Shown here: positions 1-64,000 of the stretch, piece by piece
Position numbering within the stretch: the stretch's first letter is position 1
Layout: every line of letters begins with the position of its first letter
Source: Alkalibacillus almallahensis
GTDB taxonomy: Bacteria > Bacillota > Bacilli > Bacillales > Alkalibacillaceae
Direction: 5' to 3'
Assembly: GCF_011761495.1 (NCBI RefSeq)
Contig: NZ_JAASRU010000008.1
Coordinates: 62,001 to 126,000 of the forward strand
Length of the DNA stretch: 64,000 nt
Made by a program: the position numbers and the translations under genes
The notes under the pieces: generated by a model
Databases searched by the model: none
What the model was told of the DNA's origin: nothing
Seen by the model: only the letters and a program-made list of their open reading frames with translations

Positions 1-62
1 AATAATAAGTCTAATGGACCTTCGAATGAATCAATCTTAACTTTATATACTGATTCTGACAT
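1..62 (-). CDS. scpA: ScpA, segregation and condensation protein A (5' end only)
   Basis: Only the first 20 codons lie in the window; the gene runs off the left edge. The peptide begins MSESVYKVKIDSF and continues with EGPLDLL, the N-terminal signature of the kleisin subunit of the Smc-ScpA-ScpB condensin that compacts and segregates the chromosome. A purine-rich AGAGTGAG lies just upstream of the ATG. In Bacillus subtilis scpA also follows ribT, which supports the call. The repeat at 173-527 separates the two genes here, so scpA probably has its own promoter in or near that repeat. Confidence 0.85.
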   Translation of the reverse strand, partial: MSESVYKVKIDSFEGPLDLL

Positions 63-172
63 CTACTCACTCTCTTCACTACGCTTTCCTCTTACTTATC
101 ATCGTATCAAAACTGATGTCTAAAAGGAACAGACTTCTGTCATTATTTAAATAATAAGCTTTATTAAAGTCC

Positions 173-527
173 GTTGTTGATATTGTGATCCGCTTTCGGT
201 GGACGCTTTTACCCATAGGGCACAAGTGCAACATCTGTTCAATCTCACTACGTTCGTTTTTCACAGTGTTTTCTATGCAGGGGCACGGCTCGGGCCAGGC
301 AACTTCATCGAATACGCTTCCTTGAAACTTGCACCGAGGAAGCCTACTTCGAAGCCTTACTAGAAGACGCAGGTGCATCCCTCGGCCGAAAGGCGTGGCC
401 TGCGGGGTCTCAAGACACGTGCTGTTCCCGTGACGGCCTGGACGGCCTAATGTCGACGTTGGTCACAGGACGTGACCGAACTTAGTCGACCAGGAGTCGC
501 CACCTTCGCTCCTCACAATTCAACAAC
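173..527. repeat. Mosaic palindromic repeat, copy A
   Basis: This is the longest of four related GC-rich elements. The ends are inverted: GTTGTTGATATTGTGA on the left and TCACAATTCAACAAC on the right. Inside are blocks shared almost word for word with the copy at 10385-10672, including GAGGAAGCCTACTTCGAAGC and GTCGACGTTGGTCACAGGAC. Copy A also has about 65 extra bases (roughly 213-280) that the other copies lack. Short frames through it look like chance: they differ between copies and have no ribosome binding site. It fills most of the 570-base gap between scpA and ribT. Confidence 0.8.
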
Positions 528-581
528 TCAGTGCTACATCATTTGAAAATCAACACTATACTTTTGACAGAGCTAAATAAT

Positions 582-626
582 AAAAAAAGTTTCAACTTAA
601 TGAACATTAAGTTGAAACTTTTTTAG
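582..626 (-). terminator. Rho-independent terminator after ribT
   Basis: The stem AAGTTTCAACTTAATG/CATTAAGTTGAAACTT has 14 or more pairs with a very small loop. A-runs on one side and T-runs on the other let it work in both directions. It sits immediately after the ribT stop codon. Confidence 0.85.
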
Positions 627-631
627 TTTAT

Positions 632-988
<357 letters not shown>

Positions 989-1096
989 TTAACTAAGAAC
1001 ATCACGTTATAATGGTATGATTTTGCATTTAACATGTGCGTCTCACTTAACATATCATAAACAATAATTTGGCATAACATGTAAGCTCACTATAAT

Positions 1097-1124
1097 AGAA
1101 TACGCCTTTTTTAGCTTTTGTCAA
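1097..1124 (-). promoter_or_regulatory. Candidate sigma-A promoter for ribT
   Basis: On the minus strand there is TTGACA, a 16-base spacer, then TATTCT, about 120 bases upstream of ribT. The -35 is perfect and the -10 matches the consensus in four of six bases. No FMN riboswitch is visible in this leader, which fits a ribT that no longer belongs to a riboflavin operon. Confidence 0.4.
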
Positions 1125-1157
1125 TTCATACCGTGATATAGTCTAACGTGATATAAG

Positions 1158-1589
1158 TTAGGATTCAATTGTCACGGATTGCATAACGTCACCAGGACGT
1201 ACACGGTCTACAACATCCAAACCATCTGTTACTTTACCAAATACAGTATGGCGTCCGTCAAGGTGTGGCTGTTGGTCAAGACAAATAAAAAATTGACTCC
1301 CACCTGTATCTTTTCCAGCATGTGCCATAGATAAACTTCCATGTTCATGTTGATAAGGGTTTCCTTCTGTTTCACATTTAATTGTGTAACCAGGACCACC
1401 TGTGCCTGTCCCATTTGGGCATCCTCCCTGGATCACAAAGCCTGGGATGACACGGTGAAAGCTTAACCCATCATAAAAACCGTCATTTGCCAATTTCACA
1501 AAATTATCGACTGTATTGGGTGCACCATCCGGATATAATTCAAATTGAATTTGTTCACCATTTTCGAACTGGATTTTACCTTGTCTCAT
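1158..1589 (-). CDS. ppiB: Peptidyl-prolyl cis-trans isomerase, cyclophilin type
   Basis: A 143-residue cytoplasmic cyclophilin that speeds proline isomerisation during protein folding. The hallmark segment [13 protein letters not shown] begins at about residue 44 and contains the catalytic arginine; GSQFFICL near residue 97 and the HTVFGKV stretch complete the fold. There is no signal peptide, so it acts in the cytosol. An AGGTAGGA ribosome binding site precedes the ATG. It starts 20 bases after the lysA stop and is probably co-transcribed with it; the same neighbour pair occurs in B. subtilis. Confidence 0.95.
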
Positions 1590-1609
1590 GTTAATTCCTA
1601 CCTTCTATT

Positions 1610-2887
1610 TTATTCATAACTTAAGTCGAAACGTGTCAAATCTTGCACACTTTCTCTTTGAATCACTAATTGATCCTTTCCATTTTCCTCAAACACTACA
1701 GCGGCCTTAGGAAAGCGGTTATAATGGCTAGCCATGGCATAACCATATGCTCCAGTAGAATAGACAGCTAATAAATCACCACTTTCCACTTTAGGCAACG
1801 TTAAATCCCAAATAAGCATATCGCCAGTTTCACAACTTTGTCCAGCAATAGCCACAGTTTCTTCCAAGGCTTGGTCACGTTTATTTAAAATCGTAGCCTC
1901 ATATTCAGCCCCATATAACGCTGGTCGTATATTGTCCGTCATACCACCGTTAACCGAAACATACTTTCTTACATTCGGTATATCTTTAATAGCTCCAATT
2001 TCATAAATTGTCACGGCCGCTTCACCCACAATTGATCGGCCAGGTTCAATCCAAATTTCTGGAACAGCTAATTGGTACTCTTCAGCTGCCTTTTTAACAG
2101 ATTTTACTAAGGTGTGCACATATTCTGAAAGAGGTAACGGCTCGTCATCTTTTGTATATTGGATGCCGAAACCTCCTCCTAGATTAACAACTTCTGCTTC
2201 AAATTGATAACGTTCATACCAATCATTGAGTGCGTGAAACACTTTCTCTGTCGTCATTTCGAAACCTGTTGTTTCAAATATCTGAGAACCAATATGACTG
2301 TGGACACCTTGTAAATGAATGGAGTGATGGTCCATTAGATGAGTTAAAGCTTGTTCTGCTTGTCCACTAATTAGATCAAACCCAAACTTGGAGTCCTCTT
2401 GTCCTGTTAGTATATATTCATGAGTATGAGCCTCGATACCAGGCGTTATTCGAATAAGCGCATTAATGGTTTGTTGTTTTTCTTCTAATATTTCCTCAAG
2501 TAAAGCAATTTCATAAAAATTATCAATCACAATACATCCAACTTGGTAATCAACAGCCATTTCTAAAACCGTGCGACTTTTGTTATTACCGTGGACATGC
2601 ACCTTTTGCATTGGATAGTTTGCTTGAATAGCTGTATGGAGCTCTCCTTCAGAAACGACGTCTAAACTCATTTGTTCTTGTTTAGCAACTTGAAGCATCG
2701 CAATGGAAGAGAAAGCTTTACTCGCATAAGCAACTTGATAATTTATATCATATTGTTTGAATGTATCAACAAATGCACGAGCATTACGTCTTATGTGTTC
2801 CACATCGTAGACAAACAATGGTGTCCCGTGTTTTTCTGCAAGTTCAGTCAGTTTTTGATCTGTAATATTAAACGTTGATTGACTCAT
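1610..2887 (-). CDS. lysA: Diaminopimelate decarboxylase
   Basis: A 425-residue PLP enzyme of the alanine racemase-like fold that converts meso-diaminopimelate to lysine, the last step of lysine synthesis. The PLP lysine is in VAYASKAFSS (about K57). The glycine-rich phosphate-binding segment is VVNLGGGFGIQY, and the substrate-side cysteine motif is QSCETGD near residue 350. It lies just downstream of spoVAF, as in B. subtilis, but a hairpin terminator separates the two. No lysine riboswitch can be seen in the short leader. Length is slightly below the roughly 440 residues usual for the family. Confidence 0.96.
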   Translation of the reverse strand: MSQSTFNITDQKLTELAEKHGTPLFVYDVEHIRRNARAFVDTFKQYDINYQVAYASKAFSSIAMLQVAKQEQMSLDVVSEGELHTAIQANYPMQKVHVHGNNKSRTVLEMAVDYQVGCIVIDNFYEIALLEEILEEKQQTINALIRITPGIEAHTHEYILTGQEDSKFGFDLISGQAEQALTHLMDHHSIHLQGVHSHIGSQIFETTGFEMTTEKVFHALNDWYERYQFEAEVVNLGGGFGIQYTKDDEPLPLSEYVHTLVKSVKKAAEEYQLAVPEIWIEPGRSIVGEAAVTIYEIGAIKDIPNVRKYVSVNGGMTDNIRPALYGAEYEATILNKRDQALEETVAIAGQSCETGDMLIWDLTLPKVESGDLLAVYSTGAYGYAMASHYNRFPKAAVVFEENGKDQLVIQRESVQDLTRFDLSYE

Positions 2888-2973
2888 AATTTCACCTGTC
2901 CGTTTCTGATTGCAATACAGTTAACTTATCATATAGGAAATGTGCAAGCAATTTTTTTACCTCTAAAAAATAT

Positions 2974-3012
2974 AAAACTTGAACCTATGAAAAGTCAATC
3001 ATAGGTTCAAGC
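2974..3012 (-). terminator. Terminator after the spoVA operon
   Basis: A perfect 13-bp stem, CTTGAACCTATGA/TCATAGGTTCAAG, with an 8-base loop starts next to the spoVAF stop. On the minus strand it is followed by TTTTATATTTTTT. Confidence 0.85.
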
Positions 3013-4479
3013 TTAGTTCGGTTTAGTTCTTTTTTGATTTTGTGGATGAACGATACTTGGCCGTTGTTCTGCAAACGGTACAGACACTCGAAATAGTATA
3101 TGATACATGGCACTTGGGTTAAATGGAATAAGCGGCCATAAATAAGGTGTATTCAACGAATAAGTCCGAGCTAATAGTAAGACATATAGTGTTGATCCTA
3201 GAACAAAGCCTATGACACCCATTGACGCAGTTAAGATTACCAAAGCAATCCTAGCTATTTTATTAGCGACTGACAATTCATAACTTGGTGTCGCATAACT
3301 CCCTACCGCTGCAATGGCTACATACAAAATAATTTCAGGTGTAAATAGTCCTACATCTATTGCAATTTCACCAATTAATACAGCTGCAATCAAACCTAAT
3401 GCAGTTGAGACAGCTGTCGGTGTATGAATGGCGGCTATCCTCAAAAATTCTAACCCTAAATCAGCCATCAATGCTTGGACAACAATGGGAACATTTCCTT
3501 CTTCTGATGGTCCGATATAACCAAGATTTTCAGGTAAACGTTCAGGTTCCATAACGAATAATAACCAAAGAGGTAATAAAAACAATGAAGCAAAAATCCC
3601 TAAAAACCTTATCCACCGTACAAAGGTTCCCACCAAAGGTACTTGACGATATTCTTCAGCGTGTTGTACATGGTGGAAAAACGTCGTAGGTGTAATCATA
3701 ACAGTCGGTGTTGTATCTACCAAAATTAGTACATGTCCTTCAAATAAATGTGCTGAAGCGACATCTGGTCTTTCAGTGTAACGTACCAGTGGAAATGGTG
3801 TTCTTCCTTGTTTTAATATATATTCTTCAAGAGTTTTATCAGACATTGACAAACCATCAACGTCAATTTTATCAATTTCACTTCTAACGGTTTCAATTAA
3901 GTTCGGATCAGCGATATCATCAATATACATAAGAGCTACGTCCATTTGAGAACGTTTACCGACTTGTTGAATTTCTAATCTAAAATGTTCATCCCTAACA
4001 CGACGGCGTGTTAAACCAGCATTTTGAATGATGTTCTCTGTATAACCATCTCGTGATCCTCTTACCACTCTTTCTGTGTCTGGTTCATCAGGGGACCTTC
4101 CTGGATAGTTACGGACATCGACTACAAATGCTTGATCAAATCCATCAACAAATACCACGAGTAAACCAGACATAACTTCAGTCATTGCGTTTTCATATGA
4201 ATCCAATGACTCAAATTGATGATTGACGAGACGGTTCTTAACAATATCTTCAACTTTATCACGTTCAGATTCAACATCATTTATCTCAACAATGTTTTCC
4301 AAAATTCTCATCACGAATCGCGTATCCACTAACCCGTTAACATAGTAAAAATCTACATCTCGGCCTAAAACATTAATTGTCCTGTAACCTATATCAAAGG
4401 AAACGCCAATCCCTAATCTATCTTCCATGACTCGACGATTTTTTTTAATCGATCGCTTTATCTGATCCTCTTTCGACAC
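3013..4479 (-). CDS. spoVAF: Stage V sporulation protein AF
   Basis: A 488-residue member of the GerA/SpoVAF family of spore germinant-receptor A subunits. A soluble N-terminal half (about 1-285) is followed by several hydrophobic helices between about 290 and 450 and a short charged tail. In B. subtilis it is encoded at the end of the spoVA operon and sits in the inner spore membrane, where it is thought to modulate germination. The GTG start follows AAAGGTGTGAG. It lies 14 bases after spoVAEb; the usual spoVAEa gene between them is missing. Confidence 0.92.
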   Translation of the reverse strand: MSKEDQIKRSIKKNRRVMEDRLGIGVSFDIGYRTINVLGRDVDFYYVNGLVDTRFVMRILENIVEINDVESERDKVEDIVKNRLVNHQFESLDSYENAMTEVMSGLLVVFVDGFDQAFVVDVRNYPGRSPDEPDTERVVRGSRDGYTENIIQNAGLTRRRVRDEHFRLEIQQVGKRSQMDVALMYIDDIADPNLIETVRSEIDKIDVDGLSMSDKTLEEYILKQGRTPFPLVRYTERPDVASAHLFEGHVLILVDTTPTVMITPTTFFHHVQHAEEYRQVPLVGTFVRWIRFLGIFASLFLLPLWLLFVMEPERLPENLGYIGPSEEGNVPIVVQALMADLGLEFLRIAAIHTPTAVSTALGLIAAVLIGEIAIDVGLFTPEIILYVAIAAVGSYATPSYELSVANKIARIALVILTASMGVIGFVLGSTLYVLLLARTYSLNTPYLWPLIPFNPSAMYHILFRVSVPFAEQRPSIVHPQNQKRTKPN

Positions 4480-4493
4480 GGTTACTCACACCT

Positions 4494-4850
4494 TTATCCT
4501 TTTGGTTTGAAAATGACGGCTACTATAAAACCGAATAAAATAGCAGATGCAATACCTGCAGACGTTAATTGAAATATACCAATCGCAATCCCTAAAAAGC
4601 CATGTTCTTCTGCTTGTGCCATTGCACCGTGCAGTAAAGAGTGGCCAAAACTCGTGATTGGTACTGTTGCGCCTGCACCAGCAAACTCAATTAATCGATC
4701 ATATAATGAAAAACCGTCTAACACAGCTCCCGAAACGACAAATAACGACATCACATGAGCTGGCGTTAATTTAAAAATATCTAATAGTAATTGACCAATA
4801 ACACATATGGAACCCCCAACAATAAACGCCCAAACAAAATCCATGATCAT
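4494..4850 (-). CDS. spoVAE: Stage V sporulation protein AEb
   Basis: A 118-residue hydrophobic protein with the SpoVAC/AEb signature: [16 protein letters not shown], then [14 protein letters not shown], ending in IFKPKG. It is a membrane component of the SpoVA complex that moves dipicolinic acid into the forespore and out during germination. The ATG overlaps the spoVAD stop by four bases (ATGA), so the two are translationally coupled. It shares the FAGAG-VP core with SpoVAC from the same operon, to which it is paralogous. Confidence 0.93.
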
Positions 4851-5857
4851 ATCGCATCACTCCGTTTTAATACAACACCATGCGCAATACAAGGAATTGA
4901 TTCTTTCTGTTGTATCATAGTAGGATTGAGAAGTGCTCCAGTTGCGACAACCAAAACTCGATTCAGATTTCCACTGCGCAATTGTTGAATAACATGGCCA
5001 TATGTTACAAGTGCTGATGAGGCACAACCACTCCCACCGGCGAAAATTTTTTGATCTTGATGATAGATCATTAACCCGCAATCATCATGAACCGTTTCTA
5101 TATCAACACCCGACTGATACAAAATCTTTTTTAAAATGGGGGTCCCCACACTCGATAAATCACCTGTTAAGATTAAGTCATAATCATGTACTTGACGGTT
5201 AAAGTCCGTTAAATGTTGTATAATGGTATTGGTCGCAGCAGGTGCCATAGCAGACCCCATATCAAGCGGATCATTTGCTCCATAATCAATCACTTGACCA
5301 ATTGTTGCCCCCTCTACTTGAATGTGGCTCGTTTGTGATGACACTAATGCAGCGCCTGCCCCAGTTACTGTAGAAGTTGTTGTTCCCGGCTTTTGACCAC
5401 CATATTCAGTTGGATATCGAAATTGTCTTTCAGCAGTGGCATAATGACTGGATGTCGCTGCTAATGCAAATTGATTATCTTGACTATTAATCAGTGAACT
5501 AGCAATTGCAAGGCTTTCCATCGAAGTTGAGCAAGCCCCAAAGACACAAAGCATTGAACTGGAATAGTTTCTGGCAACATAATTACTCGTAACATTTTGA
5601 TTAAGCAAATCACCACTCACAATTAAATCTAACGCATCTTCGCGAACTCCTGACTTTTCCATACATAAATTCGTTGCTTTGCTTAATAAATTCTGTTCAG
5701 CTTGCTCCCATGTTTTCCCATCACAATGAAGCTTTTCATAGGAATAATCAAATGTTGATCCTAATGGGCCTTGCTTTTCTTTAGGCCCTGAAACAGTTGC
5801 TGTGTCATTTATATAAACGCCATTTTGAAACAACCACGATTGCTTCCCTTGTTTCAT
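4847..5857 (-). CDS. spoVAD: Stage V sporulation protein AD
   Basis: A 336-residue soluble protein of thiolase-like fold that binds dipicolinic acid on the outer face of the spore inner membrane. Recognisable blocks are [27 protein letters not shown] with the thiolase-type cysteine, and [20 protein letters not shown]. The ATG at 5857 ([10 protein letters not shown]) was chosen because it aligns with B. subtilis and has AAGGTGAG five bases upstream; a GTG three codons earlier is also open. Its start is next to the spoVAC stop and its end overlaps spoVAEb. Confidence 0.93.
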
Positions 5858-5867
5858 ATTACTCACC

Positions 5868-6320
5868 TTAACTTCCTAGTAATGTTTGAGCAGTAAACCG
5901 AATCAAGCCGACTATATAGGCTGCTACAGTACCAAATACAATCACAGAACCAGCTAACTTAAACATATTTGTAGCTACGCCTAAGACTAAGCCTTCACTT
6001 TTGTGTTCCAGTGCTGCACTGGCTATTGAGTTCGCAAAACCGGTCACAGGGACAGCTGAACCAGCACCTGCAAATTGACCCAATTTGTCATATACACCAA
6101 AGCCTGTTAGAATCGCTGCGATCAGTATTAAAGTAGTAATGGTTGGATTCCCAGCTTCTTTAGCAGTGAACCCAAACAATTCCATGTACAATATCGTTAA
6201 CCCTTGACCAACCACACAAATAAGACCACCAACGACAAATGCTTTGATACAATTTTGAACTAATTTTGGTTTGGGTTGATACGGTTTAATTGATTGTTGG
6301 TAGTTATCCTTTGTAATCAT
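5868..6320 (-). CDS. spoVAC: Stage V sporulation protein AC
   Basis: A 150-residue integral membrane protein with about four hydrophobic segments after a basic N-terminus. It carries the family motifs GGLICVVGQG and QFAGAGSAVPVTGFANS. In B. subtilis SpoVAC behaves as a mechanosensitive channel for dipicolinic acid release. GGAGGTC lies nine bases before the ATG. It is third in the spoVA operon, between spoVAB and spoVAD. Confidence 0.94.
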   Translation of the reverse strand: MITKDNYQQSIKPYQPKPKLVQNCIKAFVVGGLICVVGQGLTILYMELFGFTAKEAGNPTITTLILIAAILTGFGVYDKLGQFAGAGSAVPVTGFANSIASAALEHKSEGLVLGVATNMFKLAGSVIVFGTVAAYIVGLIRFTAQTLLGS

Positions 6321-6335
6321 CAGTAAGTTGACCTC

Positions 6336-6755
6336 CTACCGCGTAAAAATAATCCATTGAAACAATGATCCTATAATTTTTCCAAGCACTAATGCCATTA
6401 ATAAATATGGAATATAATCATGAACATGCATCCTTCTTGCCAAGATAGGAAATACATTTAATACTTCTGTCAGCCCTGCCGCTAACATTCCAATAAATAT
6501 GCCATGTAACAGTCCCCAATAAGCTTCAAATATCGGGTGCGTCACAAACTTCAACTCTCCAAATGACAAATAGATCCCTACCATTGCACCTAAAACAACC
6601 GCCCATTCAAAATGCCTTATGAACTCACGCGCTTTTGATAACTGAACGAGCCTTGGAATAACTCCTAAGACTGTTAAGAATGCTACAAACCCTGAGCCAA
6701 CCGCTAATCCAGCTGATAAGCCAACAATAATTTCAACGAGATAACTAATGATCAT
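6336..6755 (-). CDS. spoVAB: Stage V sporulation protein AB
   Basis: A 139-residue, four-helix membrane protein with the SpoVAB core GSGFVAFLTVLGVIPRLVQL and the later block AAGLTEVLNVFPILARR. The reading frame is open further upstream to 6848, but that part overlaps spoVAA and has no homology. I start at the ATG at 6755 (MIISYLVEIIVGLSAG), which gives the B. subtilis length (141) and leaves a short overlap with the spoVAA stop, suggesting translational coupling. An ATG at 6758 is equally possible. Confidence 0.9.
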   Translation of the reverse strand: MIISYLVEIIVGLSAGLAVGSGFVAFLTVLGVIPRLVQLSKAREFIRHFEWAVVLGAMVGIYLSFGELKFVTHPIFEAYWGLLHGIFIGMLAAGLTEVLNVFPILARRMHVHDYIPYLLMALVLGKIIGSLFQWIIFTR

Positions 6756-7356
6756 CATGATCCAGCTCATTTTCATTGAAGGTGACATATTCATATAAAT
6801 TCTGATCGTAATTAAACATTTCAACTTCAAGCGGGCTTGGCTCTTCATTAAATTTCTTTTTAAGAAAATGATTAAAGAAAAGAATCATTCCTATTCCTAA
6901 TCCGAAAGAGTAAGGGACTTGCAACCATAAAACACTACGATCAAGATTGTAAGCAATCATCTCATGTAATTGATCCTGAACATCCGGCATGCTTACATCA
7001 AAGTGAAAGTTCATTACAGCCATAGCAGCACCAATAAACAATAACGTCCATACAAAAAAGACATATAACGGATAAAGTTTAGGCTGAGGTTTTTCTATAG
7101 CCAAAATGGTTTGTGAAGGACCAACTGTTTCAATATCCACCTCTGGATAAAGCTGTTTTAGTTTTTGGATGACATGGTATACATCAATGACTTTATACGT
7201 TAAATCAGATGCTTTAACTTCGTATATAAATAGGGTTAGAACTTTTTCACGTAATTCTTCTTTACAACATACCCACGCAAGATCGCCCAAACGAATGTGG
7301 TGATCTTTTTGAACGGAAATTTTTTGTTTTAGACGTACATACACCACATCTGACAT
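6745..7356 (-). CDS. spoVAA: Stage V sporulation protein AA
   Basis: A 203-residue protein beginning MSDVVYVRLKQKI. The N-terminal half (about 1-90) is soluble, followed by two hydrophobic segments near residues 95-118 and 140-165. It is the first gene of the spoVA operon, made in the forespore and needed for dipicolinic acid uptake. AAGGAAGG precedes the ATG. The upstream promoter candidate is of the sigma-G type (7388-7417). Confidence 0.92.
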   Translation of the reverse strand: MSDVVYVRLKQKISVQKDHHIRLGDLAWVCCKEELREKVLTLFIYEVKASDLTYKVIDVYHVIQKLKQLYPEVDIETVGPSQTILAIEKPQPKLYPLYVFFVWTLLFIGAAMAVMNFHFDVSMPDVQDQLHEMIAYNLDRSVLWLQVPYSFGLGIGMILFFNHFLKKKFNEEPSPLEVEMFNYDQNLYEYVTFNENELDHDDH

Positions 7357-7387
7357 ATTAAATCCTTCCTTAATTGATTTTCAGTTA

Positions 7388-7417
7388 TATTATGTCCGAT
7401 TCCATTTAAAGCATGTA
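7388..7417 (-). promoter_or_regulatory. Candidate sigma-G promoter of the spoVA operon
   Basis: The minus strand has CATAATA, fitting the sigma-G -10 consensus CATnMTA, with TACAT 18 bases upstream as a poor -35. The spoVA operon is sigma-G-dependent in B. subtilis, so the position about 30 bases before spoVAA makes sense. The weak -35 keeps confidence low. Confidence 0.35.
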
Positions 7418-7438
7418 TTAACAATCCTTATAAATAAC

Positions 7439-7473
7439 AAAAAGCGATTTCGCATTATACGAAATCGCTTTTG
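7439..7473 (-). terminator. Terminator after sigF
   Basis: The stem AAAAGCGATTTCG/CGAAATCGCTTTT has 13 perfect pairs and a 7-base loop, placed just past the sigF stop. It separates the spoIIA and spoVA operons. Confidence 0.88.
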
Positions 7474-7479
7474 TCATCC

Positions 7480-8238
7480 CTATGAATTTAGCCAATCTTC
7501 GAGTTTGGCTAAAATACTTTTTTCTAACCTTGAAACTTGTACTTGTGATATCTGCAGCCTTTGGGCAACATCTGCTTGTGTTTGATCTTTATAATAACGC
7601 ATGTAAATAATTAATTGCTCTCGCCGATCGAGTTGTTCAATTGCTTCTCTGAGTGCAATGTGATCAAACCAATTAGAATCCTGATCGGCAATTTGATCCA
7701 TTAAAGTTATCGGATCCCCCTCATTCTCATAAACGGTTTCATGAATCGAATGAGTCCCTTGATTAGCTTCAATCGCCAAAACAAGATCTTCTTCGGGAAT
7801 CTCTAAAGCCTCACTTAATTCCTTCATGGAAGGAGAACGATTAAGTTGCTTTGTTAATTCCTCGGTTTTGGCTCGAATTTTATGGTTTAATTCTTTTAAT
7901 GATCGACTGACTTTTATAGTACCATCATCTCGAATAAACCTTTGAATTTCACCGATAATCATCGGAACGGCATACGTGGAAAAACGAACTTCATAACTTA
8001 TATCAAATTTATCTATCGATTTAATTAAACCGACACACCCTATTTGAAATAAATCATCTGTTTCATAACCCCTGTTAATAAAGCGTTGAACAACGGACCA
8101 AACCAGTCGAGTATTGCGTTCAATAATCTTATCACGAGCTTCAGTATCTCCTTGCTGACTTTTTTGGATTAACGATATCAGTTCTTCATGAGACAGTGCT
8201 TGTGATGCTTGTACTTGAGTATTTTCTCTCATACGCAT
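7480..8238 (-). CDS. sigF: RNA polymerase sporulation sigma factor SigF
   Basis: A 252-residue sigma-70-family factor that directs the first forespore-specific transcription. Region 2 is visible as TDDLFQIGCVGLIKSIDKFD followed by VRFSTYAVPMIIGEIQRFIR; region 3 has IKVSRSLKEL; region 4 ends with QTQADVAQRLQISQVQVSRLEK. Activity is held back by SpoIIAB until SpoIIAA is dephosphorylated. I start at the ATG at 8238, whose A is the last base of the spoIIAB stop (TGATG); a GTG one codon earlier is open. Confidence 0.95.
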   Translation of the reverse strand: MRMRENTQVQASQALSHEELISLIQKSQQGDTEARDKIIERNTRLVWSVVQRFINRGYETDDLFQIGCVGLIKSIDKFDISYEVRFSTYAVPMIIGEIQRFIRDDGTIKVSRSLKELNHKIRAKTEELTKQLNRSPSMKELSEALEIPEEDLVLAIEANQGTHSIHETVYENEGDPITLMDQIADQDSNWFDHIALREAIEQLDRREQLIIYMRYYKDQTQADVAQRLQISQVQVSRLEKSILAKLEDWLNS

Positions 8239-8678
8239 CACTTCGCAATTGGCCGATGATCATGATTAAACCGTTTAACCAATGTAACTGTTGTCCCTGT
8301 TTCAGAAGAATGGACATCAAGTTGATCCATAAAATTCTCCATTATAGTAAAGCCCATACCCGACCGTTCTAATTCTGGTTTTGATGTATACATGGGTTCC
8401 ATCGCTTCGTGAACATCGTCAATACCACGACCGAAATCTTGAACCCAAATAGTCACTTCATCATCTTCAATTGAACACGCTAAAATAACGACTCCCTCTT
8501 CATTTGCTTCATAGCCATGGATTATAGCGTTCGTTACAGCTTCAGATATAACTGTTTTAACTTCCGTTAATTCATCTAAAGTCGGATCAAGTTGTGAAAT
8601 AAAAGAAGCAATAACAACACGGGCAAATGATTCGTTTTCACTTTTGGCTGCCATTTCGACTTTCATATGATTAGTCAT
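8238..8678 (-). CDS. spoIIAB: Anti-sigma F factor and serine kinase SpoIIAB
   Basis: A 146-residue GHKL-fold protein that binds SigF and phosphorylates SpoIIAA on serine. The ATP-binding motifs are in order: [12 protein letters not shown] (N box), VQDFGRGI (G1) and [15 protein letters not shown] (G2). It overlaps spoIIAA by four bases upstream and sigF by one base downstream, so the three proteins of the partner switch are translationally coupled and made in fixed ratio. Confidence 0.96.
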
Positions 8679-9028
8679 GATGCCACCCCCAATCGAGATA
8701 AGGCATCAGCTTCATTAGCTTCGGTTTGCACAACCTTAAAAAGACCAGAGAGTTCAAACAATCGTTTAACAGAACGATTAATTGAACACACCACCATTTC
8801 ACCCTCTAAAGCTTTCACTTGTTTATATCGACCTAAAAACACACCTAATCCTGAAGAATCCATAAAGCTTAACTGTTCCATATTCACAATGACATGCTTT
8901 ATGTCTCCAGTACTAAGATAACTTTCCCAGTCCGTTTTCAACGTTTCAGCTTCATGGTGATCGAGCTCTCCAACTAAACGAATTAACAAAACATTTTCTT
9001 TTTGTTCAAAATAAGAAACAAGACCCAA
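8675..9028 (-). CDS. spoIIAA: Anti-sigma F factor antagonist SpoIIAA
   Basis: A 117-residue STAS-domain protein, the same length as in B. subtilis. The phosphorylated serine lies in [10 protein letters not shown] (about residue 58). Dephosphorylated SpoIIAA displaces SigF from SpoIIAB and switches on forespore transcription. The frame is open upstream to 9115, but I choose the TTG at 9028: AAAGGAGG sits eight bases ahead and the protein then aligns from residue 1 ([19 protein letters not shown]). A sigma-H-like promoter and a 0A-like box lie just upstream. Confidence 0.93.
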
Positions 9029-9063
9029 TAGCTTTTCCTCCTTTTTCAACATGCTATTGAACC

Positions 9064-9124
9064 TTGTTCTTCTTTGATCATTCTTATTCCTTCTAAAAAA
9101 CAAAACTAGTGTCAATTCGACGCA
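9064..9124 (-). promoter_or_regulatory. Candidate sigma-H promoter and Spo0A box for the spoIIA operon
   Basis: On the minus strand AGGAATA (9085-9091) is followed after 12 bases by GAAGAACAA (9064-9072), a good fit to the sigma-H pattern AGGAWWT and RNNGAATWW. GCGTCGAA at 9117-9124 resembles the Spo0A box TTGTCGAA at six of eight positions. In B. subtilis spoIIA is transcribed by sigma-H and activated by Spo0A~P from this position, just inside the dacF-spoIIAA gap. Confidence 0.5.
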
Positions 9125-9129
9125 ATAAG

Positions 9130-10272
9130 CTAATTATTTAATTGTTTCAACATACGACCCCATAAAGTCCATGCGGAAGAAGGATGAATCTCATCTCTTA
9201 CAATAAGTGGTGTTTCATTAATGACTTCACCGTCTCTCTTCACTGTTATCTGCCCTAACTCATCCCCTTTAGACACTGGCCACCTAGATTTTCTAAGTGC
9301 GATATCTGTTTCTATATCATCAGATGTTTCACCTTTTTTTAGTAATAAAGTGACATCACGCTTAGGTGTGAGGTGGATTGGGTTTTGACTTGATTTCACA
9401 TGATCATATTCATAAACTGATTCTTCGCTAGAATAAAGTGGGTCAACATGGTACTGGCTAAATGCATAATCCAATAATGCCGTTGTATCAGCATTACGTT
9501 TCTGTGGGGTTTCTGCCCCCATAACGACTGATATCAATCGCATATTTCCACGTTTGGCTGTCGCCGTCAAGCAATACTCCGCTTCATCTGTGTATCCCGT
9601 TTTCAGACCATCTAACCCTTGATAAAATTTAACAAGGCGATTCGTATTAACTAACCAAAATTCGTCCTCTGTTCCTTCACGTAAATAATCTTCATATATC
9701 TTGGTATATTCCGTAATCATGTCGTATTCTAATAGTGCTCTTGCTATTACAGCCATATCATTAGCGGAACTATAATGATCTTCATCTGGTAAACCTGTCG
9801 TATTTTGAAATTGTGTATTTTCTAAACCTAAGTCATTTGCTTTTTGATTCATTTGATCAATAAAAGCTTGTTCTGTAACAGCCACGGCTTCAGCTAAAGC
9901 GACTGTAGCATCATTTGCCGAAGCCACAGCAACTGCTTTTAACAATTCTTCTACTTTCATTTCTTCAAAAGCTTCTAAATAAATTTGCGATCCACCCATT
10001 GATTCGGCATTCTCACTAATCTGAATGGTATCATTTAATTCTAATTCTCCTTCATCGATTGCTTCTACAATTAGTAACATCGACATAAGTTTAGTCATAC
10101 TTGCGGGAGGCAACCGTTTATCACCTTCTTCATTAAATAAAACTTCACCTGTATCTGCCTCCAGTAAAACAGCAGATTTTGCCGATTTAACTAATGATTC
10201 CTTCTCATTAGCAAATATAGTCGTTGGCCATAGTACACTGAATAATAATGTTATGATACATAGTTGACGCAT
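9130..10272 (-). CDS. dacF: D-alanyl-D-alanine carboxypeptidase DacF
   Basis: A 380-residue low-molecular-mass penicillin-binding protein that trims the terminal D-Ala from peptidoglycan peptides. A signal peptide (about 1-21, ending IFANEK) exports it. The three active-site motifs are SMTK (S58-K61), SAN within YSSANDM, and KTG within [10 protein letters not shown]. DacF adjusts cross-linking of the spore cortex. Placement directly before spoIIAA matches B. subtilis. A sigma-F-like promoter is visible upstream. Confidence 0.95.
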
Positions 10273-10298
10273 TATTCAATCCCTCCATTTCTGATAGA

Positions 10299-10327
10299 TA
10301 TTTTTTCCAAAGAAACAGAAATTATGA
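10299..10327 (-). promoter_or_regulatory. Candidate sigma-F promoter of dacF
   Basis: The minus strand shows TCATA, 14 bases, then GGAAAAAATA. This resembles the sigma-F pattern GYATA with GGNNANANTW and lies about 30 bases before the dacF start. Forespore expression of dacF is known in B. subtilis. Confidence 0.4.
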
Positions 10328-10384
10328 CAAATAAATCATAATTAAAGAAAAGAGGAATTGAACGAAACAACTTTGCTAAAAATC

Positions 10385-10672
10385 GTTGTTGATATTGTGA
10401 TACGCTTTCGGTGGACGCTTTCCGCAGGCACGGCTCAAGCCAGGCAACTACATCGAATAAGCTTCTTTGGAACTTGCACCGAGGAAGCCTACTTCGAAGC
10501 TTTACTAGTAGACGCAGGTGCATCCCTCGGCCGAAAAGCGTGGCCTGCGGGGTCTCGAGACGCGTGCTATTCCTGTGACGACCTGGATGGTCTAATGTCG
10601 ACGTTGGTCACAGGACGTGACCGCATTTAGTCGACCAGGAGTCGCCACCTTCGCTTCTCACAATTCAACAAC
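10385..10672. repeat. Mosaic palindromic repeat, copy B
   Basis: A 288-base element in the same orientation as copy A, with the same inverted ends (GTTGTTGATATTGTGA and TCACAATTCAACAAC). It has both internal modules of copy A, the CTTGCACCGAGGAAGCCTAC block and the GTCGACGTTGGTCACAGGAC block, at roughly 90% identity by eye. The extra bases of copy A are absent. It occupies most of the 500-base gap between pdp and dacF; no gene can be supported there. Confidence 0.8.
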
Positions 10673-10727
10673 TATGAGCTAATAAACATTCTTTATATCA
10701 ACACATAACTATAACAGAATGAAACAT

Positions 10728-10766
10728 TAAAAAAACCCAAGATGTCTCAAAACATCTTGGGTTTAA
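10728..10766 (-). terminator. Terminator after pdp
   Basis: AACCCAAGATGT and ACATCTTGGGTT pair around a short loop (CTCAAA) and are flanked by A- and T-runs, 12 bases beyond the pdp stop. Confidence 0.88.
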
Positions 10767-10777
10767 CTTTCTAATCA

Positions 10778-12082
10778 TTATTCAGAAACAATCGTTTTAA
10801 TTAACGATGGTGCTTCAATTTGTTCATTCGTAATGGTCATATTGTAGTAAAGTTTTTCTTTAATCGAATCAACATCCTCTTGATTACTATGAATCGTAAC
10901 AAGGGATTCGCCTTCTTCTACGTAATCGCCGACTTTCTTGTTAAGAACTAATCCTACAGCTAAATCAATTTCCGAATCTTTCGTTTGACGACCTGCGCCT
11001 AATAGGCTAGCTGCCTGACCGATTTCGTCTGCAATAATTTCACTTACGTAACCAGATGTCTTAGCTGGTAGTTCAATTTGATATTTAGCATGTGGTAAAC
11101 CATCAACATTATCCACGACGGAAGCATCGCCACCCTGAGATGAAAGGAAAGTCTTAAAGGTCTCGAGTGCTTGACCATTCTCGATCACGGCTTCTAATTT
11201 TTCACGAGCTTCAGCTAATGTTTCGGCTTGTCCACCTACTACTACCATCTGACTACCAATAGTTAATGATAATTCAGTCAAATCTTCTGGTCCTTCACCG
11301 CGTAATGTCTTAATGGCTTCTTCTACTTCTAAAGCATTACCAATTGCTCGACCTAGTGGTTGACCCATATCACTAATGACTGCCATCGTTTGTCGACCTA
11401 CATTATTACCAATCGACACCATTGCTTTAGCGAGTTCAATTGATTCCTCTTCGCTCTTCATGAAGGCGCCTGCACCTGTTTTAACGTCTAAAACAATCGC
11501 ATCAGCACCTGCAGCAATCTTCTTACTCATAATTGAGCTTGCAATGAGTGGAATCGAATTAACGGTTGCTGTTACATCACGTAGACCATATAGTTTTTTA
11601 TCAGCAGGTGTTAAGTTACCCGATTGGCCAATTACCGAAATCTTGTTTTCATTGACTAGACGGATAAACTCATCATTTTCAATTTCAACGTGAAAACCAG
11701 GAACCGCTTCAAGCTTATCGATTGTGCCTCCTGTATGACCTAGTCCACGACCACTCATTTTAGCAACTGGAACACCAACTGCTGCCACTAAAGGCGCTAA
11801 TACTAAAGTAGTCGTATCACCTACACCACCAGTAGAGTGCTTATCAACCTTGATTCCTTCAATTGGTGATAAATCAATGGTATCGCCTGATTCAACCATA
11901 CGCATAGTAAGAGTTGCACGTTCTTGTTCAGTCATTCCGTTAAAGTAGATTGCCATAGATAAGGCACTTGCTTGATAATCAGGAATGGTACCGTCAGTAT
12001 AACCATCAATAAAGAAGTTAATCTCTTCGTCTGATAAAGCTATACCGTCACGTTTCTTTTCAATAATATCGTTCATGCGCAT
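10778..12082 (-). CDS. pdp: Pyrimidine-nucleoside phosphorylase
   Basis: A 434-residue cytosolic enzyme that splits uridine, thymidine and deoxyuridine with phosphate to give the base and (deoxy)ribose-1-phosphate. The phosphorylase signature [18 protein letters not shown] is at about residues 107-125, preceded by the phosphate-binding segment [13 protein letters not shown]. It is the third gene of a deoB-punA-pdp cluster. The nucleoside-specific ABC or CNT transporters often found beside it are not in this window. Confidence 0.96.
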
Positions 12083-12096
12083 TAGAAGCGCCTCCT

Positions 12097-12918
12097 TTAC
12101 ATCGTTTGTAAGATTTGTTTAACGAGTTGAATGAATTGTTGTCTTACTTTTTCAGTTGTTTCAATGACTTCATCATGAGACAACGGTTGATCTAAAATAC
12201 CAGCTGCCATGTTAGAAATGCATGAAATACCCAACACATCGATTCCAGCATGGTTAGCTACAATAACTTCTGGTACTGTAGACATACCTACAGCATCGCC
12301 ACCTAAAGTTCTTAACATTTTAACTTCACTTGCTGTTTCATATGTTGGTCCAGTATTCCCTACATAAACCCCTTTACGAACAGATAAGTTCAAATCTGCA
12401 GCTGCAGCTTCCGCTAATTTACGCAAATCACGGTCATACGCTTCAGACATATCAGGGAAACGCGGTCCAAGTTCATCAATATTTTTTCCGATTAGAGGGT
12501 TGTCCCCCATGTTGTTAATATGATCTTGAATAATCATTAAATCACCAGGATCAAAGGATTCATTAATGCCACCTGCAGCATTTGTTACTAATAGCTTTTC
12601 TACACCTAATTGCTTCATGACACGTACTGGGAATGTCACATGTTGCATATCATAGCCTTCATAGTAGTGAAAACGCCCTTGCATAGCAACAACTTGTTTT
12701 CCTTGTAGTTCACCAATTACTAATTGCCCCTTATGACCAGAAACGGTCGATTGAGGAAAATGCGGAATTTCAGAATATGGGATTGTAACTGGGTTTTCAA
12801 TCTCTTCAGCTAATATGCCTAACCCAGAACCTAGGATTAGACCGATTGTTGGTTTAGACGCGTTTAATTGTTGAGAAATATACTGCTCAGATTCTTGGAT
12901 TTGTTCTAAGACTGACAT
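12097..12918 (-). CDS. punA: Purine-nucleoside phosphorylase, trimeric type
   Basis: A 273-residue enzyme that phosphorolyses guanosine, inosine and their deoxy forms. Motifs include GLILGSGLG (phosphate binding), [29 protein letters not shown], and GPTYETASE with [13 protein letters not shown] for base and ribose recognition. It corresponds to B. subtilis PupG. It starts 75 bases downstream of deoB, across an intercistronic hairpin, and 14 bases before pdp. Confidence 0.95.
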
Positions 12919-12954
12919 GACTCCAACTCCTTTTCGTTATCTAATCAAAATGCA

Positions 12955-12982
12955 GGGAAACAGTTTCTGCTAACTGTTTCCC
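12955..12982 (-). promoter_or_regulatory. Intercistronic hairpin between deoB and punA
   Basis: GGGAAACAGTT and AACTGTTTCCC form a perfect 11-bp stem with a 6-base loop. The sequence after it on the minus strand is TGCATTTTGATT, which is not a proper U-tract. It is therefore more likely an mRNA-stabilising or partial-termination hairpin than a full terminator. Confidence 0.55.
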
Positions 12983-12993
12983 AAACTATTAAA

Positions 12994-14172
12994 TTATTTA
13001 GTTAAATCGTTTAAAAAACTTTGTCCATGTTCCGGCTGCTTAGTCTTAAAGTTTTCAGCAACTGTTGCACCAATATCAGCAAATGTTTGACGTTCTGATA
13101 ATGCTTGTCCAGCAGAAATGCCTTTATGATAAGCGACTAACGGTACATATTCACGAGTGTGATCTGTTCCGTGATGAATCGGATCATTACCATGGTCAGC
13201 TGTAATGAGTAATAAGTCGTCTTCCTTTAATTTATCCAAGACTTCAGGTAAACGACGATCGAATTCTTCTAAAGCTTCACCATAACCTTGTGGATCACGA
13301 CGGTGGCCGTATTTAGCATCGAAATCAACTAAGTTTAAGAAATTTAAACCATTAAAATCTTTATCCATTGAAGCAACTAGTTTATCCATACCGTCAGAAT
13401 TATCATCTGTACGAATGGCTTCAGTCACACCTTCTTCATCGTAGATGTCTGAAATCTTACCTAAAGCAACGACATCATAGCCATCATCTTCTAAGAAGTT
13501 CATCACAGTACGACCAAACGGTTTAAGTGCATAATCATGACGATTGGATGTACGTTCAAATGATCCAGGCTCACCTACAAACGGACGTGCAATGATACGA
13601 CCGATCATATATGGTTCGTCTTTCGTAATTTCACGTGCAAATTCACAAATTTCATGTAGCTCTTCGACAGGAATCACTTCTTCATGTGCCGCAATTTGTA
13701 ATACAGAGTCAGCTGATGTATAAACAATTAAAGCTCCTGTTTCAACGTGTTCAGGGCCTAATTCTTTAATAATTTCAGTACCCGAAGCAGGTTTATTACC
13801 GATTACTTTTCGACCTGTCTTTTCTTCTAAACGCTTAACTAGCTCGTCTGGGAATCCGTCTGGAAATACACGGAAAGGTTGATCAATACGTAGCCCCATG
13901 ATTTCCCAATGACCTGTCATTGTATCTTTTCCAGCTGATGCTTCTACCATACGAGTATGATGAGCTGCTGGTTGATCAGCCGCTTGAACACCTTCTACTT
14001 CGCGAATATTACCTAATCCTAAACGTTCCATATTAGGCATGTCCAAGCCACCCATATGTTGTGCTGTATGACCAAGAGTGTCTGCACCTACATCATTAAA
14101 ATGTTTAGCATCTGGTGCTTCTCCAATTCCTACAGAATCCATAACAATTAAAAATACTCGGTTAAATGACAT
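12994..14172 (-). CDS. deoB: Phosphopentomutase
   Basis: A 392-residue alkaline-phosphatase-superfamily enzyme that interconverts (deoxy)ribose-1-phosphate and 5-phosphate, linking the two phosphorylases downstream to the pentose phosphate pathway. Metal-binding segments are [16 protein letters not shown] at the N-terminus, with the catalytic threonine in [10 protein letters not shown], and [11 protein letters not shown] with the histidines of [10 protein letters not shown] near the C-terminus. The ATG at 14172 follows GGAGG by eight bases; an upstream ATG five codons earlier overlaps that site and is rejected. Confidence 0.95.
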
Positions 14173-14212
14173 GTTATAAACCTCCACTTTCTATCCTTTA
14201 TCTTGATCTTTC

Positions 14213-14226
14213 TGTAACCGCTTCAA
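14213..14226 (-). promoter_or_regulatory. Possible cre site upstream of deoB
   Basis: TGTAACCGCTTCAA matches the CcpA consensus TGWAANCGNTNWCA at 12 of 14 positions and lies about 40 bases before deoB. A second, overlapping-type match (TGAAAGCGAATTAA) follows at 14230-14243. Catabolite control of nucleoside use is known in Bacillus, but neither match is perfect. Confidence 0.3.
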
Positions 14227-14283
14227 TTATGAAAGCGAATTAATCTAAGGAAACGATTATCACTATATCATAATCTTATTCCA

Positions 14284-15174
14284 TTATGCACGTGGATGAA
14301 AATCTTTATAAATTTCTGTCAATCTTGCTTTTGATACGTGCGTGTAAATTTGAGTTGTCGATATATCAGCATGACCTAACATCTCTTGTACTGCTCGTAA
14401 ATCAGCCCCATTCTCTAATAAATGCGTCGCAAATGAATGCCGCAGCATATGAGGCGTGATCTCTTTAAAAATATGTTGATCACGTGCGTGTTTTTTTAGT
14501 ACTTTCCAAAAACCTTGCCTAGTCATGGTATTCCCTCGATGGTTTAAGAATAACGCTTGATTTGTTTGATTTTTTAACAACTTGTGACGTCCATGATCCA
14601 CATAATTTTGAATCGCTTCTTGTGCATGCTTACCAAGTGGAACAATCCGCTCTTTCCCACCTTTACCAACAATTCGAACGAATCCCATCAAAAGATGAAG
14701 ATCATCAATTGTTAACGACAGCAATTCAGAAATACGTAACCCTGTCGCATAAAGGGTCTCAAACATGGCGTGATTACGTAAATCTATCGGTTTATCACCT
14801 GAAACACTCAATAATCGTTCGACCTCATTATTGGTTAAAACTTTTGGAAGTTGGCGTTCTGGTTTTGGTCGTTCAATATGTAAAGTGGGATCATGTGAAA
14901 TTTGATATTCACGCACAATAAACTGATGAAATGATCTTAAGGTTGAAATCATTCTAGTGATACTAGCTGATGATTTACCATTTACTTTCATTTCATTTAG
15001 TAAGCCTCTAATATGGTGTCGTTCTATTGCCTCAAGCGACGATATACCTTCAGTTTCGGTTATATAGGATATGTATTGTTTTAAGTCACGGCGATACGAC
15101 TGAATCGAATTATCTGCCAACCCTTTTTCTATTTTTAAAAAATGTAAAAAATCCTGAGTGGCATCATTTATCAT
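14284..15174 (-). CDS. xerD: Site-specific tyrosine recombinase XerD
   Basis: A 296-residue tyrosine recombinase that, with its partner, resolves chromosome dimers at dif. An N-terminal SAM-like core-binding domain (about 1-85) is followed by the catalytic domain. The active-site residues are all visible: R in ATGLRISELL, K in VGKGGKERIVPL, HxxR in HMLRHSFATHLL, H in LGHADISTTQIYTHV, and the tyrosine nucleophile in the same segment. As in B. subtilis it lies between fur and deoB (drm). It is the host recombinase; nothing suggests a mobile element. Confidence 0.94.
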   Translation of the reverse strand: MINDATQDFLHFLKIEKGLADNSIQSYRRDLKQYISYITETEGISSLEAIERHHIRGLLNEMKVNGKSSASITRMISTLRSFHQFIVREYQISHDPTLHIERPKPERQLPKVLTNNEVERLLSVSGDKPIDLRNHAMFETLYATGLRISELLSLTIDDLHLLMGFVRIVGKGGKERIVPLGKHAQEAIQNYVDHGRHKLLKNQTNQALFLNHRGNTMTRQGFWKVLKKHARDQHIFKEITPHMLRHSFATHLLENGADLRAVQEMLGHADISTTQIYTHVSKARLTEIYKDFHPRA

Positions 15175-15272
15175 AAATTTAAACCCCTTTTAGATCAAGC
15201 TAACGTACATCAAATTCAGTATAACATGGCTTACTTTAAATGTACGCCAATTCGCTTATTCCTGACTAATCA

Positions 15273-15304
15273 TAAAAGGCCTTTTTCAACTTTGAAAAAG
15301 GCCT
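15273..15304 (-). terminator. Terminator after fur
   Basis: AGGCCTTTTTCAA/TTGAAAAAGGCCT pairs perfectly around a 2 to 3-base loop, followed on the minus strand by TTTTATG. It is 15 bases past the fur stop. Confidence 0.85.
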
Positions 15305-15318
15305 CCTCACATATTAAT

Positions 15319-15756
15319 TTAATTATGACAATTCTTGCATACCCCATGAAAGGTTAAACGATGGTCACGAACATCAAACTCAAATTTTGATTCGACAATG
15401 TCTTCTACATCACCGAGCAAATCTTCTTCAATTTCAGTAACTGAACCGCATTCAACACAGACTAAGTGGTGATGAAAATGTTCAGCTCCTTCTTTTCTTA
15501 AATCATAACGTGAAACCCCGTCACCGAAATTGATTTTATCAACAACTTTAAGTTCGGTTAATAATTCTAGTGTCCGATAAACAGTCGCCAAACCAATTTC
15601 TGGCGCTTTATCTTTCACGAGGAGATAGACATCTTCTGCACTTAAATGATCTTGTTCACGCTCTAGCAACACACGGACAGTCACTTCGCGTTGTGGTGTT
15701 AATTTATAACTTTGTGAGTGCAATTGCTTTTTTATGTTTTCAATACGGTCTTCCAC
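15319..15756 (-). CDS. fur: Ferric uptake regulator Fur
   Basis: A 145-residue metal-dependent repressor. The winged-helix N-terminal half contains YKLTPQREVTVRVLLE and the recognition segment IGLATVYRTLELL. The metal-binding C-terminal half has HHHLVCVECG and a final CKNCHN, the two CxxC pairs that hold structural zinc. I take the GTG at 15756 as start because GGGGAG precedes it by about seven bases and the protein then matches B. subtilis Fur; the open frame nine codons upstream lacks homology. Confidence 0.92.
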   Translation of the reverse strand: MEDRIENIKKQLHSQSYKLTPQREVTVRVLLEREQDHLSAEDVYLLVKDKAPEIGLATVYRTLELLTELKVVDKINFGDGVSRYDLRKEGAEHFHHHLVCVECGSVTEIEEDLLGDVEDIVESKFEFDVRDHRLTFHGVCKNCHN

Positions 15757-15866
15757 TCGTATCTCTCCCCTCATGTCATACACTCATATTATAAAAAACG
15801 GGAGATAGAGTGTCAAATTATAATAATTTTAAATTGGTCATAAAAATCATTTTTTTTTTATAATAA

Positions 15867-16499
15867 TTATAATTTATCAGCCATCCAACTTAAGGCATGA
15901 AAGGAAACCGAAACTTCCACCAACGAACCGAAACAAACTAGCACAATCCCAATCACATAGGATTTTAAATAATGTCGGGTTGCCTCACCTATAGTGCGTG
16001 AACTTTGATGCTTAATAAATAGAATTCTCAAGACGTGTAACGTAAATACGATACTACTTGTTGTCATAATGAGATAAGCTGCAACGATCAAAACGTTCTG
16101 TGGTGCAATAGCTAGTAATGATAAGAAAAATCCCTGCCATGATAATTGATGGACTAAAAACCCTACGGTAAACCCAACGACAACGCCTTTAAAAAATAAT
16201 AAAAACCAAGCAACTGGTAATCCCACAAACGACAAACCAAATAGAAATATAAATGTTAGAAATTTACCATGTGTCCATAGTGAGTCTGTTAGATCAGACA
16301 GCCATACTCTTGATTCGTTTTGAACGGATTGAAAATATTGTTCAACAAAGAAAAATAAATCTTGTTGTTGTAAAAAATCAAGACTACTCACCATCATTGA
16401 ACCAAACACAACCCCGATTGACCACAAAATAAATAGAAAAACATAAAGACTCAAATAAGGTTGGACAGGTATTGTTAGTGCATTAGGCCAATACTTCAT
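15867..16499 (-). CDS. spoIIM: Stage II sporulation protein M
   Basis: A 210-residue membrane protein with about five hydrophobic segments. With SpoIID and SpoIIP, SpoIIM forms the DMP machine that remodels septal peptidoglycan during forespore engulfment. The Pfam SpoIIM-like core is recognisable in FKGVVVGFTVGFLVHQLSWQG and the following segment. GGAGGA lies about seven bases ahead of the ATG at 16499, which is preferred over the ATG six codons upstream. It sits between fur and the endonuclease Q gene, as in B. subtilis. Confidence 0.9.
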   Translation of the reverse strand: MKYWPNALTIPVQPYLSLYVFLFILWSIGVVFGSMMVSSLDFLQQQDLFFFVEQYFQSVQNESRVWLSDLTDSLWTHGKFLTFIFLFGLSFVGLPVAWFLLFFKGVVVGFTVGFLVHQLSWQGFFLSLLAIAPQNVLIVAAYLIMTTSSIVFTLHVLRILFIKHQSSRTIGEATRHYLKSYVIGIVLVCFGSLVEVSVSFHALSWMADKL

Positions 16500-16575
16500 G
16501 CGATATCCTCCATTCATTTCAACTCTATTAAAACCCTATGTTAATAGAAATAAATGTAGAACATCTAACTTTAAA

Positions 16576-17739
16576 TTAATTCATTTTACCATATTGGCCA
16601 CCACCGCCAGGCGTAATAACTAAACTACCTTCCCTTAGTGCCATGATTCTAGAAGCAACTTGCTCATTTGTTACAGTTTGGATCTCTTCAAAGCTTGCAT
16701 CATGAATCACATACATATCATGATGTAGTTGTCTTCTTAATTTTGATAATGATTTAGGTCCCAGTCCGGGAATATATTTTAAAGGGACTTGTGAGACGTA
16801 AGGAGGTCTCTTGGGTTTGACGATATTGCCTTGGCTCGTAGCTATTTCATTTATACGATTGGGTACACCCTTTAATACTTTGGTTGAATGGCAATATTCA
16901 CATTGTAATGGATTATGAATTTGTTGATGACAAGATTGACATACTGAAGAGTAATACTTGCCTAATTTGGGATTCAAACCATAGTTATAGCTTACTTTCG
17001 ACTCACCATTCTCTGATAAAGCCTGTCTAAGCGAATCAAAACTTGGCTGTTCCAATAATAACGCTTGATACTCACGACCTATCATCTCTAAGGAGTGTGC
17101 ATCTGAATTCGTAAGGAAAGTATAATCTCTTAATTCGCTAATTGTGTTAGCCATTGATGAATCACAACTTAAACCAAGTTCAACTGCATCAATATAATTG
17201 GAATCAAAAACTTCAGATAAGTGCGTTTTAACGCCTTTTCCATATAAGCTTTTAAACGGTGTGAAAATATGCGCTGGTATGAATAACCCATTACGCGCTT
17301 TTACTTCATGCTGTAACGTTTGAGCATCACAATAGATTCGTTGTGAACTTAAGTGAGGATTACTTACATAAGACTGATACCAATTCGAGAACGATTTCAT
17401 TTGTTTTAATGTTGGAAAATAACACAAAACATGAATAGGTCCAGAGCAATTGTAATCATAGAGTTCAATTTCGCTACCAAGTAAAATCGTTAACTCTCCA
17501 TCTGATAAACCTCCGCCTTCTAATTCACGGAACCCATGATCCTGTACTAGCTCAAAGCACTCTTCTAAAACATGAGGAGAATGCGCATCGATTATGCCAA
17601 TCATATCAAGCCCTTTTGCTTCTTTCACGAATGAGATAATTTCATGAAGGGTTAACTGGTCTGATGCTGTAATTTTCACAGCCTGATTTTCTTTCGTACG
17701 GCCGATATGAATATGACCATCAAAATAATAGGTCTGCAT
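16576..17739 (-). CDS. Endonuclease Q homologue (YqxK family)
   Basis: A 387-residue protein with the layout of endonuclease Q. It has an N-terminal PHP phosphoesterase domain (YYFDGHIHIG, IIDAHSPH, a glutamate-rich LGSEIELYDYN and a late NSDAHSLE), a zinc-ribbon-like C4 site (CQSCHQQIHNPLQCEYCH) near residue 300, and a C-terminal helix-hairpin-helix (KYIPGLGPKSLSKLRRQL). EndoQ nicks DNA 5' of deaminated bases such as uracil and hypoxanthine; the Bacillus branch has been shown to have this activity. I start at the ATG at 17739, twelve bases beyond AAAGGG; a GTG four codons earlier overlaps nudF. Adjacent to the Nudix gene nudF. Confidence 0.82.
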   Translation of the reverse strand: MQTYYFDGHIHIGRTKENQAVKITASDQLTLHEIISFVKEAKGLDMIGIIDAHSPHVLEECFELVQDHGFRELEGGGLSDGELTILLGSEIELYDYNCSGPIHVLCYFPTLKQMKSFSNWYQSYVSNPHLSSQRIYCDAQTLQHEVKARNGLFIPAHIFTPFKSLYGKGVKTHLSEVFDSNYIDAVELGLSCDSSMANTISELRDYTFLTNSDAHSLEMIGREYQALLLEQPSFDSLRQALSENGESKVSYNYGLNPKLGKYYSSVCQSCHQQIHNPLQCEYCHSTKVLKGVPNRINEIATSQGNIVKPKRPPYVSQVPLKYIPGLGPKSLSKLRRQLHHDMYVIHDASFEEIQTVTNEQVASRIMALREGSLVITPGGGGQYGKMN

Positions 17740-17743
17740 GTAA

Positions 17744-18295
17744 CTATTCACCCTTTATACGTTCAACCATGACGTGGTAAATCGCTTGAATCGTTTTCGC
17801 ATCATGAATACGTTCTTGTTTTATTAAATCTAATGCTTCTTCTACTGTTACCTCAATTAGGTCAACAAATTCATCTTCGTCCATATCAGGGCGTTCCTCC
17901 AAAGGTTGTAGCCCTGTGGCTTGATATAAGTAAATAATTTCATCCGCAAAACCTGGCGAAGTGTAATAAGAAACTAAATAGTTTAATTGGTTAGCTCGAT
18001 AACCTGTTTCCTCTTCTAATTCTCGGCTTGCTGTTATTTCAGGCTTTTCTCCTTCTTCCAATTTTCCGGCTGGAATCTCAATAATACTTTTCCCTAATGC
18101 TTTACGGTATTGTTCGACCATCACGATCCGACTTTCATCTGTAAGGGCCAAAATACCAACAGCTCCAGGATGCCTCACTAATTCACGCTTTGATACCTGA
18201 CCATCAGGAAGTTCAACATCTTCTACATCAACATTAATAACTTTTCCTTTATAAATAGATTCTGTATGGATTGTTTTCTCTAAAAATTTACTCAA
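17744..18295 (-). CDS. nudF: ADP-ribose pyrophosphatase, Nudix hydrolase
   Basis: A 183-residue Nudix hydrolase that cleaves ADP-ribose to AMP and ribose-5-phosphate. The Nudix box runs through GKLEEGEKPEITASRELEEE and TGY at about residues 79-101, with EIPAG just before it and YLYQATGL after it, as usual for the ADP-ribose group. It is immediately upstream of the endonuclease Q homologue, and the two reading frames nearly touch. There is no signal peptide. Confidence 0.93.
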   Translation of the reverse strand: MSKFLEKTIHTESIYKGKVINVDVEDVELPDGQVSKRELVRHPGAVGILALTDESRIVMVEQYRKALGKSIIEIPAGKLEEGEKPEITASRELEEETGYRANQLNYLVSYYTSPGFADEIIYLYQATGLQPLEERPDMDEDEFVDLIEVTVEEALDLIKQERIHDAKTIQAIYHVMVERIKGE

Positions 18296-18561
18296 GTTAG
18301 TTCACCTCGTATTTATTTTATCATAATTAAGTCAGATTATATGGTGTATCGAACACACTTTACTAGTCAGATGAGAGAAGATCATATCAAATATAATACG
18401 ATGCGTTTTAATATGTAACGATCTCAAAATGATTTTTCCATTTTTGTTCATGCTCTTTTTTAAAGGCTCTGTTAAAGCTTGTTGTTGAAATTTGATTTCT
18501 TAGTACAGACATTCTGTAATAAGGTCAAATAAATTGAGGTGATAGCAGTGAAGTAACAAAG

Positions 18562-18842
18562 CAGCGTTATAGTTGTAAAGCTTGTCGAAAGACGTTTACC
18601 GACCTTACAAACACCACTCTATACCGCACTCGCCATTCAGATAAAAAGTCAGAACGAAAGGGTAGTACTACATTCAAAACGTTAATAACTACCACCGACG
18701 CCTTAAAGGTTTGATACAACGTTTTAATGGCGTAGCAACGAAGCATTTGGACAATTACTTAACGTAGTTCCAAACCTTAGAAGGCTTAAGCACCTACGAA
18801 ATGAAGTTACAATTAATGACTTTATTATTTCTGGGAATTTAA
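18562..18842 (+). pseudogene. IS1595-family transposase remnant
   Basis: Frame 1 reads QRYSCKACRKTFTDLTNTT, the zinc-ribbon N-terminus of IS1595-type transposases, before hitting a stop at 18712. From 18687 another frame gives [20 protein letters not shown] with an in-frame TAG replacing the usual tryptophan, the C-terminal signature of the same family. The DDE catalytic core between the two (roughly 170 residues) has been deleted. The gene cannot encode an active enzyme. Confidence 0.75.
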
Positions 18843-18978
18843 TACCAAATTTAGAAACCTATGATACAATTAGATTATCTAACTTTACTGTATAAAGGCT
18901 GTTTCTTTATTCAACTAACAGAGAGAAAAGTTCAAGAAGTGATGTGGTCTTTATTATTAATTATACGGGGGATTTTTA

Positions 18979-19251
18979 ATGATTGAGAAAACTAAAACAA
19001 ATAGTAATTCTGTAATTTCTTTGACTATAGGTATTTTATCAATACTTATACCATTTATCGGTTTGTTTCTTGGTGTTTTCGGAGTTGTTACGTCAAGAAA
19101 AGCTATAAAAGAAATAGAAAAAAACAGAGAAGATGGTAGAGGTCTAGCAAATTCGGGTTTAATTTGTAGCTCAGTTGGAATTGTCATACAATTGTTCGTA
19201 GTGTTAGGGTATATCGCTTTTATCTCTATAACGACTGAAAACATAGGCTAA
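18979..19251 (+). CDS. Small DUF4190-type membrane protein (passenger)
   Basis: A 90-residue protein with two hydrophobic segments (about residues 13-37 and 62-84) around a charged linker, SRKAIKEIEKNREDGRGLANSG. This two-helix pattern with KAIKEI and GRGLA is that of the DUF4190 family, of unknown function. A GGGGG tract lies about eight bases before the ATG. It lies wholly inside the IS1595-like element, behind the transposase remnant and ahead of a strong terminator, and unlike the transposase has stayed intact. Confidence 0.65.
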   Translation: MIEKTKTNSNSVISLTIGILSILIPFIGLFLGVFGVVTSRKAIKEIEKNREDGRGLANSGLICSSVGIVIQLFVVLGYIAFISITTENIG

Positions 19252-19298
19252 ATAAATTTTATTCAACGGGAACGTTAGTTGTAGAAGACAATAAAATT

Positions 19299-19336
19299 AA
19301 ACGGAACTTCCAGTTTTATGGGAGTTCCGTTTTTTC
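19299..19336 (+). terminator. Terminator after the passenger gene
   Basis: AACGGAACTTCC and GGGAGTTCCGTT pair at 11 of 12 positions around an 8-base loop and are followed by TTTTT. It lies inside the right end of the IS1595-like element. Confidence 0.85.
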
Positions 19337-19455
19337 TATAAATATCAACATTGAACTTTAACAGAGCCTTTTTAAAAGAAATTAAACGTTATGATAATTA
19401 CTTTAATATTAGAGAGAATAAAGTAGTATCTAGATCATTTTGAGGAGGCTTTTAA

Positions 19456-20310
19456 ATGGATAATGATATGAATTATGGTGATGATTATAAATATATCCCG
19501 GCAACTTCTATAGGAAGCGGTGTCGGAATTAATGTTTTGCCAGATTTGTACAGCCATACTGTCCAGATCGTTAATATAATTTTAGTTGGCAATAATAAGG
19601 ATGACTTTGTATTAGTCGATGCAGGAATGCCTGAATCAGCAGATGAGATCATTTCTGTTGTAGAAGAACGTTTTGGTTCAAACAGTCGCCCTAAGGCAAT
19701 TATTTTAACACATGGTCATTTCGATCATGTTGGTGCGCTAATTGAACTGGTGGAATATTGGGATGTTTCTGTTTATGCTCATGAATTAGAGTTACCTTTT
19801 TTAACAGGAGAAAAGAGCTATCCAGAACCAGACCCTTCTGTTGAAGGTGGTATGGTGGCAAAACTATCATCAATGTTCCCTAATGAGCCTGTCAACTTAG
19901 GAAATCACGTAGAAAAACTCCCTCCTGACGGAAGTGTTCCTTATATGCCTGGCTTCAATTGGGTTCATACACCTGGGCACACACCAGGACATATTTCGTT
20001 ATACAGAGAAGATGACAGAACGCTGATTGTAGGAGACACATTTATTACAGTTAAACAAGAATCTCTTTTGAAAGTGTTAAAACAGCAACAGGAAATAAGC
20101 GGACCTCCAAGATACCTCACACCTGATTGGAAAGCTGCAAAGGAATCCGTGATAAAATTACAACGTTTGAACCCGTCTGTTGCCATTACAGGACACGGAT
20201 ACCCAATGTCTGGTGATTTATTAGCGGAGAGTTTAGAGAAATTAGTCCACGACTTTGATCGTATTGCTGTGCCCGATTACGGTGAGTATGTTAATAGAGA
20301 TGAACATTAA
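19456..20310 (+). CDS. MBL-fold metallo-hydrolase
   Basis: A 284-residue metallo-beta-lactamase-fold protein. The zinc-binding signature THGHFDHVGA is at about residues 85-94, with a further histidine in HTPGHTPGH, an aspartate in LIVGDTFI and a late histidine in TGHGYP. There is no signal peptide. The substrate cannot be deduced; related proteins include hydroxyacylglutathione hydrolases and lactonases. GAGGAGG lies eight bases before the ATG. It is the first gene after the IS1595-like element and stands alone, with a 118-base gap to the next gene. Confidence 0.85.
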   Translation: MDNDMNYGDDYKYIPATSIGSGVGINVLPDLYSHTVQIVNIILVGNNKDDFVLVDAGMPESADEIISVVEERFGSNSRPKAIILTHGHFDHVGALIELVEYWDVSVYAHELELPFLTGEKSYPEPDPSVEGGMVAKLSSMFPNEPVNLGNHVEKLPPDGSVPYMPGFNWVHTPGHTPGHISLYREDDRTLIVGDTFITVKQESLLKVLKQQQEISGPPRYLTPDWKAAKESVIKLQRLNPSVAITGHGYPMSGDLLAESLEKLVHDFDRIAVPDYGEYVNRDEH

Positions 20311-20428
20311 CAAAGACTATATTGTAAATAACGTTTTTTCTATCGAATTTATTAACGGTTCAGAACATAGTGACGTTTGTTTTTAACTTTAATGAGCAGT
20401 AAAATATGATTTAAGGAGGGATCAAACG

Positions 20429-21355
20429 ATGCAAACAAATAGATTAGGACAAACAGACTTACATGTTTCCGAAATTGGCTTAGGATGTATGAATTTAGGG
20501 ACAGATGAACAAAATGCTCAAGCTATTATTAAGGAAGCTACTCAAAATGGAATCAATTACTTAGATACAGCTGATCTATATGGTTTTGGAGAAAATGAAA
20601 AATTAGTCGGTAAAGCTATAAAAGGAAATCGTGACAACCTCATAATTGCGACCAAAGGTGGTAATCATTTTGAACCTGGTCAAGACAATTGGTATTGGGA
20701 CCCTTCTAAAGCTTATCTAAAAGAAGCAGTTAAAAATAGTCTACTTCGTTTAGGCTTAAATGATGTCGATCTATACCAACTTCATGGCGGAACAATCGAA
20801 GATCCAATAGATGAAGTCGTTGAAGCATTTGAGGAGTTACAACAAGAAGGGTTAATTCGTCATATCGGATTATCTTCAATTCGCCCTAATGTGATTAAAG
20901 CATTCGTTAATCGTACGAATATAACTAGTGTGATGATGCAATATAGTATGATCGATAGACGACCTGAAGAGACTATGCTCGACTATTTAAATGATCATCA
21001 AGTTAGTGTGGTGGTTCGCGGTGCATTAGGCAAAGGAATGCTAACGGACCAAGGGCTAAAACAATGGGAAGCAAAGGGTCAGAATGGTTTTCTGGATTAC
21101 AGTGAGGAAGAACTGAAACATTTGATTGAACAGGTACAACTCACCGCAAATAAACACGAGGTTTCTCCTCAAGCTCTAGCTATGAGTTATGCATTAGAAC
21201 ATCCTGCTGTTTCAAGTTTGATTTTAGGAGCAAGTCGTCCAGAACAAGTCAGAAAGAATCTTGAAGCTTATCATAACCGTCCGACAGAATCATACATTTT
21301 CAACAATCTACTGCCTTCATTAAAAACACAAATATATGAGCAGCACCGTGCTTAA
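20429..21355 (+). CDS. Aldo/keto reductase (YqkF-like)
   Basis: A 308-residue NADPH-dependent oxidoreductase of the aldo/keto reductase superfamily. The catalytic tetrad is visible: D and Y in YLDTADLYGFGENE, K in LIIATKGGNHF, and H in VDLYQLHGGT. The cofactor end is in LILGASRPEQVRKNL. Overall it resembles B. subtilis YqkF, whose physiological substrate is unknown. AAGGAGGG precedes the ATG by eight bases. Confidence 0.88.
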   Translation: MQTNRLGQTDLHVSEIGLGCMNLGTDEQNAQAIIKEATQNGINYLDTADLYGFGENEKLVGKAIKGNRDNLIIATKGGNHFEPGQDNWYWDPSKAYLKEAVKNSLLRLGLNDVDLYQLHGGTIEDPIDEVVEAFEELQQEGLIRHIGLSSIRPNVIKAFVNRTNITSVMMQYSMIDRRPEETMLDYLNDHQVSVVVRGALGKGMLTDQGLKQWEAKGQNGFLDYSEEELKHLIEQVQLTANKHEVSPQALAMSYALEHPAVSSLILGASRPEQVRKNLEAYHNRPTESYIFNNLLPSLKTQIYEQHRA

Positions 21356-21363
21356 AAACATTA

Positions 21364-21399
21364 ATAGCTGAGCAAATCATCCAGATTATGCTCAGCTAT
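21364..21399. terminator. Bidirectional terminator between convergent genes
   Basis: ATAGCTGAGCA and TGCTCAGCTAT form a perfect 11-bp stem around a 14-base loop, between the stops of the aldo/keto reductase and the convergent MBL-fold gene. Confidence 0.75.
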
Positions 21400-21422
21400 T
21401 ATAATTGATATAAGTACCTCAC

Positions 21423-22385
21423 TTACGAATATAACGGCGTGGCTTTATACATTAACACACCATTTCTTGTGATTGAGCCCACATATCCCGCTTCTTCCAA
21501 ATAATCGAGTTGCCCAATCGTTTCAGACATTGTTAACCCAAATTGTTTATTGTAATGTTTCGGGAATAAAAACTGACAAACTTCAAAGGGCGTTACCTCA
21601 TGTTCTCGAACATAATTCAAAACTTTTTGAGCACGTTCTTCCTGCCTCTGCAATCGATGATCAATTAATTTAGATTGAAAATTAAATATATCACCATGAC
21701 CAGGCAATACTGTTTCAATACTGAATGACTGTAACTTCTTTAAGGTTCTTCGATAATGTAACAACGGTTTCGGTCGTTCATTTCCTGGAAGTGGTGCTTC
21801 TAAAATCGGATTTGATGAAATGTGTTTTAATAAATGGTCGCCAGCCACCATTGTGTGGTCTTTTTCATTTAGAAAGGACAAATGACTTTGTGCATGACCT
21901 TTCGTTTCTATAATATGCCAGTTCTTAAGACCAGGTATCTCTTGACCTTCATCAATAATGTTCGTTAATTGACGCTTTCCTTGGAAACGAAAGGCATTTT
22001 GAATCGTTTTTGGAACATTACGGTATTGTTCGGGAACTGCGAACTGGTCATATAATGTTGAAAAATAGGATTCATAGTGAGCAAAATAGGATTCATCTTG
22101 TTTTAACCACAAATCTGTCATACGATGCCCATACACCGCATTCACATTTTCAAATCTATGAATAAGTCCTGTATGATCAGGATGGTGATGAGTCAGAACA
22201 ATTTGTTGAATGTCATTCGGTTTCAATCCAATTTCATCTAATTGGTGCACCATAGCGTCCCAAGATTCGTCTGTATCAACACCCGCATCGAACATCGTGA
22301 TTGGATCGTCCTTTAATACATAGCAATGCACGTCCCCTACTGCATAAGGTGTAGGTAAAGTTATTTGATATATCGTATTATCCAT
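21423..22385 (-). CDS. MBL-fold metallo-hydrolase (YqjP-like)
   Basis: A 320-residue metallo-beta-lactamase-fold hydrolase. The zinc motif THHHPDHTG is near residue 65, with a histidine in ETKGHAQSH, an aspartate in MVAGDHLL and a histidine in VLPGHGDIF. A C-terminal region of about 80 residues resembles the winged-helix tail of the B. subtilis YqjP group. The ATG at 22385 has AAGGTGG eight bases upstream and is preferred to the GTG six codons earlier. It is the last gene before yqjN on this strand, as in B. subtilis. Substrate unknown. Confidence 0.85.
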   Translation of the reverse strand: MDNTIYQITLPTPYAVGDVHCYVLKDDPITMFDAGVDTDESWDAMVHQLDEIGLKPNDIQQIVLTHHHPDHTGLIHRFENVNAVYGHRMTDLWLKQDESYFAHYESYFSTLYDQFAVPEQYRNVPKTIQNAFRFQGKRQLTNIIDEGQEIPGLKNWHIIETKGHAQSHLSFLNEKDHTMVAGDHLLKHISSNPILEAPLPGNERPKPLLHYRRTLKKLQSFSIETVLPGHGDIFNFQSKLIDHRLQRQEERAQKVLNYVREHEVTPFEVCQFLFPKHYNKQFGLTMSETIGQLDYLEEAGYVGSITRNGVLMYKATPLYS

Positions 22386-22443
22386 AAAATAAGCCACCTT
22401 CACAACGTTTCTTATTATTATACTACAATATTACTAATAAAAT

Positions 22444-24069
22444 CTAATTCGATTTCGATTCATGAAAAACCTTTTCGATAGCACTGGACAAAATATCAGG
22501 TAATACGTTGAATGAATATCCTAATTCTAATCGCTCTGTCCACTGATGAGGATCTTTTCCGTACGGACCAATATTAACGGTTGGAATAGCGATATTTGAT
22601 TTTGTAATATAATGTCCGTGAACACGCTGCAAGGGCATGTTTTGAGCTAATAAACTGATATCATATTCCTCGTTCAATTGTTCTCCTATAAAACTCAAAT
22701 CAGATATACCGTTAAAATAAAATTTTCGCTTACTATCATAACCTTCTGCTGAAATAGCGGATTGAACCTCATCTACAATGTTCGTTACTTTTTGACTATT
22801 ACTAGTAACAGCAGGATAAAACGGTGGACTATAAAACAGCACCATCATTGGTGCCAAGTGTTGGCAAAACTTTGCAAGTTCTTGTACAAATTGGATCGTT
22901 AATTCACGTTCGGTTAACTGAGAATCCTTTTTAAGTTGTTCTAATTTATGATCAACAATTTGTTTTCCATGACGTTTTATAGCTTCATCATACAATTGAG
23001 AAAATGTGAATGCATTAACTGAAACATGATAAGAAGAGCCTTCTAAATTGGCGACTTTTTGGTATTGGTTATATTGTTTTAGTATATGATTTTCGATGTC
23101 TTCTTTGGCTTCTTCCATTATCGAAAATAACTTAGCATTTATATTAGAAACGGTTTGTTTCATAAATAATATATTATACATGGCTACAGCACTCACCGTC
23201 GTTTTAACCGAATAATCTTCTTTTAAATCTCGCATCATTAAGCTGACAGGTGGTGGTGTCACTTCCTCCCCTACTTTTTCAATAAAGTCTGTATTTAATT
23301 CAAGCTTATGATTGAGAGCACTGAGCATGAAATTCGCATTTACTCCTTGAAATGGTTCGCCAACATGCGTTTCTTTTCCAAAACACAAGAAACCCGGTAA
23401 TGCTTTACCTAAAGAACCCGTGTAAACATAGTTTTGCTCATCTTCTCGATGCTGCCGGAAAGTCGATTCACTATTGATGCATAGTTGAAACGTTAAATTA
23501 TGTCGTTTTTGAAAATCATCTAAAAACTTAACTGATTCGATCATGCCTTGTGAATTCACTTCTTCATCTGGTACGACTAATATTAAGACATTACCAGAAT
23601 ATGTTCCATTTAAGGCTCGTTCGATCATGGATAGATGCAAAACCGTCCCAGCTTTCATATCCATAGTCCCTCGACCGAATAGCCAGTCACCATTCCGTAA
23701 ATCTTCCCTAGCTTCTTGCGGTAATACATCTTGATTTTGTTTAAGTGAAGCGGTTAATTGATTGGGCGAAAAGGCTAAATTCTGAAACATGCCAAATCCT
23801 TCAGTATCAACTACATCTATATGGCTAAGTAAAATCACCGTATCTTCAGTTTCTGGCTCTGCTTTAACTAAGCCCATCAGAGCTTCACGTCCATCACTTA
23901 GCGGAATTTTGTTAAGATCATCAGGGTGTTCTTGAAAATATGAAGCTTCATGAAGCCAATCATAAATTCTAGTCACGATATCTTTTTCAGACTTAGAATA
24001 TGTTACACTTGGATATTCAACAAGCTCTATTAATAACTGTTTTAATTCTTCTTTTGACTGCCATTTCAT
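22444..24069 (-). CDS. yqjN: M20-family amidohydrolase, YqjN/RocB-like
   Basis: A 541-residue zinc-dependent M20 peptidase relative similar to B. subtilis YqjN and RocB, linked to amino acid degradation. The metal-binding motifs are LLSHIDVVD and, after a long loop, GRGTMDMKAGTVLHL followed by VVPDEEVNSQGM. The protein is longer than simple M20 enzymes because of an insertion after about residue 280. I chose the ATG at 24069, preceded by AAAGGGTG, over the GTG three codons upstream. Precise substrate is not known. Confidence 0.85.
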   Translation of the reverse strand: MKWQSKEELKQLLIELVEYPSVTYSKSEKDIVTRIYDWLHEASYFQEHPDDLNKIPLSDGREALMGLVKAEPETEDTVILLSHIDVVDTEGFGMFQNLAFSPNQLTASLKQNQDVLPQEAREDLRNGDWLFGRGTMDMKAGTVLHLSMIERALNGTYSGNVLILVVPDEEVNSQGMIESVKFLDDFQKRHNLTFQLCINSESTFRQHREDEQNYVYTGSLGKALPGFLCFGKETHVGEPFQGVNANFMLSALNHKLELNTDFIEKVGEEVTPPPVSLMMRDLKEDYSVKTTVSAVAMYNILFMKQTVSNINAKLFSIMEEAKEDIENHILKQYNQYQKVANLEGSSYHVSVNAFTFSQLYDEAIKRHGKQIVDHKLEQLKKDSQLTERELTIQFVQELAKFCQHLAPMMVLFYSPPFYPAVTSNSQKVTNIVDEVQSAISAEGYDSKRKFYFNGISDLSFIGEQLNEEYDISLLAQNMPLQRVHGHYITKSNIAIPTVNIGPYGKDPHQWTERLELGYSFNVLPDILSSAIEKVFHESKSN

Positions 24070-24127
24070 AATCGTCACCCTTTATATTGACTTTTCTGAC
24101 ATCATACACCACAATCATAACAGAGAA

Positions 24128-24859
24128 TTGAAAGAGGTGTTGGCAATTCATACGAAAATTTTTGCTCACCGAGGCGCAAGCCGATATGCACCAGAAAATA
24201 CGATGTCTGCTTTTCAGTTAGCTCATAAACAAGGAGCAGATGGAATTGAACTTGATATACACTTATCACGTGATAATGAGATCGTCGTTATTCATGACGA
24301 AACGCTAAAACGAACGACAAACCATTCTGGATTAGTCAATCATTTCACCCTTCAAGAACTCCAAGCCCTTGATGCAGGCAGCTGGTTCCATCACGATTTT
24401 AGCCAAGCCGTCATACCGAGTCTTGAACAAGTGTTAAAATGGATTAAAACAACGGATTTGCACCTTAATATTGAATTAAAAACAGATACCATTCCATATC
24501 ATCAGATTGAAGATCAAGTAGTTGAGCTCATACAACATTTTAAATTAGAAGATAGAACAATCTTATCCTGTTTTAATCCATCAACTATCCATCATTTGCA
24601 TTCAATTCAAAATCAGATAGAGCTGGCTTGGTTAAGACAAAAGCGAACCAAAAACTTAGCTTATCAGTTAGGTGCTATTGGAGCAGATAGTATCCATATC
24701 CATCAGCGTCTATTAGGTGGACCTATGACTCAAGAAATTCAGACGAAACAGATTCCTTTTCGAGTTTTCACTGTTAATAAAGCCAAGCAATGGCAACAAT
24801 GCTTGAATCTAAATGCTAACGGTTTAATAACAGATATCCCAGATTTAATGAAGGAGTGA
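24128..24859 (+). CDS. Glycerophosphodiester phosphodiesterase
   Basis: A GDPD-family TIM-barrel enzyme of about 240 residues, without signal peptide, that hydrolyses glycerophosphodiesters to glycerol-3-phosphate and an alcohol. Motifs: AHRGASRYAPENTMSAF with catalytic histidine and arginine, then GIELDIHLSRDNEIVVIHDE with the metal ligands. It resembles B. subtilis YqiK. The start is uncertain: TTG codons at 24128 and 24140 are open but badly spaced from AAAGAGGTG (24131-24139), whereas an ATT at 24146 has ideal spacing and gives a protein starting MHTKIFAHRG, like its homologues. First of four genes in an apparent operon. Confidence 0.88.
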   Translation: MKEVLAIHTKIFAHRGASRYAPENTMSAFQLAHKQGADGIELDIHLSRDNEIVVIHDETLKRTTNHSGLVNHFTLQELQALDAGSWFHHDFSQAVIPSLEQVLKWIKTTDLHLNIELKTDTIPYHQIEDQVVELIQHFKLEDRTILSCFNPSTIHHLHSIQNQIELAWLRQKRTKNLAYQLGAIGADSIHIHQRLLGGPMTQEIQTKQIPFRVFTVNKAKQWQQCLNLNANGLITDIPDLMKE

Positions 24860-24865
24860 CAAACG

Positions 24866-25885
24866 TTGGATACTAAACTTTTTTCACCTATTACATTTGA
24901 TAATATTGAACTTAAAAATCGTATTGTGATGTCGCCTATGTGCATGTACTCATGCCATAATCAAGATGGTCGTGTGACACCATTTCATATGACGCATTAC
25001 GAAAGTCGAGCGGTAGGTCAAGCTGGTCTTGTTATGCTTGAAGCATCAGCTGTCCAACCTAATGGTAGAATTTCTTATGAAGACCTTGGGATTTGGTCTG
25101 ATGATCAGATTGAAGGCCTACAACAAGTGACTTCAAGAATACATGCTCACGGGGCTAAAGCAGCCATTCAACTTGCTCACGCAGGTCGTAAAGCTAATTT
25201 AAACGAGACGATTCATGCGCCATCTCCATTACCATTTAATGAACAATTACCTGAGCCTGAAGAGATGACACAGGACGACATACAGAATACAATTAACGCC
25301 TTTCGTGATGCTGCTAGACGTGCAAATAAAGCAAACTTTGATATTATCGAAATTCACGCTGCACATGGCTATTTAATCAACCAGTTTCTATCACCTTTAA
25401 CGAATACACGTGATGATCAGTATGGTGGTGATTTACATAATCGAATGCGCTTCTTACTAGAGATTATTGAAGCAGTCCAGCAAACTTGGAATGGACCTAT
25501 TTTTGTTCGCCTTTCAACAGCTGAATATCATGAAGAAGGCAATCAATTATCTGATATTATTGATATATCCGAAGTACTCAAACAAAAAGGTATTTCTCTA
25601 ATCGACTGCAGTTCAGGGGGCGTTGTACCAGCTCGAATTAAACCTTATCCAGGCTATCAAATTCCTATGACGGATCAAATTCGAAACCAAGCTAAAATAT
25701 CAACTGGTGCCGTAGGTCTTATTACAACAGGCATTCAATCTGAAGAAATCCTGCAAAATAACCGAGCTGATTTAATCTTCATCGGCAGACAAATGTTACT
25801 TAATCCATATTGGGCTAAACAAGCTGCTCTTGAATTAAATGAATCAATAGATAGTCCAAAACAATATGAACGTGGTTGGCGATAA
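24866..25885 (+). CDS. namA: NADPH dehydrogenase, old yellow enzyme family
   Basis: A 339-residue FMN-dependent ene-reductase matching B. subtilis YqjM/NamA, which reduces activated C=C bonds and some nitro compounds. The YqjM-type cysteine is present in MSPMCMYSCH. The substrate-binding histidines are in IEIHAAHGYLINQFLSP, and NTRDDQYGGDL follows. The start is a TTG seven bases after AAGGAG; no ATG fits the alignment. It begins 6 bases after the GDPD stop. Confidence 0.94.
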   Translation: MDTKLFSPITFDNIELKNRIVMSPMCMYSCHNQDGRVTPFHMTHYESRAVGQAGLVMLEASAVQPNGRISYEDLGIWSDDQIEGLQQVTSRIHAHGAKAAIQLAHAGRKANLNETIHAPSPLPFNEQLPEPEEMTQDDIQNTINAFRDAARRANKANFDIIEIHAAHGYLINQFLSPLTNTRDDQYGGDLHNRMRFLLEIIEAVQQTWNGPIFVRLSTAEYHEEGNQLSDIIDISEVLKQKGISLIDCSSGGVVPARIKPYPGYQIPMTDQIRNQAKISTGAVGLITTGIQSEEILQNNRADLIFIGRQMLLNPYWAKQAALELNESIDSPKQYERGWR

Positions 25886-25909
25886 AAGCATTAATAGGAG
25901 GCATTCATC

Positions 25910-26836
25910 GTGGAATTAACTTTTTTAGGAACTGGTTCAGGTGTTCCTTCTAAACAACGGAATGTATCTTCATTGGCATTACAAATGCATCAAGAACGTG
26001 ATGAAATTTGGCTTTTTGATTGCGGTGAAGCTACTCAACACCAGATTTTACAGACGACTATTAAACCGCGTAAAATAACAAAGATTTTTATCACTCATAT
26101 TCACGGTGATCATATTTTTGGCTTACCAGGATTACTAAGCAGTCGTTCATTTCAAGATGGCAATTCTGCTTTAGAGATCTATGGCCCTAAGGGTGTTCAG
26201 GAATTCGTTGAATCTGCTTTAACTCTTTCTGAAACCCATTTAAAGTATCCCATTCATTATCAAGAACTTCATGAAGGAATAATTTTTGAAGATGAACAAA
26301 TTCGTGTTAAATCGATGCAACTTGTACATGGGGTTCCATCATATGGTTTCGTCATTGAGGAATCCGACCAAATTGGTCCCCTTCTACCAGACCGTTTGAA
26401 AAGCTTTGGTATCAAACCTGGTCCTATTTACGAACAAATTAAAGCGAATGAGTTTGTGACTTTAAATGATGGAACGACGATTAATCGCGATGATGTGACG
26501 GGGCCAATGATTCCAGGCAGAAAAATAGCTATTTTAGGTGATACATTGCCATATGATCGGATTGTTGATTTCATCCGAGATTCTAATGTGTTAGTCCATG
26601 AGGCAACATTTATCAACGAGGACGCACATTTAGCGAGCGACTATAACCATTCTACTAGCACACAAGCTGTTAAAATTGCAGATGAAGCGCAAGTCAAACA
26701 TGTCATGTTAAATCATATTTCTAGCCGTTATTTACGACATGATTTAGAAAATGAGCTAAATACACTTAAACAAATACACCCTTCAGTCAATTACGTCTAT
26801 GACTTCGACTCTTTTCAAATCCAAAAGGAGGGATAA
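25910..26836 (+). CDS. rnz: Ribonuclease Z
   Basis: A 308-residue beta-CASP-like metallo-hydrolase that trims the 3' end of tRNA precursors. It has the RNase Z opening MELTFLGTGSGVPSKQRNVSS, the zinc motif THIHGDHIFGLPGLL, the aspartate in AILGDTLP, and the C-terminal HxST-type segment DYNHSTSTQAVKIA with NHISSRY. GGAGG precedes the GTG start. It lies 3 bases before the aldehyde dehydrogenase gene. Confidence 0.95.
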   Translation: MELTFLGTGSGVPSKQRNVSSLALQMHQERDEIWLFDCGEATQHQILQTTIKPRKITKIFITHIHGDHIFGLPGLLSSRSFQDGNSALEIYGPKGVQEFVESALTLSETHLKYPIHYQELHEGIIFEDEQIRVKSMQLVHGVPSYGFVIEESDQIGPLLPDRLKSFGIKPGPIYEQIKANEFVTLNDGTTINRDDVTGPMIPGRKIAILGDTLPYDRIVDFIRDSNVLVHEATFINEDAHLASDYNHSTSTQAVKIADEAQVKHVMLNHISSRYLRHDLENELNTLKQIHPSVNYVYDFDSFQIQKEG

Positions 26837-26839
26837 AAC

Positions 26840-28213
26840 GTGAATTCAATCGAATCTACCATACAAAAACAAAAAACCTTATTTAAAGCCGGCAAGACGA
26901 TGACTCATACTTTTCGTGCCCATCAATTGCAGCGATTGAAGCAAATGTTAAAACGCCATGAATCAGATATATACGAAGCCCTTAAACAAGATTTAAATAA
27001 ATCAAGCTATGAGGTCTTATTAACTGAACTCGGTTATTTATACAATGAAATTGATGAAACGCTACAACATTTACAGAGCTGGATGGCACCCGAAAAGGTT
27101 AAATCCCCTACGTCTCATAAAGGGGCCAAAAGTATGGTCTACAAACAACCTTATGGCGTCAGTCTAATCATCAGCCCATGGAATTACCCCCTTCAATTAG
27201 CCTTAGCTCCTCTAATTGGAGCAATTGCTGGTGGAAACACGGCCGTGATCAAGCCATCAGAATTCACAAGTCATACTAGTCAATTATTAGAAACAATGAT
27301 TGAAGAAACATTTGAAGACCAATACATTACGGTTATTCAAGGTGAAAAAGATGTAAGTGAAGCACTACTTGATCAACCGTTTGATTACATTTTCTTCACT
27401 GGAAGTACACAAGTCGGAAAAATCGTTATGGAAAAAGCGAGTAAACAACTCATTCCAGTAACTCTAGAGTTAGGCGGGAAAAGTCCTGTTATCGTTGATG
27501 AGGATGCGAAGATTCAACTGGCAGCTCGCAGAATTGCTTGGGGTAAATTCATGAACGCTGGTCAAACTTGCGTGGCTCCAGATTATGCACTCGTCCACCG
27601 TAATGTGAAAGACCAACTAATCGAAGCACTTAAAACAGAAATCGAAACGATGTACTCAGAAAATCCGATTCAAAACGAGGACTACACTAAAATTGTAAAT
27701 GAAAGTCATTTTGAACGACTCTCAGACTATTTAAAAGAAGGTCGTATTTTGTATGGCGGTCAGAAGGAGCAAGCTAGTCACAAGTTTAACCCAACCATTG
27801 TCGACGATATTGATTGGCAGTCAAAGGTTATGCAAGACGAAATATTCGGTCCTATCCTACCTGTTCTTTCATTTGATTATCTAGAAGAGGTTGTTGATCA
27901 TGTAGAACAGGCACGTAATCCTCTAGCGCTCTATTATTTCTCTGAGAATAGTAAAAAGCAGGATTGGGTGATCAAGAACTTGTCATTTGGTGGCGGATGT
28001 ATTAATGACACGATTATGCACTTAGCTAATCCGCATTTGCCATTTGGTGGCCTTGGGACTAGTGGAATTGGAAGCTACCATGGTGTTCATAGTTTTGAAA
28101 CATTCACACACCGCAAAAGTGTTGTAAAACAAACAACTAAATTTGACCTATCATTCCGGTACCCTCATTCAAAAATTGCCGAAAAAGTGTTTAATAAATT
28201 GTTTAATAAATAA
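26840..28213 (+). CDS. Aldehyde dehydrogenase, class 3 type
   Basis: A 457-residue NAD(P)-dependent aldehyde dehydrogenase. The catalytic glutamate is in TLELGGKSPVIV, the nucleophilic cysteine in NAGQTCVAPDYAL, and the cofactor motif is FTGSTQVGKIV. Its length and C-terminal KSFETF-like stretch (HSFETFTHRKSVV) fit the class 3 group, like B. subtilis YwdH, which acts on medium- and long-chain or aromatic aldehydes. It is translationally close to rnz. Repeat copy C starts 14 bases beyond its stop. Confidence 0.92.
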   Translation: MNSIESTIQKQKTLFKAGKTMTHTFRAHQLQRLKQMLKRHESDIYEALKQDLNKSSYEVLLTELGYLYNEIDETLQHLQSWMAPEKVKSPTSHKGAKSMVYKQPYGVSLIISPWNYPLQLALAPLIGAIAGGNTAVIKPSEFTSHTSQLLETMIEETFEDQYITVIQGEKDVSEALLDQPFDYIFFTGSTQVGKIVMEKASKQLIPVTLELGGKSPVIVDEDAKIQLAARRIAWGKFMNAGQTCVAPDYALVHRNVKDQLIEALKTEIETMYSENPIQNEDYTKIVNESHFERLSDYLKEGRILYGGQKEQASHKFNPTIVDDIDWQSKVMQDEIFGPILPVLSFDYLEEVVDHVEQARNPLALYYFSENSKKQDWVIKNLSFGGGCINDTIMHLANPHLPFGGLGTSGIGSYHGVHSFETFTHRKSVVKQTTKFDLSFRYPHSKIAEKVFNKLFNK

Positions 28214-28226
28214 CTCGTTGAAGTCC

Positions 28227-28372
28227 GTTGTTGATATTGTGATCCGCTATCGGTGGACGCTTTCCGTGGGCACGGCTCGAGCCTCCTCGGAAAAAAAGCG
28301 CTTCCTTCGGGGTCTCGAGACTCGTGCTGTTCCCACTGGAGTCGCCACCTTCGCTCCTCACAATTCAACAAC
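28227..28372. repeat. Mosaic palindromic repeat, copy C (short form)
   Basis: A 146-base element with the same inverted ends as copies A and B and the same outer core (GGTGGACGCTTTCCG, GGCACGGCTCGAGCC, GGGGTCTCGAGACTCGTGCTGTTCCC, GGAGTCGCCACCTTCG). It lacks both long inserts found in A and B, so it looks like the basic form of the family. It lies between the aldehyde dehydrogenase gene and dinB. Confidence 0.78.
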
Positions 28373-28422
28373 TCAGTACTAAATCAACCTAATACAATAC
28401 TAAACTTTAACAAACCATAAGA

Positions 28423-28476
28423 AAAATAACCACCTCGCTCATCACAATCTGCTGATGAATGAGGTGGTTATTTTTT
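28423..28476. terminator. Bidirectional terminator between convergent genes
   Basis: AATAACCACCTC and GAGGTGGTTATT form a perfect 12-bp stem and are followed by TTTTTTC. The inner CATCAC/CTGATG sequences extend the hairpin. It overlaps the dinB stop and serves both dinB and the rightward operon ending at 28213. Confidence 0.82.
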
Positions 28477-29697
28477 CTTTCTTTCACTTAAAAAATCCTT
28501 TTGAAAACTGGTAGAAATCGGTGTTTCTTCTTGGTGATTTAATTTAACGAAAGTTTCCTTCCCGTATTTATCTTCTATTTGTTCAATCGCTTTATACAAG
28601 GGCTCTTTCTCAGCTTCTTGTTCATAGGTGAATAGATCAAGTTGTTTGCCTATTTCCTCTTTATGCGTTAAGTGTTGCACGGTTACCCCTAATAATCGTA
28701 ATGGTTCTTCTGTCCAGTGTGCATGAAATAAGTCTAAAGCAAGTCGCTCAATATCTGCTTCAGATTCAACATAGTCTCTTAAAGCACGACTACGTGTAAT
28801 CGTTTTATGATCATGATAGCGAATCATAATTTGAATATTTTCAGCTACAACTTGTTTAACTTTCATTCGTTCAGCCACTCGACTGCTTAACTGTTTGATC
28901 AAGGGATGAATATCTGTTAATTCCGTTGTATCATATGGCAAGGTTTGAGAATTACCGATACTTTTAAAATCATGGACAGCTTCTGGATCTACTTCTCGCT
29001 CATCAATCCCATTAGCCCTCATATGCAATCTTTCACCATTCATACCCAATAAGTTCTTAATCGTTAAAACATTCTTATGGGCTAAATCTCCAATCGTTGC
29101 AATATCCAGTTGTTTTAGCTTCTCAGCTGTTTTATTACCTACACCATACATTTCTTCAATTGGCATGGGCCAAAGCTTATCTTGTATTTCTCGTTTTCGT
29201 AAAACCGTGATGCCCAGTGGTTTCTTCATATCTGAAGCCATCTTAGCTAGAAATTTATTCGGTCCAATCCCAATAGAACAGGGTAAATCCAATTCTGACG
29301 TTAATTTCTCTTGAATCCATTCTGCTAACTGAGGTGCCGTTAATTCACCATCATAATCCGACACATCCATATACCCTTCATCAATAGAAATCGGTTGAAC
29401 ATAAGGTGTAACCGATTCTAAGACAGAAAAAATCTGTTTCGATGCTTCACGATATCTTGGAAAATTCGGTTTTAAGGCAATAAGCTGAGGGCATTTGTCA
29501 TAAGCTTGCCATAAAGGCATCGTCGTTTTAACACCATATGCCCTTGCCTCGTAATTACTCGTTACAACGATTCCTTTACGTTTTTCTGGATCACCCGCAA
29601 TTGCCACAGGTTTACCTTTGAGATCGGGTTGATAAGCCATTTCAACAGAAGCGTAAAAACTGTTCATATCAACGTGAAATATTATTCGTCTTTTCAT
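28468..29697 (-). CDS. dinB: DNA polymerase IV (Y family)
   Basis: A 409-residue translesion polymerase. The palm motif HVDMNSFYASVEMAY is at the N-terminus, SIDEGYMDVSDYD carries the second acidic pair, and PCSIGIGPNKFLAKMASDMKKP marks the fingers. The thumb has the helix-hairpin-helix EMYGVGNKTAEKL, and a little-finger domain follows. The tail contains QLDLF, a beta-clamp binding motif. It corresponds to B. subtilis YqjH (PolY1). GGTGA precedes the ATG. Confidence 0.95.
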   Translation of the reverse strand: MKRRIIFHVDMNSFYASVEMAYQPDLKGKPVAIAGDPEKRKGIVVTSNYEARAYGVKTTMPLWQAYDKCPQLIALKPNFPRYREASKQIFSVLESVTPYVQPISIDEGYMDVSDYDGELTAPQLAEWIQEKLTSELDLPCSIGIGPNKFLAKMASDMKKPLGITVLRKREIQDKLWPMPIEEMYGVGNKTAEKLKQLDIATIGDLAHKNVLTIKNLLGMNGERLHMRANGIDEREVDPEAVHDFKSIGNSQTLPYDTTELTDIHPLIKQLSSRVAERMKVKQVVAENIQIMIRYHDHKTITRSRALRDYVESEADIERLALDLFHAHWTEEPLRLLGVTVQHLTHKEEIGKQLDLFTYEQEAEKEPLYKAIEQIEDKYGKETFVKLNHQEETPISTSFQKDFLSERKKK

Positions 29698-29919
29698 GAT
29701 TATTCACCAACATTATAAATCCTTATATTAAAGTAATGATAAAGGGCAGATCTGTTATGAGCAATCTTTAAACTTATTAAAGTGACTAAAACATCATTTA
29801 TTGGTCACTATTTTGGTCATTGGATTTCCTTAAATTTGAAGTCTATATTGTAACATTATGATTAATTTTTGTTATATTAGTATTAGGTTTAAAGGGTGAT
29901 TAGATTTGAGGTGTGAAAT

Positions 29920-30162
29920 ATTAGTTACGAAACAATTGATAATATTATAGAAAACATAAGTATTATACTTTTGCTAATTTCAAATCTTGTTGAATCAAAT
30001 GCATTGTTTTACTTCGGTGCTGTACCGCTAGTGATCACTAGCATAATAAGTTTAATTATCAATCCATCTAAAAAAAATATATTCTTTTTCACCTTTTTCT
30101 CCACTATTGTAGGTATTATATGGTTTTTAGTTGTCGGAATGTCGTTTGATATTTATTCATAA
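29920..30162 (+). CDS. Hypothetical small membrane protein with possible ATT start
   Basis: The frame is open from 29917 to the stop at 30162 and reads ISYETIDNIIENISIILLLI from 29920. The product would be 80 residues with two or three hydrophobic segments (about 14-25, 30-46 and 52-74). The best ribosome binding site, GAGGTG (29908-29913), is six bases before an ATT; the only standard start, TTG at 29971, lacks one and would begin inside the first hydrophobic segment. I do not recognise a family. The gap from dinB (29698-29919) holds nothing else beyond AT-rich, promoter-like sequence. Confidence 0.35.
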   Translation: MSYETIDNIIENISIILLLISNLVESNALFYFGAVPLVITSIISLIINPSKKNIFFFTFFSTIVGIIWFLVVGMSFDIYS

Positions 30163-30356
30163 TATTCATATTGTCACTTTTATTAACGGTTATTATTTGT
30201 AGTCGTTTCATCTCCAAGTGTATCCACTATTAATACTAACTTGAGTTCTAACCATCACAATTTACATCATGACAACGAATAACTCAAAGTCCCCTTCATA
30301 ATCACGTGGAAGTTAACGCATCCCTTCCCCACAACCAACACCTTCTTTAAAACAAA

Positions 30357-30397
30357 ATAATCGAGCGCAAGATTAAATCCTACACTCGATTATAACA
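30357..30397 (-). terminator. Terminator after the tripeptidase-like gene
   Basis: TAATCGAG and CTCGATTA close a hairpin whose inner part can pair further (AGGATT with AATCTT on the minus strand), followed by TTTTGTTTT. The remaining 190 bases back to 30162 show nothing codable. Confidence 0.6.
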
Positions 30398-30402
30398 CGT
30401 TT

Positions 30403-31524
30403 TTATTTAGCTGCCTCTACTGAAATTGCCGTAAGCAATTCAGCAATTTTCACTAATTCCTGTACAGGTATTCGTTCTTCGGTTGTATGGATATTTTCGT
30501 ATCCGACACATAGATTGACCGTTGGAATGCCATAACCTGCGATTATATTAGCATCACTTCCACCACCACTTGATAAAAGTACGCTATTACGTCCAATTTG
30601 TTGCGCTGCTTGCTTAACAACTTCCACAACACGTTCGCCATCTTCATGTTTATAACCAGGGTACATATGACGAACTTCAACTTTTATAGAGCCACCAACT
30701 TCATCTTCCGCTTGACGACAAGCTTCTTGCATTTGCTGAATCTGTTGGTCAAGTTTGCTCGCCTCTAGTGACCTCGCTTCAGCTAAAATATAGGCTTCGT
30801 CACAGACAACATTAGTCGCTTGACCACCTTCAAATCGACCAATATTAGCCGTTGTTTCGTCATCAATTCGACCTAAAGGCATTTTTGAAATAGCTTTTGC
30901 AGCTAATGTAATCGCTGAAACACCTTCTTCTGGAGCAACACCAGCGTGTGCCTTTTTGCCTTGTGATGTTATTTCTAACTTAGCTTGTGATGGTGCTGCG
31001 ACAATCATGTTTCCGACTTTCCCGTTGGAATCAACAGCATAACCATACTTAGCTGTTAATAGTGATGAATCAAGAGCACGTGCCCCAACTAAACCTGATT
31101 CCTCTCCGACCGTAATCACCAGTTGAATGTCCCCATGTTCTATTTCTTGTTCTTGTAAAGTACGAATCATTTCAATAATAGCGGCTAAACCAGCCTTATC
31201 ATCTGCACCCAACACTGTCGTCCCATCCGAAACGATATAATCTTCTTCAATCGATGGAGTAATCCCAACGCCTGGTGCTACTGTGTCCATATGTGATGTG
31301 AAATATATGGGTTCTACACCTGCTTTTTGTCCCTTTAATGTACAAACTAAATTATTAGCCTCATGACCTGTCTGTTCCTTAGCCTGATCTTCTTCAACTA
31401 TTAAACCAAGATTAGAGAACTTGGTTTTTAGGGCTGATGCAATTTTCGCTTCATGTTGTGTTTCTGAATCAATTTGAACGAGTTCTATAAACTCATCAAT
31501 TAATCGTTGTTCATTGATCTGCAT
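30403..31524 (-). CDS. M20-family tripeptidase-like peptidase (YqjE)
   Basis: A 373-residue zinc aminopeptidase of the peptidase T-like branch, matching B. subtilis YqjE. Metal ligands are in FTSHMDTVAPG and VLGADDKAGLAAIIE, the catalytic glutamate in TVGEESGLVGAR, and the late histidine in ENIHTTEERIP. It is likely a cytosolic di- or tripeptidase; the substrate is not established. It follows the carboxyltransferase gene by 19 bases, the same order as yqjD-yqjE in B. subtilis. Confidence 0.88.
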   Translation of the reverse strand: MQINEQRLIDEFIELVQIDSETQHEAKIASALKTKFSNLGLIVEEDQAKEQTGHEANNLVCTLKGQKAGVEPIYFTSHMDTVAPGVGITPSIEEDYIVSDGTTVLGADDKAGLAAIIEMIRTLQEQEIEHGDIQLVITVGEESGLVGARALDSSLLTAKYGYAVDSNGKVGNMIVAAPSQAKLEITSQGKKAHAGVAPEEGVSAITLAAKAISKMPLGRIDDETTANIGRFEGGQATNVVCDEAYILAEARSLEASKLDQQIQQMQEACRQAEDEVGGSIKVEVRHMYPGYKHEDGERVVEVVKQAAQQIGRNSVLLSSGGGSDANIIAGYGIPTVNLCVGYENIHTTEERIPVQELVKIAELLTAISVEAAK

Positions 31525-31543
31525 GTTCGTTTACCTCCGACAT

Positions 31544-33091
31544 CTATAATGGAATATTTCCGTGTTTTTTCTCTGGTCTTTCTTCTTTTTTATGCTGTAG
31601 CATTTTAAGACCTTGTTTTAATTTAATTCGTGTTTCTCTAGGGTCAATCACGTCATCAACCATACCCAAGCCTGCTGCTACATATGGATTGGCAAATTTC
31701 TCACGATATTCATCGATTTTCTCTTGTCTGACTGCTTCAGGATCACCCGCTTCTTGAATGTCTTTTGCAAAAATAATATTGGCTGCGCCTTCAGGACCCA
31801 TGACCGCAATCTCAGCATTTGGCCAAGCAAAAACAAGGTCAGCTCCTATTGATTTACTATTCAAGGCAACATAAGCGCCACCATACGCTTTTCGTGTAAT
31901 AACCGTCATCTTAGGAACTGTTGCTTCAGAATAAGCATATAAGATCTTCGCACCATGACGAATAATCCCACCATGCTCTTGTTTAACACCAGGGAAAAAT
32001 CCGGTCACATCTTCAAAGGTTATAATCGGAATATTATAAGCATCGCATGTTCTAATAAATCTTGATGCCTTATCACTTGAATCAATGTCCAGGCCACCAG
32101 CTAAAAACTTCGGTTGATTACAGACTAAACCGATTGATTCACCATTGATGGTCGCAAAACCGACGACGATATTTTTAGCAAAATTAGGATGAATCTCAAA
32201 GAATGATTCGTGGTCGACCACTTCTTCTATGACAGAACGGACATCATACGGTCTAATCGCATCAAAAGGGACTAAGTCAGCTAATTCTGGCCTTAAATCC
32301 TCTTTTTCGTCATAGGGTTGTAATGGTGTTTTTTCTTGGCTATTTTGAGGTAAATAATGAATCAATTGCTTGACTTGATCCAGTGCTTCTTCTTCACTCT
32401 CAGCTTTTAAGTGGGCATTGCCGCTTTGACGGTTATGTACATCAGCTCCACCTAGTTCCTCTGATGTAATCTGTTCACCTGTGACTGTTTCGATTACTTT
32501 TGGTCCCGTGATAAACATTTGTGACGTTTTTTCAACCATGATGACAAAATCGGTGATCGCTGGTGAATAAACAGCTCCTCCTGCTGAAGGTCCCATAATG
32601 ACAGAAATTTGTGGGATTACACCAGAATAAATGGAGTTACGATAAAAGACATGACCATAGCCATCGAGCGATGCGACACCTTCTTGAATTCTCGCCCCAC
32701 CTGAGTCATTCAAACCGATAAATGGTGTGCCATTTTTAGCGGCTAAATCCATAACAGCTGCAATTTTCTTACCGTGCATTTCACCCAAAGCACCACCATA
32801 AACCGTAAAATCCTGCGCAAATAAATAAATGGGACGATCATTTACAGTTGCAAAACCTGTCACAACTCCCTCACCTGGGACTTCTTTTCCGTCCATCCCA
32901 AAGTCTGTGACACGATGTTCCATGAATGGATTAAGCTCAACAAATGACCCTTCATCCACTAGATATTCAATCCGTTCACGCGCTGTCATTTTACCTTTAT
33001 CACGCTGTTTCTGAATTTTTTCATCGCCGCCACCAAGTTCAACTTTGCGACGTTTATCATACAGTTCATTGATTTTATCAAACATATCCAT
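31544..33091 (-). CDS. Acyl-CoA carboxylase carboxyltransferase subunit (propionyl-CoA type)
   Basis: A 515-residue carboxyltransferase of the PccB/AccD5 class, which moves CO2 from carboxybiotin to an acyl-CoA. The oxyanion-hole segments are NDSGGARIQEGVASLDGYG and FAQDFTVYGGALGEMHGKK, and later ITRKAYGGAYVALNSKSIGAD. It matches B. subtilis YqjD. With the epimerase and mutase upstream, the likely product is (S)-methylmalonyl-CoA. No biotin carboxylase or carrier gene is in the cluster, so those parts must be supplied elsewhere. The start at 33091 (MDMFDKINELYD) has AGGAGGG six bases upstream; the open frame before it overlaps the epimerase gene. Confidence 0.9.
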   Translation of the reverse strand: MDMFDKINELYDKRRKVELGGGDEKIQKQRDKGKMTARERIEYLVDEGSFVELNPFMEHRVTDFGMDGKEVPGEGVVTGFATVNDRPIYLFAQDFTVYGGALGEMHGKKIAAVMDLAAKNGTPFIGLNDSGGARIQEGVASLDGYGHVFYRNSIYSGVIPQISVIMGPSAGGAVYSPAITDFVIMVEKTSQMFITGPKVIETVTGEQITSEELGGADVHNRQSGNAHLKAESEEEALDQVKQLIHYLPQNSQEKTPLQPYDEKEDLRPELADLVPFDAIRPYDVRSVIEEVVDHESFFEIHPNFAKNIVVGFATINGESIGLVCNQPKFLAGGLDIDSSDKASRFIRTCDAYNIPIITFEDVTGFFPGVKQEHGGIIRHGAKILYAYSEATVPKMTVITRKAYGGAYVALNSKSIGADLVFAWPNAEIAVMGPEGAANIIFAKDIQEAGDPEAVRQEKIDEYREKFANPYVAAGLGMVDDVIDPRETRIKLKQGLKMLQHKKEERPEKKHGNIPL

Positions 33092-33102
33092 ATGCGACCC
33101 TC

Positions 33103-33501
33103 CTATTTTTGCTGACATAATTCAAATAAGACACCATTCGCTGCTTTTGGATGAAGAAAAGCAACTTGACTATCGTGAGCACCTGTTTTCGGCTCTTCAT
33201 GAATAAGGGGTACCCCTTCTGATTTTAAATGATTTAAGCGTTCTTGAACATCATCAACATCAAATGCTATGTGATGAATACCTTCACCTTTCTTCTCAAT
33301 ATATTTCGCAATGGGTGACTCGTCACTAAGCGGCTCCAGTAATTCAATCGCGCTTTCGCCTATTTTAAAGAAAGCAACATGTACTTGTTCACTGTTCACT
33401 TGTTCTTTTCCTTCAAATGTCAAACCTAATTGATCACGATAAAACGGAATCATCTCATCAAGTGACTTAACAGCAATGCCAATATGTGCTATTTTATTCA
33501 T
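33103..33501 (-). CDS. mce: Methylmalonyl-CoA epimerase
   Basis: A 132-residue glyoxalase-fold (VOC) protein that converts (S)- to (R)-methylmalonyl-CoA. Metal ligands are visible at HIGIAV (H near residue 6), the central GIHHIAFDVDD, and a C-terminal glutamate in GVLFELCQ. It corresponds to B. subtilis YqjC. The ATG at 33501 is six bases after AGAGGTG; two earlier start codons sit inside or too close to that site. The start overlaps the end of the B12-binding subunit gene by eight bases. Confidence 0.9.
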   Translation of the reverse strand: MNKIAHIGIAVKSLDEMIPFYRDQLGLTFEGKEQVNSEQVHVAFFKIGESAIELLEPLSDESPIAKYIEKKGEGIHHIAFDVDDVQERLNHLKSEGVPLIHEEPKTGAHDSQVAFLHPKAANGVLFELCQQK

Positions 33502-33901
33502 CATCTTCACCTCTTACAGTTGATTTAATGAAATCGACTGTTTCTGTCGTAGGTGTTCCTGGTGTAAATACTTTTTGAACGCCTTGTTCTTCTAGATAAG
33601 CAATATCCTCATCTGGAATAACGCCTCCTCCAATAACTGGAATATCCTCAGCGTTTCTTTCCTTTAAAGCTTCAACAACCCTTGGAAACAATGTTTTATG
33701 ACCACCTGATAATGATGACAATCCAACAACATCAACATCTTCTTGTATAGCTGCTTGTGCAATTTGTGCAGGTGATTGTCTTAACCCTGTATAAATGACT
33801 TCGATACCATGATCGCGTAGTGCTTGTGCGATGACAAGCGCCCCACGATCATGACCGTCTAGTCCTGGTTTTGCAATGAGCACTCTGATTTTTCGATCCA
33901 T
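33494..33901 (-). CDS. Methylmalonyl-CoA mutase, B12-binding small subunit
   Basis: A 135-residue stand-alone cobalamin-binding domain. The DxHxxG motif, GLDGHDRGALV, supplies the histidine that ligates cobalt; the later SSLSGGHKTLFP and VIGGGVIPDED complete the flavodoxin-like fold. In most proteobacterial and human enzymes this domain is fused to the catalytic barrel; here it is a separate gene directly after the barrel gene, as in archaea and several Firmicutes. Confidence 0.9.
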   Translation of the reverse strand: MDRKIRVLIAKPGLDGHDRGALVIAQALRDHGIEVIYTGLRQSPAQIAQAAIQEDVDVVGLSSLSGGHKTLFPRVVEALKERNAEDIPVIGGGVIPDEDIAYLEEQGVQKVFTPGTPTTETVDFIKSTVRGEDDE

Positions 33902-33918
33902 TTCAACCTCTCCCCCTA

Positions 33919-35577
33919 TTATACACCTGTATATTCACCGAATTCATCTCGTAATGTATGGCAGATTTCTCCGACTGTTGCATATGATTGAACACATTCT
34001 AAGATATAAGGCATGACATTAATCGTTTCATCTTGAGCGGCTTGTTTTAAGTTATTCAATTTAGAATCAACAGTCGATTGATCTCGTTCTTTTCGAACCT
34101 GTTGCGTTTTTTCAACTTGTTGTTTTTCTAAAGCATCATCAACACGTAACAAATCTTCGTGCACTTCTTCTTCTAATTGGAATTCATTAAGGCCTACAAT
34201 AATATCCTCTTTTGATTCAATTTTCTTCTGTGTTTCATAGGCTGTTTGATGGATTTCACGTTGCATGTACCCCTCTTCGACCGCTTGAACTGCGCCACCC
34301 ATCTCTTCAATTCGGTCTATATAATCCATAACTTCTTTTTCGATTTGGTCTGTCATCTCTTCAACATAATAGGAGCCTGCAAGCGGGTCGACTGTATCAG
34401 CAACACCACTTTCATGAGCGATAATTTGTTGTGTTCGAAGGGCAATACGTGCTGATTCCTCTGTTGGCAAAGCTAACGCTTCATCTCTTGAATTCGTGTG
34501 TAAGCTTTGGGTTCCACCAAGCACAGCTGATAGTGCTTGTAGTGCCACCCGTACCACATTATTATCAGGTTGTTGAGCCGTTAGTGTTGAACCACCCGTT
34601 TGTGTATGGAAACGCAATCTTAAACTCTTCTCATTTTGTGCTTGGTATTTATCTTTCATTAATCTTGCCCAAATACGTCTTGCTGCCCGGAATTTAGCAG
34701 TTTCTTCAAAGAAATTATTATGTGCATTGAAGAAAAAGGCTAATCTTGGAGCAAATTGATCGATTTCTAAACCGCTTTCAAGTGCCGCGTCAACATAAGC
34801 CTTACCATTCGCTAATGTAAACGCAACTTCTTGTACGGCTGTCGATCCCGCTTCACGAATATGATATCCTGAGATACTAATCGTATTGAATTTCGGGATC
34901 TCTTGAGCACAGTATTCAAAAATATTCGTAATTAGTCGCATTGACGGTTTCGGCGGATAAATATAAGTGCCGCGCGCAATGTATTCTTTTAATATATCAT
35001 TTTGAATGGTTCCCGTAATCTTTTCTTTCGGGACGCCTTGTTTCTCTGCAACGGCGATATACATACATAATAAAACTGAAGCGGGCGCATTGATCGTCAT
35101 TGAGGTACTTACACGATCTAATGGAATACTATCTAGCAGTATTTCCATATCCTTTAACGAATCGATGGCGACGCCTACTTTACCCACTTCTCCTTCTGAC
35201 ATAAAATCGTCTGAATCATAGCCAATTTGAGTCGGTAAATCAAAAGCAACGGATAAACCTGTTTGGCCTTGATCAAGTAAATAACGAAAGCGTTCATTCG
35301 TTTCTTCTGCTGAACCGAAACCTGCGTATTGTCGCATTGTCCAAAAACGGTTACGATACATGGAAGGCTGAATTCCACGTGTGAATGGAAACTGCCCTGG
35401 AAAACCAATATTTTCAGTATAATCATTTGTTTGCCCTTGTTCATCTGGCAAATACAGACGGTCAATTTCTATTCCAGAATGATTCGTAAACTGTTCTTTC
35501 CGCTCTGGAAATCGTTCATTCGTTTGATCCGCTGCATCTTGCCAGCGCTCATACTGTTTTCGAAACTTTTCATCCAT
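33919..35577 (-). CDS. Methylmalonyl-CoA mutase, catalytic large subunit
   Basis: A 552-residue TIM-barrel subunit of the B12-dependent mutase that turns (R)-methylmalonyl-CoA into succinyl-CoA. Key blocks are [56 protein letters not shown], and [16 protein letters not shown]. The tyrosine of PSMY and the arginine of [10 protein letters not shown] match the substrate-recognising residues of true methylmalonyl-CoA mutases; isobutyryl-CoA mutases have Phe and Gln there. The C-terminus (about 490-535) is charged and linker-like. No MeaB-type chaperone gene is adjacent. Confidence 0.92.
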
Positions 35578-35720
35578 TCTCCCAACCCCTTTAATGATCT
35601 ACTTTATAATTTTGAGAAAAATTCGTCATCTAACCTTATTGTAAAGGAAAGTTTAGGCTTGTCCAATCTTCTTTTTTCTTTTACAATATGTTTATTAGAG
35701 ATTTTAAAGGAGGTATAAGT

Positions 35721-35864
35721 GTGTCTAAAAAGCAAAATCAACCTCGCGCTCCTTATGCATCGAATCGACGCAAGAAAAACACATGGACAACAATTGTAAT
35801 CTATCTTATGATTATCGCCATGCTTCTTAGCTCTCTTATGATGGGCGTCAGCATGTTCGTATAA
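35721..35864 (+). CDS. Prli42-like stressosome-associated miniprotein
   Basis: A 47-residue protein with a basic N-terminus (MSKKQNQPRAPYASNRRKKN) and one transmembrane segment, IVIYLMIIAMLLSSLMMGVS, ending MFV. The helix with its LSSL and MFV end closely resembles Prli42, the Listeria miniprotein that tethers the stressosome to the membrane. The N-terminal tail is about 15 residues longer than in the classic 31-residue protein. A perfect AAAGGAGG is seven bases before the GTG. A terminator follows directly, so it is a single-gene transcript. Confidence 0.7.
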   Translation: MSKKQNQPRAPYASNRRKKNTWTTIVIYLMIIAMLLSSLMMGVSMFV

Positions 35865-35874
35865 ATCAAATTCT

Positions 35875-35903
35875 CAAGTCATAGCTATTGCTATGGCTTT
35901 TTT
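35875..35903 (+). terminator. Terminator after the Prli42-like gene
   Basis: GTCATAGC and GCTATGGC pair around TATT and are followed by TTTTTTATT, eleven bases past the stop codon. Confidence 0.75.
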
Positions 35904-36047
35904 ATTAGCTAATAGAAAATAAATACGAGCTTTTTGAGATCATCATCACAAATTGGACACATATTTTTTAATGAAGTGGTTATTTTGTCTTAGATTCGGG
36001 AATGACGATATTATATTAAAATATTTTCACATCAAGGAGTTGGAAAC

Positions 36048-39000
36048 ATGGCATTTTGGCTAAAACGGTATAAAATGATTTTCTTATTTTTCGTCCTATT
36101 ATTAATTGTTGGTATTTATACATTCTTTAATTTACCTCAGCGTGATTTTCCAGAAACACCTGTCAATCAAGTAACAATTTCAACCCCCTCTCCTGGAGCA
36201 TCTCCAGTAGAAGTTGAACAAAATATAACAACCTTGATCGAGAGTGAAGTCAGTCAATTGGATGGGGTTGATTCTTATCAATCGACATCTACTCGTGGAT
36301 TTTCAAATATAATACTGTCGTTAGAGGATAGCACGAATGAAGCTGAGCTCGTCGCTGACCTGAATCAACAGATTAGCTCTCTAGACCTACCTGATTATGC
36401 ATTAGAGACAAATGTTGAAGCTGTTAATTTAGAAACACCAAGTCAATCTTATTATTTCACAGCTTCTGAACGCGATCAGTTATATAATTTACAAGATACA
36501 CAGCAAGAATGGCAAGATCGTTTAAAATCCATTTCTGGTGTGGCTTCTGTTGAGTTTAATGGCTTAGAAGAAGAACAAGTGGTTATAAATTTAGAGCCTG
36601 AAGCCTTGCAAGAGAATCAAATTCAATTCCAAAATGTCTTAACTGCACTAGAAGAAGAATGGCGACCAACACCAATGGGCCAAATTCAAACGGAAGATGG
36701 ATATGAAACTTTGACGATTGATCACTATGAATCAATCAGTGAAATTAATAATACGACTATTCCTTCGCAAAACGGGTCAGTTCCACTCAGTGAATTAGCT
36801 ACCATTGATCAAGAACCTGTTGAACAACCAGACTTTGTCAGTTATCAAGGAGAAACAGCAATCAATTTGACCGTTTATTTAGAAAGTGGTGAAGATATAC
36901 CATCAGTTAGCAAGCAAGTCGATGATGAAGTTCAAAAACTTGCTTCTGACTTACCTGAAAATATTAGCTTTCATCATTATTTCGATCAATCTTCATTTAT
37001 TTCTAATATTTTTGATGATTTATTTTTATCATTAGCAATTGCTGTGATTGCCGTCATTTTAACAACGACATTAGGCTTAACCTGGATTGGTTCGTTAGTT
37101 GTTGCAATAGCTATTCCAAGCTCACTAATACTAGCACTGATTCCGCTTCCGTTCTTGGATGTAACGTTAAATCAAATCTCCGTCATCGGAGCGATCATTG
37201 CACTCGGGATTTTAGTCGATGACTCCATTGTACTGAACGATAATATCGAGAGACGTTTTCGACTTGGAGATGATCCATTAAAAGGAACTTTAACGGGGAT
37301 TAAAGAAGTTCGCAATTCAATCTTAACGTCAACATTAGCCATTGTGTTTACCTTTTCACCATTAATCTTCTTGTCAGGTGCAAATGGCGCTTTTATCCGG
37401 GCATTACCTAGTGTATTAATCGCGACCATAATTGCCTCAACGATCGTTGCGTTAACATTAGTGCCAGCGATTCGCTACGTACAATATAAACACAAACGTA
37501 AAACAATCAAAGCTAACCCAGGTTTACTCGGCACTTGGTTAAATCATGGCGCAAGATGGTATGCTCATAACTTAGTTAAAAAATTAATTCGCATACCTAA
37601 ACGGACAGTTGCATTAGGGCTAGTCCTCACAACTGGTCTATTTGCTTTAGTGGTATGGACACCTTTTGAATTCTTTCCTGCCGCAGATCGTGAGGAAGTG
37701 ACAATTGACGTATCATTAAACAATGGTCTAACGAAAGAAGACACATATGAGACCTTGCAACAAATTGAATCAGACTTAACTCAAAGTAATGAACCCATTA
37801 AAGATATTAGCCTGTTCACAAGTGGTAGTGCCCCACAACTATTCACGCAAGGACAAGGAAATACAGGTGAAGAAACTGGCCGATTATATGTCCGAATCGA
37901 CACTTCAGAAACGAATGCTGAAGCTTTTAAAGAAAAATGGGAACCTGCGTTACGCAGTAACTATGAGGATGCCACGATCTTTATAGAGACAATTGAACAA
38001 GGACCGCCTTCAGGTGCACCTTTAACCGTTACGATTGAAGGAAATAATCTAGAAGAAATGATTAACCTAAGAGATCAGTATAACGAGCGATTAAGAGAAG
38101 AAGGTGCTAATCTTGTCGTTGATAATGTTGGAAACTTAACAGATCAAACGGTTTATCAACCGAACCGCGAATTATTGAATGACTATCAAATTTCAATTGA
38201 AAGTATCAATCAACAGTTAGCATTAAGAACAACAGGCACCCCTTTTATGACTATTAATGATGGTCTAGAACAGTATGATGTTCAACTTTACCTTAATCGT
38301 TTACAAGACGATGAAACGCTTGACTTAGATGAAATTGTTATTCCAGTTAATTCGAATGATGGCCCACCTGTTGTACCTGCTTCAGAACTGATCGAAGCAG
38401 AGTCAGAAGAAGTCATTCCAACCATCTATCACGAAGATGGTGATCGTACGATAACAATTAGAGCTTATGCAGATGACACAGCTCCTATTAAAGAAGCGAT
38501 CCAACCAGATATAGATGAATTCAATCAATCACATGAAGAGCTTTCGTTATCAACTGGAGCTGAAACAGATAGTCAGGACAGCTTCTTCACAGAAATTATC
38601 GTTATCTTCTCGATTGTAATTTTATTAGTCTATTTACTGATTGCCTTCCAATTCAACTCATTATCTATGCCGTTTTTAATTTTGATTTCGGTATATCTAG
38701 CTATAGCTGGGGCAATTTTAGGATTATTCGTTACACAAACTCCGATCAGCTTCTTAGCAGTAACGGGTATGGTTTCGTTAACTGGTATTGTTGTCAGAAA
38801 TTCATTAGTTCTTGTTGATTTCATTGAACAATCCATCGCTTCCAATGAAACAATGAGTGAAGCAGTGATTAATGCTGCAGAAGCAAGATTTAAACCAATT
38901 ATTCTAACAACGATCACCTCCATTGTAGCCTTAACACCAGTCGCATTAGGTGGGGATGCATTATTTAAACCACTTGCCATAACCATTATAGCTGGGATTA

Positions 39001-39080
39001 TGTTCTCAACTGTATTAACCTTAATCTTAGTCCCTGTGTTATATATCATCTTTAATAAAAGACGCTACAAGACGTCATAA
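36048..39080 (+). CDS. RND-family efflux pump, AcrB/SwrC type
   Basis: A 1010-residue inner-membrane proton antiporter with the two-fold RND layout. It has one helix at the N-terminus, a large extracellular loop (about 35-320), six helices (320-480), a second helix and loop (510-850), then five closing helices. The proton-relay pair is in GILVDDSIVLNDNIERR, and the paired C-terminal helix has TGMVSLTGIVVRNSLVLVDF. The opening MAFWLKRYKMI resembles SwrC/YerP of B. subtilis, which exports surfactin and fatty-acid-like compounds. No adaptor or regulator gene is adjacent. AAGGAG precedes the ATG. Confidence 0.9.
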   Translation: MAFWLKRYKMIFLFFVLLLIVGIYTFFNLPQRDFPETPVNQVTISTPSPGASPVEVEQNITTLIESEVSQLDGVDSYQSTSTRGFSNIILSLEDSTNEAELVADLNQQISSLDLPDYALETNVEAVNLETPSQSYYFTASERDQLYNLQDTQQEWQDRLKSISGVASVEFNGLEEEQVVINLEPEALQENQIQFQNVLTALEEEWRPTPMGQIQTEDGYETLTIDHYESISEINNTTIPSQNGSVPLSELATIDQEPVEQPDFVSYQGETAINLTVYLESGEDIPSVSKQVDDEVQKLASDLPENISFHHYFDQSSFISNIFDDLFLSLAIAVIAVILTTTLGLTWIGSLVVAIAIPSSLILALIPLPFLDVTLNQISVIGAIIALGILVDDSIVLNDNIERRFRLGDDPLKGTLTGIKEVRNSILTSTLAIVFTFSPLIFLSGANGAFIRALPSVLIATIIASTIVALTLVPAIRYVQYKHKRKTIKANPGLLGTWLNHGARWYAHNLVKKLIRIPKRTVALGLVLTTGLFALVVWTPFEFFPAADREEVTIDVSLNNGLTKEDTYETLQQIESDLTQSNEPIKDISLFTSGSAPQLFTQGQGNTGEETGRLYVRIDTSETNAEAFKEKWEPALRSNYEDATIFIETIEQGPPSGAPLTVTIEGNNLEEMINLRDQYNERLREEGANLVVDNVGNLTDQTVYQPNRELLNDYQISIESINQQLALRTTGTPFMTINDGLEQYDVQLYLNRLQDDETLDLDEIVIPVNSNDGPPVVPASELIEAESEEVIPTIYHEDGDRTITIRAYADDTAPIKEAIQPDIDEFNQSHEELSLSTGAETDSQDSFFTEIIVIFSIVILLVYLLIAFQFNSLSMPFLILISVYLAIAGAILGLFVTQTPISFLAVTGMVSLTGIVVRNSLVLVDFIEQSIASNETMSEAVINAAEARFKPIILTTITSIVALTPVALGGDALFKPLAITIIAGIMFSTVLTLILVPVLYIIFNKRRYKTS

Positions 39081-39086
39081 TTAAAG

Positions 39087-39118
39087 AAGGGTTGCTGGAG
39101 TTTCCAGCAACCCTTTTT
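39087..39118 (+). terminator. Terminator after the RND pump gene
   Basis: AAGGGTTGCTGG and CCAGCAACCCTT form a 12-bp perfect stem followed by TTTAT, seven bases beyond the stop. Confidence 0.9.
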
Positions 39119-39248
39119 ATATGTCATATAGTTTGGTTAACCTTATTGAAGTAAATATACAAAAAGTGGAATTCATGATAAACTTCACTCATCTTATTTC
39201 TAGCCATATTTTTTATTAATATGATTATCATAAGGAGGTTGATTTCAA

Positions 39249-39533
39249 TTGAAAACCATTTACATTCATATTCTAAATATCTTGGCCTTTATAGCACTAA
39301 TTGTCTTTAACTTGTTCGCTTATTTGGGTATGAACTTCACTCCACAAAATGAACCTTACATAGCGGAATATACTTTTTTAGCGAGTTTTTATTTCATCTT
39401 AGCGCTATTTTACTATCTACAACTAAAGCAAACCTCTCTCAAATCACTTCTAGTCATCATTATTGTTGAGTTACTCCTTCTAATTACGTGGAGTTATTTC
39501 GGAAACACTCTTCTAGAAAGCTTGATTGAATAA
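39249..39533 (+). CDS. Hypothetical small membrane protein
   Basis: A 94-residue, highly hydrophobic protein with three predicted membrane segments at about 5-28, 42-59 and 66-88, and few charges. The start is TTG; AAGGAGG lies ten bases upstream, slightly far but clear. I recognise no family. It stands alone between the RND pump terminator and repeat copy D. Base composition resembles neighbouring genes. Confidence 0.55.
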   Translation: MKTIYIHILNILAFIALIVFNLFAYLGMNFTPQNEPYIAEYTFLASFYFILALFYYLQLKQTSLKSLLVIIIVELLLLITWSYFGNTLLESLIE

Positions 39534-39646
39534 AGACCATGAATTCTTATTAATTGATTCACTAAAAGAAATGAGGATGGTACAAAAAGATATTCAGCAC
39601 CACAAAAGACGAGTGTTTAAAATAATTATGGGTAAGCAGTAATTAA

Positions 39647-39772
39647 GCGGAATCAAAACGCGTAGACTCCTGCGGGAACAGCACGAGTCTCAAGACCCCG
39701 CAAGCCCCGTTTTTGGGGCTGAGGAGGCTTGAGCCGTGCCCGCGGAAAGCGAAGCGTTTTGATGGAGCGTCA
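39647..39772. repeat. Palindromic repeat, copy D (divergent, opposite orientation)
   Basis: About 125 bases with ends that mirror each other (GCGGAATCAAAACGC on the left, GCGTTTTGATGGAGCG on the right). The reverse complement shares GGGCACGGCTCAAGCCTCCTC and GGGGTCTTGAGACTCGTGCT with copy C, so it is a related member lying the other way round. The centre has its own hairpin, GCCCCGTTTTTGGGGC. The 360-base gap around it otherwise holds only a terminator. Confidence 0.7.
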
Positions 39773-39781
39773 TTCAAACAG

Positions 39782-39824
39782 AAAACCCGAAAGATTTATT
39801 TTTTAATTAAATCTTTCGGGTTTC
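39782..39824. terminator. Bidirectional terminator
   Basis: AAACCCGAAAGATTT and AAATCTTTCGGGTTT form a perfect 15-bp stem over an 11-base T/A-rich loop. It separates repeat copy D from the convergent YqjA-like gene. Confidence 0.8.
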
Positions 39825-39894
39825 TACAATGCATTATTAACTTTTGTCTCAGCTTAATTTTATTAGCTTAACTATATATTTGAAGTCTTTCTTG

Positions 39895-40848
39895 TTATAT
39901 ATCACTCTTTTTAAATGATCGTTTTAAAATGAGATATTGCTCAATCTCATTAAGTAATAAATATAAGTTAGCACGGTCTTCAAATGTTTGCCTGTCATGT
40001 GGCAAAGGTTCTTCATTAAACTGCTGTCGGATCTCTTTTAATGAATCTAAATACTTAACCGCTGTATTCCCTGGATGAACATGAGTTGCAAGATCCTCAA
40101 ATAATTGACCAATATAATGATATTCATCTTGTGACGCGTCAATCCGACTAATTAACGGTAACATACGCTCTAAAATATCAAACTGTTTTTCTCGCATATG
40201 AAAATAATGATAAAACGGGTGGTGCCTCCGTAACAAATGGTTCTCAACATCTCTCGAAGCTAATTGGTTAGCCTTTTCTAACAACTGAGCTGTTTCAGTA
40301 ATTTCTTGGCCTGACCAATGATAATCGCCTGTCTTTAAATAATTAGCAATTTCTTGTAGGATAATCGCAAAATTATCCTCTAACTGATTGCGAATTTTCA
40401 CCAACTCAGAATCAAGACTTGGCATATACATATTTAATAATAGAGCTACACCCAAACCAATTGAAATCAAAATAATCTCATTAGCGACTAGAGAAAAAGT
40501 CAGTTGCCCAGCCCCATAAATATGCAACATAATAACCGAACTAGTCACAACCCCTTCTGTGATTTGCAATCGAACTGTGATTGGAATAAATATGATTAAG
40601 ACTAAACCAAATACAACTGGATTATAACCAATTAATTCAAATAACAATCCTGATACTAAAATTGCTATAACACAGGCATAGAAACGGTACCAAGCACTTT
40701 GTATCGATCGTTGACGTGTGACTTGGATACATAGAATCGTTAAAATCGCTGCACTAATAGCATTTTCCAACTGTAGAGCATTTGCTAGCACGATTGAAAT
40801 CGGTGCACCAATCGCTGTTTTGATTGTTCTAGACCCGATTTTAAACAT
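39895..40848 (-). CDS. Aromatic acid exporter family protein (YqjA-like)
   Basis: A 317-residue protein whose first half has five or six hydrophobic segments (about residues 10-150). The second half is a soluble, helix-rich domain with many acidic and basic residues. This is the layout of the ArAE family seen in B. subtilis YqjA. Transport of aromatic acids is inferred from the family name only. The ATG at 40848 is about seven bases after AGAGG; an ATG two codons earlier is too close to that site. Confidence 0.8.
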   Translation of the reverse strand: MFKIGSRTIKTAIGAPISIVLANALQLENAISAAILTILCIQVTRQRSIQSAWYRFYACVIAILVSGLLFELIGYNPVVFGLVLIIFIPITVRLQITEGVVTSSVIMLHIYGAGQLTFSLVANEIILISIGLGVALLLNMYMPSLDSELVKIRNQLEDNFAIILQEIANYLKTGDYHWSGQEITETAQLLEKANQLASRDVENHLLRRHHPFYHYFHMREKQFDILERMLPLISRIDASQDEYHYIGQLFEDLATHVHPGNTAVKYLDSLKEIRQQFNEEPLPHDRQTFEDRANLYLLLNEIEQYLILKRSFKKSDI

Positions 40849-40919
40849 TCTCATGCCTCTTTCTAAAGTGAATTTCTTCTTCTATCATATATGTCTTATT
40901 CAAGATTATAAAGCAAAAA

Positions 40920-40948
40920 TAAAAAGGTGGCTATTAACCACCTTTTTA
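40920..40948 (-). terminator. Terminator after brxB
   Basis: AAAAAGGTGG and CCACCTTTTT pair around a short TATTAA-containing loop. The T-run on each strand suits either direction; it lies seven bases past the brxB stop. Confidence 0.85.
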
Positions 40949-40954
40949 TTGTTA

Positions 40955-41386
40955 TTAGTATTCTTCACAATGTTGATCAAAGATTGTTTGTAACTGTTGA
41001 ACAACTTCCATTGGTGTTGAGCTTTCAATTTCATGACGTTCAACCATTGTTACAAGTTGACCATCTTTCATTAATGCAAATGATGGTGAAGATGGTGGAT
41101 ACCCTTCAAAGTAACCTCTTGCCTTCTCTGTTGCATCACGATCTTGTCCAGCAAAAACTGTTACAAGATGATCTGGTCTATAATCATAATGAATAGCACT
41201 TGATGCAGCTGGACGAGCAACGCCACCAGCACAACCACAAATTGAGTTAACTGCAACTAATGTTGTTCCTTCACGTGATAATGCCTGATCAACGTCCTCG
41301 GGTGTTTTCAATTCTTCATAGCCTGCATCAGCAATTTCTGAACGTGCTTGTTCGACGAAATCCTGCATATATAAATTAAAATCCAT
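40955..41386 (-). CDS. brxB: Bacilliredoxin BrxB (YqiW)
   Basis: A 143-residue thioredoxin-fold protein of the DUF1094 family. The CGC active site is in [15 protein letters not shown] at about residues 52-55. Bacilliredoxins remove bacillithiol from S-bacillithiolated proteins after oxidative stress. The conserved block [21 protein letters not shown] and the C-terminal HEIES-PM segment fit the family. It is monocistronic, between the YqjA-like gene and the bkd operon, the B. subtilis order. Confidence 0.93.
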
Positions 41387-41483
41387 ATTATACGCCTCCC
41401 CTATCTTTAAAACTCTACCTATATACTATCAACAAATGGAAGTCGTTTCAAATTGTTTAACTTCAAAATTTTTAATCTACAAA

Positions 41484-41519
41484 AAAGAAACACATCTTCA
41501 GTTGAGATGTGTTTCTTTA
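41484..41519 (-). terminator. Terminator of the bkd operon
   Basis: AAAGAAACACATCTT (or ATC) and GAGATGTGTTTCTTT pair over about 13 bp with a CAGTT-type loop, just after the bkdB stop. Confidence 0.85.
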
Positions 41520-41526
41520 GTAATAA

Positions 41527-42798
41527 TTAATAAATAGAAGTATTATCCTCTGTCATATTTTCAAGAATCTCTTTCACACGTTGTAAGAACTGGCCACAGA
41601 TTAGACCGTCCAATACTCGGTGATCAAGTGATAAACATAAGTTAACCATGTCACGGGCACCGAACATGCCGTCCATATAAACAGGTCGCTTCACAATTGA
41701 TTCGACTTGTAAAATAGCTGCTTGTGGGTGATTAATGACACCCATGGACTGGACTGAACCAAATGAGCCTGTATTATTGACTGTAAATGTACCACCTGAC
41801 ATATCTTCATTCGTCAGTTTACCGTCACGTGCTTTCGCAGCCAATTCTACAATATCTTTGGCTATGCCTTTAACACTTTTATCATCAGCATTCTTAATAA
41901 CAGGGACGAATAATTGATTATCACTAGCTACTGCAATCGATAAGTTAATATCTTTCTTCTGAATGATTTTATCGTCTGCCCACATACTGTTAAGCTCAGG
42001 GAATTCTTTTAATGCTTGAGCAACAGCTTTAACAAAGAAAGCGAAATACGTTAGTGAATAACCTTCTTTTTGTTTAAACTCTGTTTTCTTCTGCTCACGT
42101 AATTGAACTAGATTGGTCACGTCAACTTCAACCATCATCCAAGCATGTGGAATCTCAGTTGTTGATTTAACCATGTTTTGCGCGATCGCTTTACGAACAC
42201 CAGAGACAGGAACTTCAACATCACCAGTTTGAGCACTTGGTGCAGGTGCTTGACTAGGCTTAGTAGCTTGAGACGTTGATTTTTCTGTTGTGCTTGTTGT
42301 TTGTGCTGGTTCTTGTGAAGCCTGAGGAACTTCACCAGATTCGACGATCGCTTCGATATCTTTACGTGTAATACGTCCCCCTTTGCCTGAACCAGTCACT
42401 TGATTTAAATCAATATCATGTTCCTGAGCCATCTTAAGGACTGCTGGTGAATAACGCTTTTTCATCGATTGGTCTGTTTGTGACGTTTCTGCTGGCTGTT
42501 CACCTTGTTCAGAACTTGTTTCGTCACCTGAACCTGATGAAGCCTCAGATGCCCCACCTTCTACTTCTATATAAGCTATAAGGCCACCAACTTCAATTGT
42601 ATCGCCTTCACTTGCTACGAGTTCGGTAATTTTACCTGAAAAAGATGATGGCACTTCAGCGTTTACTTTATCGGTCATGACTTCAGCGATGGGATCATAC
42701 TTGTTTACTTGATCGCCAGCACTGACTAGCCACGAGCTAATCGTACCTTCTGTTACACTCTCACCTAACTGAGGCATCTCTACCTTTTCGACCGACAT
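41527..42798 (-). CDS. bkdB: Branched-chain keto acid dehydrogenase E2 (dihydrolipoyl acyltransferase)
   Basis: A 423-residue E2 core subunit. The N-terminal lipoyl domain has the lipoylated lysine in EVMTDKVNAEVPSS (about K44). A Gln/Ser/Thr-rich linker follows, then the E1/E3-binding domain RYSPAVLKMAQEHDI near residue 115, another flexible linker, and the catalytic acyltransferase domain ending with LSLDHRVLDGLICG, which carries the active-site histidine and aspartate. It passes the acyl group from E1 to CoA. Last gene of the operon. Confidence 0.94.
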   Translation of the reverse strand: MSVEKVEMPQLGESVTEGTISSWLVSAGDQVNKYDPIAEVMTDKVNAEVPSSFSGKITELVASEGDTIEVGGLIAYIEVEGGASEASSGSGDETSSEQGEQPAETSQTDQSMKKRYSPAVLKMAQEHDIDLNQVTGSGKGGRITRKDIEAIVESGEVPQASQEPAQTTSTTEKSTSQATKPSQAPAPSAQTGDVEVPVSGVRKAIAQNMVKSTTEIPHAWMMVEVDVTNLVQLREQKKTEFKQKEGYSLTYFAFFVKAVAQALKEFPELNSMWADDKIIQKKDINLSIAVASDNQLFVPVIKNADDKSVKGIAKDIVELAAKARDGKLTNEDMSGGTFTVNNTGSFGSVQSMGVINHPQAAILQVESIVKRPVYMDGMFGARDMVNLCLSLDHRVLDGLICGQFLQRVKEILENMTEDNTSIY

Positions 42799-42831
42799 GA
42801 ATGACTACCTCCTTTGTTTTGCCTAAACCGC

Positions 42832-43815
42832 TTAAAATTCCGCTAGTTCACGCATTGCATTTTCCAATTTATCTGGATTAATCATAAAATACTTCTCCAT
42901 TGTAGGAGCATAAGGCATTGATGGAACGTCTGGTCCTGCTAACCGTTGAACAGGCGAATCCAGATCAAATAGACAGTTTTCAGAGATAATAGCTGAGACC
43001 TCACTCATGATACTGCCTTCTTTGTTGTCTTCTGTCACAAGTAAGACTTTACCTGTCTTTTTCGCTGCTTCAATGACTGCTTCTTGGTCTATTGGATAAA
43101 CGGTACGTAAGTCTAAAATGTGAGAAGAAATCCCTTCTTCTTCTAATTTTTCAGCTGCTTCTAATGCGAAATGAACGCCTAATCCATATGTGATGACCGT
43201 AATATCATCACCTTGTTTTTTAACGTCAGCTTTACCGATTGGTAATTCATAATCTTCTTCAGGTACTTCTCCTTTAATCAAACGATAAGCGCGTTTATGT
43301 TCAAAGAATAAAACAGGATCATCATCTCGAATAGCTGCTTTAAGTAACCCTTTGACATCATGTGGTGTGGAAGGCATGACGATCTTAAGGCCTGGCTGAT
43401 TAGCAAAGACGGCTTCTACGGATTGTGAGTGGTACAACGCACCATGTACACCCCCACCATACGGAGCGCGAATCACCATTGGACAACTCCAATCATTATT
43501 TGAACGATAGCGAATACGTGATGCTTCTGAAATGATTTGGTTAACGGCTGGCATAATGAAATCGGCGAATTGCATTTCTGCAACAGGTCGTTTACCATAC
43601 ATTGCTGCACCAATGCCTACACCAGCAATAGCAGATTCCGTTAAAGGTGTGTCCATGACACGTGATTCACCAAATTGATCATATAATCCTTCAGTTGCTT
43701 TGAAAACGCCACCTTTTTTACCGACGTCTTCACCAAGTACAAATACGGAGTCATCACGTTCCATTTCATCTTTTAAAGCACTCGTAACGGCTTGAATATA
43801 AGACATAACTGCCAT
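42832..43815 (-). CDS. bkdAB: Branched-chain keto acid dehydrogenase E1 beta subunit
   Basis: A 327-residue subunit that pairs with E1 alpha to form the thiamine-diphosphate-dependent decarboxylase. It begins MAVMSYIQAVTSALKDEMER, with VLGEDVGKKGGVFKAT, the TPP-contacting EMQFADFIMPAVNQI, and APYGGGVHGALYHSQS typical of E1 beta. Its start is two bases after the E1 alpha stop, so the two are likely translationally coupled. Confidence 0.95.
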   Translation of the reverse strand: MAVMSYIQAVTSALKDEMERDDSVFVLGEDVGKKGGVFKATEGLYDQFGESRVMDTPLTESAIAGVGIGAAMYGKRPVAEMQFADFIMPAVNQIISEASRIRYRSNNDWSCPMVIRAPYGGGVHGALYHSQSVEAVFANQPGLKIVMPSTPHDVKGLLKAAIRDDDPVLFFEHKRAYRLIKGEVPEEDYELPIGKADVKKQGDDITVITYGLGVHFALEAAEKLEEEGISSHILDLRTVYPIDQEAVIEAAKKTGKVLLVTEDNKEGSIMSEVSAIISENCLFDLDSPVQRLAGPDVPSMPYAPTMEKYFMINPDKLENAMRELAEF

Positions 43816-43817
43816 GA

Positions 43818-44828
43818 TTATTCCCCTCCTTTTTCTGCATAAACATACTTCAATGCATCTTCAGGTTCAGCATAAGGAGCATTCTCAGCTGCTTCTGTTG
43901 CTTCATTAATTTCATCATCAATTTCTTTATTTAAAGCTTGTTCCTTCTCTTCCGTTAATACGCCAACGTCACGTAAATATTGAGCAAACGAAATCAAGCT
44001 ATCCTTTTGTTTCATTTCTTCTATTTCTTCTTCAGTACGATACGCTTTATCATTATCATCACTTGAATGGGCTGTTAAGCGTTCAGTCATTGCTTCGATT
44101 AACGTTGGTCCTTCTCCATTCATAGCACGATCATGAGCATCTTTTACAACGCGATAAACTTCTAATGGGTCATTTCCATCAACTTGATAACCTGGCATAC
44201 CGTAAGCAACGCCGCGGTCAGCTACTGATTCGCTTGAAATCTGACGTTCGAGCGGAACCGAAATGGCATATTTATTATTCTCAACCATCGTAATAACCGG
44301 CAGTTTATGAACACCAGCAAAGTTTAAACCTTCATGGAAATCGCCTTGATTGGAAGAGCCTTCACCTAACGTAACGAGTGAAGCAATATTTTCGCCATCC
44401 ATTTTGGCTGCTAAAGCTATACCTACTGCATGAGGCAATTGTGTTGTAACAGGTGAAGAACCTGTTAAGATGCGATTTTTCTTTTGGCCGAAGTGACCAG
44501 GCATCTGCCGACCACCTGAGTTAGGATCTTCTGCTTTAGCAAAGGCTGCTAAAAATAGCTCGTGTGTTGTCATCCCAAATGCTAAAACAACTCCTAAATC
44601 TCGATAGTAAGGAGCTACATAATCCTTATCCAAATTAAGTGCATAGCTTGCACCAATTTGTGCGGCTTCTTGTCCTTGACACGAAATGACAAATGGAATT
44701 TTACCTGCTCGGTTCAATAGCCACATGCGTTCATCAATTTTACGCGCTAACAACATTGTGCGATACATATCGAGCACTTGCTCATCTGATAAGCCTAAAT
44801 TTTGGTGGCGATTATCAACTTGACTCAT
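43818..44828 (-). CDS. bkdAA: Branched-chain keto acid dehydrogenase E1 alpha subunit
   Basis: A 336-residue E1 alpha subunit. The TPP-binding motif begins at GEGSSNQGDFHEGLNFAGV and ends at NNKYAIS (about residues 157-188). The loop RLTAHSSDDNDKAYR carries the serines that are phosphorylated in eukaryotic homologues. The enzyme decarboxylates the 2-oxo acids of valine, leucine and isoleucine, providing primers for branched fatty acids. AAGGAGG lies seven bases ahead of the ATG. Confidence 0.95.
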   Translation of the reverse strand: MSQVDNRHQNLGLSDEQVLDMYRTMLLARKIDERMWLLNRAGKIPFVISCQGQEAAQIGASYALNLDKDYVAPYYRDLGVVLAFGMTTHELFLAAFAKAEDPNSGGRQMPGHFGQKKNRILTGSSPVTTQLPHAVGIALAAKMDGENIASLVTLGEGSSNQGDFHEGLNFAGVHKLPVITMVENNKYAISVPLERQISSESVADRGVAYGMPGYQVDGNDPLEVYRVVKDAHDRAMNGEGPTLIEAMTERLTAHSSDDNDKAYRTEEEIEEMKQKDSLISFAQYLRDVGVLTEEKEQALNKEIDDEINEATEAAENAPYAEPEDALKYVYAEKGGE

Positions 44829-44846
44829 AGAATAACCTCCTTATTC

Positions 44847-46268
44847 TTAACCATGAATTTGTTTCCCATCAACAGCTAAAGCCGCTTCACCTATTACTTC
44901 AGATAAAGTAGGATGCGGATGAATCGTTTCGCCGATCTCCCAAGCTGTCGCATCTAACACCATTGCAAGGCCAGCTTCCGAAATCATATCTGTTACGTGT
45001 GGACCAATCATATGCACACCGAGGAGATCATTATTTTCTGCATTCGTGATAATCTTCGTAAATCCTTCTTTTTCACCGTGAACTAATGATTTACCAACAG
45101 CTTGAAATGGAAATTTACCTACTTTAATCTCATAACCTTGATCTTTCGCAGCTTGTTCTGTTAATCCAACACTAGCCATTTCGGGATGCGAATAAATACA
45201 AGAAGCTACATGATTATAATTGATTGGTTCTGGATTTTCATTGGCCATATGTTCAACGGCCAGAATGCCTTCATGTGAGGCCACATGTGCTAATTGCATA
45301 CCGCCAATAACATCGCCGATCGCATAGATATGGGATTCTTTCGTTTGTCCAAATTTATTAACTTTGATCGCGCCACTATCAACCTGAATATCCGTATTTT
45401 CTAATCCGATATTATCGACAATAGGTGAACGTCCAACTGATACAAGCAAGCGATCTGCCTCAAAAGTTTGCTCTTCTCCATTAATATCAGCTTGTATAGA
45501 AACACCATCTTGTTTTTCTAACGTTTCTGGCTTCACTTTAGCCCCAGTAATGATTTCAATACCCTTTTGTTTCAACGCTTTTTCTGCTTCTTTAACGACA
45601 TCTTGATCTTCAGTTGGTAAAATCTGATCCAGATATTCAATGACTTTCACATTCACTCCGAAATCTGCCAACATCGAAGCCCATTCGATACCAATTACGC
45701 CACCACCGACAATCATAATAGACTCCGGCAATGATTCCATTTGTAAGGCTTCATCAGATGTCATAATCAATTCACCGTCAACTTCTAATCCCGGTAATGT
45801 TTTAGGTTTGGAGCCTGTTGCCACAATCACATTTTTCGGAATGATCATGTCATTCTCTTCCCCATTATTCATTTCAACCGAGATTGTACCAGCTGTTGGT
45901 GAAAAAATACTTGGGCCTAAAATACGCCCGTGACCTTCAATCACATCAATTTTTCCTTTTTTCATTAGACCTTGGACACCTTGATGTAATTGATCAACAA
46001 TTTGTTGTTTACGCTCTTGAACTTTAATGAAATTCAAAGATGTATTTTCAGTTTCTACACCGAAAGTATCAGCCTGTTTCGTTTGTTGATAGACTTCTGC
46101 ACTTCTGAGCAATGCTTTAGACGGAATACAGCCTCTATGTAAACAGGTTCCGCCTAATTCGCCTTTTTCAACCATTGCAACACTTAAACCGAGCTGACTT
46201 GCCCGAATTGCTGCAACATAACCGCCTGTCCCGCCACCTAAAATGGCGAGATCATATTCTTTAGCCAT
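44847..46268 (-). CDS. lpdV: Dihydrolipoyl dehydrogenase (E3)
   Basis: A 473-residue FAD disulfide oxidoreductase. The FAD site is LAILGGGTGGYVAAIRASQLG, the redox disulfide is in GGTCLHRGCIPSKALLRS, the NAD site is IMIVGGGVIGIEWAS, and the C-terminal HPHPTLSE carries the catalytic His-Glu pair. It reoxidises the lipoyl groups of BkdB. Being inside the operon marks it as the branched-chain-specific E3. Confidence 0.95.
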   Translation of the reverse strand: MAKEYDLAILGGGTGGYVAAIRASQLGLSVAMVEKGELGGTCLHRGCIPSKALLRSAEVYQQTKQADTFGVETENTSLNFIKVQERKQQIVDQLHQGVQGLMKKGKIDVIEGHGRILGPSIFSPTAGTISVEMNNGEENDMIIPKNVIVATGSKPKTLPGLEVDGELIMTSDEALQMESLPESIMIVGGGVIGIEWASMLADFGVNVKVIEYLDQILPTEDQDVVKEAEKALKQKGIEIITGAKVKPETLEKQDGVSIQADINGEEQTFEADRLLVSVGRSPIVDNIGLENTDIQVDSGAIKVNKFGQTKESHIYAIGDVIGGMQLAHVASHEGILAVEHMANENPEPINYNHVASCIYSHPEMASVGLTEQAAKDQGYEIKVGKFPFQAVGKSLVHGEKEGFTKIITNAENNDLLGVHMIGPHVTDMISEAGLAMVLDATAWEIGETIHPHPTLSEVIGEAALAVDGKQIHG

Positions 46269-46302
46269 AGCCTTACCTCTCCCTTCAAAGAAAGTTTACT
46301 AC

Positions 46303-47370
46303 TTAATAAATTTTGGCTTCTTCATCGCCATCTAAAACGCGTTGTGCCCCTTCAGCAAGAGCTATAAGTTCATTCTCACCTGGGTGCACTCGAACATCTG
46401 CAATCCAACTAATTTGGTCTGTGATCCACTTTACGAGCAGGTCGCTATAAGCTAGCCCGCCTGTTAGGACAATAGCGTTTATATCACCTTTAAGAACAGG
46501 ACTAACCCGACCTATTTCCTTAGCGATTTGATAGGCCATAGCTTTATATACTTGCTTAGCCTTCTCATCACCATTGTCTATTAATTCTTCTACTTGTCTT
46601 GCATCATTCGTTCCTAAATGAGCAACTAAACCTCCATGACCTACCAGCAATTTATGCAAAGATTGCTGCGTATAGTCTTCAGAAAAGCACAAATCAACAA
46701 GCTGACCTGCTGGTAAAGTCCCGGCACGTTCTGGTGAGAAAGGACCTTCTCCATTCAAACCGTTATTAACATCTACGACTTTTCCTTTTTGATGAGCACC
46801 TACTGTAATTCCTCCGCCCATATGACATACGATCAGGTTAACGTCATGATAGGATTGGTTTATTTCCTGGGCCGCTTTTCGTGCGACAGCTTTTTGGTTA
46901 AGAGCATGAAAAATACTTTTACGAGGAATATCGGGCACACCAGAATATCTAGCAATATCAGATAATTCATCCACTACAACAGGATCAACAATATAGGCCG
47001 GTACATTAACATTATTAGCAATCTCAAATGCTAGCATAGCTCCTAAGTTAGACGCATGCTCACCATTTTCAGCCTTTTTTAAGTCATCGATCATGTTCTG
47101 GTCTACCAAATACGTCCCGCCTTCAATTGGCTTTAATAAACCGCCACGACCACATACAGCATCTAATTTGGAGATATTAAATCCTTCATAATCTAATACA
47201 TTCAATATCACGTTTTTTCGAAATAAGTATTGATCTGATACTGAATCGAATGCATTAAGTTCATCGGTTTGATGCCGAATCGATTTTTCAAATAATTGAT
47301 AGCCTTGTTCGAAAACTGCAATTTTAGTTGAAGTCGAACCTGGATTAATGACTAAAATTCTATTATGCAT
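46303..47370 (-). CDS. buk: Butyrate kinase
   Basis: A 355-residue acetokinase-family enzyme that turns butyryl or branched acyl phosphate plus ADP into the acid and ATP. The phosphate-binding opening is [17 protein letters not shown]; later motifs are [13 protein letters not shown] and [12 protein letters not shown]. With Ptb it recovers ATP from the acyl-CoA produced by the Bkd complex. It lies between bcd and lpdV, the B. subtilis order. Confidence 0.94.
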
Positions 47371-47389
47371 CGTTCAACTTCCTCCTAAT

Positions 47390-48487
47390 TTATTTACGAC
47401 GTGATAAGACGCTATGTTCATTTTGCAGGAATGTACTACGAGATTTTCTAACACTTTCAATACGTTCCTCTGCCATACGGTCTGCCGCTGCATGCGTTGA
47501 AATGTTATCGCGTTTTGAAATCTCGAAAATTTTCGTCAAACTATCATAAATGGTGTCAATTTGCTTATAAGCACGTTCCTGATTATACCCGTTTAACTCA
47601 TCTGCTACATTAATAACACCACCAGAGTTAATCACATAGTCTGGCGCATAAACAATGCCTAATTCGTGAAGCTTTTCACCATGGCGCTCTTCTGCTAATT
47701 GGTTATTAGCTGAACCAGCAATGGCTTTCGCCTTCAATTGAGGAATTGTATCATCATTAATGGTTGCACCTAAAGCACACGGCGCATAAATATCACAGTC
47801 AACTGAGTAAATATCATCTGGAGCGACTGCTTGAGCACCAAAATCATTTACGGCACGATCAATAGATTCTTGGTTAATATCCGTGACAATTAATTTTGCG
47901 CCTTCTTCATGCAAATGCTTGCACATATGATAAGCAACATTTCCAACACCTTGAACAGCTATTGTCTTACCTTCTAATGAATCTGTTCCAAATGCTTCAT
48001 TCGCTGCTGCTTTCATACCACGATACATACCGTACGCTGTTGCTGGTGATGGATTACCTGAAGAACCGAACTCAGGGGAAATGCCTGTTACATAATCGGT
48101 TTCCATGTAAATATGATCCATATCATGTTCTGTTGTCCCTACATCTTCTGCAGTAATATAACGACCGTTTAATCCTTGGATATAACGTCCAAATGCACGG
48201 AACATCTCAGAATTTTTGTCTACTTTTGGATCACCAATAATAACAGTTTTACCACCGCCAAGGTTAAGACCAGCCGCAGCATTTTTATAAGTCATACCTT
48301 TAGCTAAACGAAGTGCGTCTACTAATGCTTCTTCTTCTGAATCATAAGTCCACATTCTTGTTCCACCTAACGCAGGTCCTAATGTTGTGTCATGTAAGGC
48401 AATAATTGCTTTAAGTCCTGAATTTTTATCTTGGCAAAAAATCACCTGTTCATAATCGTATTCTTCCATGTAAGTAAATAATTCCAT
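47390..48487 (-). CDS. bcd: Leucine dehydrogenase
   Basis: A 365-residue Glu/Leu/Phe/Val dehydrogenase that deaminates branched-chain amino acids to 2-oxo acids using NAD. The catalytic lysine region is [20 protein letters not shown] at about residues 69-88, and the Rossmann motif is [20 protein letters not shown]. It supplies substrate for the BKD complex encoded downstream. TAGGAGG precedes the ATG. Confidence 0.95.
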
Positions 48488-48505
48488 GATAAAACCTCCT
48501 AAAAA

Positions 48506-49405
48506 TTAAGATGAAGTTAACGCAAAGGCTAACGAGTAAATTTTACTATCTGCTGTATCTGCGCGTGACGTCAAAACAATGGGTGCTTTAGCGCCACTTA
48601 TAATACCTGCAACCTTAGCATTTGCAAAATAAGTAAATGATTTATATAACGTATTGCCCACTTCAATATATGGACATACGAGAATATCTGCTTGACCAGC
48701 GACCTCTGACTCGATTCGCTTCTCTTTTTTAGCTTCTGGGGAGATCGCATTATCAAAACCTAATGGGCCATCAACTGTACAACCTGTAATCTGGCCTCGT
48801 TTTTGCATTTGAGATAAGACAGCTGCATCTACTGAAGCTTGCATTTGTGGATTAATAATTTCTACAGCTGCAATTGGTGCCACTTTGGGATTAGTAAATC
48901 CAATTCGATTCGCTACATCAGCAGCATTTTGTATAATTTGCGCTTTTTCTTCTAAATCAGGTGCAATATTCATACCTGCATCTGTTAAAAATAACATTCG
49001 TTGGCGTTCAGGCATCTCAAATAACGCAACATGAGAAAGGACCCGCCCATTACGTAAGCCTGAGTTTTTATTTAACACTGCTTTTAGTACTATTTTAGTT
49101 GCAACATCCCCTTTCATCAGCACATCTGAACGTTCCTCAGAGACTGACATCACTGCTTTTTCAACTGCATTTTCAACAGAAGTTGCGTGGTGTAAGGTGA
49201 TTCTTTCCTGTTGGAGATTTAAATCAATCATTTCTGCAGCTTCTTGGATTTTTCCCATATCACCAAATAATTTAAACCTTGCTAAATCTTGTTCAACACC
49301 TTCCTTAATGGCTTTTAGTGTTTCGATATTAGTTGCCTCAGCAACAGCGACTGTTTTCTTTTCTTGCATTTGACATAAGTCATCAACAAGTTGATCTAAG
49401 TTCAT
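48506..49405 (-). CDS. ptb: Phosphate butyryltransferase
   Basis: A 299-residue enzyme of the phosphate acetyl/butyryltransferase family that converts butyryl-CoA and branched acyl-CoA to acyl phosphates. Recognisable blocks are LMKGDVATKIVLKAVLNK (substrate site), FLTDAGMNIAPDL and CTVDGPLGFDNAIS. It is the first metabolic gene after bkdR, with only 35 bases between them, so little room remains for a promoter. AGGTGA lies seven bases before the ATG. Confidence 0.94.
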   Translation of the reverse strand: MNLDQLVDDLCQMQEKKTVAVAEATNIETLKAIKEGVEQDLARFKLFGDMGKIQEAAEMIDLNLQQERITLHHATSVENAVEKAVMSVSEERSDVLMKGDVATKIVLKAVLNKNSGLRNGRVLSHVALFEMPERQRMLFLTDAGMNIAPDLEEKAQIIQNAADVANRIGFTNPKVAPIAAVEIINPQMQASVDAAVLSQMQKRGQITGCTVDGPLGFDNAISPEAKKEKRIESEVAGQADILVCPYIEVGNTLYKSFTYFANAKVAGIISGAKAPIVLTSRADTADSKIYSLAFALTSS

Positions 49406-49440
49406 ATTTTAATCACCTTCATGTTGTCCTATTTCGTTTA

Positions 49441-51495
49441 TCAGCCTTGAACATGTTTGCCTAAATTATGTTTTTCCATCTTGTAATAAAGGTTACGAAT
49501 CGAAATATTTAATTGTTTGGCTGTTTTCGATTTAATATAATTATTTCTTTCTAATGTTTCTAAAATTAGTTGTTTTTCAAATTCATCTAATGCATCTTGT
49601 AAAGGAATGCTTTCCTGATGATCAGGTTCCTGAAATAAATCTAATTCATGATAAGTCTGTTTTCGCAACTGCGGTAAATGGCGCTCAGCAATATTTGCCT
49701 CATTTTGGCCCATACTAATAATCGCTCTACCAATAATGTTTTCTAACTCACGCACATTACCAGGGAAATCATACGAACTCAATTTATCCAATGCTTCAGG
49801 TTCAATCGAATGAACATAACGACCATATTCTGCATTCAGTTTTATTATAAAATGATCAATAAGAGGTTTTAGATCCTCTTTCCTTTCCCTTAGTGGGGCA
49901 ATCATAATTGGTAATCGACTCAAACGATAAAATAAATCTTCTCGGAACTCTTTTTCCATCATCGCCCGTTCCAAATTGACATTTGTCGCTGCAATCATTC
50001 GAACATTGACAGGTAATGGATCTTGACTGCCAACTCGAATTACCTGTTGATTTTCTAAAACATATAAAATGCGTGCCTGTAAATGAAGCGACAAATCCCC
50101 TATTTCATCTAAGAACAACGAGCCATTATGCGCCTCTTCGACTAGTCCTCTTTGCTGTTCAGGAGGGCCATAAGCATTACCGAACAAGGATTTTTCAAGC
50201 GAGTCCTCATCCATGGCTGCACAATTGACCCGGATAAATTTATAATGTTTGCGATTACTTTCATTATGAATCGCATGCGCCATTAATTCCTTGCCTGTAC
50301 CAGACTCACCACGTAACAAAATCGTTACTGGGTTTTTAGCACCTACTTTTGCTTGTTCCAAGGTCAATGTCATCTCAGATGAGTGAGCTATTATATCATC
50401 AAAAGTATATTTTGCCTCTAGATTACGAATAATTTGTCTTGCTTTTTTCAATTCTGAAGTAAGCGACTCAATCTCAGATAAATCATGGATGATCGCCACA
50501 CTGCCTTTCAAAACACCATCCACTAAAATCGGCGCAGCATTAACCAAAACATCTCGTTTAGATGGGCCCACTTTCATTCTCGCTCCACGAACAGGTCGAC
50601 GTGTTCTAAGAACTTGCATATGCATACTTTCGCCTTCTGAGATATCCGTTGTCGCAGGTTTACCAATTACCTCATTTTCTTTTAACCCTGTTATGTTAGT
50701 ATAAGCAGGATTAATCAGTATACCAACACCATTTTCATCCACTACAGAGATCGCTTCTTCACTGGATTGAATAATCGCTTCTAACATGTTTTGAATGTTT
50801 TTGAGATCTGTTATTTCTTCAGCTAATTCGACGACTTCAGTAATATCCTTAAATACGGCAAAAGCACCGAGAAGTTCGCCACTATTCGTAATTAATGGAA
50901 TTCGCGTGGTAATAATTTGTTTACCATTATGTAAGCGAAGAGATTGATTTAATTCTTTTTGTTTCGTTTTCATCACTTTCGGTAAATGAGAATCCGGAAT
51001 AATGGATTGAATCGGTTGTTCCAGCATATCATCTTTATTTAAATTCAAAACATTCTCAGCCGCTTCATTTACAAAAGTTACGGTTTGATCCAACCCAATC
51101 ACAATCATTCCATCATGAATTGAATCAAGTAACAAGTTGCGGGAGTCTGTTTCATTCTTTAATTCATTAAATAAATCCTCGCGTTCATTTAATAAATTAT
51201 AAATAATATGGGCAACCGTTCCTGGAATAAGCACTGATTGTTTCGGTTTATGTTGTTTGAGATCATCAAATACATCCTCTATTCCCGTTGTTTCCACAAT
51301 GATATCAATCGGCTCGGATAATGCATCCCAATAAGAATGAAAAGTTTTGATATTCTTTTGTTCTGCTAATAATATCCCAGAAGCCTTTTCATCAATGTCT
51401 GCAACTGCTTGCACGTTGATCATATCTATTTGTTCAAATAAACGAATAAGTGCCGTTCCGCCTTGACCAGCACCGACTATTAACACTTTTTGCAT
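49441..51495 (-). CDS. bkdR: BkdR, AAA+ transcriptional regulator lacking the GAFTGA motif
   Basis: A 684-residue regulator. An N-terminal Rossmann-like domain (VLIVGAGQGGTALIRLF) is followed by two PAS domains (about 120-225 and 235-345), an AAA+ domain (about 365-600) and a C-terminal Fis-type helix-turn-helix (TAKQLNISIRNLYYKMEKH). Walker A is LRGESGTGKELMAHA and Walker B GSLFLDEIGDLS; the arginine finger segment is FREDLFYRLSRL. Where sigma-54 activators read LFGYEKGAFTGA, this protein has LFGNAYGPPEQQRGLVEEA: the GAFTGA loop is gone and about five residues are missing. It may therefore not act with sigma-54. First gene of the bkd operon. Confidence 0.9.
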   Translation of the reverse strand: MQKVLIVGAGQGGTALIRLFEQIDMINVQAVADIDEKASGILLAEQKNIKTFHSYWDALSEPIDIIVETTGIEDVFDDLKQHKPKQSVLIPGTVAHIIYNLLNEREDLFNELKNETDSRNLLLDSIHDGMIVIGLDQTVTFVNEAAENVLNLNKDDMLEQPIQSIIPDSHLPKVMKTKQKELNQSLRLHNGKQIITTRIPLITNSGELLGAFAVFKDITEVVELAEEITDLKNIQNMLEAIIQSSEEAISVVDENGVGILINPAYTNITGLKENEVIGKPATTDISEGESMHMQVLRTRRPVRGARMKVGPSKRDVLVNAAPILVDGVLKGSVAIIHDLSEIESLTSELKKARQIIRNLEAKYTFDDIIAHSSEMTLTLEQAKVGAKNPVTILLRGESGTGKELMAHAIHNESNRKHYKFIRVNCAAMDEDSLEKSLFGNAYGPPEQQRGLVEEAHNGSLFLDEIGDLSLHLQARILYVLENQQVIRVGSQDPLPVNVRMIAATNVNLERAMMEKEFREDLFYRLSRLPIMIAPLRERKEDLKPLIDHFIIKLNAEYGRYVHSIEPEALDKLSSYDFPGNVRELENIIGRAIISMGQNEANIAERHLPQLRKQTYHELDLFQEPDHQESIPLQDALDEFEKQLILETLERNNYIKSKTAKQLNISIRNLYYKMEKHNLGKHVQG

Positions 51496-51512
51496 TCTAC
51501 GACACCTACATT

Positions 51513-51526
51513 TGCAATTTTTTGCA
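51513..51526. promoter_or_regulatory. Inverted repeat at the bkdR transcription start
   Basis: TGCAA-TTTT-TTGCA is a perfect 5-bp inverted repeat with a 4-base centre. It would lie at about +1 to +14 of the promoter below, a position that suits a repressor. A BkdR or other operator is only a guess. Confidence 0.3.
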
Positions 51527-51533
51527 CACTTCT

Positions 51534-51562
51534 ATCATATTGAAAGCGCTTTAATTATGCAA
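51534..51562 (-). promoter_or_regulatory. Sigma-A promoter of bkdR with cre site in the spacer
   Basis: The minus strand reads TTGCAT, 17 bases, TATGAT: five of six at the -10 and four of six at the -35, with ideal spacing. The spacer contains AAAGCGCTTTCA (51541-51554 in all, TGAAAGCGCTTTAA on the plus strand), a near-perfect CcpA cre site. CcpA binding there should block RNA polymerase, giving catabolite repression. No GG-N10-GC type sigma-54 promoter is visible in this leader or before ptb. Confidence 0.65.
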
Positions 51563-51629
51563 GTATTTTTCATTTTTTTTATGGATAAATTTTGATATAC
51601 TACTAGAAGTGATTAAAGGGGAGACTACA

Positions 51630-51848
51630 ATGCGTTCAATTGCTTTATTTATAATGATTATTCCTGGAGTTATTGCAGCTTATGGTATAATTTTAATGCG
51701 CGATGCTTTTTTCGGGCAAGTTGCTGCAATATTTTTCAATAATGTTTTTCTACAATTTATCGGCGGTTTGATATTGTTTGTTGGAGGACTCGGCTTTATC
51801 GGTGGTTTTATTGTATACAGAGATAAAAAACGAGGTAAACGATCATAA
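51630..51848 (+). CDS. yqzF: DUF2627 membrane protein YqzF
   Basis: A 72-residue protein with two membrane helices (about 3-24 and 38-62) and a basic tail (YRDKKRGKRS), matching the DUF2627 family that includes B. subtilis YqzF. YqzF is also next to bkdR in B. subtilis. AAAGGGGAG lies six bases ahead of the ATG at 51630; the frame is open seven codons earlier but without a site. Function unknown. Confidence 0.82.
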   Translation: MRSIALFIMIIPGVIAAYGIILMRDAFFGQVAAIFFNNVFLQFIGGLILFVGGLGFIGGFIVYRDKKRGKRS

Positions 51849-51892
51849 AAAAGGAGCTCGAAAATTCCGTAACTGGTTCCGTTCCCTATCTC
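51846..51892 (+). repeat. Left arm of a 46-bp inverted repeat
   Basis: TAAAAAAGGAGCTCGAAAATTCC continues with GTAACTGGTTCCGTTCCCTATCTC. It pairs with 53072-53117 at about 39 of 47 aligned positions. The arm begins at the yqzF stop codon. Together the arms bound a 1.2-kb segment with the HTH/membrane gene pair. Confidence 0.75.
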
Positions 51893-51947
51893 AAAACTCG
51901 AAATTACATTATAAAATGTACCGTGTTCTGTAGTTATATTTGTAACT

Positions 51948-51982
51948 AAAAAAATCTCAGTTCTGTGAACTGAGATTTTTTT
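51948..51982 (+). terminator. Terminator downstream of yqzF / the HTH pair
   Basis: AAAAAAATCTCAGTTC and GAACTGAGATTTTTTT form a perfect stem with a TGT loop and strong A- and T-runs on either side, so it can end transcription from both directions. Confidence 0.9.
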
Positions 51983-52054
51983 CTATCTTCAATTGCTTCT
52001 TGAAATATCATACTCAATTGTAGAACTATTAAATCCTCCTGTTTATTTCCTTAG

Positions 52055-52402
52055 TTAAGAAAATTCCTTTTTATATCGAACAGCTAGGTATATTCCTGAA
52101 GCGATGAATACAAAAGCATATTTAAACAAGAAGAAAATTTGCCACATATATTCTTGCGGGAAAATTATGTCGAACAAAACTACCCCACATAACATAATGT
52201 AAGCACTTTTCAAATATATTTGATTTGTTCTTTCATCAGGTTTGCCAATTCTCTTTCGATACACATATAACAGAACCAATCCAATTAAAAGCAATACAAA
52301 ACCACTTCCAAGAAGCATATTCCAATTACCAGATGATTCTTCCACCCAAGTCTTTAAAGGATAAAAGATTGAATTTGATATTTCTGTTGGAGACTTCCAC
52401 AT
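52055..52402 (-). CDS. DUF2178-like membrane protein
   Basis: A 115-residue protein with three hydrophobic segments (about 29-46, 64-78 and 86-105). The segment GKPDERTNQIYLKSAYIM is the DERxxxIxxKS pattern of DUF2178-type small membrane proteins that are often paired with a small XRE regulator. I start at the ATG at 52402, eight bases after AAAGGGAG, which lies in the last codons of the HTH gene; stop and start are two bases apart. Function unknown. Confidence 0.65.
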   Translation of the reverse strand: MWKSPTEISNSIFYPLKTWVEESSGNWNMLLGSGFVLLLIGLVLLYVYRKRIGKPDERTNQIYLKSAYIMLCGVVLFDIIFPQEYMWQIFFLFKYAFVFIASGIYLAVRYKKEFS

Positions 52403-52403
52403 C

Positions 52404-52631
52404 TCAATCACTCCCTTTCACATAAGTAAAAATATCGTTAACATCTACGTTAAAGAAATCAGCTATTCGAAAAGCCAAAACAAGAGAAGGAGAGTAATTA
52501 TTTTTCTCCATAACAAATATAGTTTGCTTAGACACACCGACAGCGTCAGCTAAATCTTTTTGCGTCATTCTTCTTAAAACCCTGTGCTCATACACTTTGT
52601 TTTCAATGTAATCCTCAACTTCTTTTTCCAA
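52404..52631 (-). CDS. XRE-family helix-turn-helix regulator
   Basis: A 75-residue protein consisting almost wholly of a Cro/C1-type helix-turn-helix: [20 protein letters not shown] followed by [23 protein letters not shown]. The family resembles YozG-like regulators. The start is TTG with AAGGAAGGTG six bases upstream; the frame is open three codons further. It probably controls itself and the downstream membrane gene, with which it forms a two-gene operon inside the inverted repeat. Confidence 0.8.
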
Positions 52632-52714
52632 GATTAACACCTTCCTTTTAACTACAATATATATTAAACCATTCTTTTATAAAAGTAAAGAAAACTTATA
52701 CAAAATAAAGAAAA

Positions 52715-52751
52715 AATTAGGTTAGATCCTAAAATTAGGATCTAACCTTTA
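52715..52751. terminator. Strong hairpin upstream of the HTH gene
   Basis: AAATTAGGTTAGATCCTAA and TTAGGATCTAACCTTT pair almost perfectly over 15 bp around a tiny loop, with A/T runs on either side. It isolates the HTH pair from the aspartokinase transcript. The rest of 52752-53010 contains no codable gene. Confidence 0.75.
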
Positions 52752-53010
52752 TTTAATTATGAAACAATCTGCTCAAGTTAGCATTTAAGTATATTTCTAC
52801 ACGATTTAATAAAATTATTCATAATACCTTGTAAAATAGAGCGAAATTAAAATAACATCCTTTTTGATGGTAAATTTTATATGCTAATTTGCATACGAAT
52901 TTGTGGTTAAAAACGTAGACATACACTGGATATCGTCACCTACCAAATAGGGGTGCAAATTACACTACAATTTTACCGTATATTATAAAGAAAAAACTGT
53001 TACATCAATA

Positions 53011-53052
53011 AAAAACGACCAACAAATTAGCATACAAATTGTTGGTCATTTT
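53011..53052 (-). terminator. Terminator downstream of the aspartokinase gene
   Basis: AACGACCAACAA(ATT) and (AAT)TTGTTGGTCATTT pair over about 11 bp with a 10 to 14-base loop; A- and T-runs flank it. It lies 70 bases past the aspartokinase stop. Confidence 0.7.
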
Positions 53053-53071
53053 AGATTACATTTTTAATGTT

Positions 53072-53117
53072 TGCGATAGGTAACGGAACCCGTTAGAAAA
53101 TTCGAGCTTCTTTTTTA
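53072..53117 (-). repeat. Right arm of the 46-bp inverted repeat
   Basis: On the minus strand this reads TAAAAAAGAAGCTCGAATTTTC then TAACGGGTTCCGTTACCTATCGC, the partner of 51846-51892. It also contains its own small palindrome, TAACGG-GTT-CCGTTA. It begins just past the aspartokinase stop. Confidence 0.75.
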
Positions 53118-53123
53118 TTTGAC

Positions 53124-54476
53124 CTAAGCTTCTAAGAAAAATTCACGATATAGTGATCGAACAGCTTGATCCACTTTGTTTTCATCAATACCGAACATCA
53201 TCGAGACTTCTGAAGATCCTTGGTTAATCATATTAATTCTCACATCTGCATCAGCAAACGCTTTGGTTGCTTTCGATGCCACATGCAGTCGTTCACTCAT
53301 TCCTTCGCCGACTAACATGACCATAGCTAAACCATGGATGACATCAACTGTATCAGCGTTGAGTTCATTTTTTATTCTGTTTTTCAGTCGTTCTTCCTTG
53401 TCGCCTTTAATATGATCTCGTCTTATAATGACCGACATATCGTCAATCCCAGAAGGTGCATGCTCGAAAGAAATGTCCATATCTGCCAGAATCCCTAATA
53501 AACGCTGACCAAAGCCGATTTCACGGTTCATTAAGTATTTCCGTACATATATAGATGAAAATCCTTCATCACTAGCAATACCAACAACTTGCTGACTAAG
53601 ATCATCTTTGTTGGATACAATCATTGTACCTTCTGCGTCGGGGTCATGCGTACTTTTGATACATACCGGGATATTTTTTTGGAAAGCTGGTATTAAAGCT
53701 TCATCATGAAAAACCGTAAAACCTGCGTAAGATAATTCACGCATCTCTTTATAAGTTAGAGTATGGATCTCGTGTGGTTGATCAACGATTTTCGGGTTGA
53801 CGCAATAGACAGAACTAACATCAGTAAAGTTCTCGTATAAATCTGCTTGTACACCTGCAGCAACGATTGAACCCGTAATATCAGATCCACCACGTGGAAA
53901 TGTGGTTAAAACACCCGTTTCGGTATATCCGAAGAAACCAGGGATGACAACAACCCCACTTTTTTCGGTTAATTTATGGATTTCCTCATAACTTTTTTCT
54001 AAGATTTGAGCGCCACCTGGTTCAGAATTAACGATAATCCCTGCATCTTTCGGGTTGACATAAGTTGCCTGTGTGCCACGTTTATTGAGATATGCACTCA
54101 AAATCCGAGCTAAGGAATCCTCTCCCATTGCTTTTAATCCATCTGTTAAATGTGTCGTATTCGTCGTTTCACGTAACAAACGACGCGATTCATTTTCAAT
54201 ACGCGCTACGATATCATCTGATAACCCTAGCTGATCTGTAATGGCCTGAAAGCGTTGAGAGATTTTGAATAATGTTACTTCGTAATCTTGTCCGCTGTTA
54301 AATTGTTCACCCAATTGGATAAACATATCTGTTACTTTTTCATCTTCGTCATAACGTTTTCCAGGAGCAGAAACGACAATAAATTTTCTATCGGGATCTG
54401 ATTCAATAATTGAAGCGACTTGTTCAAGCATTGCATGATCTGCTACTGAACTTCCACCAAACTTTGCTACTTTCAC
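53124..54476 (-). CDS. Aspartate kinase, class III (ThrD/YclM type)
   Basis: A 450-residue aspartokinase that phosphorylates aspartate, the first step to lysine, threonine and methionine. It starts VKVAKFGGSSVADHAML and contains VSAPGKRYDEDEKVTDM, FPRGGSDITGSIVAAG, and two C-terminal ACT domains (about 310-450) for allosteric control by end products. The match is to monofunctional YclM (ThrD) of B. subtilis rather than DapG or LysC. The GTG at 54476 has GGTGAT just upstream; two other GTG codons are open earlier. There is no lysine riboswitch in the 117-base gap to spo0A. Confidence 0.92.
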   Translation of the reverse strand: MKVAKFGGSSVADHAMLEQVASIIESDPDRKFIVVSAPGKRYDEDEKVTDMFIQLGEQFNSGQDYEVTLFKISQRFQAITDQLGLSDDIVARIENESRRLLRETTNTTHLTDGLKAMGEDSLARILSAYLNKRGTQATYVNPKDAGIIVNSEPGGAQILEKSYEEIHKLTEKSGVVVIPGFFGYTETGVLTTFPRGGSDITGSIVAAGVQADLYENFTDVSSVYCVNPKIVDQPHEIHTLTYKEMRELSYAGFTVFHDEALIPAFQKNIPVCIKSTHDPDAEGTMIVSNKDDLSQQVVGIASDEGFSSIYVRKYLMNREIGFGQRLLGILADMDISFEHAPSGIDDMSVIIRRDHIKGDKEERLKNRIKNELNADTVDVIHGLAMVMLVGEGMSERLHVASKATKAFADADVRINMINQGSSEVSMMFGIDENKVDQAVRSLYREFFLEA

Positions 54477-54546
54477 TATTATCACCACTATTTTGAATTG
54501 TTTTATAACGAACAGTGCTTATTTTAACATATCCGTCACAAAAGAA

Positions 54547-54580
54547 AAGGGTGTTAGCCAATCAATCGCTAACACCCTTG
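54547..54580 (-). terminator. Terminator after spo0A
   Basis: AAGGGTGTTAGC and GCTAACACCCTT form a perfect 12-bp stem with a 9-base loop and are followed on the minus strand by TTCTTTTGT-type sequence. Confidence 0.8.
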
Positions 54581-54593
54581 TATATAAACCCCT

Positions 54594-55373
54594 TTAACCC
54601 ACTTTATGCTCTAATCGTAATTTATCAGCAATCATTGCGATAAACTCACTATTAGTCGGTTTTGCTTTAGACATGCTTACCGTGTAGCCAAAAATAGCGG
54701 AAAGCGAATCAATATTGCCTCGATTCCAAGCGACCTCAATAGCATGACGAATCGCTCTTTCTACACGAGATGCTGTCGTATTATATTTCTTTGCAATATC
54801 TGGATAAAGTACTTTCGTGATGGATCCAAGTAATTCAATATCATGATAAACCATACCAATAGCTTCTCGTAGGTATAGGTAACCTTTAATATGTGCTGGA
54901 ACACCAACTTCATGAATAATTGATGTAATATTAGATTCTAAATCGATTGGTTTTGCCTTAGGCTCACTTGTCACATGTTTTAAAGGCGAGTAAGGTTTTG
55001 AGCCAGCTACATTAACAACTTGATCTTTTAACATATCTAAGTCAAATGGCTTCAGCATATAGTATGTAGCCCCTAACTCCACAGCTTTCTTAGTAACGGA
55101 CTCATGACCAAATGCTGTTAACATAATAACCTTGGGTGGTTTATTAAGTGATAAAGATCGTAATTGCTCCATAACTGCCAATCCATCCATGTGCGGCATA
55201 ATGATGTCTAAAATAAGTACATCAGGTTCTTGTTCCTTAATGACATCGAGACACTCATTACCATTAAAAGCGGTTCCAACGACTTGTGTTTCTGCTTCCT
55301 CTCTAAAATGCTCCTCAAGCATGTGTACGAGTTCGCGATTGTCATCCGCGATTGCAACTTTAATTGTCTCCAT
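54594..55373 (-). CDS. spo0A: Sporulation master response regulator Spo0A
   Basis: A 259-residue response regulator. In the receiver domain the acidic pocket is IADDNRE, the phosphorylated aspartate is in [14 protein letters not shown] (about D55), the threonine in VIMLTAFG, and the lysine in YYMLKPFD. After a short linker (about 125-145) comes the Spo0A-specific DNA-binding domain [20 protein letters not shown] with the recognition helix in [27 protein letters not shown] precedes the ATG. It follows spoIVB in the same orientation, as in B. subtilis. Confidence 0.97.
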
Positions 55374-55415
55374 CGTATTCCCTCCTAAAAATTATCCGTA
55401 TCGCTCTCATATAAG

Positions 55416-55442
55416 ACTTTCGACAGTTAGACGTATTTTCCT
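55416..55442 (-). promoter_or_regulatory. Candidate sigma-H promoter of spo0A with overlapping 0A box
   Basis: AGGAAAA (55436-55442), 11 bases, then GTCGAAAGT fits the sigma-H pattern. CTGTCGAA at 55419-55426 overlaps the -10 and matches the Spo0A box at seven of eight positions. In B. subtilis the induced promoter of spo0A is also sigma-H-type and bound by Spo0A~P. Confidence 0.55.
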
Positions 55443-55498
55443 TTTTAAAAGGTAAAATTTTTTATATTTTTTCATATTTAATAACTTTATATCCAAAA

Positions 55499-55526
55499 AT
55501 CGACAATTAATTAATTGATTCGACAC
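55499..55526 (-). promoter_or_regulatory. Pair of Spo0A boxes upstream of spo0A
   Basis: TTGTCGAT (55499-55506) and GTGTCGAA (55519-55526) each match TTGTCGAA at seven of eight positions, in the same orientation and 20 bases apart, two helical turns. With the box at 55419 this makes three sites, the number known upstream of B. subtilis spo0A. Confidence 0.55.
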
Positions 55527-55544
55527 AGAAATCAGACTAATATA

Positions 55545-55582
55545 CATTAAGCTCAATACGAGTAATCGTATTGAGCTTAATC
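55545..55582 (-). terminator. Terminator after spoIVB
   Basis: TTAAGCTCAATACGA and TCGTATTGAGCTTAA form a perfect 15-bp stem around GTAA. It abuts the spoIVB stop. Confidence 0.82.
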
Positions 55583-56662
55583 TTAACTGGCTTTATTTTC
55601 TTCACTCGATTGTTTAACTTTTAGTCCTGCTTCTTCTAACATCCATTCAAGATGTACACCATAACCACTCGTAGGATCGTTTAAGAAGACATGTGTGACG
55701 GCACCAACAATTTTTCCATTTTGAATAATTGGACTACCACTCATTCCTTGAACAATTCCTCCTGTTTCTTCAAGCAACTCTTCATCTGTAACTTGTACAA
55801 TCATACCTTTTGTTTCTGGATTTTTTGAAGGAACACTACTGACAATTTCGACGTCAAACTCTTCAACTTTTTTTCCTTTAACAACTGTTCTAATTTTCGC
55901 TTTACCTTCTTTAACTTCATTAGCTGGAGCAACTGGTATTGGCTCAATATCCTGTTGATCCTTAAAGTCATTCTGAGTCAGTTTACCATAAACACCATAA
56001 TCAGAGTTTTTCTGAATTGACCCAATTGGCTCATCTGTTTTAGAAAATTTCGCTCTCTTTTCACCAGGAGAGCCACTTTCACCTTTATTGATGGATGTAA
56101 CATCAGAAAGGACAATCTGACCATCAAAAATATCTAAAGGCTTCTTCGTTTGCTGGTCTGCGATAACGTGTCCTAAAGCTCCATACCGCATGGTTAATGG
56201 ATCATAAAACGTTAATGTGCCGATGCCAGCTGTCGCATCGCGAATATACAAGCCTAATTTGTAATTATCCTGCTCCTTTTTAGGTTTAATTTCAACTGGG
56301 AAAATATGCTCTTTGCGTTTAATTCTTAATTCAATTGGAGAATCAGAATTTTGGTACTTTGTCATAAACGTTTTAAACGTTTGCATATCATCGATTTTGT
56401 GACCGTTTAATTGTAGAATGATGTCTCCTATTTCCACACCAGATTCTTCGGCTGGGGATTCCTTCGAATCATTTGTGTTTATTTCGTTAAAACCTACAAC
56501 TACGACACCAGATGTATGCAATTTAATACCTAATGATTGTCCACCAGGTACAACTTCTTCTACTGGCTGTAATGATTGAGCAAATGCTGGCTGGATGACT
56601 GTGAGCGGAAGAACAAATGAAATAAGGAGGATTAGGTTTATTTTAATTTGTGAACGGCTCAA
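55583..56662 (-). CDS. spoIVB: SpoIVB signalling serine peptidase
   Basis: A 359-residue S55-family protease secreted from the forespore, where it cleaves SpoIVFA to trigger pro-sigma-K processing. A hydrophobic export segment (about 9-27) is followed by a PDZ domain (about 60-130, GVEIGDIILQLNGHKIDDMQ) and the peptidase domain. The catalytic histidine is in YGALGHVIAD, the serine in QGMSGSPIIQNGKIVGAVTH. It is about 65 residues shorter at the N-terminus than the B. subtilis protein. The TTG at 56662 follows GGAGTGAGG; an ATG six codons earlier lies within that site. Confidence 0.92.
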   Translation of the reverse strand: MSRSQIKINLILLISFVLPLTVIQPAFAQSLQPVEEVVPGGQSLGIKLHTSGVVVVGFNEINTNDSKESPAEESGVEIGDIILQLNGHKIDDMQTFKTFMTKYQNSDSPIELRIKRKEHIFPVEIKPKKEQDNYKLGLYIRDATAGIGTLTFYDPLTMRYGALGHVIADQQTKKPLDIFDGQIVLSDVTSINKGESGSPGEKRAKFSKTDEPIGSIQKNSDYGVYGKLTQNDFKDQQDIEPIPVAPANEVKEGKAKIRTVVKGKKVEEFDVEIVSSVPSKNPETKGMIVQVTDEELLEETGGIVQGMSGSPIIQNGKIVGAVTHVFLNDPTSGYGVHLEWMLEEAGLKVKQSSEENKAS

Positions 56663-56796
56663 TGATTCCTCACTCCTCATTTCAATTTAATTGAAGCTTT
56701 AATGTTAATTTGAGCCGATTAAATACTTTTTAAACGGGAAAAGTAAAGTCAATATAGTTTAACTTTTCCTAAACAAAACTGGATTATAAACGAATA

Positions 56797-56825
56797 AAAG
56801 CTAGACAAAGGGTGTCTAGCTTTTT
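56797..56825 (-). terminator. Terminator overlapping the recN stop
   Basis: AAAAGCTAGACA and TGTCTAGCTTTT pair over 11 or 12 bp around AAGGG-type loop bases, with a TTTTATT tail on the minus strand. It includes the last codons of recN and ends the ispA-recN transcript. Confidence 0.82.
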
Positions 56826-58537
56826 AAAGAAGCGGCTTGTTTAATTAATTCTTCAGCATGTTGAGTCGTTGTTTCCGTTAATTCACCACCAGAAATCATT
56901 CGACCAACTTCATCAATTGTTTCTTGTTGATCCAGTTTTTGTACAGAAGTATTTGTAAAACCTTTTTCCGTAACATCTTTTTCAATAAGATAGTGATGAT
57001 CAGCCATAGCAGCTACTTGCGGCAGATGGGTGATACAAAGCACTTGTGATTGACTCGATACGCCGTGTATTTTCTGAGCAATAGCCTGTGCAACTCGACC
57101 ACTAACGCCTGTATCAACTTCATCAAAAATAACACTTGTGATTCCTTGATGTTGAGAAAGGATACTTTTAATCGCTAACATAATACGGGAAATTTCCCCA
57201 CCTGAAGCAACCTTATGCAAGGGTTTTAAAGGTTCTCCAGGATTAGTGGTGATTAAAAATTGGACAAGATCAAGACCTTGTTTCATTAATTTAATGTTTT
57301 GATCACGCCACGCTACTGGTCCTGATTGAGTCGAAAATGAAACATCAAACTGGGCCTTCTCTAGATAAAGATCTTTTAACTCATATTGAATCGCCTCTGA
57401 TAAGTCATTCGCTATCTCTTGACGTAATTTATGTAAATGCTCAGCTTCTGTAAGAGCATCTTTTTGAACTTCTTGTATTTCTTTTTCTAAAGATTGTAAA
57501 TGGGTGTCCTTATTTTGTAATTGTTCCAATTCTTCTTCCATTTCAGCCATACGAGTCATGAGCTCATTAAGCTCAAGGCCATATTTACGTTTTAACCGAT
57601 TAAGTTCAAAAAGCCGTGTTTCAATTTCATCTAGTCGACCTGGTTGAAATTCGAGATCATCAACACGATTACGCAAGTCATGTGACAATTCTTCTAATGA
57701 ATAATAACTCGTTTTGAGTTGTTGTGATAACTCCTTAAACTCGTCATTAACATCTTCTAATGACTCTAAAGCTGTCATGGCATGACCTAAATAATCTAAG
57801 GCATGACTTTCAGCAGCTATCGACTCATAAGAGGTGTTTAATCCATCATAAATTCGTTCATAATTCATTAACTGACGTCGTTCTTCTTCGAGTTGCTCGT
57901 CCTCTTTCGGTTCCAGATTGGCTTCATTTAACTCTTGCCACTGAAACGTCAGTAAATCAATGCGTTGAACCACTTCTTGTTCATTATGAGATAATTCATC
58001 GTATTTACGTCTTAATGATTGTAATTCATCATACAGCTCTTTATAATGCTCTTTTGTCTGTTGTAACCGTTCTGGAGCGAAATGGTCAAGCAAATTAATA
58101 TGACTGTCAGGATTCATAAGGGATTGCGTTTCATGTTGACTATGAATGTCAATGAGTTGACGTCCGATTTCCTTCAAGACAGCAAGTGTAATTAGTTTTC
58201 CGTTAACTTTACATATACTTTTCCCTTTTGCTGTTATGCGACGTTCAACAACAACACTGCCTTCATCATAATCGACAGGTACATCAAACTGTTCCAGTAA
58301 GTTCTGAACACCGTATGAACGACTATCAATAAAGAACAGCCCCTCGATTAGTGCTTGTTCAGCTTGATGACGCACGTATTCAACTGAAGCACGTGCCCCA
58401 GCTAATAATTGAATGGCATCAATAATAATTGATTTACCTGCTCCTGTTTCACCTGTTAAAACCGTCAAACCATCATCAAAAGTTAAAGAAACTTCATCTA
58501 TAATGGCAAAATCTTTTATCGTAATTTGTGCTAACAC
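56816..58537 (-). CDS. recN: DNA repair protein RecN
   Basis: A 573-residue SMC-like ATPase that acts early at DNA double-strand breaks. Walker A is LTGETGAGKSIIIDAIQLL near residue 30. A long coiled coil (about 155-370) with a hinge in the middle follows. The signature motif is KVASGGEISRIMLAIK and Walker B is TSVIFDEVDTGVSGRVAQA. The start is the GTG at 58537, six bases after AGAGGTG; a GTG three codons earlier falls within that site. It follows argR by 17 bases, as in B. subtilis. Confidence 0.95.
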   Translation of the reverse strand: MLAQITIKDFAIIDEVSLTFDDGLTVLTGETGAGKSIIIDAIQLLAGARASVEYVRHQAEQALIEGLFFIDSRSYGVQNLLEQFDVPVDYDEGSVVVERRITAKGKSICKVNGKLITLAVLKEIGRQLIDIHSQHETQSLMNPDSHINLLDHFAPERLQQTKEHYKELYDELQSLRRKYDELSHNEQEVVQRIDLLTFQWQELNEANLEPKEDEQLEEERRQLMNYERIYDGLNTSYESIAAESHALDYLGHAMTALESLEDVNDEFKELSQQLKTSYYSLEELSHDLRNRVDDLEFQPGRLDEIETRLFELNRLKRKYGLELNELMTRMAEMEEELEQLQNKDTHLQSLEKEIQEVQKDALTEAEHLHKLRQEIANDLSEAIQYELKDLYLEKAQFDVSFSTQSGPVAWRDQNIKLMKQGLDLVQFLITTNPGEPLKPLHKVASGGEISRIMLAIKSILSQHQGITSVIFDEVDTGVSGRVAQAIAQKIHGVSSQSQVLCITHLPQVAAMADHHYLIEKDVTEKGFTNTSVQKLDQQETIDEVGRMISGGELTETTTQHAEELIKQAASLKS

Positions 58538-58554
58538 AAAAGCCACCTCTTATT

Positions 58555-59004
58555 CTAGAGCATTGTCATAAACGCATCATATACAGCTTGACTTTGTTCA
58601 GGCGTTCTACAAATAATTAAACAAGTGTCATCCCCGCAAATACTTCCCATAATATCTTCCCAATCTAACTGGTCAATTAAAACACCTACAGCTTGGGCAT
58701 TACCAGGAACTGTCTTTAAAATAATAAAGTGATCAGCACGGTCAATCGAAACAAAGCTTTCAATTAAAGTACGTTGCAACTTCTCAGTAGGGTTAACTTT
58801 TGTATCACCAGGTAAACTATACTTATACCCGCCTGATTGTGTTGGAACTTTAACTAATTGAAGCTCTTTAATATCTCGGGAAATCGTTGCTTGTGTAACA
58901 TCATACCCTAAATCATGAAATGTCTGAACTAATTCATCTTGTGTCTCTATATCCTGTTTGTAAATTAAATCACGGATTTTTAATAAACGTTGCGTTTTCT
59001 TCAA
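58555..59004 (-). CDS. argR: Arginine repressor ArgR/AhrC
   Basis: A 149-residue hexameric regulator that represses arginine synthesis and activates its breakdown. The winged helix-turn-helix lies in IETQDELVQTFHDLGYDVTQ followed by ATISRDIKELQLV. The C-terminal oligomerisation and arginine-binding domain contains KTVPGNAQAVGVLID and GSICGDDTCLIICRT with the paired aspartates. I choose the TTG at 59004, eight bases after GGTGA; it gives exactly the AhrC length. Two other starts up to 59019 are open. Regulation of this gene probably follows that of the dxs-recN operon. Confidence 0.93.
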   Translation of the reverse strand: MKKTQRLLKIRDLIYKQDIETQDELVQTFHDLGYDVTQATISRDIKELQLVKVPTQSGGYKYSLPGDTKVNPTEKLQRTLIESFVSIDRADHFIILKTVPGNAQAVGVLIDQLDWEDIMGSICGDDTCLIICRTPEQSQAVYDAFMTML

Positions 59005-59027
59005 TGACTTTGTCACCAACTTTTTTC

Positions 59028-59852
59028 TTATGATCGATTGTTGAAATCATGGTGCGCTGCTTCAATCACTGTATTTATTTGAGTATCTGGAACATTAGAC
59101 GTTTGGCTATTCTCATCCCATCTTGCATGCAATAAAAATTCAATATTTCCGTCCCCTCCAGTGATTGGGGAGTAATCTAAATTGACTAAGGAGAAGCCTT
59201 CATCATATATAAATTGTAACACATCTTCTAGAACTGCATGATGTGTTTCTGGATCTCGTATAATCCCTTTTTTTCCGACAGCATCACGACCTGCTTCAAA
59301 TTGAGGCTTAATTAAAGCGACAATCTCTGACTGAGATTTTACAATCGATTTAATAACAGGGAATATTAATTTTAATGAAATAAACGAAACATCAGTCACA
59401 GCCAGTGTAGGTAAACCAAATTCAAAGTCATCCTTTGTGACATAACGAAAATTAATACGCTCCATCACAACTACTCGGTCATCTTGTCGTAATGACCACG
59501 CTAATTGATTATAACCAACATCAACCGCATAGCTTAATCTAGCTCCATGTTGAAGGGCACAGTCTGTAAATCCTCCAGTAGAAGAACCAATATCGACAAT
59601 GCGTTGATTATTAAAATTTAAGTCAAACTGTTTAATTGCTTTCTCAAGCTTTAAGCCGCCCCGACTAACATACGGGACAGCTTTACCTTTGACATAAATA
59701 TTAATAGTCGGGTCAATCTTAACACCAGGCTTGTCTAATAGCTCATGATCAGTATAAACCAATCCAGCCATAATCGAACGCTTTGCTTTTTCTCTAGAAT
59801 CGAAGAAGCCTTGTTCAACTAAAAATGTATCCAATCTTACCTTTTTCATCAT
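59028..59852 (-). CDS. tlyA: TlyA-family rRNA methyltransferase (YqxC)
   Basis: A 274-residue protein with an N-terminal S4 RNA-binding domain (about 1-65, RLDTFLVEQGFFDSREKAKR) and a FtsJ-like SAM-dependent methyltransferase domain (VDIGSSTGGFTDCALQHGAR). Catalytic residues of 2'-O-methyltransferases are visible in SRGGLKLEKA (K), AVDVGYNQL (D) and LIKPQFEAG (K). TlyA proteins methylate 16S and 23S rRNA cytidines; older haemolysin annotations are unlikely to be the main role. It begins two bases after the dxs stop. Confidence 0.9.
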   Translation of the reverse strand: MMKKVRLDTFLVEQGFFDSREKAKRSIMAGLVYTDHELLDKPGVKIDPTINIYVKGKAVPYVSRGGLKLEKAIKQFDLNFNNQRIVDIGSSTGGFTDCALQHGARLSYAVDVGYNQLAWSLRQDDRVVVMERINFRYVTKDDFEFGLPTLAVTDVSFISLKLIFPVIKSIVKSQSEIVALIKPQFEAGRDAVGKKGIIRDPETHHAVLEDVLQFIYDEGFSLVNLDYSPITGGDGNIEFLLHARWDENSQTSNVPDTQINTVIEAAHHDFNNRS

Positions 59853-59854
59853 GC

Positions 59855-61747
59855 TTAAGCTCTTTTCCTCTGGGTCGGCACAATTTCTTTTACTTCTTGT
59901 TCAATTTTTTCAACTGTTAGACCAACTTCTTCTAATAAATCATCAACACTTCCATGTTCAATGAATCGATCAGGAATTCCCATTCTAGAGATATATGGAA
60001 ATGGTAATTTTTCTACTTCAAAAAACTCTAATACGGCACTACCGAAGCCGCCTTGAAGTGCATGTTCTTCAACAGTTAAAATTGGTAATTTTTCTTGTGC
60101 TAATTGATGCATGAGGTTATGATCTAATGGCTTAATAAATCGAGCATTAACTACACGAACGGATATACCTTCTTTTTCTAATGAATGAGCTGCATCAAGC
60201 GCTCGAGGTATCATGGTACCAAATGTTAAAATCACTAAATCTTCGCCATCTTTAAGCACTTCCCATGAGCCTATAGGTATACTTTCGTAGTCGCCTAATT
60301 CCGGTTCATCACTTGCATTTCCACGCGGATAACGTAACGCCATTGGACCATCATCATTTTGAACAGCGGTATGAACCATGTTCTGACCTTCTTTTGCATC
60401 CTTTGGCATCATGATTTTCATATTTGGGAGATCTCGTAAAAACGAAATGTCAAAAACACCTTGATGCGTCTCTCCATCAGCTCCAACTAAACCAGCGCGG
60501 TCAATACCAAATATTACATTTAAATTTTGACGGCAAACATCATGAATGACTTGGTCATACCCACGTTGTAAGAACGTCGAGTAAATGGATAGTACTGGTT
60601 TCATTCCTTGGGTCGCTAATCCAGCAGATACTGTTGTCGCATGTTGTTCAGCGATACCTACATCGAATAATCGATCCGGAAAAGCCTTACGGAAGTCTTC
60701 TAATTTAGATCCCACCGTCATAGCTGGTGTAATGGCTACGATTCGCTCATCTGTCTTAGCAAGATCTATTAAGCTGTCACTAATCACTTTACTCCAGGCC
60801 TTACCTGATGAACCTTTTTTCACGGATTCTCCTGATTCAATCTTATAAGGTCCAACACCATGCCAAGTTCCAACCGTGTCATTTTCTGCAGGATGATACC
60901 CTTTACCTTTTGTTGTTAGAACATGAATAATAATTGGGCCTTCGGTTTTTTTAGCATAATCAATCGACTTAAATAAATCATCATAACTATGCCCATCTAC
61001 TGGACCGTAATAAGTAAAACCTAACTCTTCAAAAAACATACCCGGTACAACTAAATATTTCATACTATCTTTAATTCGCTCAGCAGTATTAGCTATTCTT
61101 CCACCTACTGTAGGGATCTTTTTAAGAAGAAATTCAAGTTCATCCTTCACCCAATTATACCGTTGTCCACTTCTTAAACGTGCTAACATATTATGCATCG
61201 CACCCACATTAGGTGCAATTGACATTTCATTATCATTTAAAATGACAATCATATTTTTCTTTTCGTGGCCGATGTGATTAAGTGCCTCTAAAGCCATACC
61301 ACCAGTTAAGGCACCATCCCCAATAATAGGTACAACGTGATGGTCTTCTTGTTTAATATCACGAGCAATAGCCATACCCATAGCTGCCGATAAGGAAGTG
61401 GAACTATGACCTGTTTCCCAAATGTCATGTTCACTTTCATTACGTTTTGGAAAACCACATAGCCCTTGGTATTGTCTTAAGGTTGAAAATTGATCAGTTC
61501 TACCGGTTAACATTTTATGAACATAAGCTTGATGGCCTACGTCCCATAGAAATTTATCATTAGGGCTGTCAAATTCTTGGTGCAATGCTAACGTTAACTC
61601 CACAACACCTAAATTAGGGCCAAGATGACCACCTGTTTCAGATAAATTATTAATTAAAAATGATCGAATATCTCCGCTAAGCTTAATCAATTCATCTCTA
61701 GACAAATGTTTAATTTGAGAAGGATGTTCAATGCTTTGAAGATCCAT
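59855..61747 (-). CDS. dxs: 1-deoxy-D-xylulose-5-phosphate synthase
   Basis: A 630-residue thiamine-diphosphate enzyme that condenses pyruvate and glyceraldehyde-3-phosphate, the entry step of the MEP isoprenoid pathway. The TPP motif is [18 protein letters not shown] to ILNDNEMSI. The transketolase pyrimidine domain has [19 protein letters not shown], with the catalytic glutamate and histidine, and [17 protein letters not shown]. It sits with ispA of the same pathway, separated only by the OLE RNA and oapA. Confidence 0.97.
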
Positions 61748-61799
61748 TTTGGATCACACACCTTTATGTTGAAATAAATTTTCTATCACTATAAATTAT

Positions 61800-62384
61800 T
61801 TATCGTTTTTTATTTGATGGTAACAAACGTATTCTTAGTGTGTCTTCAATTATAGCTGTAACTTTACCTGCAAATAAAACTAAATCTGTTGATAATCTTA
61901 CAGCTAATGACTTCCCTAACGCCTTACCACCTACAGTTAGAGCTGCGACTAAACTTGTAAAAATAATACCAATCACAAATTGATATGTACTTATATCCCC
62001 ATCTGTAATAACTGTTGCTAACTGAATCACAACAAGTGTTGAAGCGGTACCACTTATGACACCAGCAATATCTCCAATAACATCATTACAAAAGGTAGCA
62101 AACTTATCAGCATTTCGAACAATTCGAATAGCATTTTTAGCGCCATAAACTTTTTCTGAGGCCATGGAATGGAAAGGTTTTTCACTTGCTGCAGTCGCTG
62201 CTATTCCTAACATATCTGATAGTACACCAATCAATACGATCGTTAAGACAATGATAATACCTATAAACCAATTTACGCCACCTAAAACACCTTGTGAAAC
62301 GATTGAAAAAATGGCCGCTAACACAAAAGTGATAACGGCAATACTTATACTAAACCTTATGGATTCTTTTATAATCTTGAGCAT
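61800..62384 (-). CDS. oapA: OapA, OLE RNA-associated membrane protein
   Basis: A 194-residue membrane protein with about four hydrophobic segments (near 10-31, 38-58, 104-122 and 134-152). A conserved loop, SDMLGIAATAASEKPFHSMA, precedes GAKNAIRIVRNADKFATFCN; these recall the DUF21/CNNM-like core of some magnesium transporters. RLSTD at about 173-177 fits an RxxxD motif. Its position directly after the OLE RNA and before dxs is that of OapA in Bacillus halodurans, which tethers OLE RNA to the membrane. The ATG at 62384 is five bases after CGAGGTC; the open frame ten codons upstream is rejected. Confidence 0.88.
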   Translation of the reverse strand: MLKIIKESIRFSISIAVITFVLAAIFSIVSQGVLGGVNWFIGIIIVLTIVLIGVLSDMLGIAATAASEKPFHSMASEKVYGAKNAIRIVRNADKFATFCNDVIGDIAGVISGTASTLVVIQLATVITDGDISTYQFVIGIIFTSLVAALTVGGKALGKSLAVRLSTDLVLFAGKVTAIIEDTLRIRLLPSNKKR

Positions 62385-62452
62385 TTGTTGACCTCGTATT
62401 TTTATACATTCCAACCCTATTATGTAACGAAAGGGATGGTCATTTAAAAGGT

Positions 62453-63038
62453 AAAAATTGCGGCTTAGGTCCAGCAGGTTTTCCCAGGTCGTTACCGTGT
62501 GTTGCCACTACGGAGGTTCCCCTTTAAAACGACCCCAGCTCCGTTTCCGGATGCTAAACTGGATTACCACTTAGCCCGCACTATAATCCCTTTTAAATGT
62601 CTTGTGGAACAGTCTAGGAGTTTTCCTCGGCAGCCTTTGACCACTTCCTAGCCTCTTTTGCAGTGTCTATTTCATACAACGTTGCGAGTGTTTCATTCGC
62701 TGGCCACACGACTGAACACTATATGGTTGTAATCCCCTACACACCACTCAAGGCAGGCTACGCTGCAGATAACGAATTCCTCGCTATCATACAGGTTCAT
62801 ACCCCATTTCATACCTTATAATCATGTGTTATAAGGCACAAATATGGGCCTCCACGGAAGCAGGGTCAACGCCCACATGCCATTGTGGATCGCCCTACGA
62901 CCTTAACTCCCAGCATCGACCCAAGGCTGGGCGCCTCAAGCCAACACCAGGAACTTCATCGATGTGCCCTTTGGCGGATTTTTAGGCCCGCCTTCAGAAG
63001 CGGAGGACCGACTAGAATACTGCACCACCCCTTGTGTA
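62453..63038 (-). ncRNA. ole: OLE RNA (ornate, large, extremophilic)
   Basis: About 590 bases between ispA and oapA with no codable frame but clearly higher G+C than the flanks and many helices. These include GGTCCTCCGCTT/AAGGCGGGCC near the 5' end (62985-63010), CCCAGC/GCTGGG (62911-62933), CCTTATAA/TTATAAGG (62814-62836), and GGTCGTT pairing with AACGACC in the 3' domain; GCGGGCTAAG and CTAAGCCGC near the 3' end may close it. Size, location and the adjoining oapA agree with OLE RNA, which forms a membrane ribonucleoprotein with OapA and is linked to cold, alcohol and magnesium stress in B. halodurans. Ends are approximate. Confidence 0.88.
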
Positions 63039-63044
63039 ATTCCT

Positions 63045-63073
63045 ATTTTACCATATTACGATTATACTCACAA
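63045..63073 (-). promoter_or_regulatory. Sigma-A promoter for the OLE RNA
   Basis: The minus strand shows TTGTGA, a 17-base spacer and TAAAAT, with transcription expected near 63038. It overlaps nothing coding, lying just past the ispA stop. It would let OLE RNA be made at higher levels than the read-through ispA message. Confidence 0.5.
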
Positions 63074-63083
63074 TTATGTGCAC

Positions 63084-63956
63084 TCAGTTATTTCTGCGAC
63101 CAAATAGATTAATAAATGCTATTAGATTTTCATCATTAACATTAGCCTCATTTAATGCATTCACTGCTTTAGTCATACAATCTTCTCGCCATTCTATTGC
63201 CTGTTCTAAACCAAGTAAGCTCGGGAACGTATTTTTATGTAAGGAGACATCACTTCCTATTGGTTTCCCTAGCTCATCTTCACTTCCTGTCACATCCAAA
63301 ATATCATCCTGTATTTGAAAAATCATTCCTAAGTAGAATGCATATCGATCAAGTGATTCAATTTGCGGAGGTATAGCACCACCCAAATAAGCACCTATTT
63401 TAACAGCTGCGCGGATTAGTGCCCCTGTTTTGTACCGATGTACTAACTCCAATTGATCAATTGTGATTGACTTACCTTCTGATTGTAAATCAAGAAATTG
63501 ACCTTGGATCATTCCTTCAAAGCCACTCGCCTGACTTAATTGTTGTGTCACGTATACTTTTTCTTCAGCATCCAAATAAGAACTGTTTGCGATCAATTGA
63601 AAAGCATAAGTTAAGAATCCATCGCCTACAAGAATCGCTGTCGCTTCATCAAATTGCTTGTGGATTGTCGGTTGACCACGTCGTAAATCGTCATCATCCA
63701 TAGCAGGTAGGTCATCGTGAATTAATGAGTATGTATGAACAAGCTCAAGCGCAAGCATGACATCGCTCATTTTTTGAGTGTGTTCCGAAAAAACACGGAA
63801 GGTTTCTTGCATTAATATAGGACGAAGCCGTTTACCCCCTGCGCTAATTGCATATTGGACGGCTTGTTGAAATTCTTGAGGCAAATCTAATTGACCAAGG
63901 TGATTTATAAGTAACTGATCAACATCATTTTTATAACTTTCTAATTGCATAGTCAC
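63084..63956 (-). CDS. ispA: Farnesyl diphosphate synthase
   Basis: A 290-residue trans-prenyltransferase that builds geranyl and farnesyl diphosphate. The first aspartate-rich motif is LIHDDLPAMDDDDLRRGQ near residue 85 and the second is FQIQDDILDVTGSEDELGK near residue 220; GGKRLRPILM precedes the first. The GTG start at 63956 overlaps the xseB stop by two bases (GTGA) with GGAGG ten bases ahead; an ATG two codons later is also possible. Order xseB-ispA is as in B. subtilis. Confidence 0.94.
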   Translation of the reverse strand: MTMQLESYKNDVDQLLINHLGQLDLPQEFQQAVQYAISAGGKRLRPILMQETFRVFSEHTQKMSDVMLALELVHTYSLIHDDLPAMDDDDLRRGQPTIHKQFDEATAILVGDGFLTYAFQLIANSSYLDAEEKVYVTQQLSQASGFEGMIQGQFLDLQSEGKSITIDQLELVHRYKTGALIRAAVKIGAYLGGAIPPQIESLDRYAFYLGMIFQIQDDILDVTGSEDELGKPIGSDVSLHKNTFPSLLGLEQAIEWREDCMTKAVNALNEANVNDENLIAFINLFGRRNN

Positions 63957-64000
63957 TCTGAATCGTCCTCCACCGTAAATGGTTCTGTTTCACCATTTTC
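63953..64000 (-). CDS. xseB: Exodeoxyribonuclease VII small subunit (C-terminal end only)
   Basis: Only the last 15 codons are in the window, reading ENGETEPFTVEDDSE and a TGA stop that overlaps the ispA GTG. An acidic tail of this kind and a position directly before ispA match xseB in Bacillaceae. The identification rests mainly on context. Confidence 0.7.
   Translation of the reverse strand, partial: ENGETEPFTVEDDSE

Follow-up and report, generated by a model that had tools for sequence, protein, structure and literature searches.

The 64,000-nucleotide stretch of Alkalibacillus almallahensis DNA analyzed here (the window) carries, on its minus strand, a 625-nt RNA gene (62420..63044) set among isoprenoid genes. 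Upstream lies ispA, encoding farnesyl diphosphate synthase (63084..63956, minus strand; NCBIfam NF045485, E 2.8e-105). Downstream on the same strand are oapA, encoding a 194-residue CNNM-like membrane protein (61800..62384), and dxs, encoding 1-deoxy-D-xylulose-5-phosphate synthase (59855..61747; TIGR00204, E 5e-283); the reading frames beyond dxs are presumably tlyA, argR, and recN. The minus-strand segment 63044-62420 is a complete OLE RNA of the RF01071 class. The cmscan match spans positions 1-616 of the 616-position model at 522 bits (E 3.1e-150; gathering score 50), is untruncated, and has every stem aligned, including P7, P8, the long P9, and P13; it is also the only RF01071 match in the organism's genome. 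A preliminary description of the window had proposed an OLE RNA at this place and suggested a covariance-model search, which was run and bears out both the identification and the strand, with bounds slightly shorter than the 62400-63083 originally given. OLE positions are numbered below such that position p corresponds to window position 63045 - p.

The same description had portrayed the interval as a gap devoid of genes, rich in GC, and full of helices, and these three features are all borne out. The mechanical list of reading frames holds no sense-strand (minus) frame of at least 40 residues between 62415 and 63083, by which a protein-coding gene in the OLE interval is ruled out; antisense (plus-strand) frames of 47-75 residues do occur across it. 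The GC content of the match is 0.49, compared with 0.31-0.43 in 300-base windows outside, and its minimum free energy of folding (-237.3 kcal/mol) lies below that of all 20 shuffled sequences (-197.9 +/- 7.1 kcal/mol; z -5.5). Neither a missing covariance-model hit nor a translated segment, the two outcomes named beforehand as speaking against an OLE RNA, was encountered: the match is full-length, and a sense-strand frame of that size is absent.

A σA promoter had also been predicted on the 5' side of the RNA, and a candidate is present: TTGTGA-17-TAAAAT (63045..63073, minus strand), with an extended -10 in which TG precedes the -10 element, ends one base before the OLE match. The promoter scan as a whole performs at chance level (9 sites found, 6.1 +/- 2.7 expected), and the assignment is based on the match to consensus and on conserved position, an extended -10 (TGnTAnnnT) being found at the equivalent site upstream of OLE in all 20 of the related loci inspected, from a set of 80. 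No clear terminator follows the RNA; the scan gave two terminator-like sites on the minus strand, compared with 1.2 +/- 1.1 expected by chance, and both lie inside it. This last observation, together with the arrangement of the two genes, oapA being the next gene in the same direction with its ATG at 62384 lying 36 nt beyond the RNA, is what might be expected if the segment were mainly a structured, riboswitch-like 5' leader switching the transcription or translation of oapA and dxs in cis, and PMC12265935 reports the Halalkalibacterium halodurans cluster as a single polycistronic RNA. Against such a leader stand the coverage of the entire 616-position OLE model and the distribution of conserved positions, which run the full length of the RNA, unlike a ligand pocket coupled to an expression platform. 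OLE is, moreover, described in PMC12265935 and PMC11332333 as an abundant separate RNA that forms a ribonucleoprotein with knock-out phenotypes. We consider a role mainly as a cis-acting leader to be highly unlikely.

The copy in the window is intact and typical of its known class, and its sequence variation remains within the range of the family. Some non-standard pairs occur, chiefly in P9, and these could be taken as the mark of a decayed or non-functional remnant in this strain; such a remnant is extremely improbable, given that the match is full-length and its 522 bits fall inside the range of 473-545 bits spanned by the OLEs of 47 relatives, that the conserved blocks are unbroken when compared with aligned OLEs, and that oapA and the other partner genes are intact. 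Among the latter, OapB is encoded in the same genome (L037:2273-2611; E 9.5e-33 to PDB 7k9b, "OLE-associated protein B") by a gene adjoining infA. A YbxF/OapC-like protein, the best PDB relatives of which are the L7Ae-like 3v7e and 4lck (the latter named YbxF), is encoded between genes reading as rpoC and rpsL (L032:1489-1740), and bS21 is likewise encoded in the genome.

The protein encoded immediately downstream has the hallmarks of OapA, the protein partner that had been predicted to follow the RNA, in its position, its motif, and a predicted CNNM-like fold that is weak at the level of sequence. Its ATG lies at 62384; the mechanical list of reading frames instead begins the frame at an upstream TTG (62414). 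The DxxxD motif, named as distinctive of OapA in PMC11332333, is present as DVIGD at residues 101-105 of 194. Among 47 relatives with OLE, the start of oapA is within 107 nt of the end of the RNA in 46, and DxxxD is present in all 46 intact OapAs (as DVIGD, with a single DVVGD). In the remaining relative (L021, genome G017, 82% complete), the oapA downstream of OLE is split over two frames, probably through an assembly or sequencing error; the CNNM gene of the same genome likewise has a stop and split matches. The window's OapA is 56-98% identical to 29 proteins from named Bacillaceae-type genera, all of them retrieved as OapA relatives; the figure is 98% for Alkalibacillus salilacus, and the four remaining Alkalibacillus records lie at 76-78%.

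A search of the 194-residue sequence against Pfam and NCBIfam gave no family at E 0.001, and CBS and CorC_HlyC domains are absent by the Pfam search. Its match to Pfam CNNM scores 9 bits (E 1.4), below the cut-off of 28.4; 27 of 30 aligned OapAs have a CNNM match at E ≤ 10 (best E 6.4e-5), and when 60 genomes were scanned for CNNM, the gene adjacent to OLE gave a weak match (19.7-29.4 bits) in 16. The AlphaFold2 model (pLDDT 74, pTM 0.62) consists mostly of helices. When it was searched with Foldseek, the top three of 65 matches were to the archaeal CNNM protein MtCorB (probability 0.98-1.00, TM 0.41-0.54), with none of the 65 at E 0.001 or better. OapA therefore shares with the MpfA/CorB Mg2+ transporters a predicted fold matching the CNNM domain of MtCorB, but differs from them in being 194 residues long, in lacking the CBS and CorC_HlyC domains, and in having the DxxxD motif.

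An anticorrelation between MpfA and OLE is reported in PMC11332333. CNNM/MpfA genes were counted by hand from the scan of 60 genomes after removal of OapA-like matches and fragments, giving a mean of 1.64 per genome with OLE (n = 47) compared with 2.92 without (n = 13; p 1.6e-4). If the window's own family is left out, the mean with OLE is 2.08 (n = 25) versus 2.92 (p 0.014). A single CNNM gene, located at the edge of a contig, remains in the window's own genome.

OLE was found in 47 of these 60 related genomes, in 284 of 398 genomes sampled across the phylum, and in none of 14 control genomes. When 80 named loci were retrieved by OapA alone, 79 had ordered OLE motifs upstream of oapA, and RF01071 was confirmed in all 11 that were scanned; OLE and OapA thus travel together, as published. 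In the 80th locus, from Gracilibacillus timonensis (L382), the OLE motifs are present and altered in conserved blocks, e.g. GACCTATGCCGCAG. Six genomes had more than one OLE match, and because the pieces lie mostly at contig ends, they are read as broken assemblies rather than split RNAs. OLE is also broken at contig ends in several assemblies (L192-L195, L200, L202, L204, L205, L207, and others); perhaps the conserved RNA breaks metagenome assembly. The members of Alkalibacillus are halo-alkaliphilic, and the extremophile lifestyle suggested in the preliminary description fits the genus; OLE is so widespread across the phylum, however, that by itself it is a weak indicator of lifestyle. That description's choice of the locus as the clearest unusual system in the window overstated its novelty, since the class is already well studied.

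A phage or plasmid origin of the window's OLE was considered and rejected on searches of phages, plasmids, and viral contigs. No OLE-like DNA was found in 50,697 phage records, and 72,556 plasmid records gave one short match. In viral contigs, none of 57 pattern matches to OapA relatives was confirmed, and an exact 19-nt OLE core was not found. As a separate observation, the 504-kb record pMM59_01 of Pusillibacter faecalis (NZ_AP023421.1), which is called a conjugative plasmid, carries a full-length OLE (L056:7986-8650; 399.8 bits) and a gene for a CNNM-domain protein, followed by dxs, a tlyA-type gene, NAD kinase, argR, and recN; with these core genes, it looks like a chromid.

Elsewhere in the window, two Rfam Bacillaceae-1 RNAs (330-525, 45.1 bits, and 10475-10670, 44.2 bits; both minus strand) occur as modules within a longer intergenic repeat, for which 56 matching pieces were obtained in the same genome with a 196-nt query. 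Comparison of 26 repeat loci (the other copies being L395-L420) revealed end blocks common to the copies and internal blocks, sharply bordered, that are retained in some copies and missing or enlarged in others; block 167-249 of the query is missing in 9 of the 26. The repeat appears to be a modular family that is possibly mobile.

We turn now to the architecture of the RNA itself, for which stem names beyond those in published text are our own assignment. Domain 1 retains the loops through which OLE dimerizes. In PMC12265935, the 5' domain is described as dimeric, the two copies being joined through the A-rich loops of P4, kissing loops of P5.1 and P6.1, and a loop-loop contact of P9. In the window's RNA, the P4 loop CCUAAAAAUCC (62976..62986, minus strand) is conserved in 175 aligned OLEs; the conserved P5.1 loop GCCCA (62928..62932) has 3 nt complementary to its partner, the likewise conserved P6.1 loop UGGC (62879..62882); and the P9 loop UGGCCA (62701..62706) is self-complementary, being less conserved outside its GGCC core across the 175 OLEs (all minus strand). 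The stems P1, P2, and P3/P3.1 are missing from the cmscan structure line, yet they are strongly supported by covariation (OLE 12-21:605-614, 23-25:433-435, 29-33:428-432, 35-40:409-414, and 42-49:397-404), their innermost and outermost pairs being variable.

P3/P3.1 is of particular interest because, in the same 2025 review (PMC12265935), it is suggested to span the membrane, with domain 2 outside. Its 5' strand, OLE 35-49 (62996..63010, minus strand), covaries with OLE 397-414 (62631..62648, minus strand). The sequence of the stem varies (mean identity 0.58), whereas its 5' strand measures 15 or 16 nt in 172 of 175 OLEs, as against 23-57 nt for P7, 24-53 nt for P8, and 40-117 nt for P9; these counts exclude an anchor-based recount, which missed 161 of 340 5' strands and 129 of 340 3' strands. 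P1 (10 nt) and the strand 446-456 (11 nt) are each of the same length in 174 of 175, so P3 is not exceptional in its fixed length, and this argues neither for nor against the membrane-spanning model.

Domain 2 was searched for covariation beyond the known helices. The discovery set consisted of 175 aligned OLEs of 177 gathered (L088 and L130 were dropped, the motif not being found), and the held-out set of 85 of 86 gathered (L245 was dropped, and L088 and L130 re-entered as L313 and L314). Insertions were stripped from the held-out rows on their addition to the alignment, five of the 85 being gapped at the positions of interest, 566 or 588, and the candidate pairs were recorded before these 85 sequences were examined. 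Concerted changes on a tree were scored at pairs outside helices, in each set and in the joint set of 260. A global APC-corrected test was of low power: 26 pairs reached E < 0.05, of which 19 are among the 140 Rfam pairs.

The two strongest signals in the joint set come from a mini-hairpin at OLE 523-530 (62515..62522, minus strand), with the sequence GG(GGAA)CC in the window and GG(GAAA)CC in most relatives. Its pairs 524:529 and 523:530 covary from GC to AU, ranking first and second of 99,265, and pairing is kept in 256 of 256 and 255 of 256 OLEs, respectively. This GG(GNAA)CC element is most likely the published P13 bound by OapB and thus not new. A second mini-hairpin, GG(GAAAX)CC at OLE 560-568 (62477..62485, minus strand), is paired in 254 of 254 OLEs at both base pairs, an almost invariant pairing that leaves no covariation to test. 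Here, X is OLE 566 (window 62479), which would be left free by this pairing as the last base of a GNRA-like pentaloop; our guess is that P15 corresponds to this hairpin.

Position 566 covaries with OLE 588 (62457, minus strand), which lies two bases past the strand 582-586. In the discovery set, 566:588 ranks second of 78,307 non-helical pairs by concerted changes, behind 523:530 (p 10^-5.3, not significant after Bonferroni correction). In the held-out set, it shows 7 concerted changes compared with 2.34 expected (p 0.01, rank 171 of 78,291). The joint set of 260 gives 18 compared with 3.58 expected (p 10^-7.3, significant after Bonferroni correction over 99,265 pairs), and the pair ranks third, behind 524:529 and 523:530. 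None of 1500 tree simulations reaches the association of 566:588, whether in the discovery, held-out, or joint set (held-out G 88.5; null maximum 56.2). The combinations are principally A-U (106), A.C (67), and U-A (49), with G.A, C.A, and U.G as minor forms among the 260 OLEs. Of the 80 named Bacillaceae-type loci, 68 were readable, with A-U in 65, U-U in one, and U-A in two from Halalkalibacter. Exceptions with G.C, G.G, A.A, or A.G are seen in the plasmid copy and in a few OLE variants of low score, so the rule is not absolute.

Shared ancestry or alignment could have produced this covariation as a by-product, with no physical contact between the two positions, and we regard that explanation as a serious one, somewhat short of an even chance. 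In its favor, 566:588 fails the global APC-corrected test (its score is 132, and the maxima of 20 null simulations extend up to 191), the significance of the discovery and held-out sets taken singly is limited, as given above, and the held-out OLEs are not fully independent, since families are shared between the sets. Position 588 is also associated, more weakly, with 462 (16 of 1500 simulations reach this association in the held-out set). What speaks against a by-product is the placement of both positions in well-aligned, near-invariant frames (GGGAAA-X-CC and CAA-Y-nUUUA), the margin over every tree simulation in all three sets, the survival of Bonferroni correction in the joint set, and the dominance of A-U, A.C, and U-A among the combinations. 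If the two positions do touch, the cmscan structure, in which 566 lies inside and 588 outside both the helices 482-487:570-575 and 465-469:582-586, implies that the contact would either be pseudoknot-like or link one RNA of a dimer to the other. A further pair in domain 2, 480:488 (window 62565 and 62557), covaries among A.C, G.U, and A.U; its positions are on one strand, flanking a helix, and its association is exceeded in none of 1500 simulations for the held-out set and in two of 1500 for the discovery set.

Between the same two helices lie OLE 471-475 (62570..62574, minus strand) and, facing it, OLE 577-581 (62464..62468, minus strand), both of which read CUAAG in the window. The CUAAG/CUAAG combination is found in 199 of 260 OLEs and CUUAG/CUAUG in 14; in the latter, the mismatch shifts by one position and four pairs are kept. 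The alignment supports the prediction of a helix with a shifting mismatch, which would account for the covariation of 473:580 (A.A to U.U). Taken together, these data lead us to propose, tentatively and as rather less probable than its opposite, a previously unreported tertiary or inter-subunit contact in domain 2 at 566:588, along with a loop closed by a CUAAG/CUAAG helix with a movable mismatch. The 566:588 contact may already be in print.

Placed beside known systems, the locus most resembles that of Halalkalibacterium (Bacillus) halodurans in its full model match, the downstream oapA, and the surrounding isoprenoid genes. The OapB, YbxF-type, and bS21 genes of that system are likewise in the window's genome, and no defining difference between the two OLEs was found. 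The P4, P5.1/P6.1, and P9 loop features of the cryo-EM dimer of Clostridium acetobutylicum OLE (PMC12286853) are also present in the window's RNA; the published models cover the 5' domain only, whereas 566:588 and CUAAG/CUAAG lie in domain 2. OLE variants 1 and 2 of the TANB77 and RF39 clades (PMC11332333) have the conserved core in common with the window's RNA, but the latter, unlike them, keeps P7, P8, P9, and the arm of P13. Its 522 bits can be compared only roughly with the full-length threshold of 390 given in that paper, as that value was set with the paper's own model. A search of the open-licence literature returned no paper on OLE RNA in Alkalibacillus, and one directed at tertiary contacts and covariation in OLE placed the known OLE papers first.

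The locus is very probably an OLE ribonucleoprotein locus of an Alkalibacillus. According to the literature on H. halodurans and clostridial OLEs, the RNA dimerizes, binds OapA (at least 2:1), and reaches the membrane, and cells that lose it tolerate cold, high Mg2+, short-chain alcohols, and poor carbon sources less well. By analogy, we infer that the window's OLE is expressed and acts as in other species, the mechanism being borrowed from them. Domain 1 (P3-P9) would dimerize via the loops of P4, P5.1/P6.1, and P9, and OapA, as a CNNM-like relative of Mg2+ transporters, would anchor the RNA. The P3/P3.1 stem would then lead into domain 2 (P1, P2, and P10-P15), held by OapB at P13 and, as proposed here, by the 566:588 contact and the CUAAG/CUAAG helix. 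As a whole, the complex would serve to detect, or to respond to, membrane and Mg2+ stress.

Few conserved bacterial RNAs that lack a known biochemical role are as large as OLE, and in Alkalibacillus it is accompanied by its full complement of partners: OapA, OapB, a YbxF-like protein, and bS21. The interest lies in this open question and in the prediction for domain 2 rather than in the window's copy as such. The 566:588 pair and the CUAAG helix offer a testable constraint on a domain that cryo-EM left unresolved, and, if true, this would be the first sequence-based constraint on it. The contact would either double the arm of domain 2 back or link the two RNA subunits of the dimer at this domain, and, if inter-subunit, it would show how domain 2 dimerizes.
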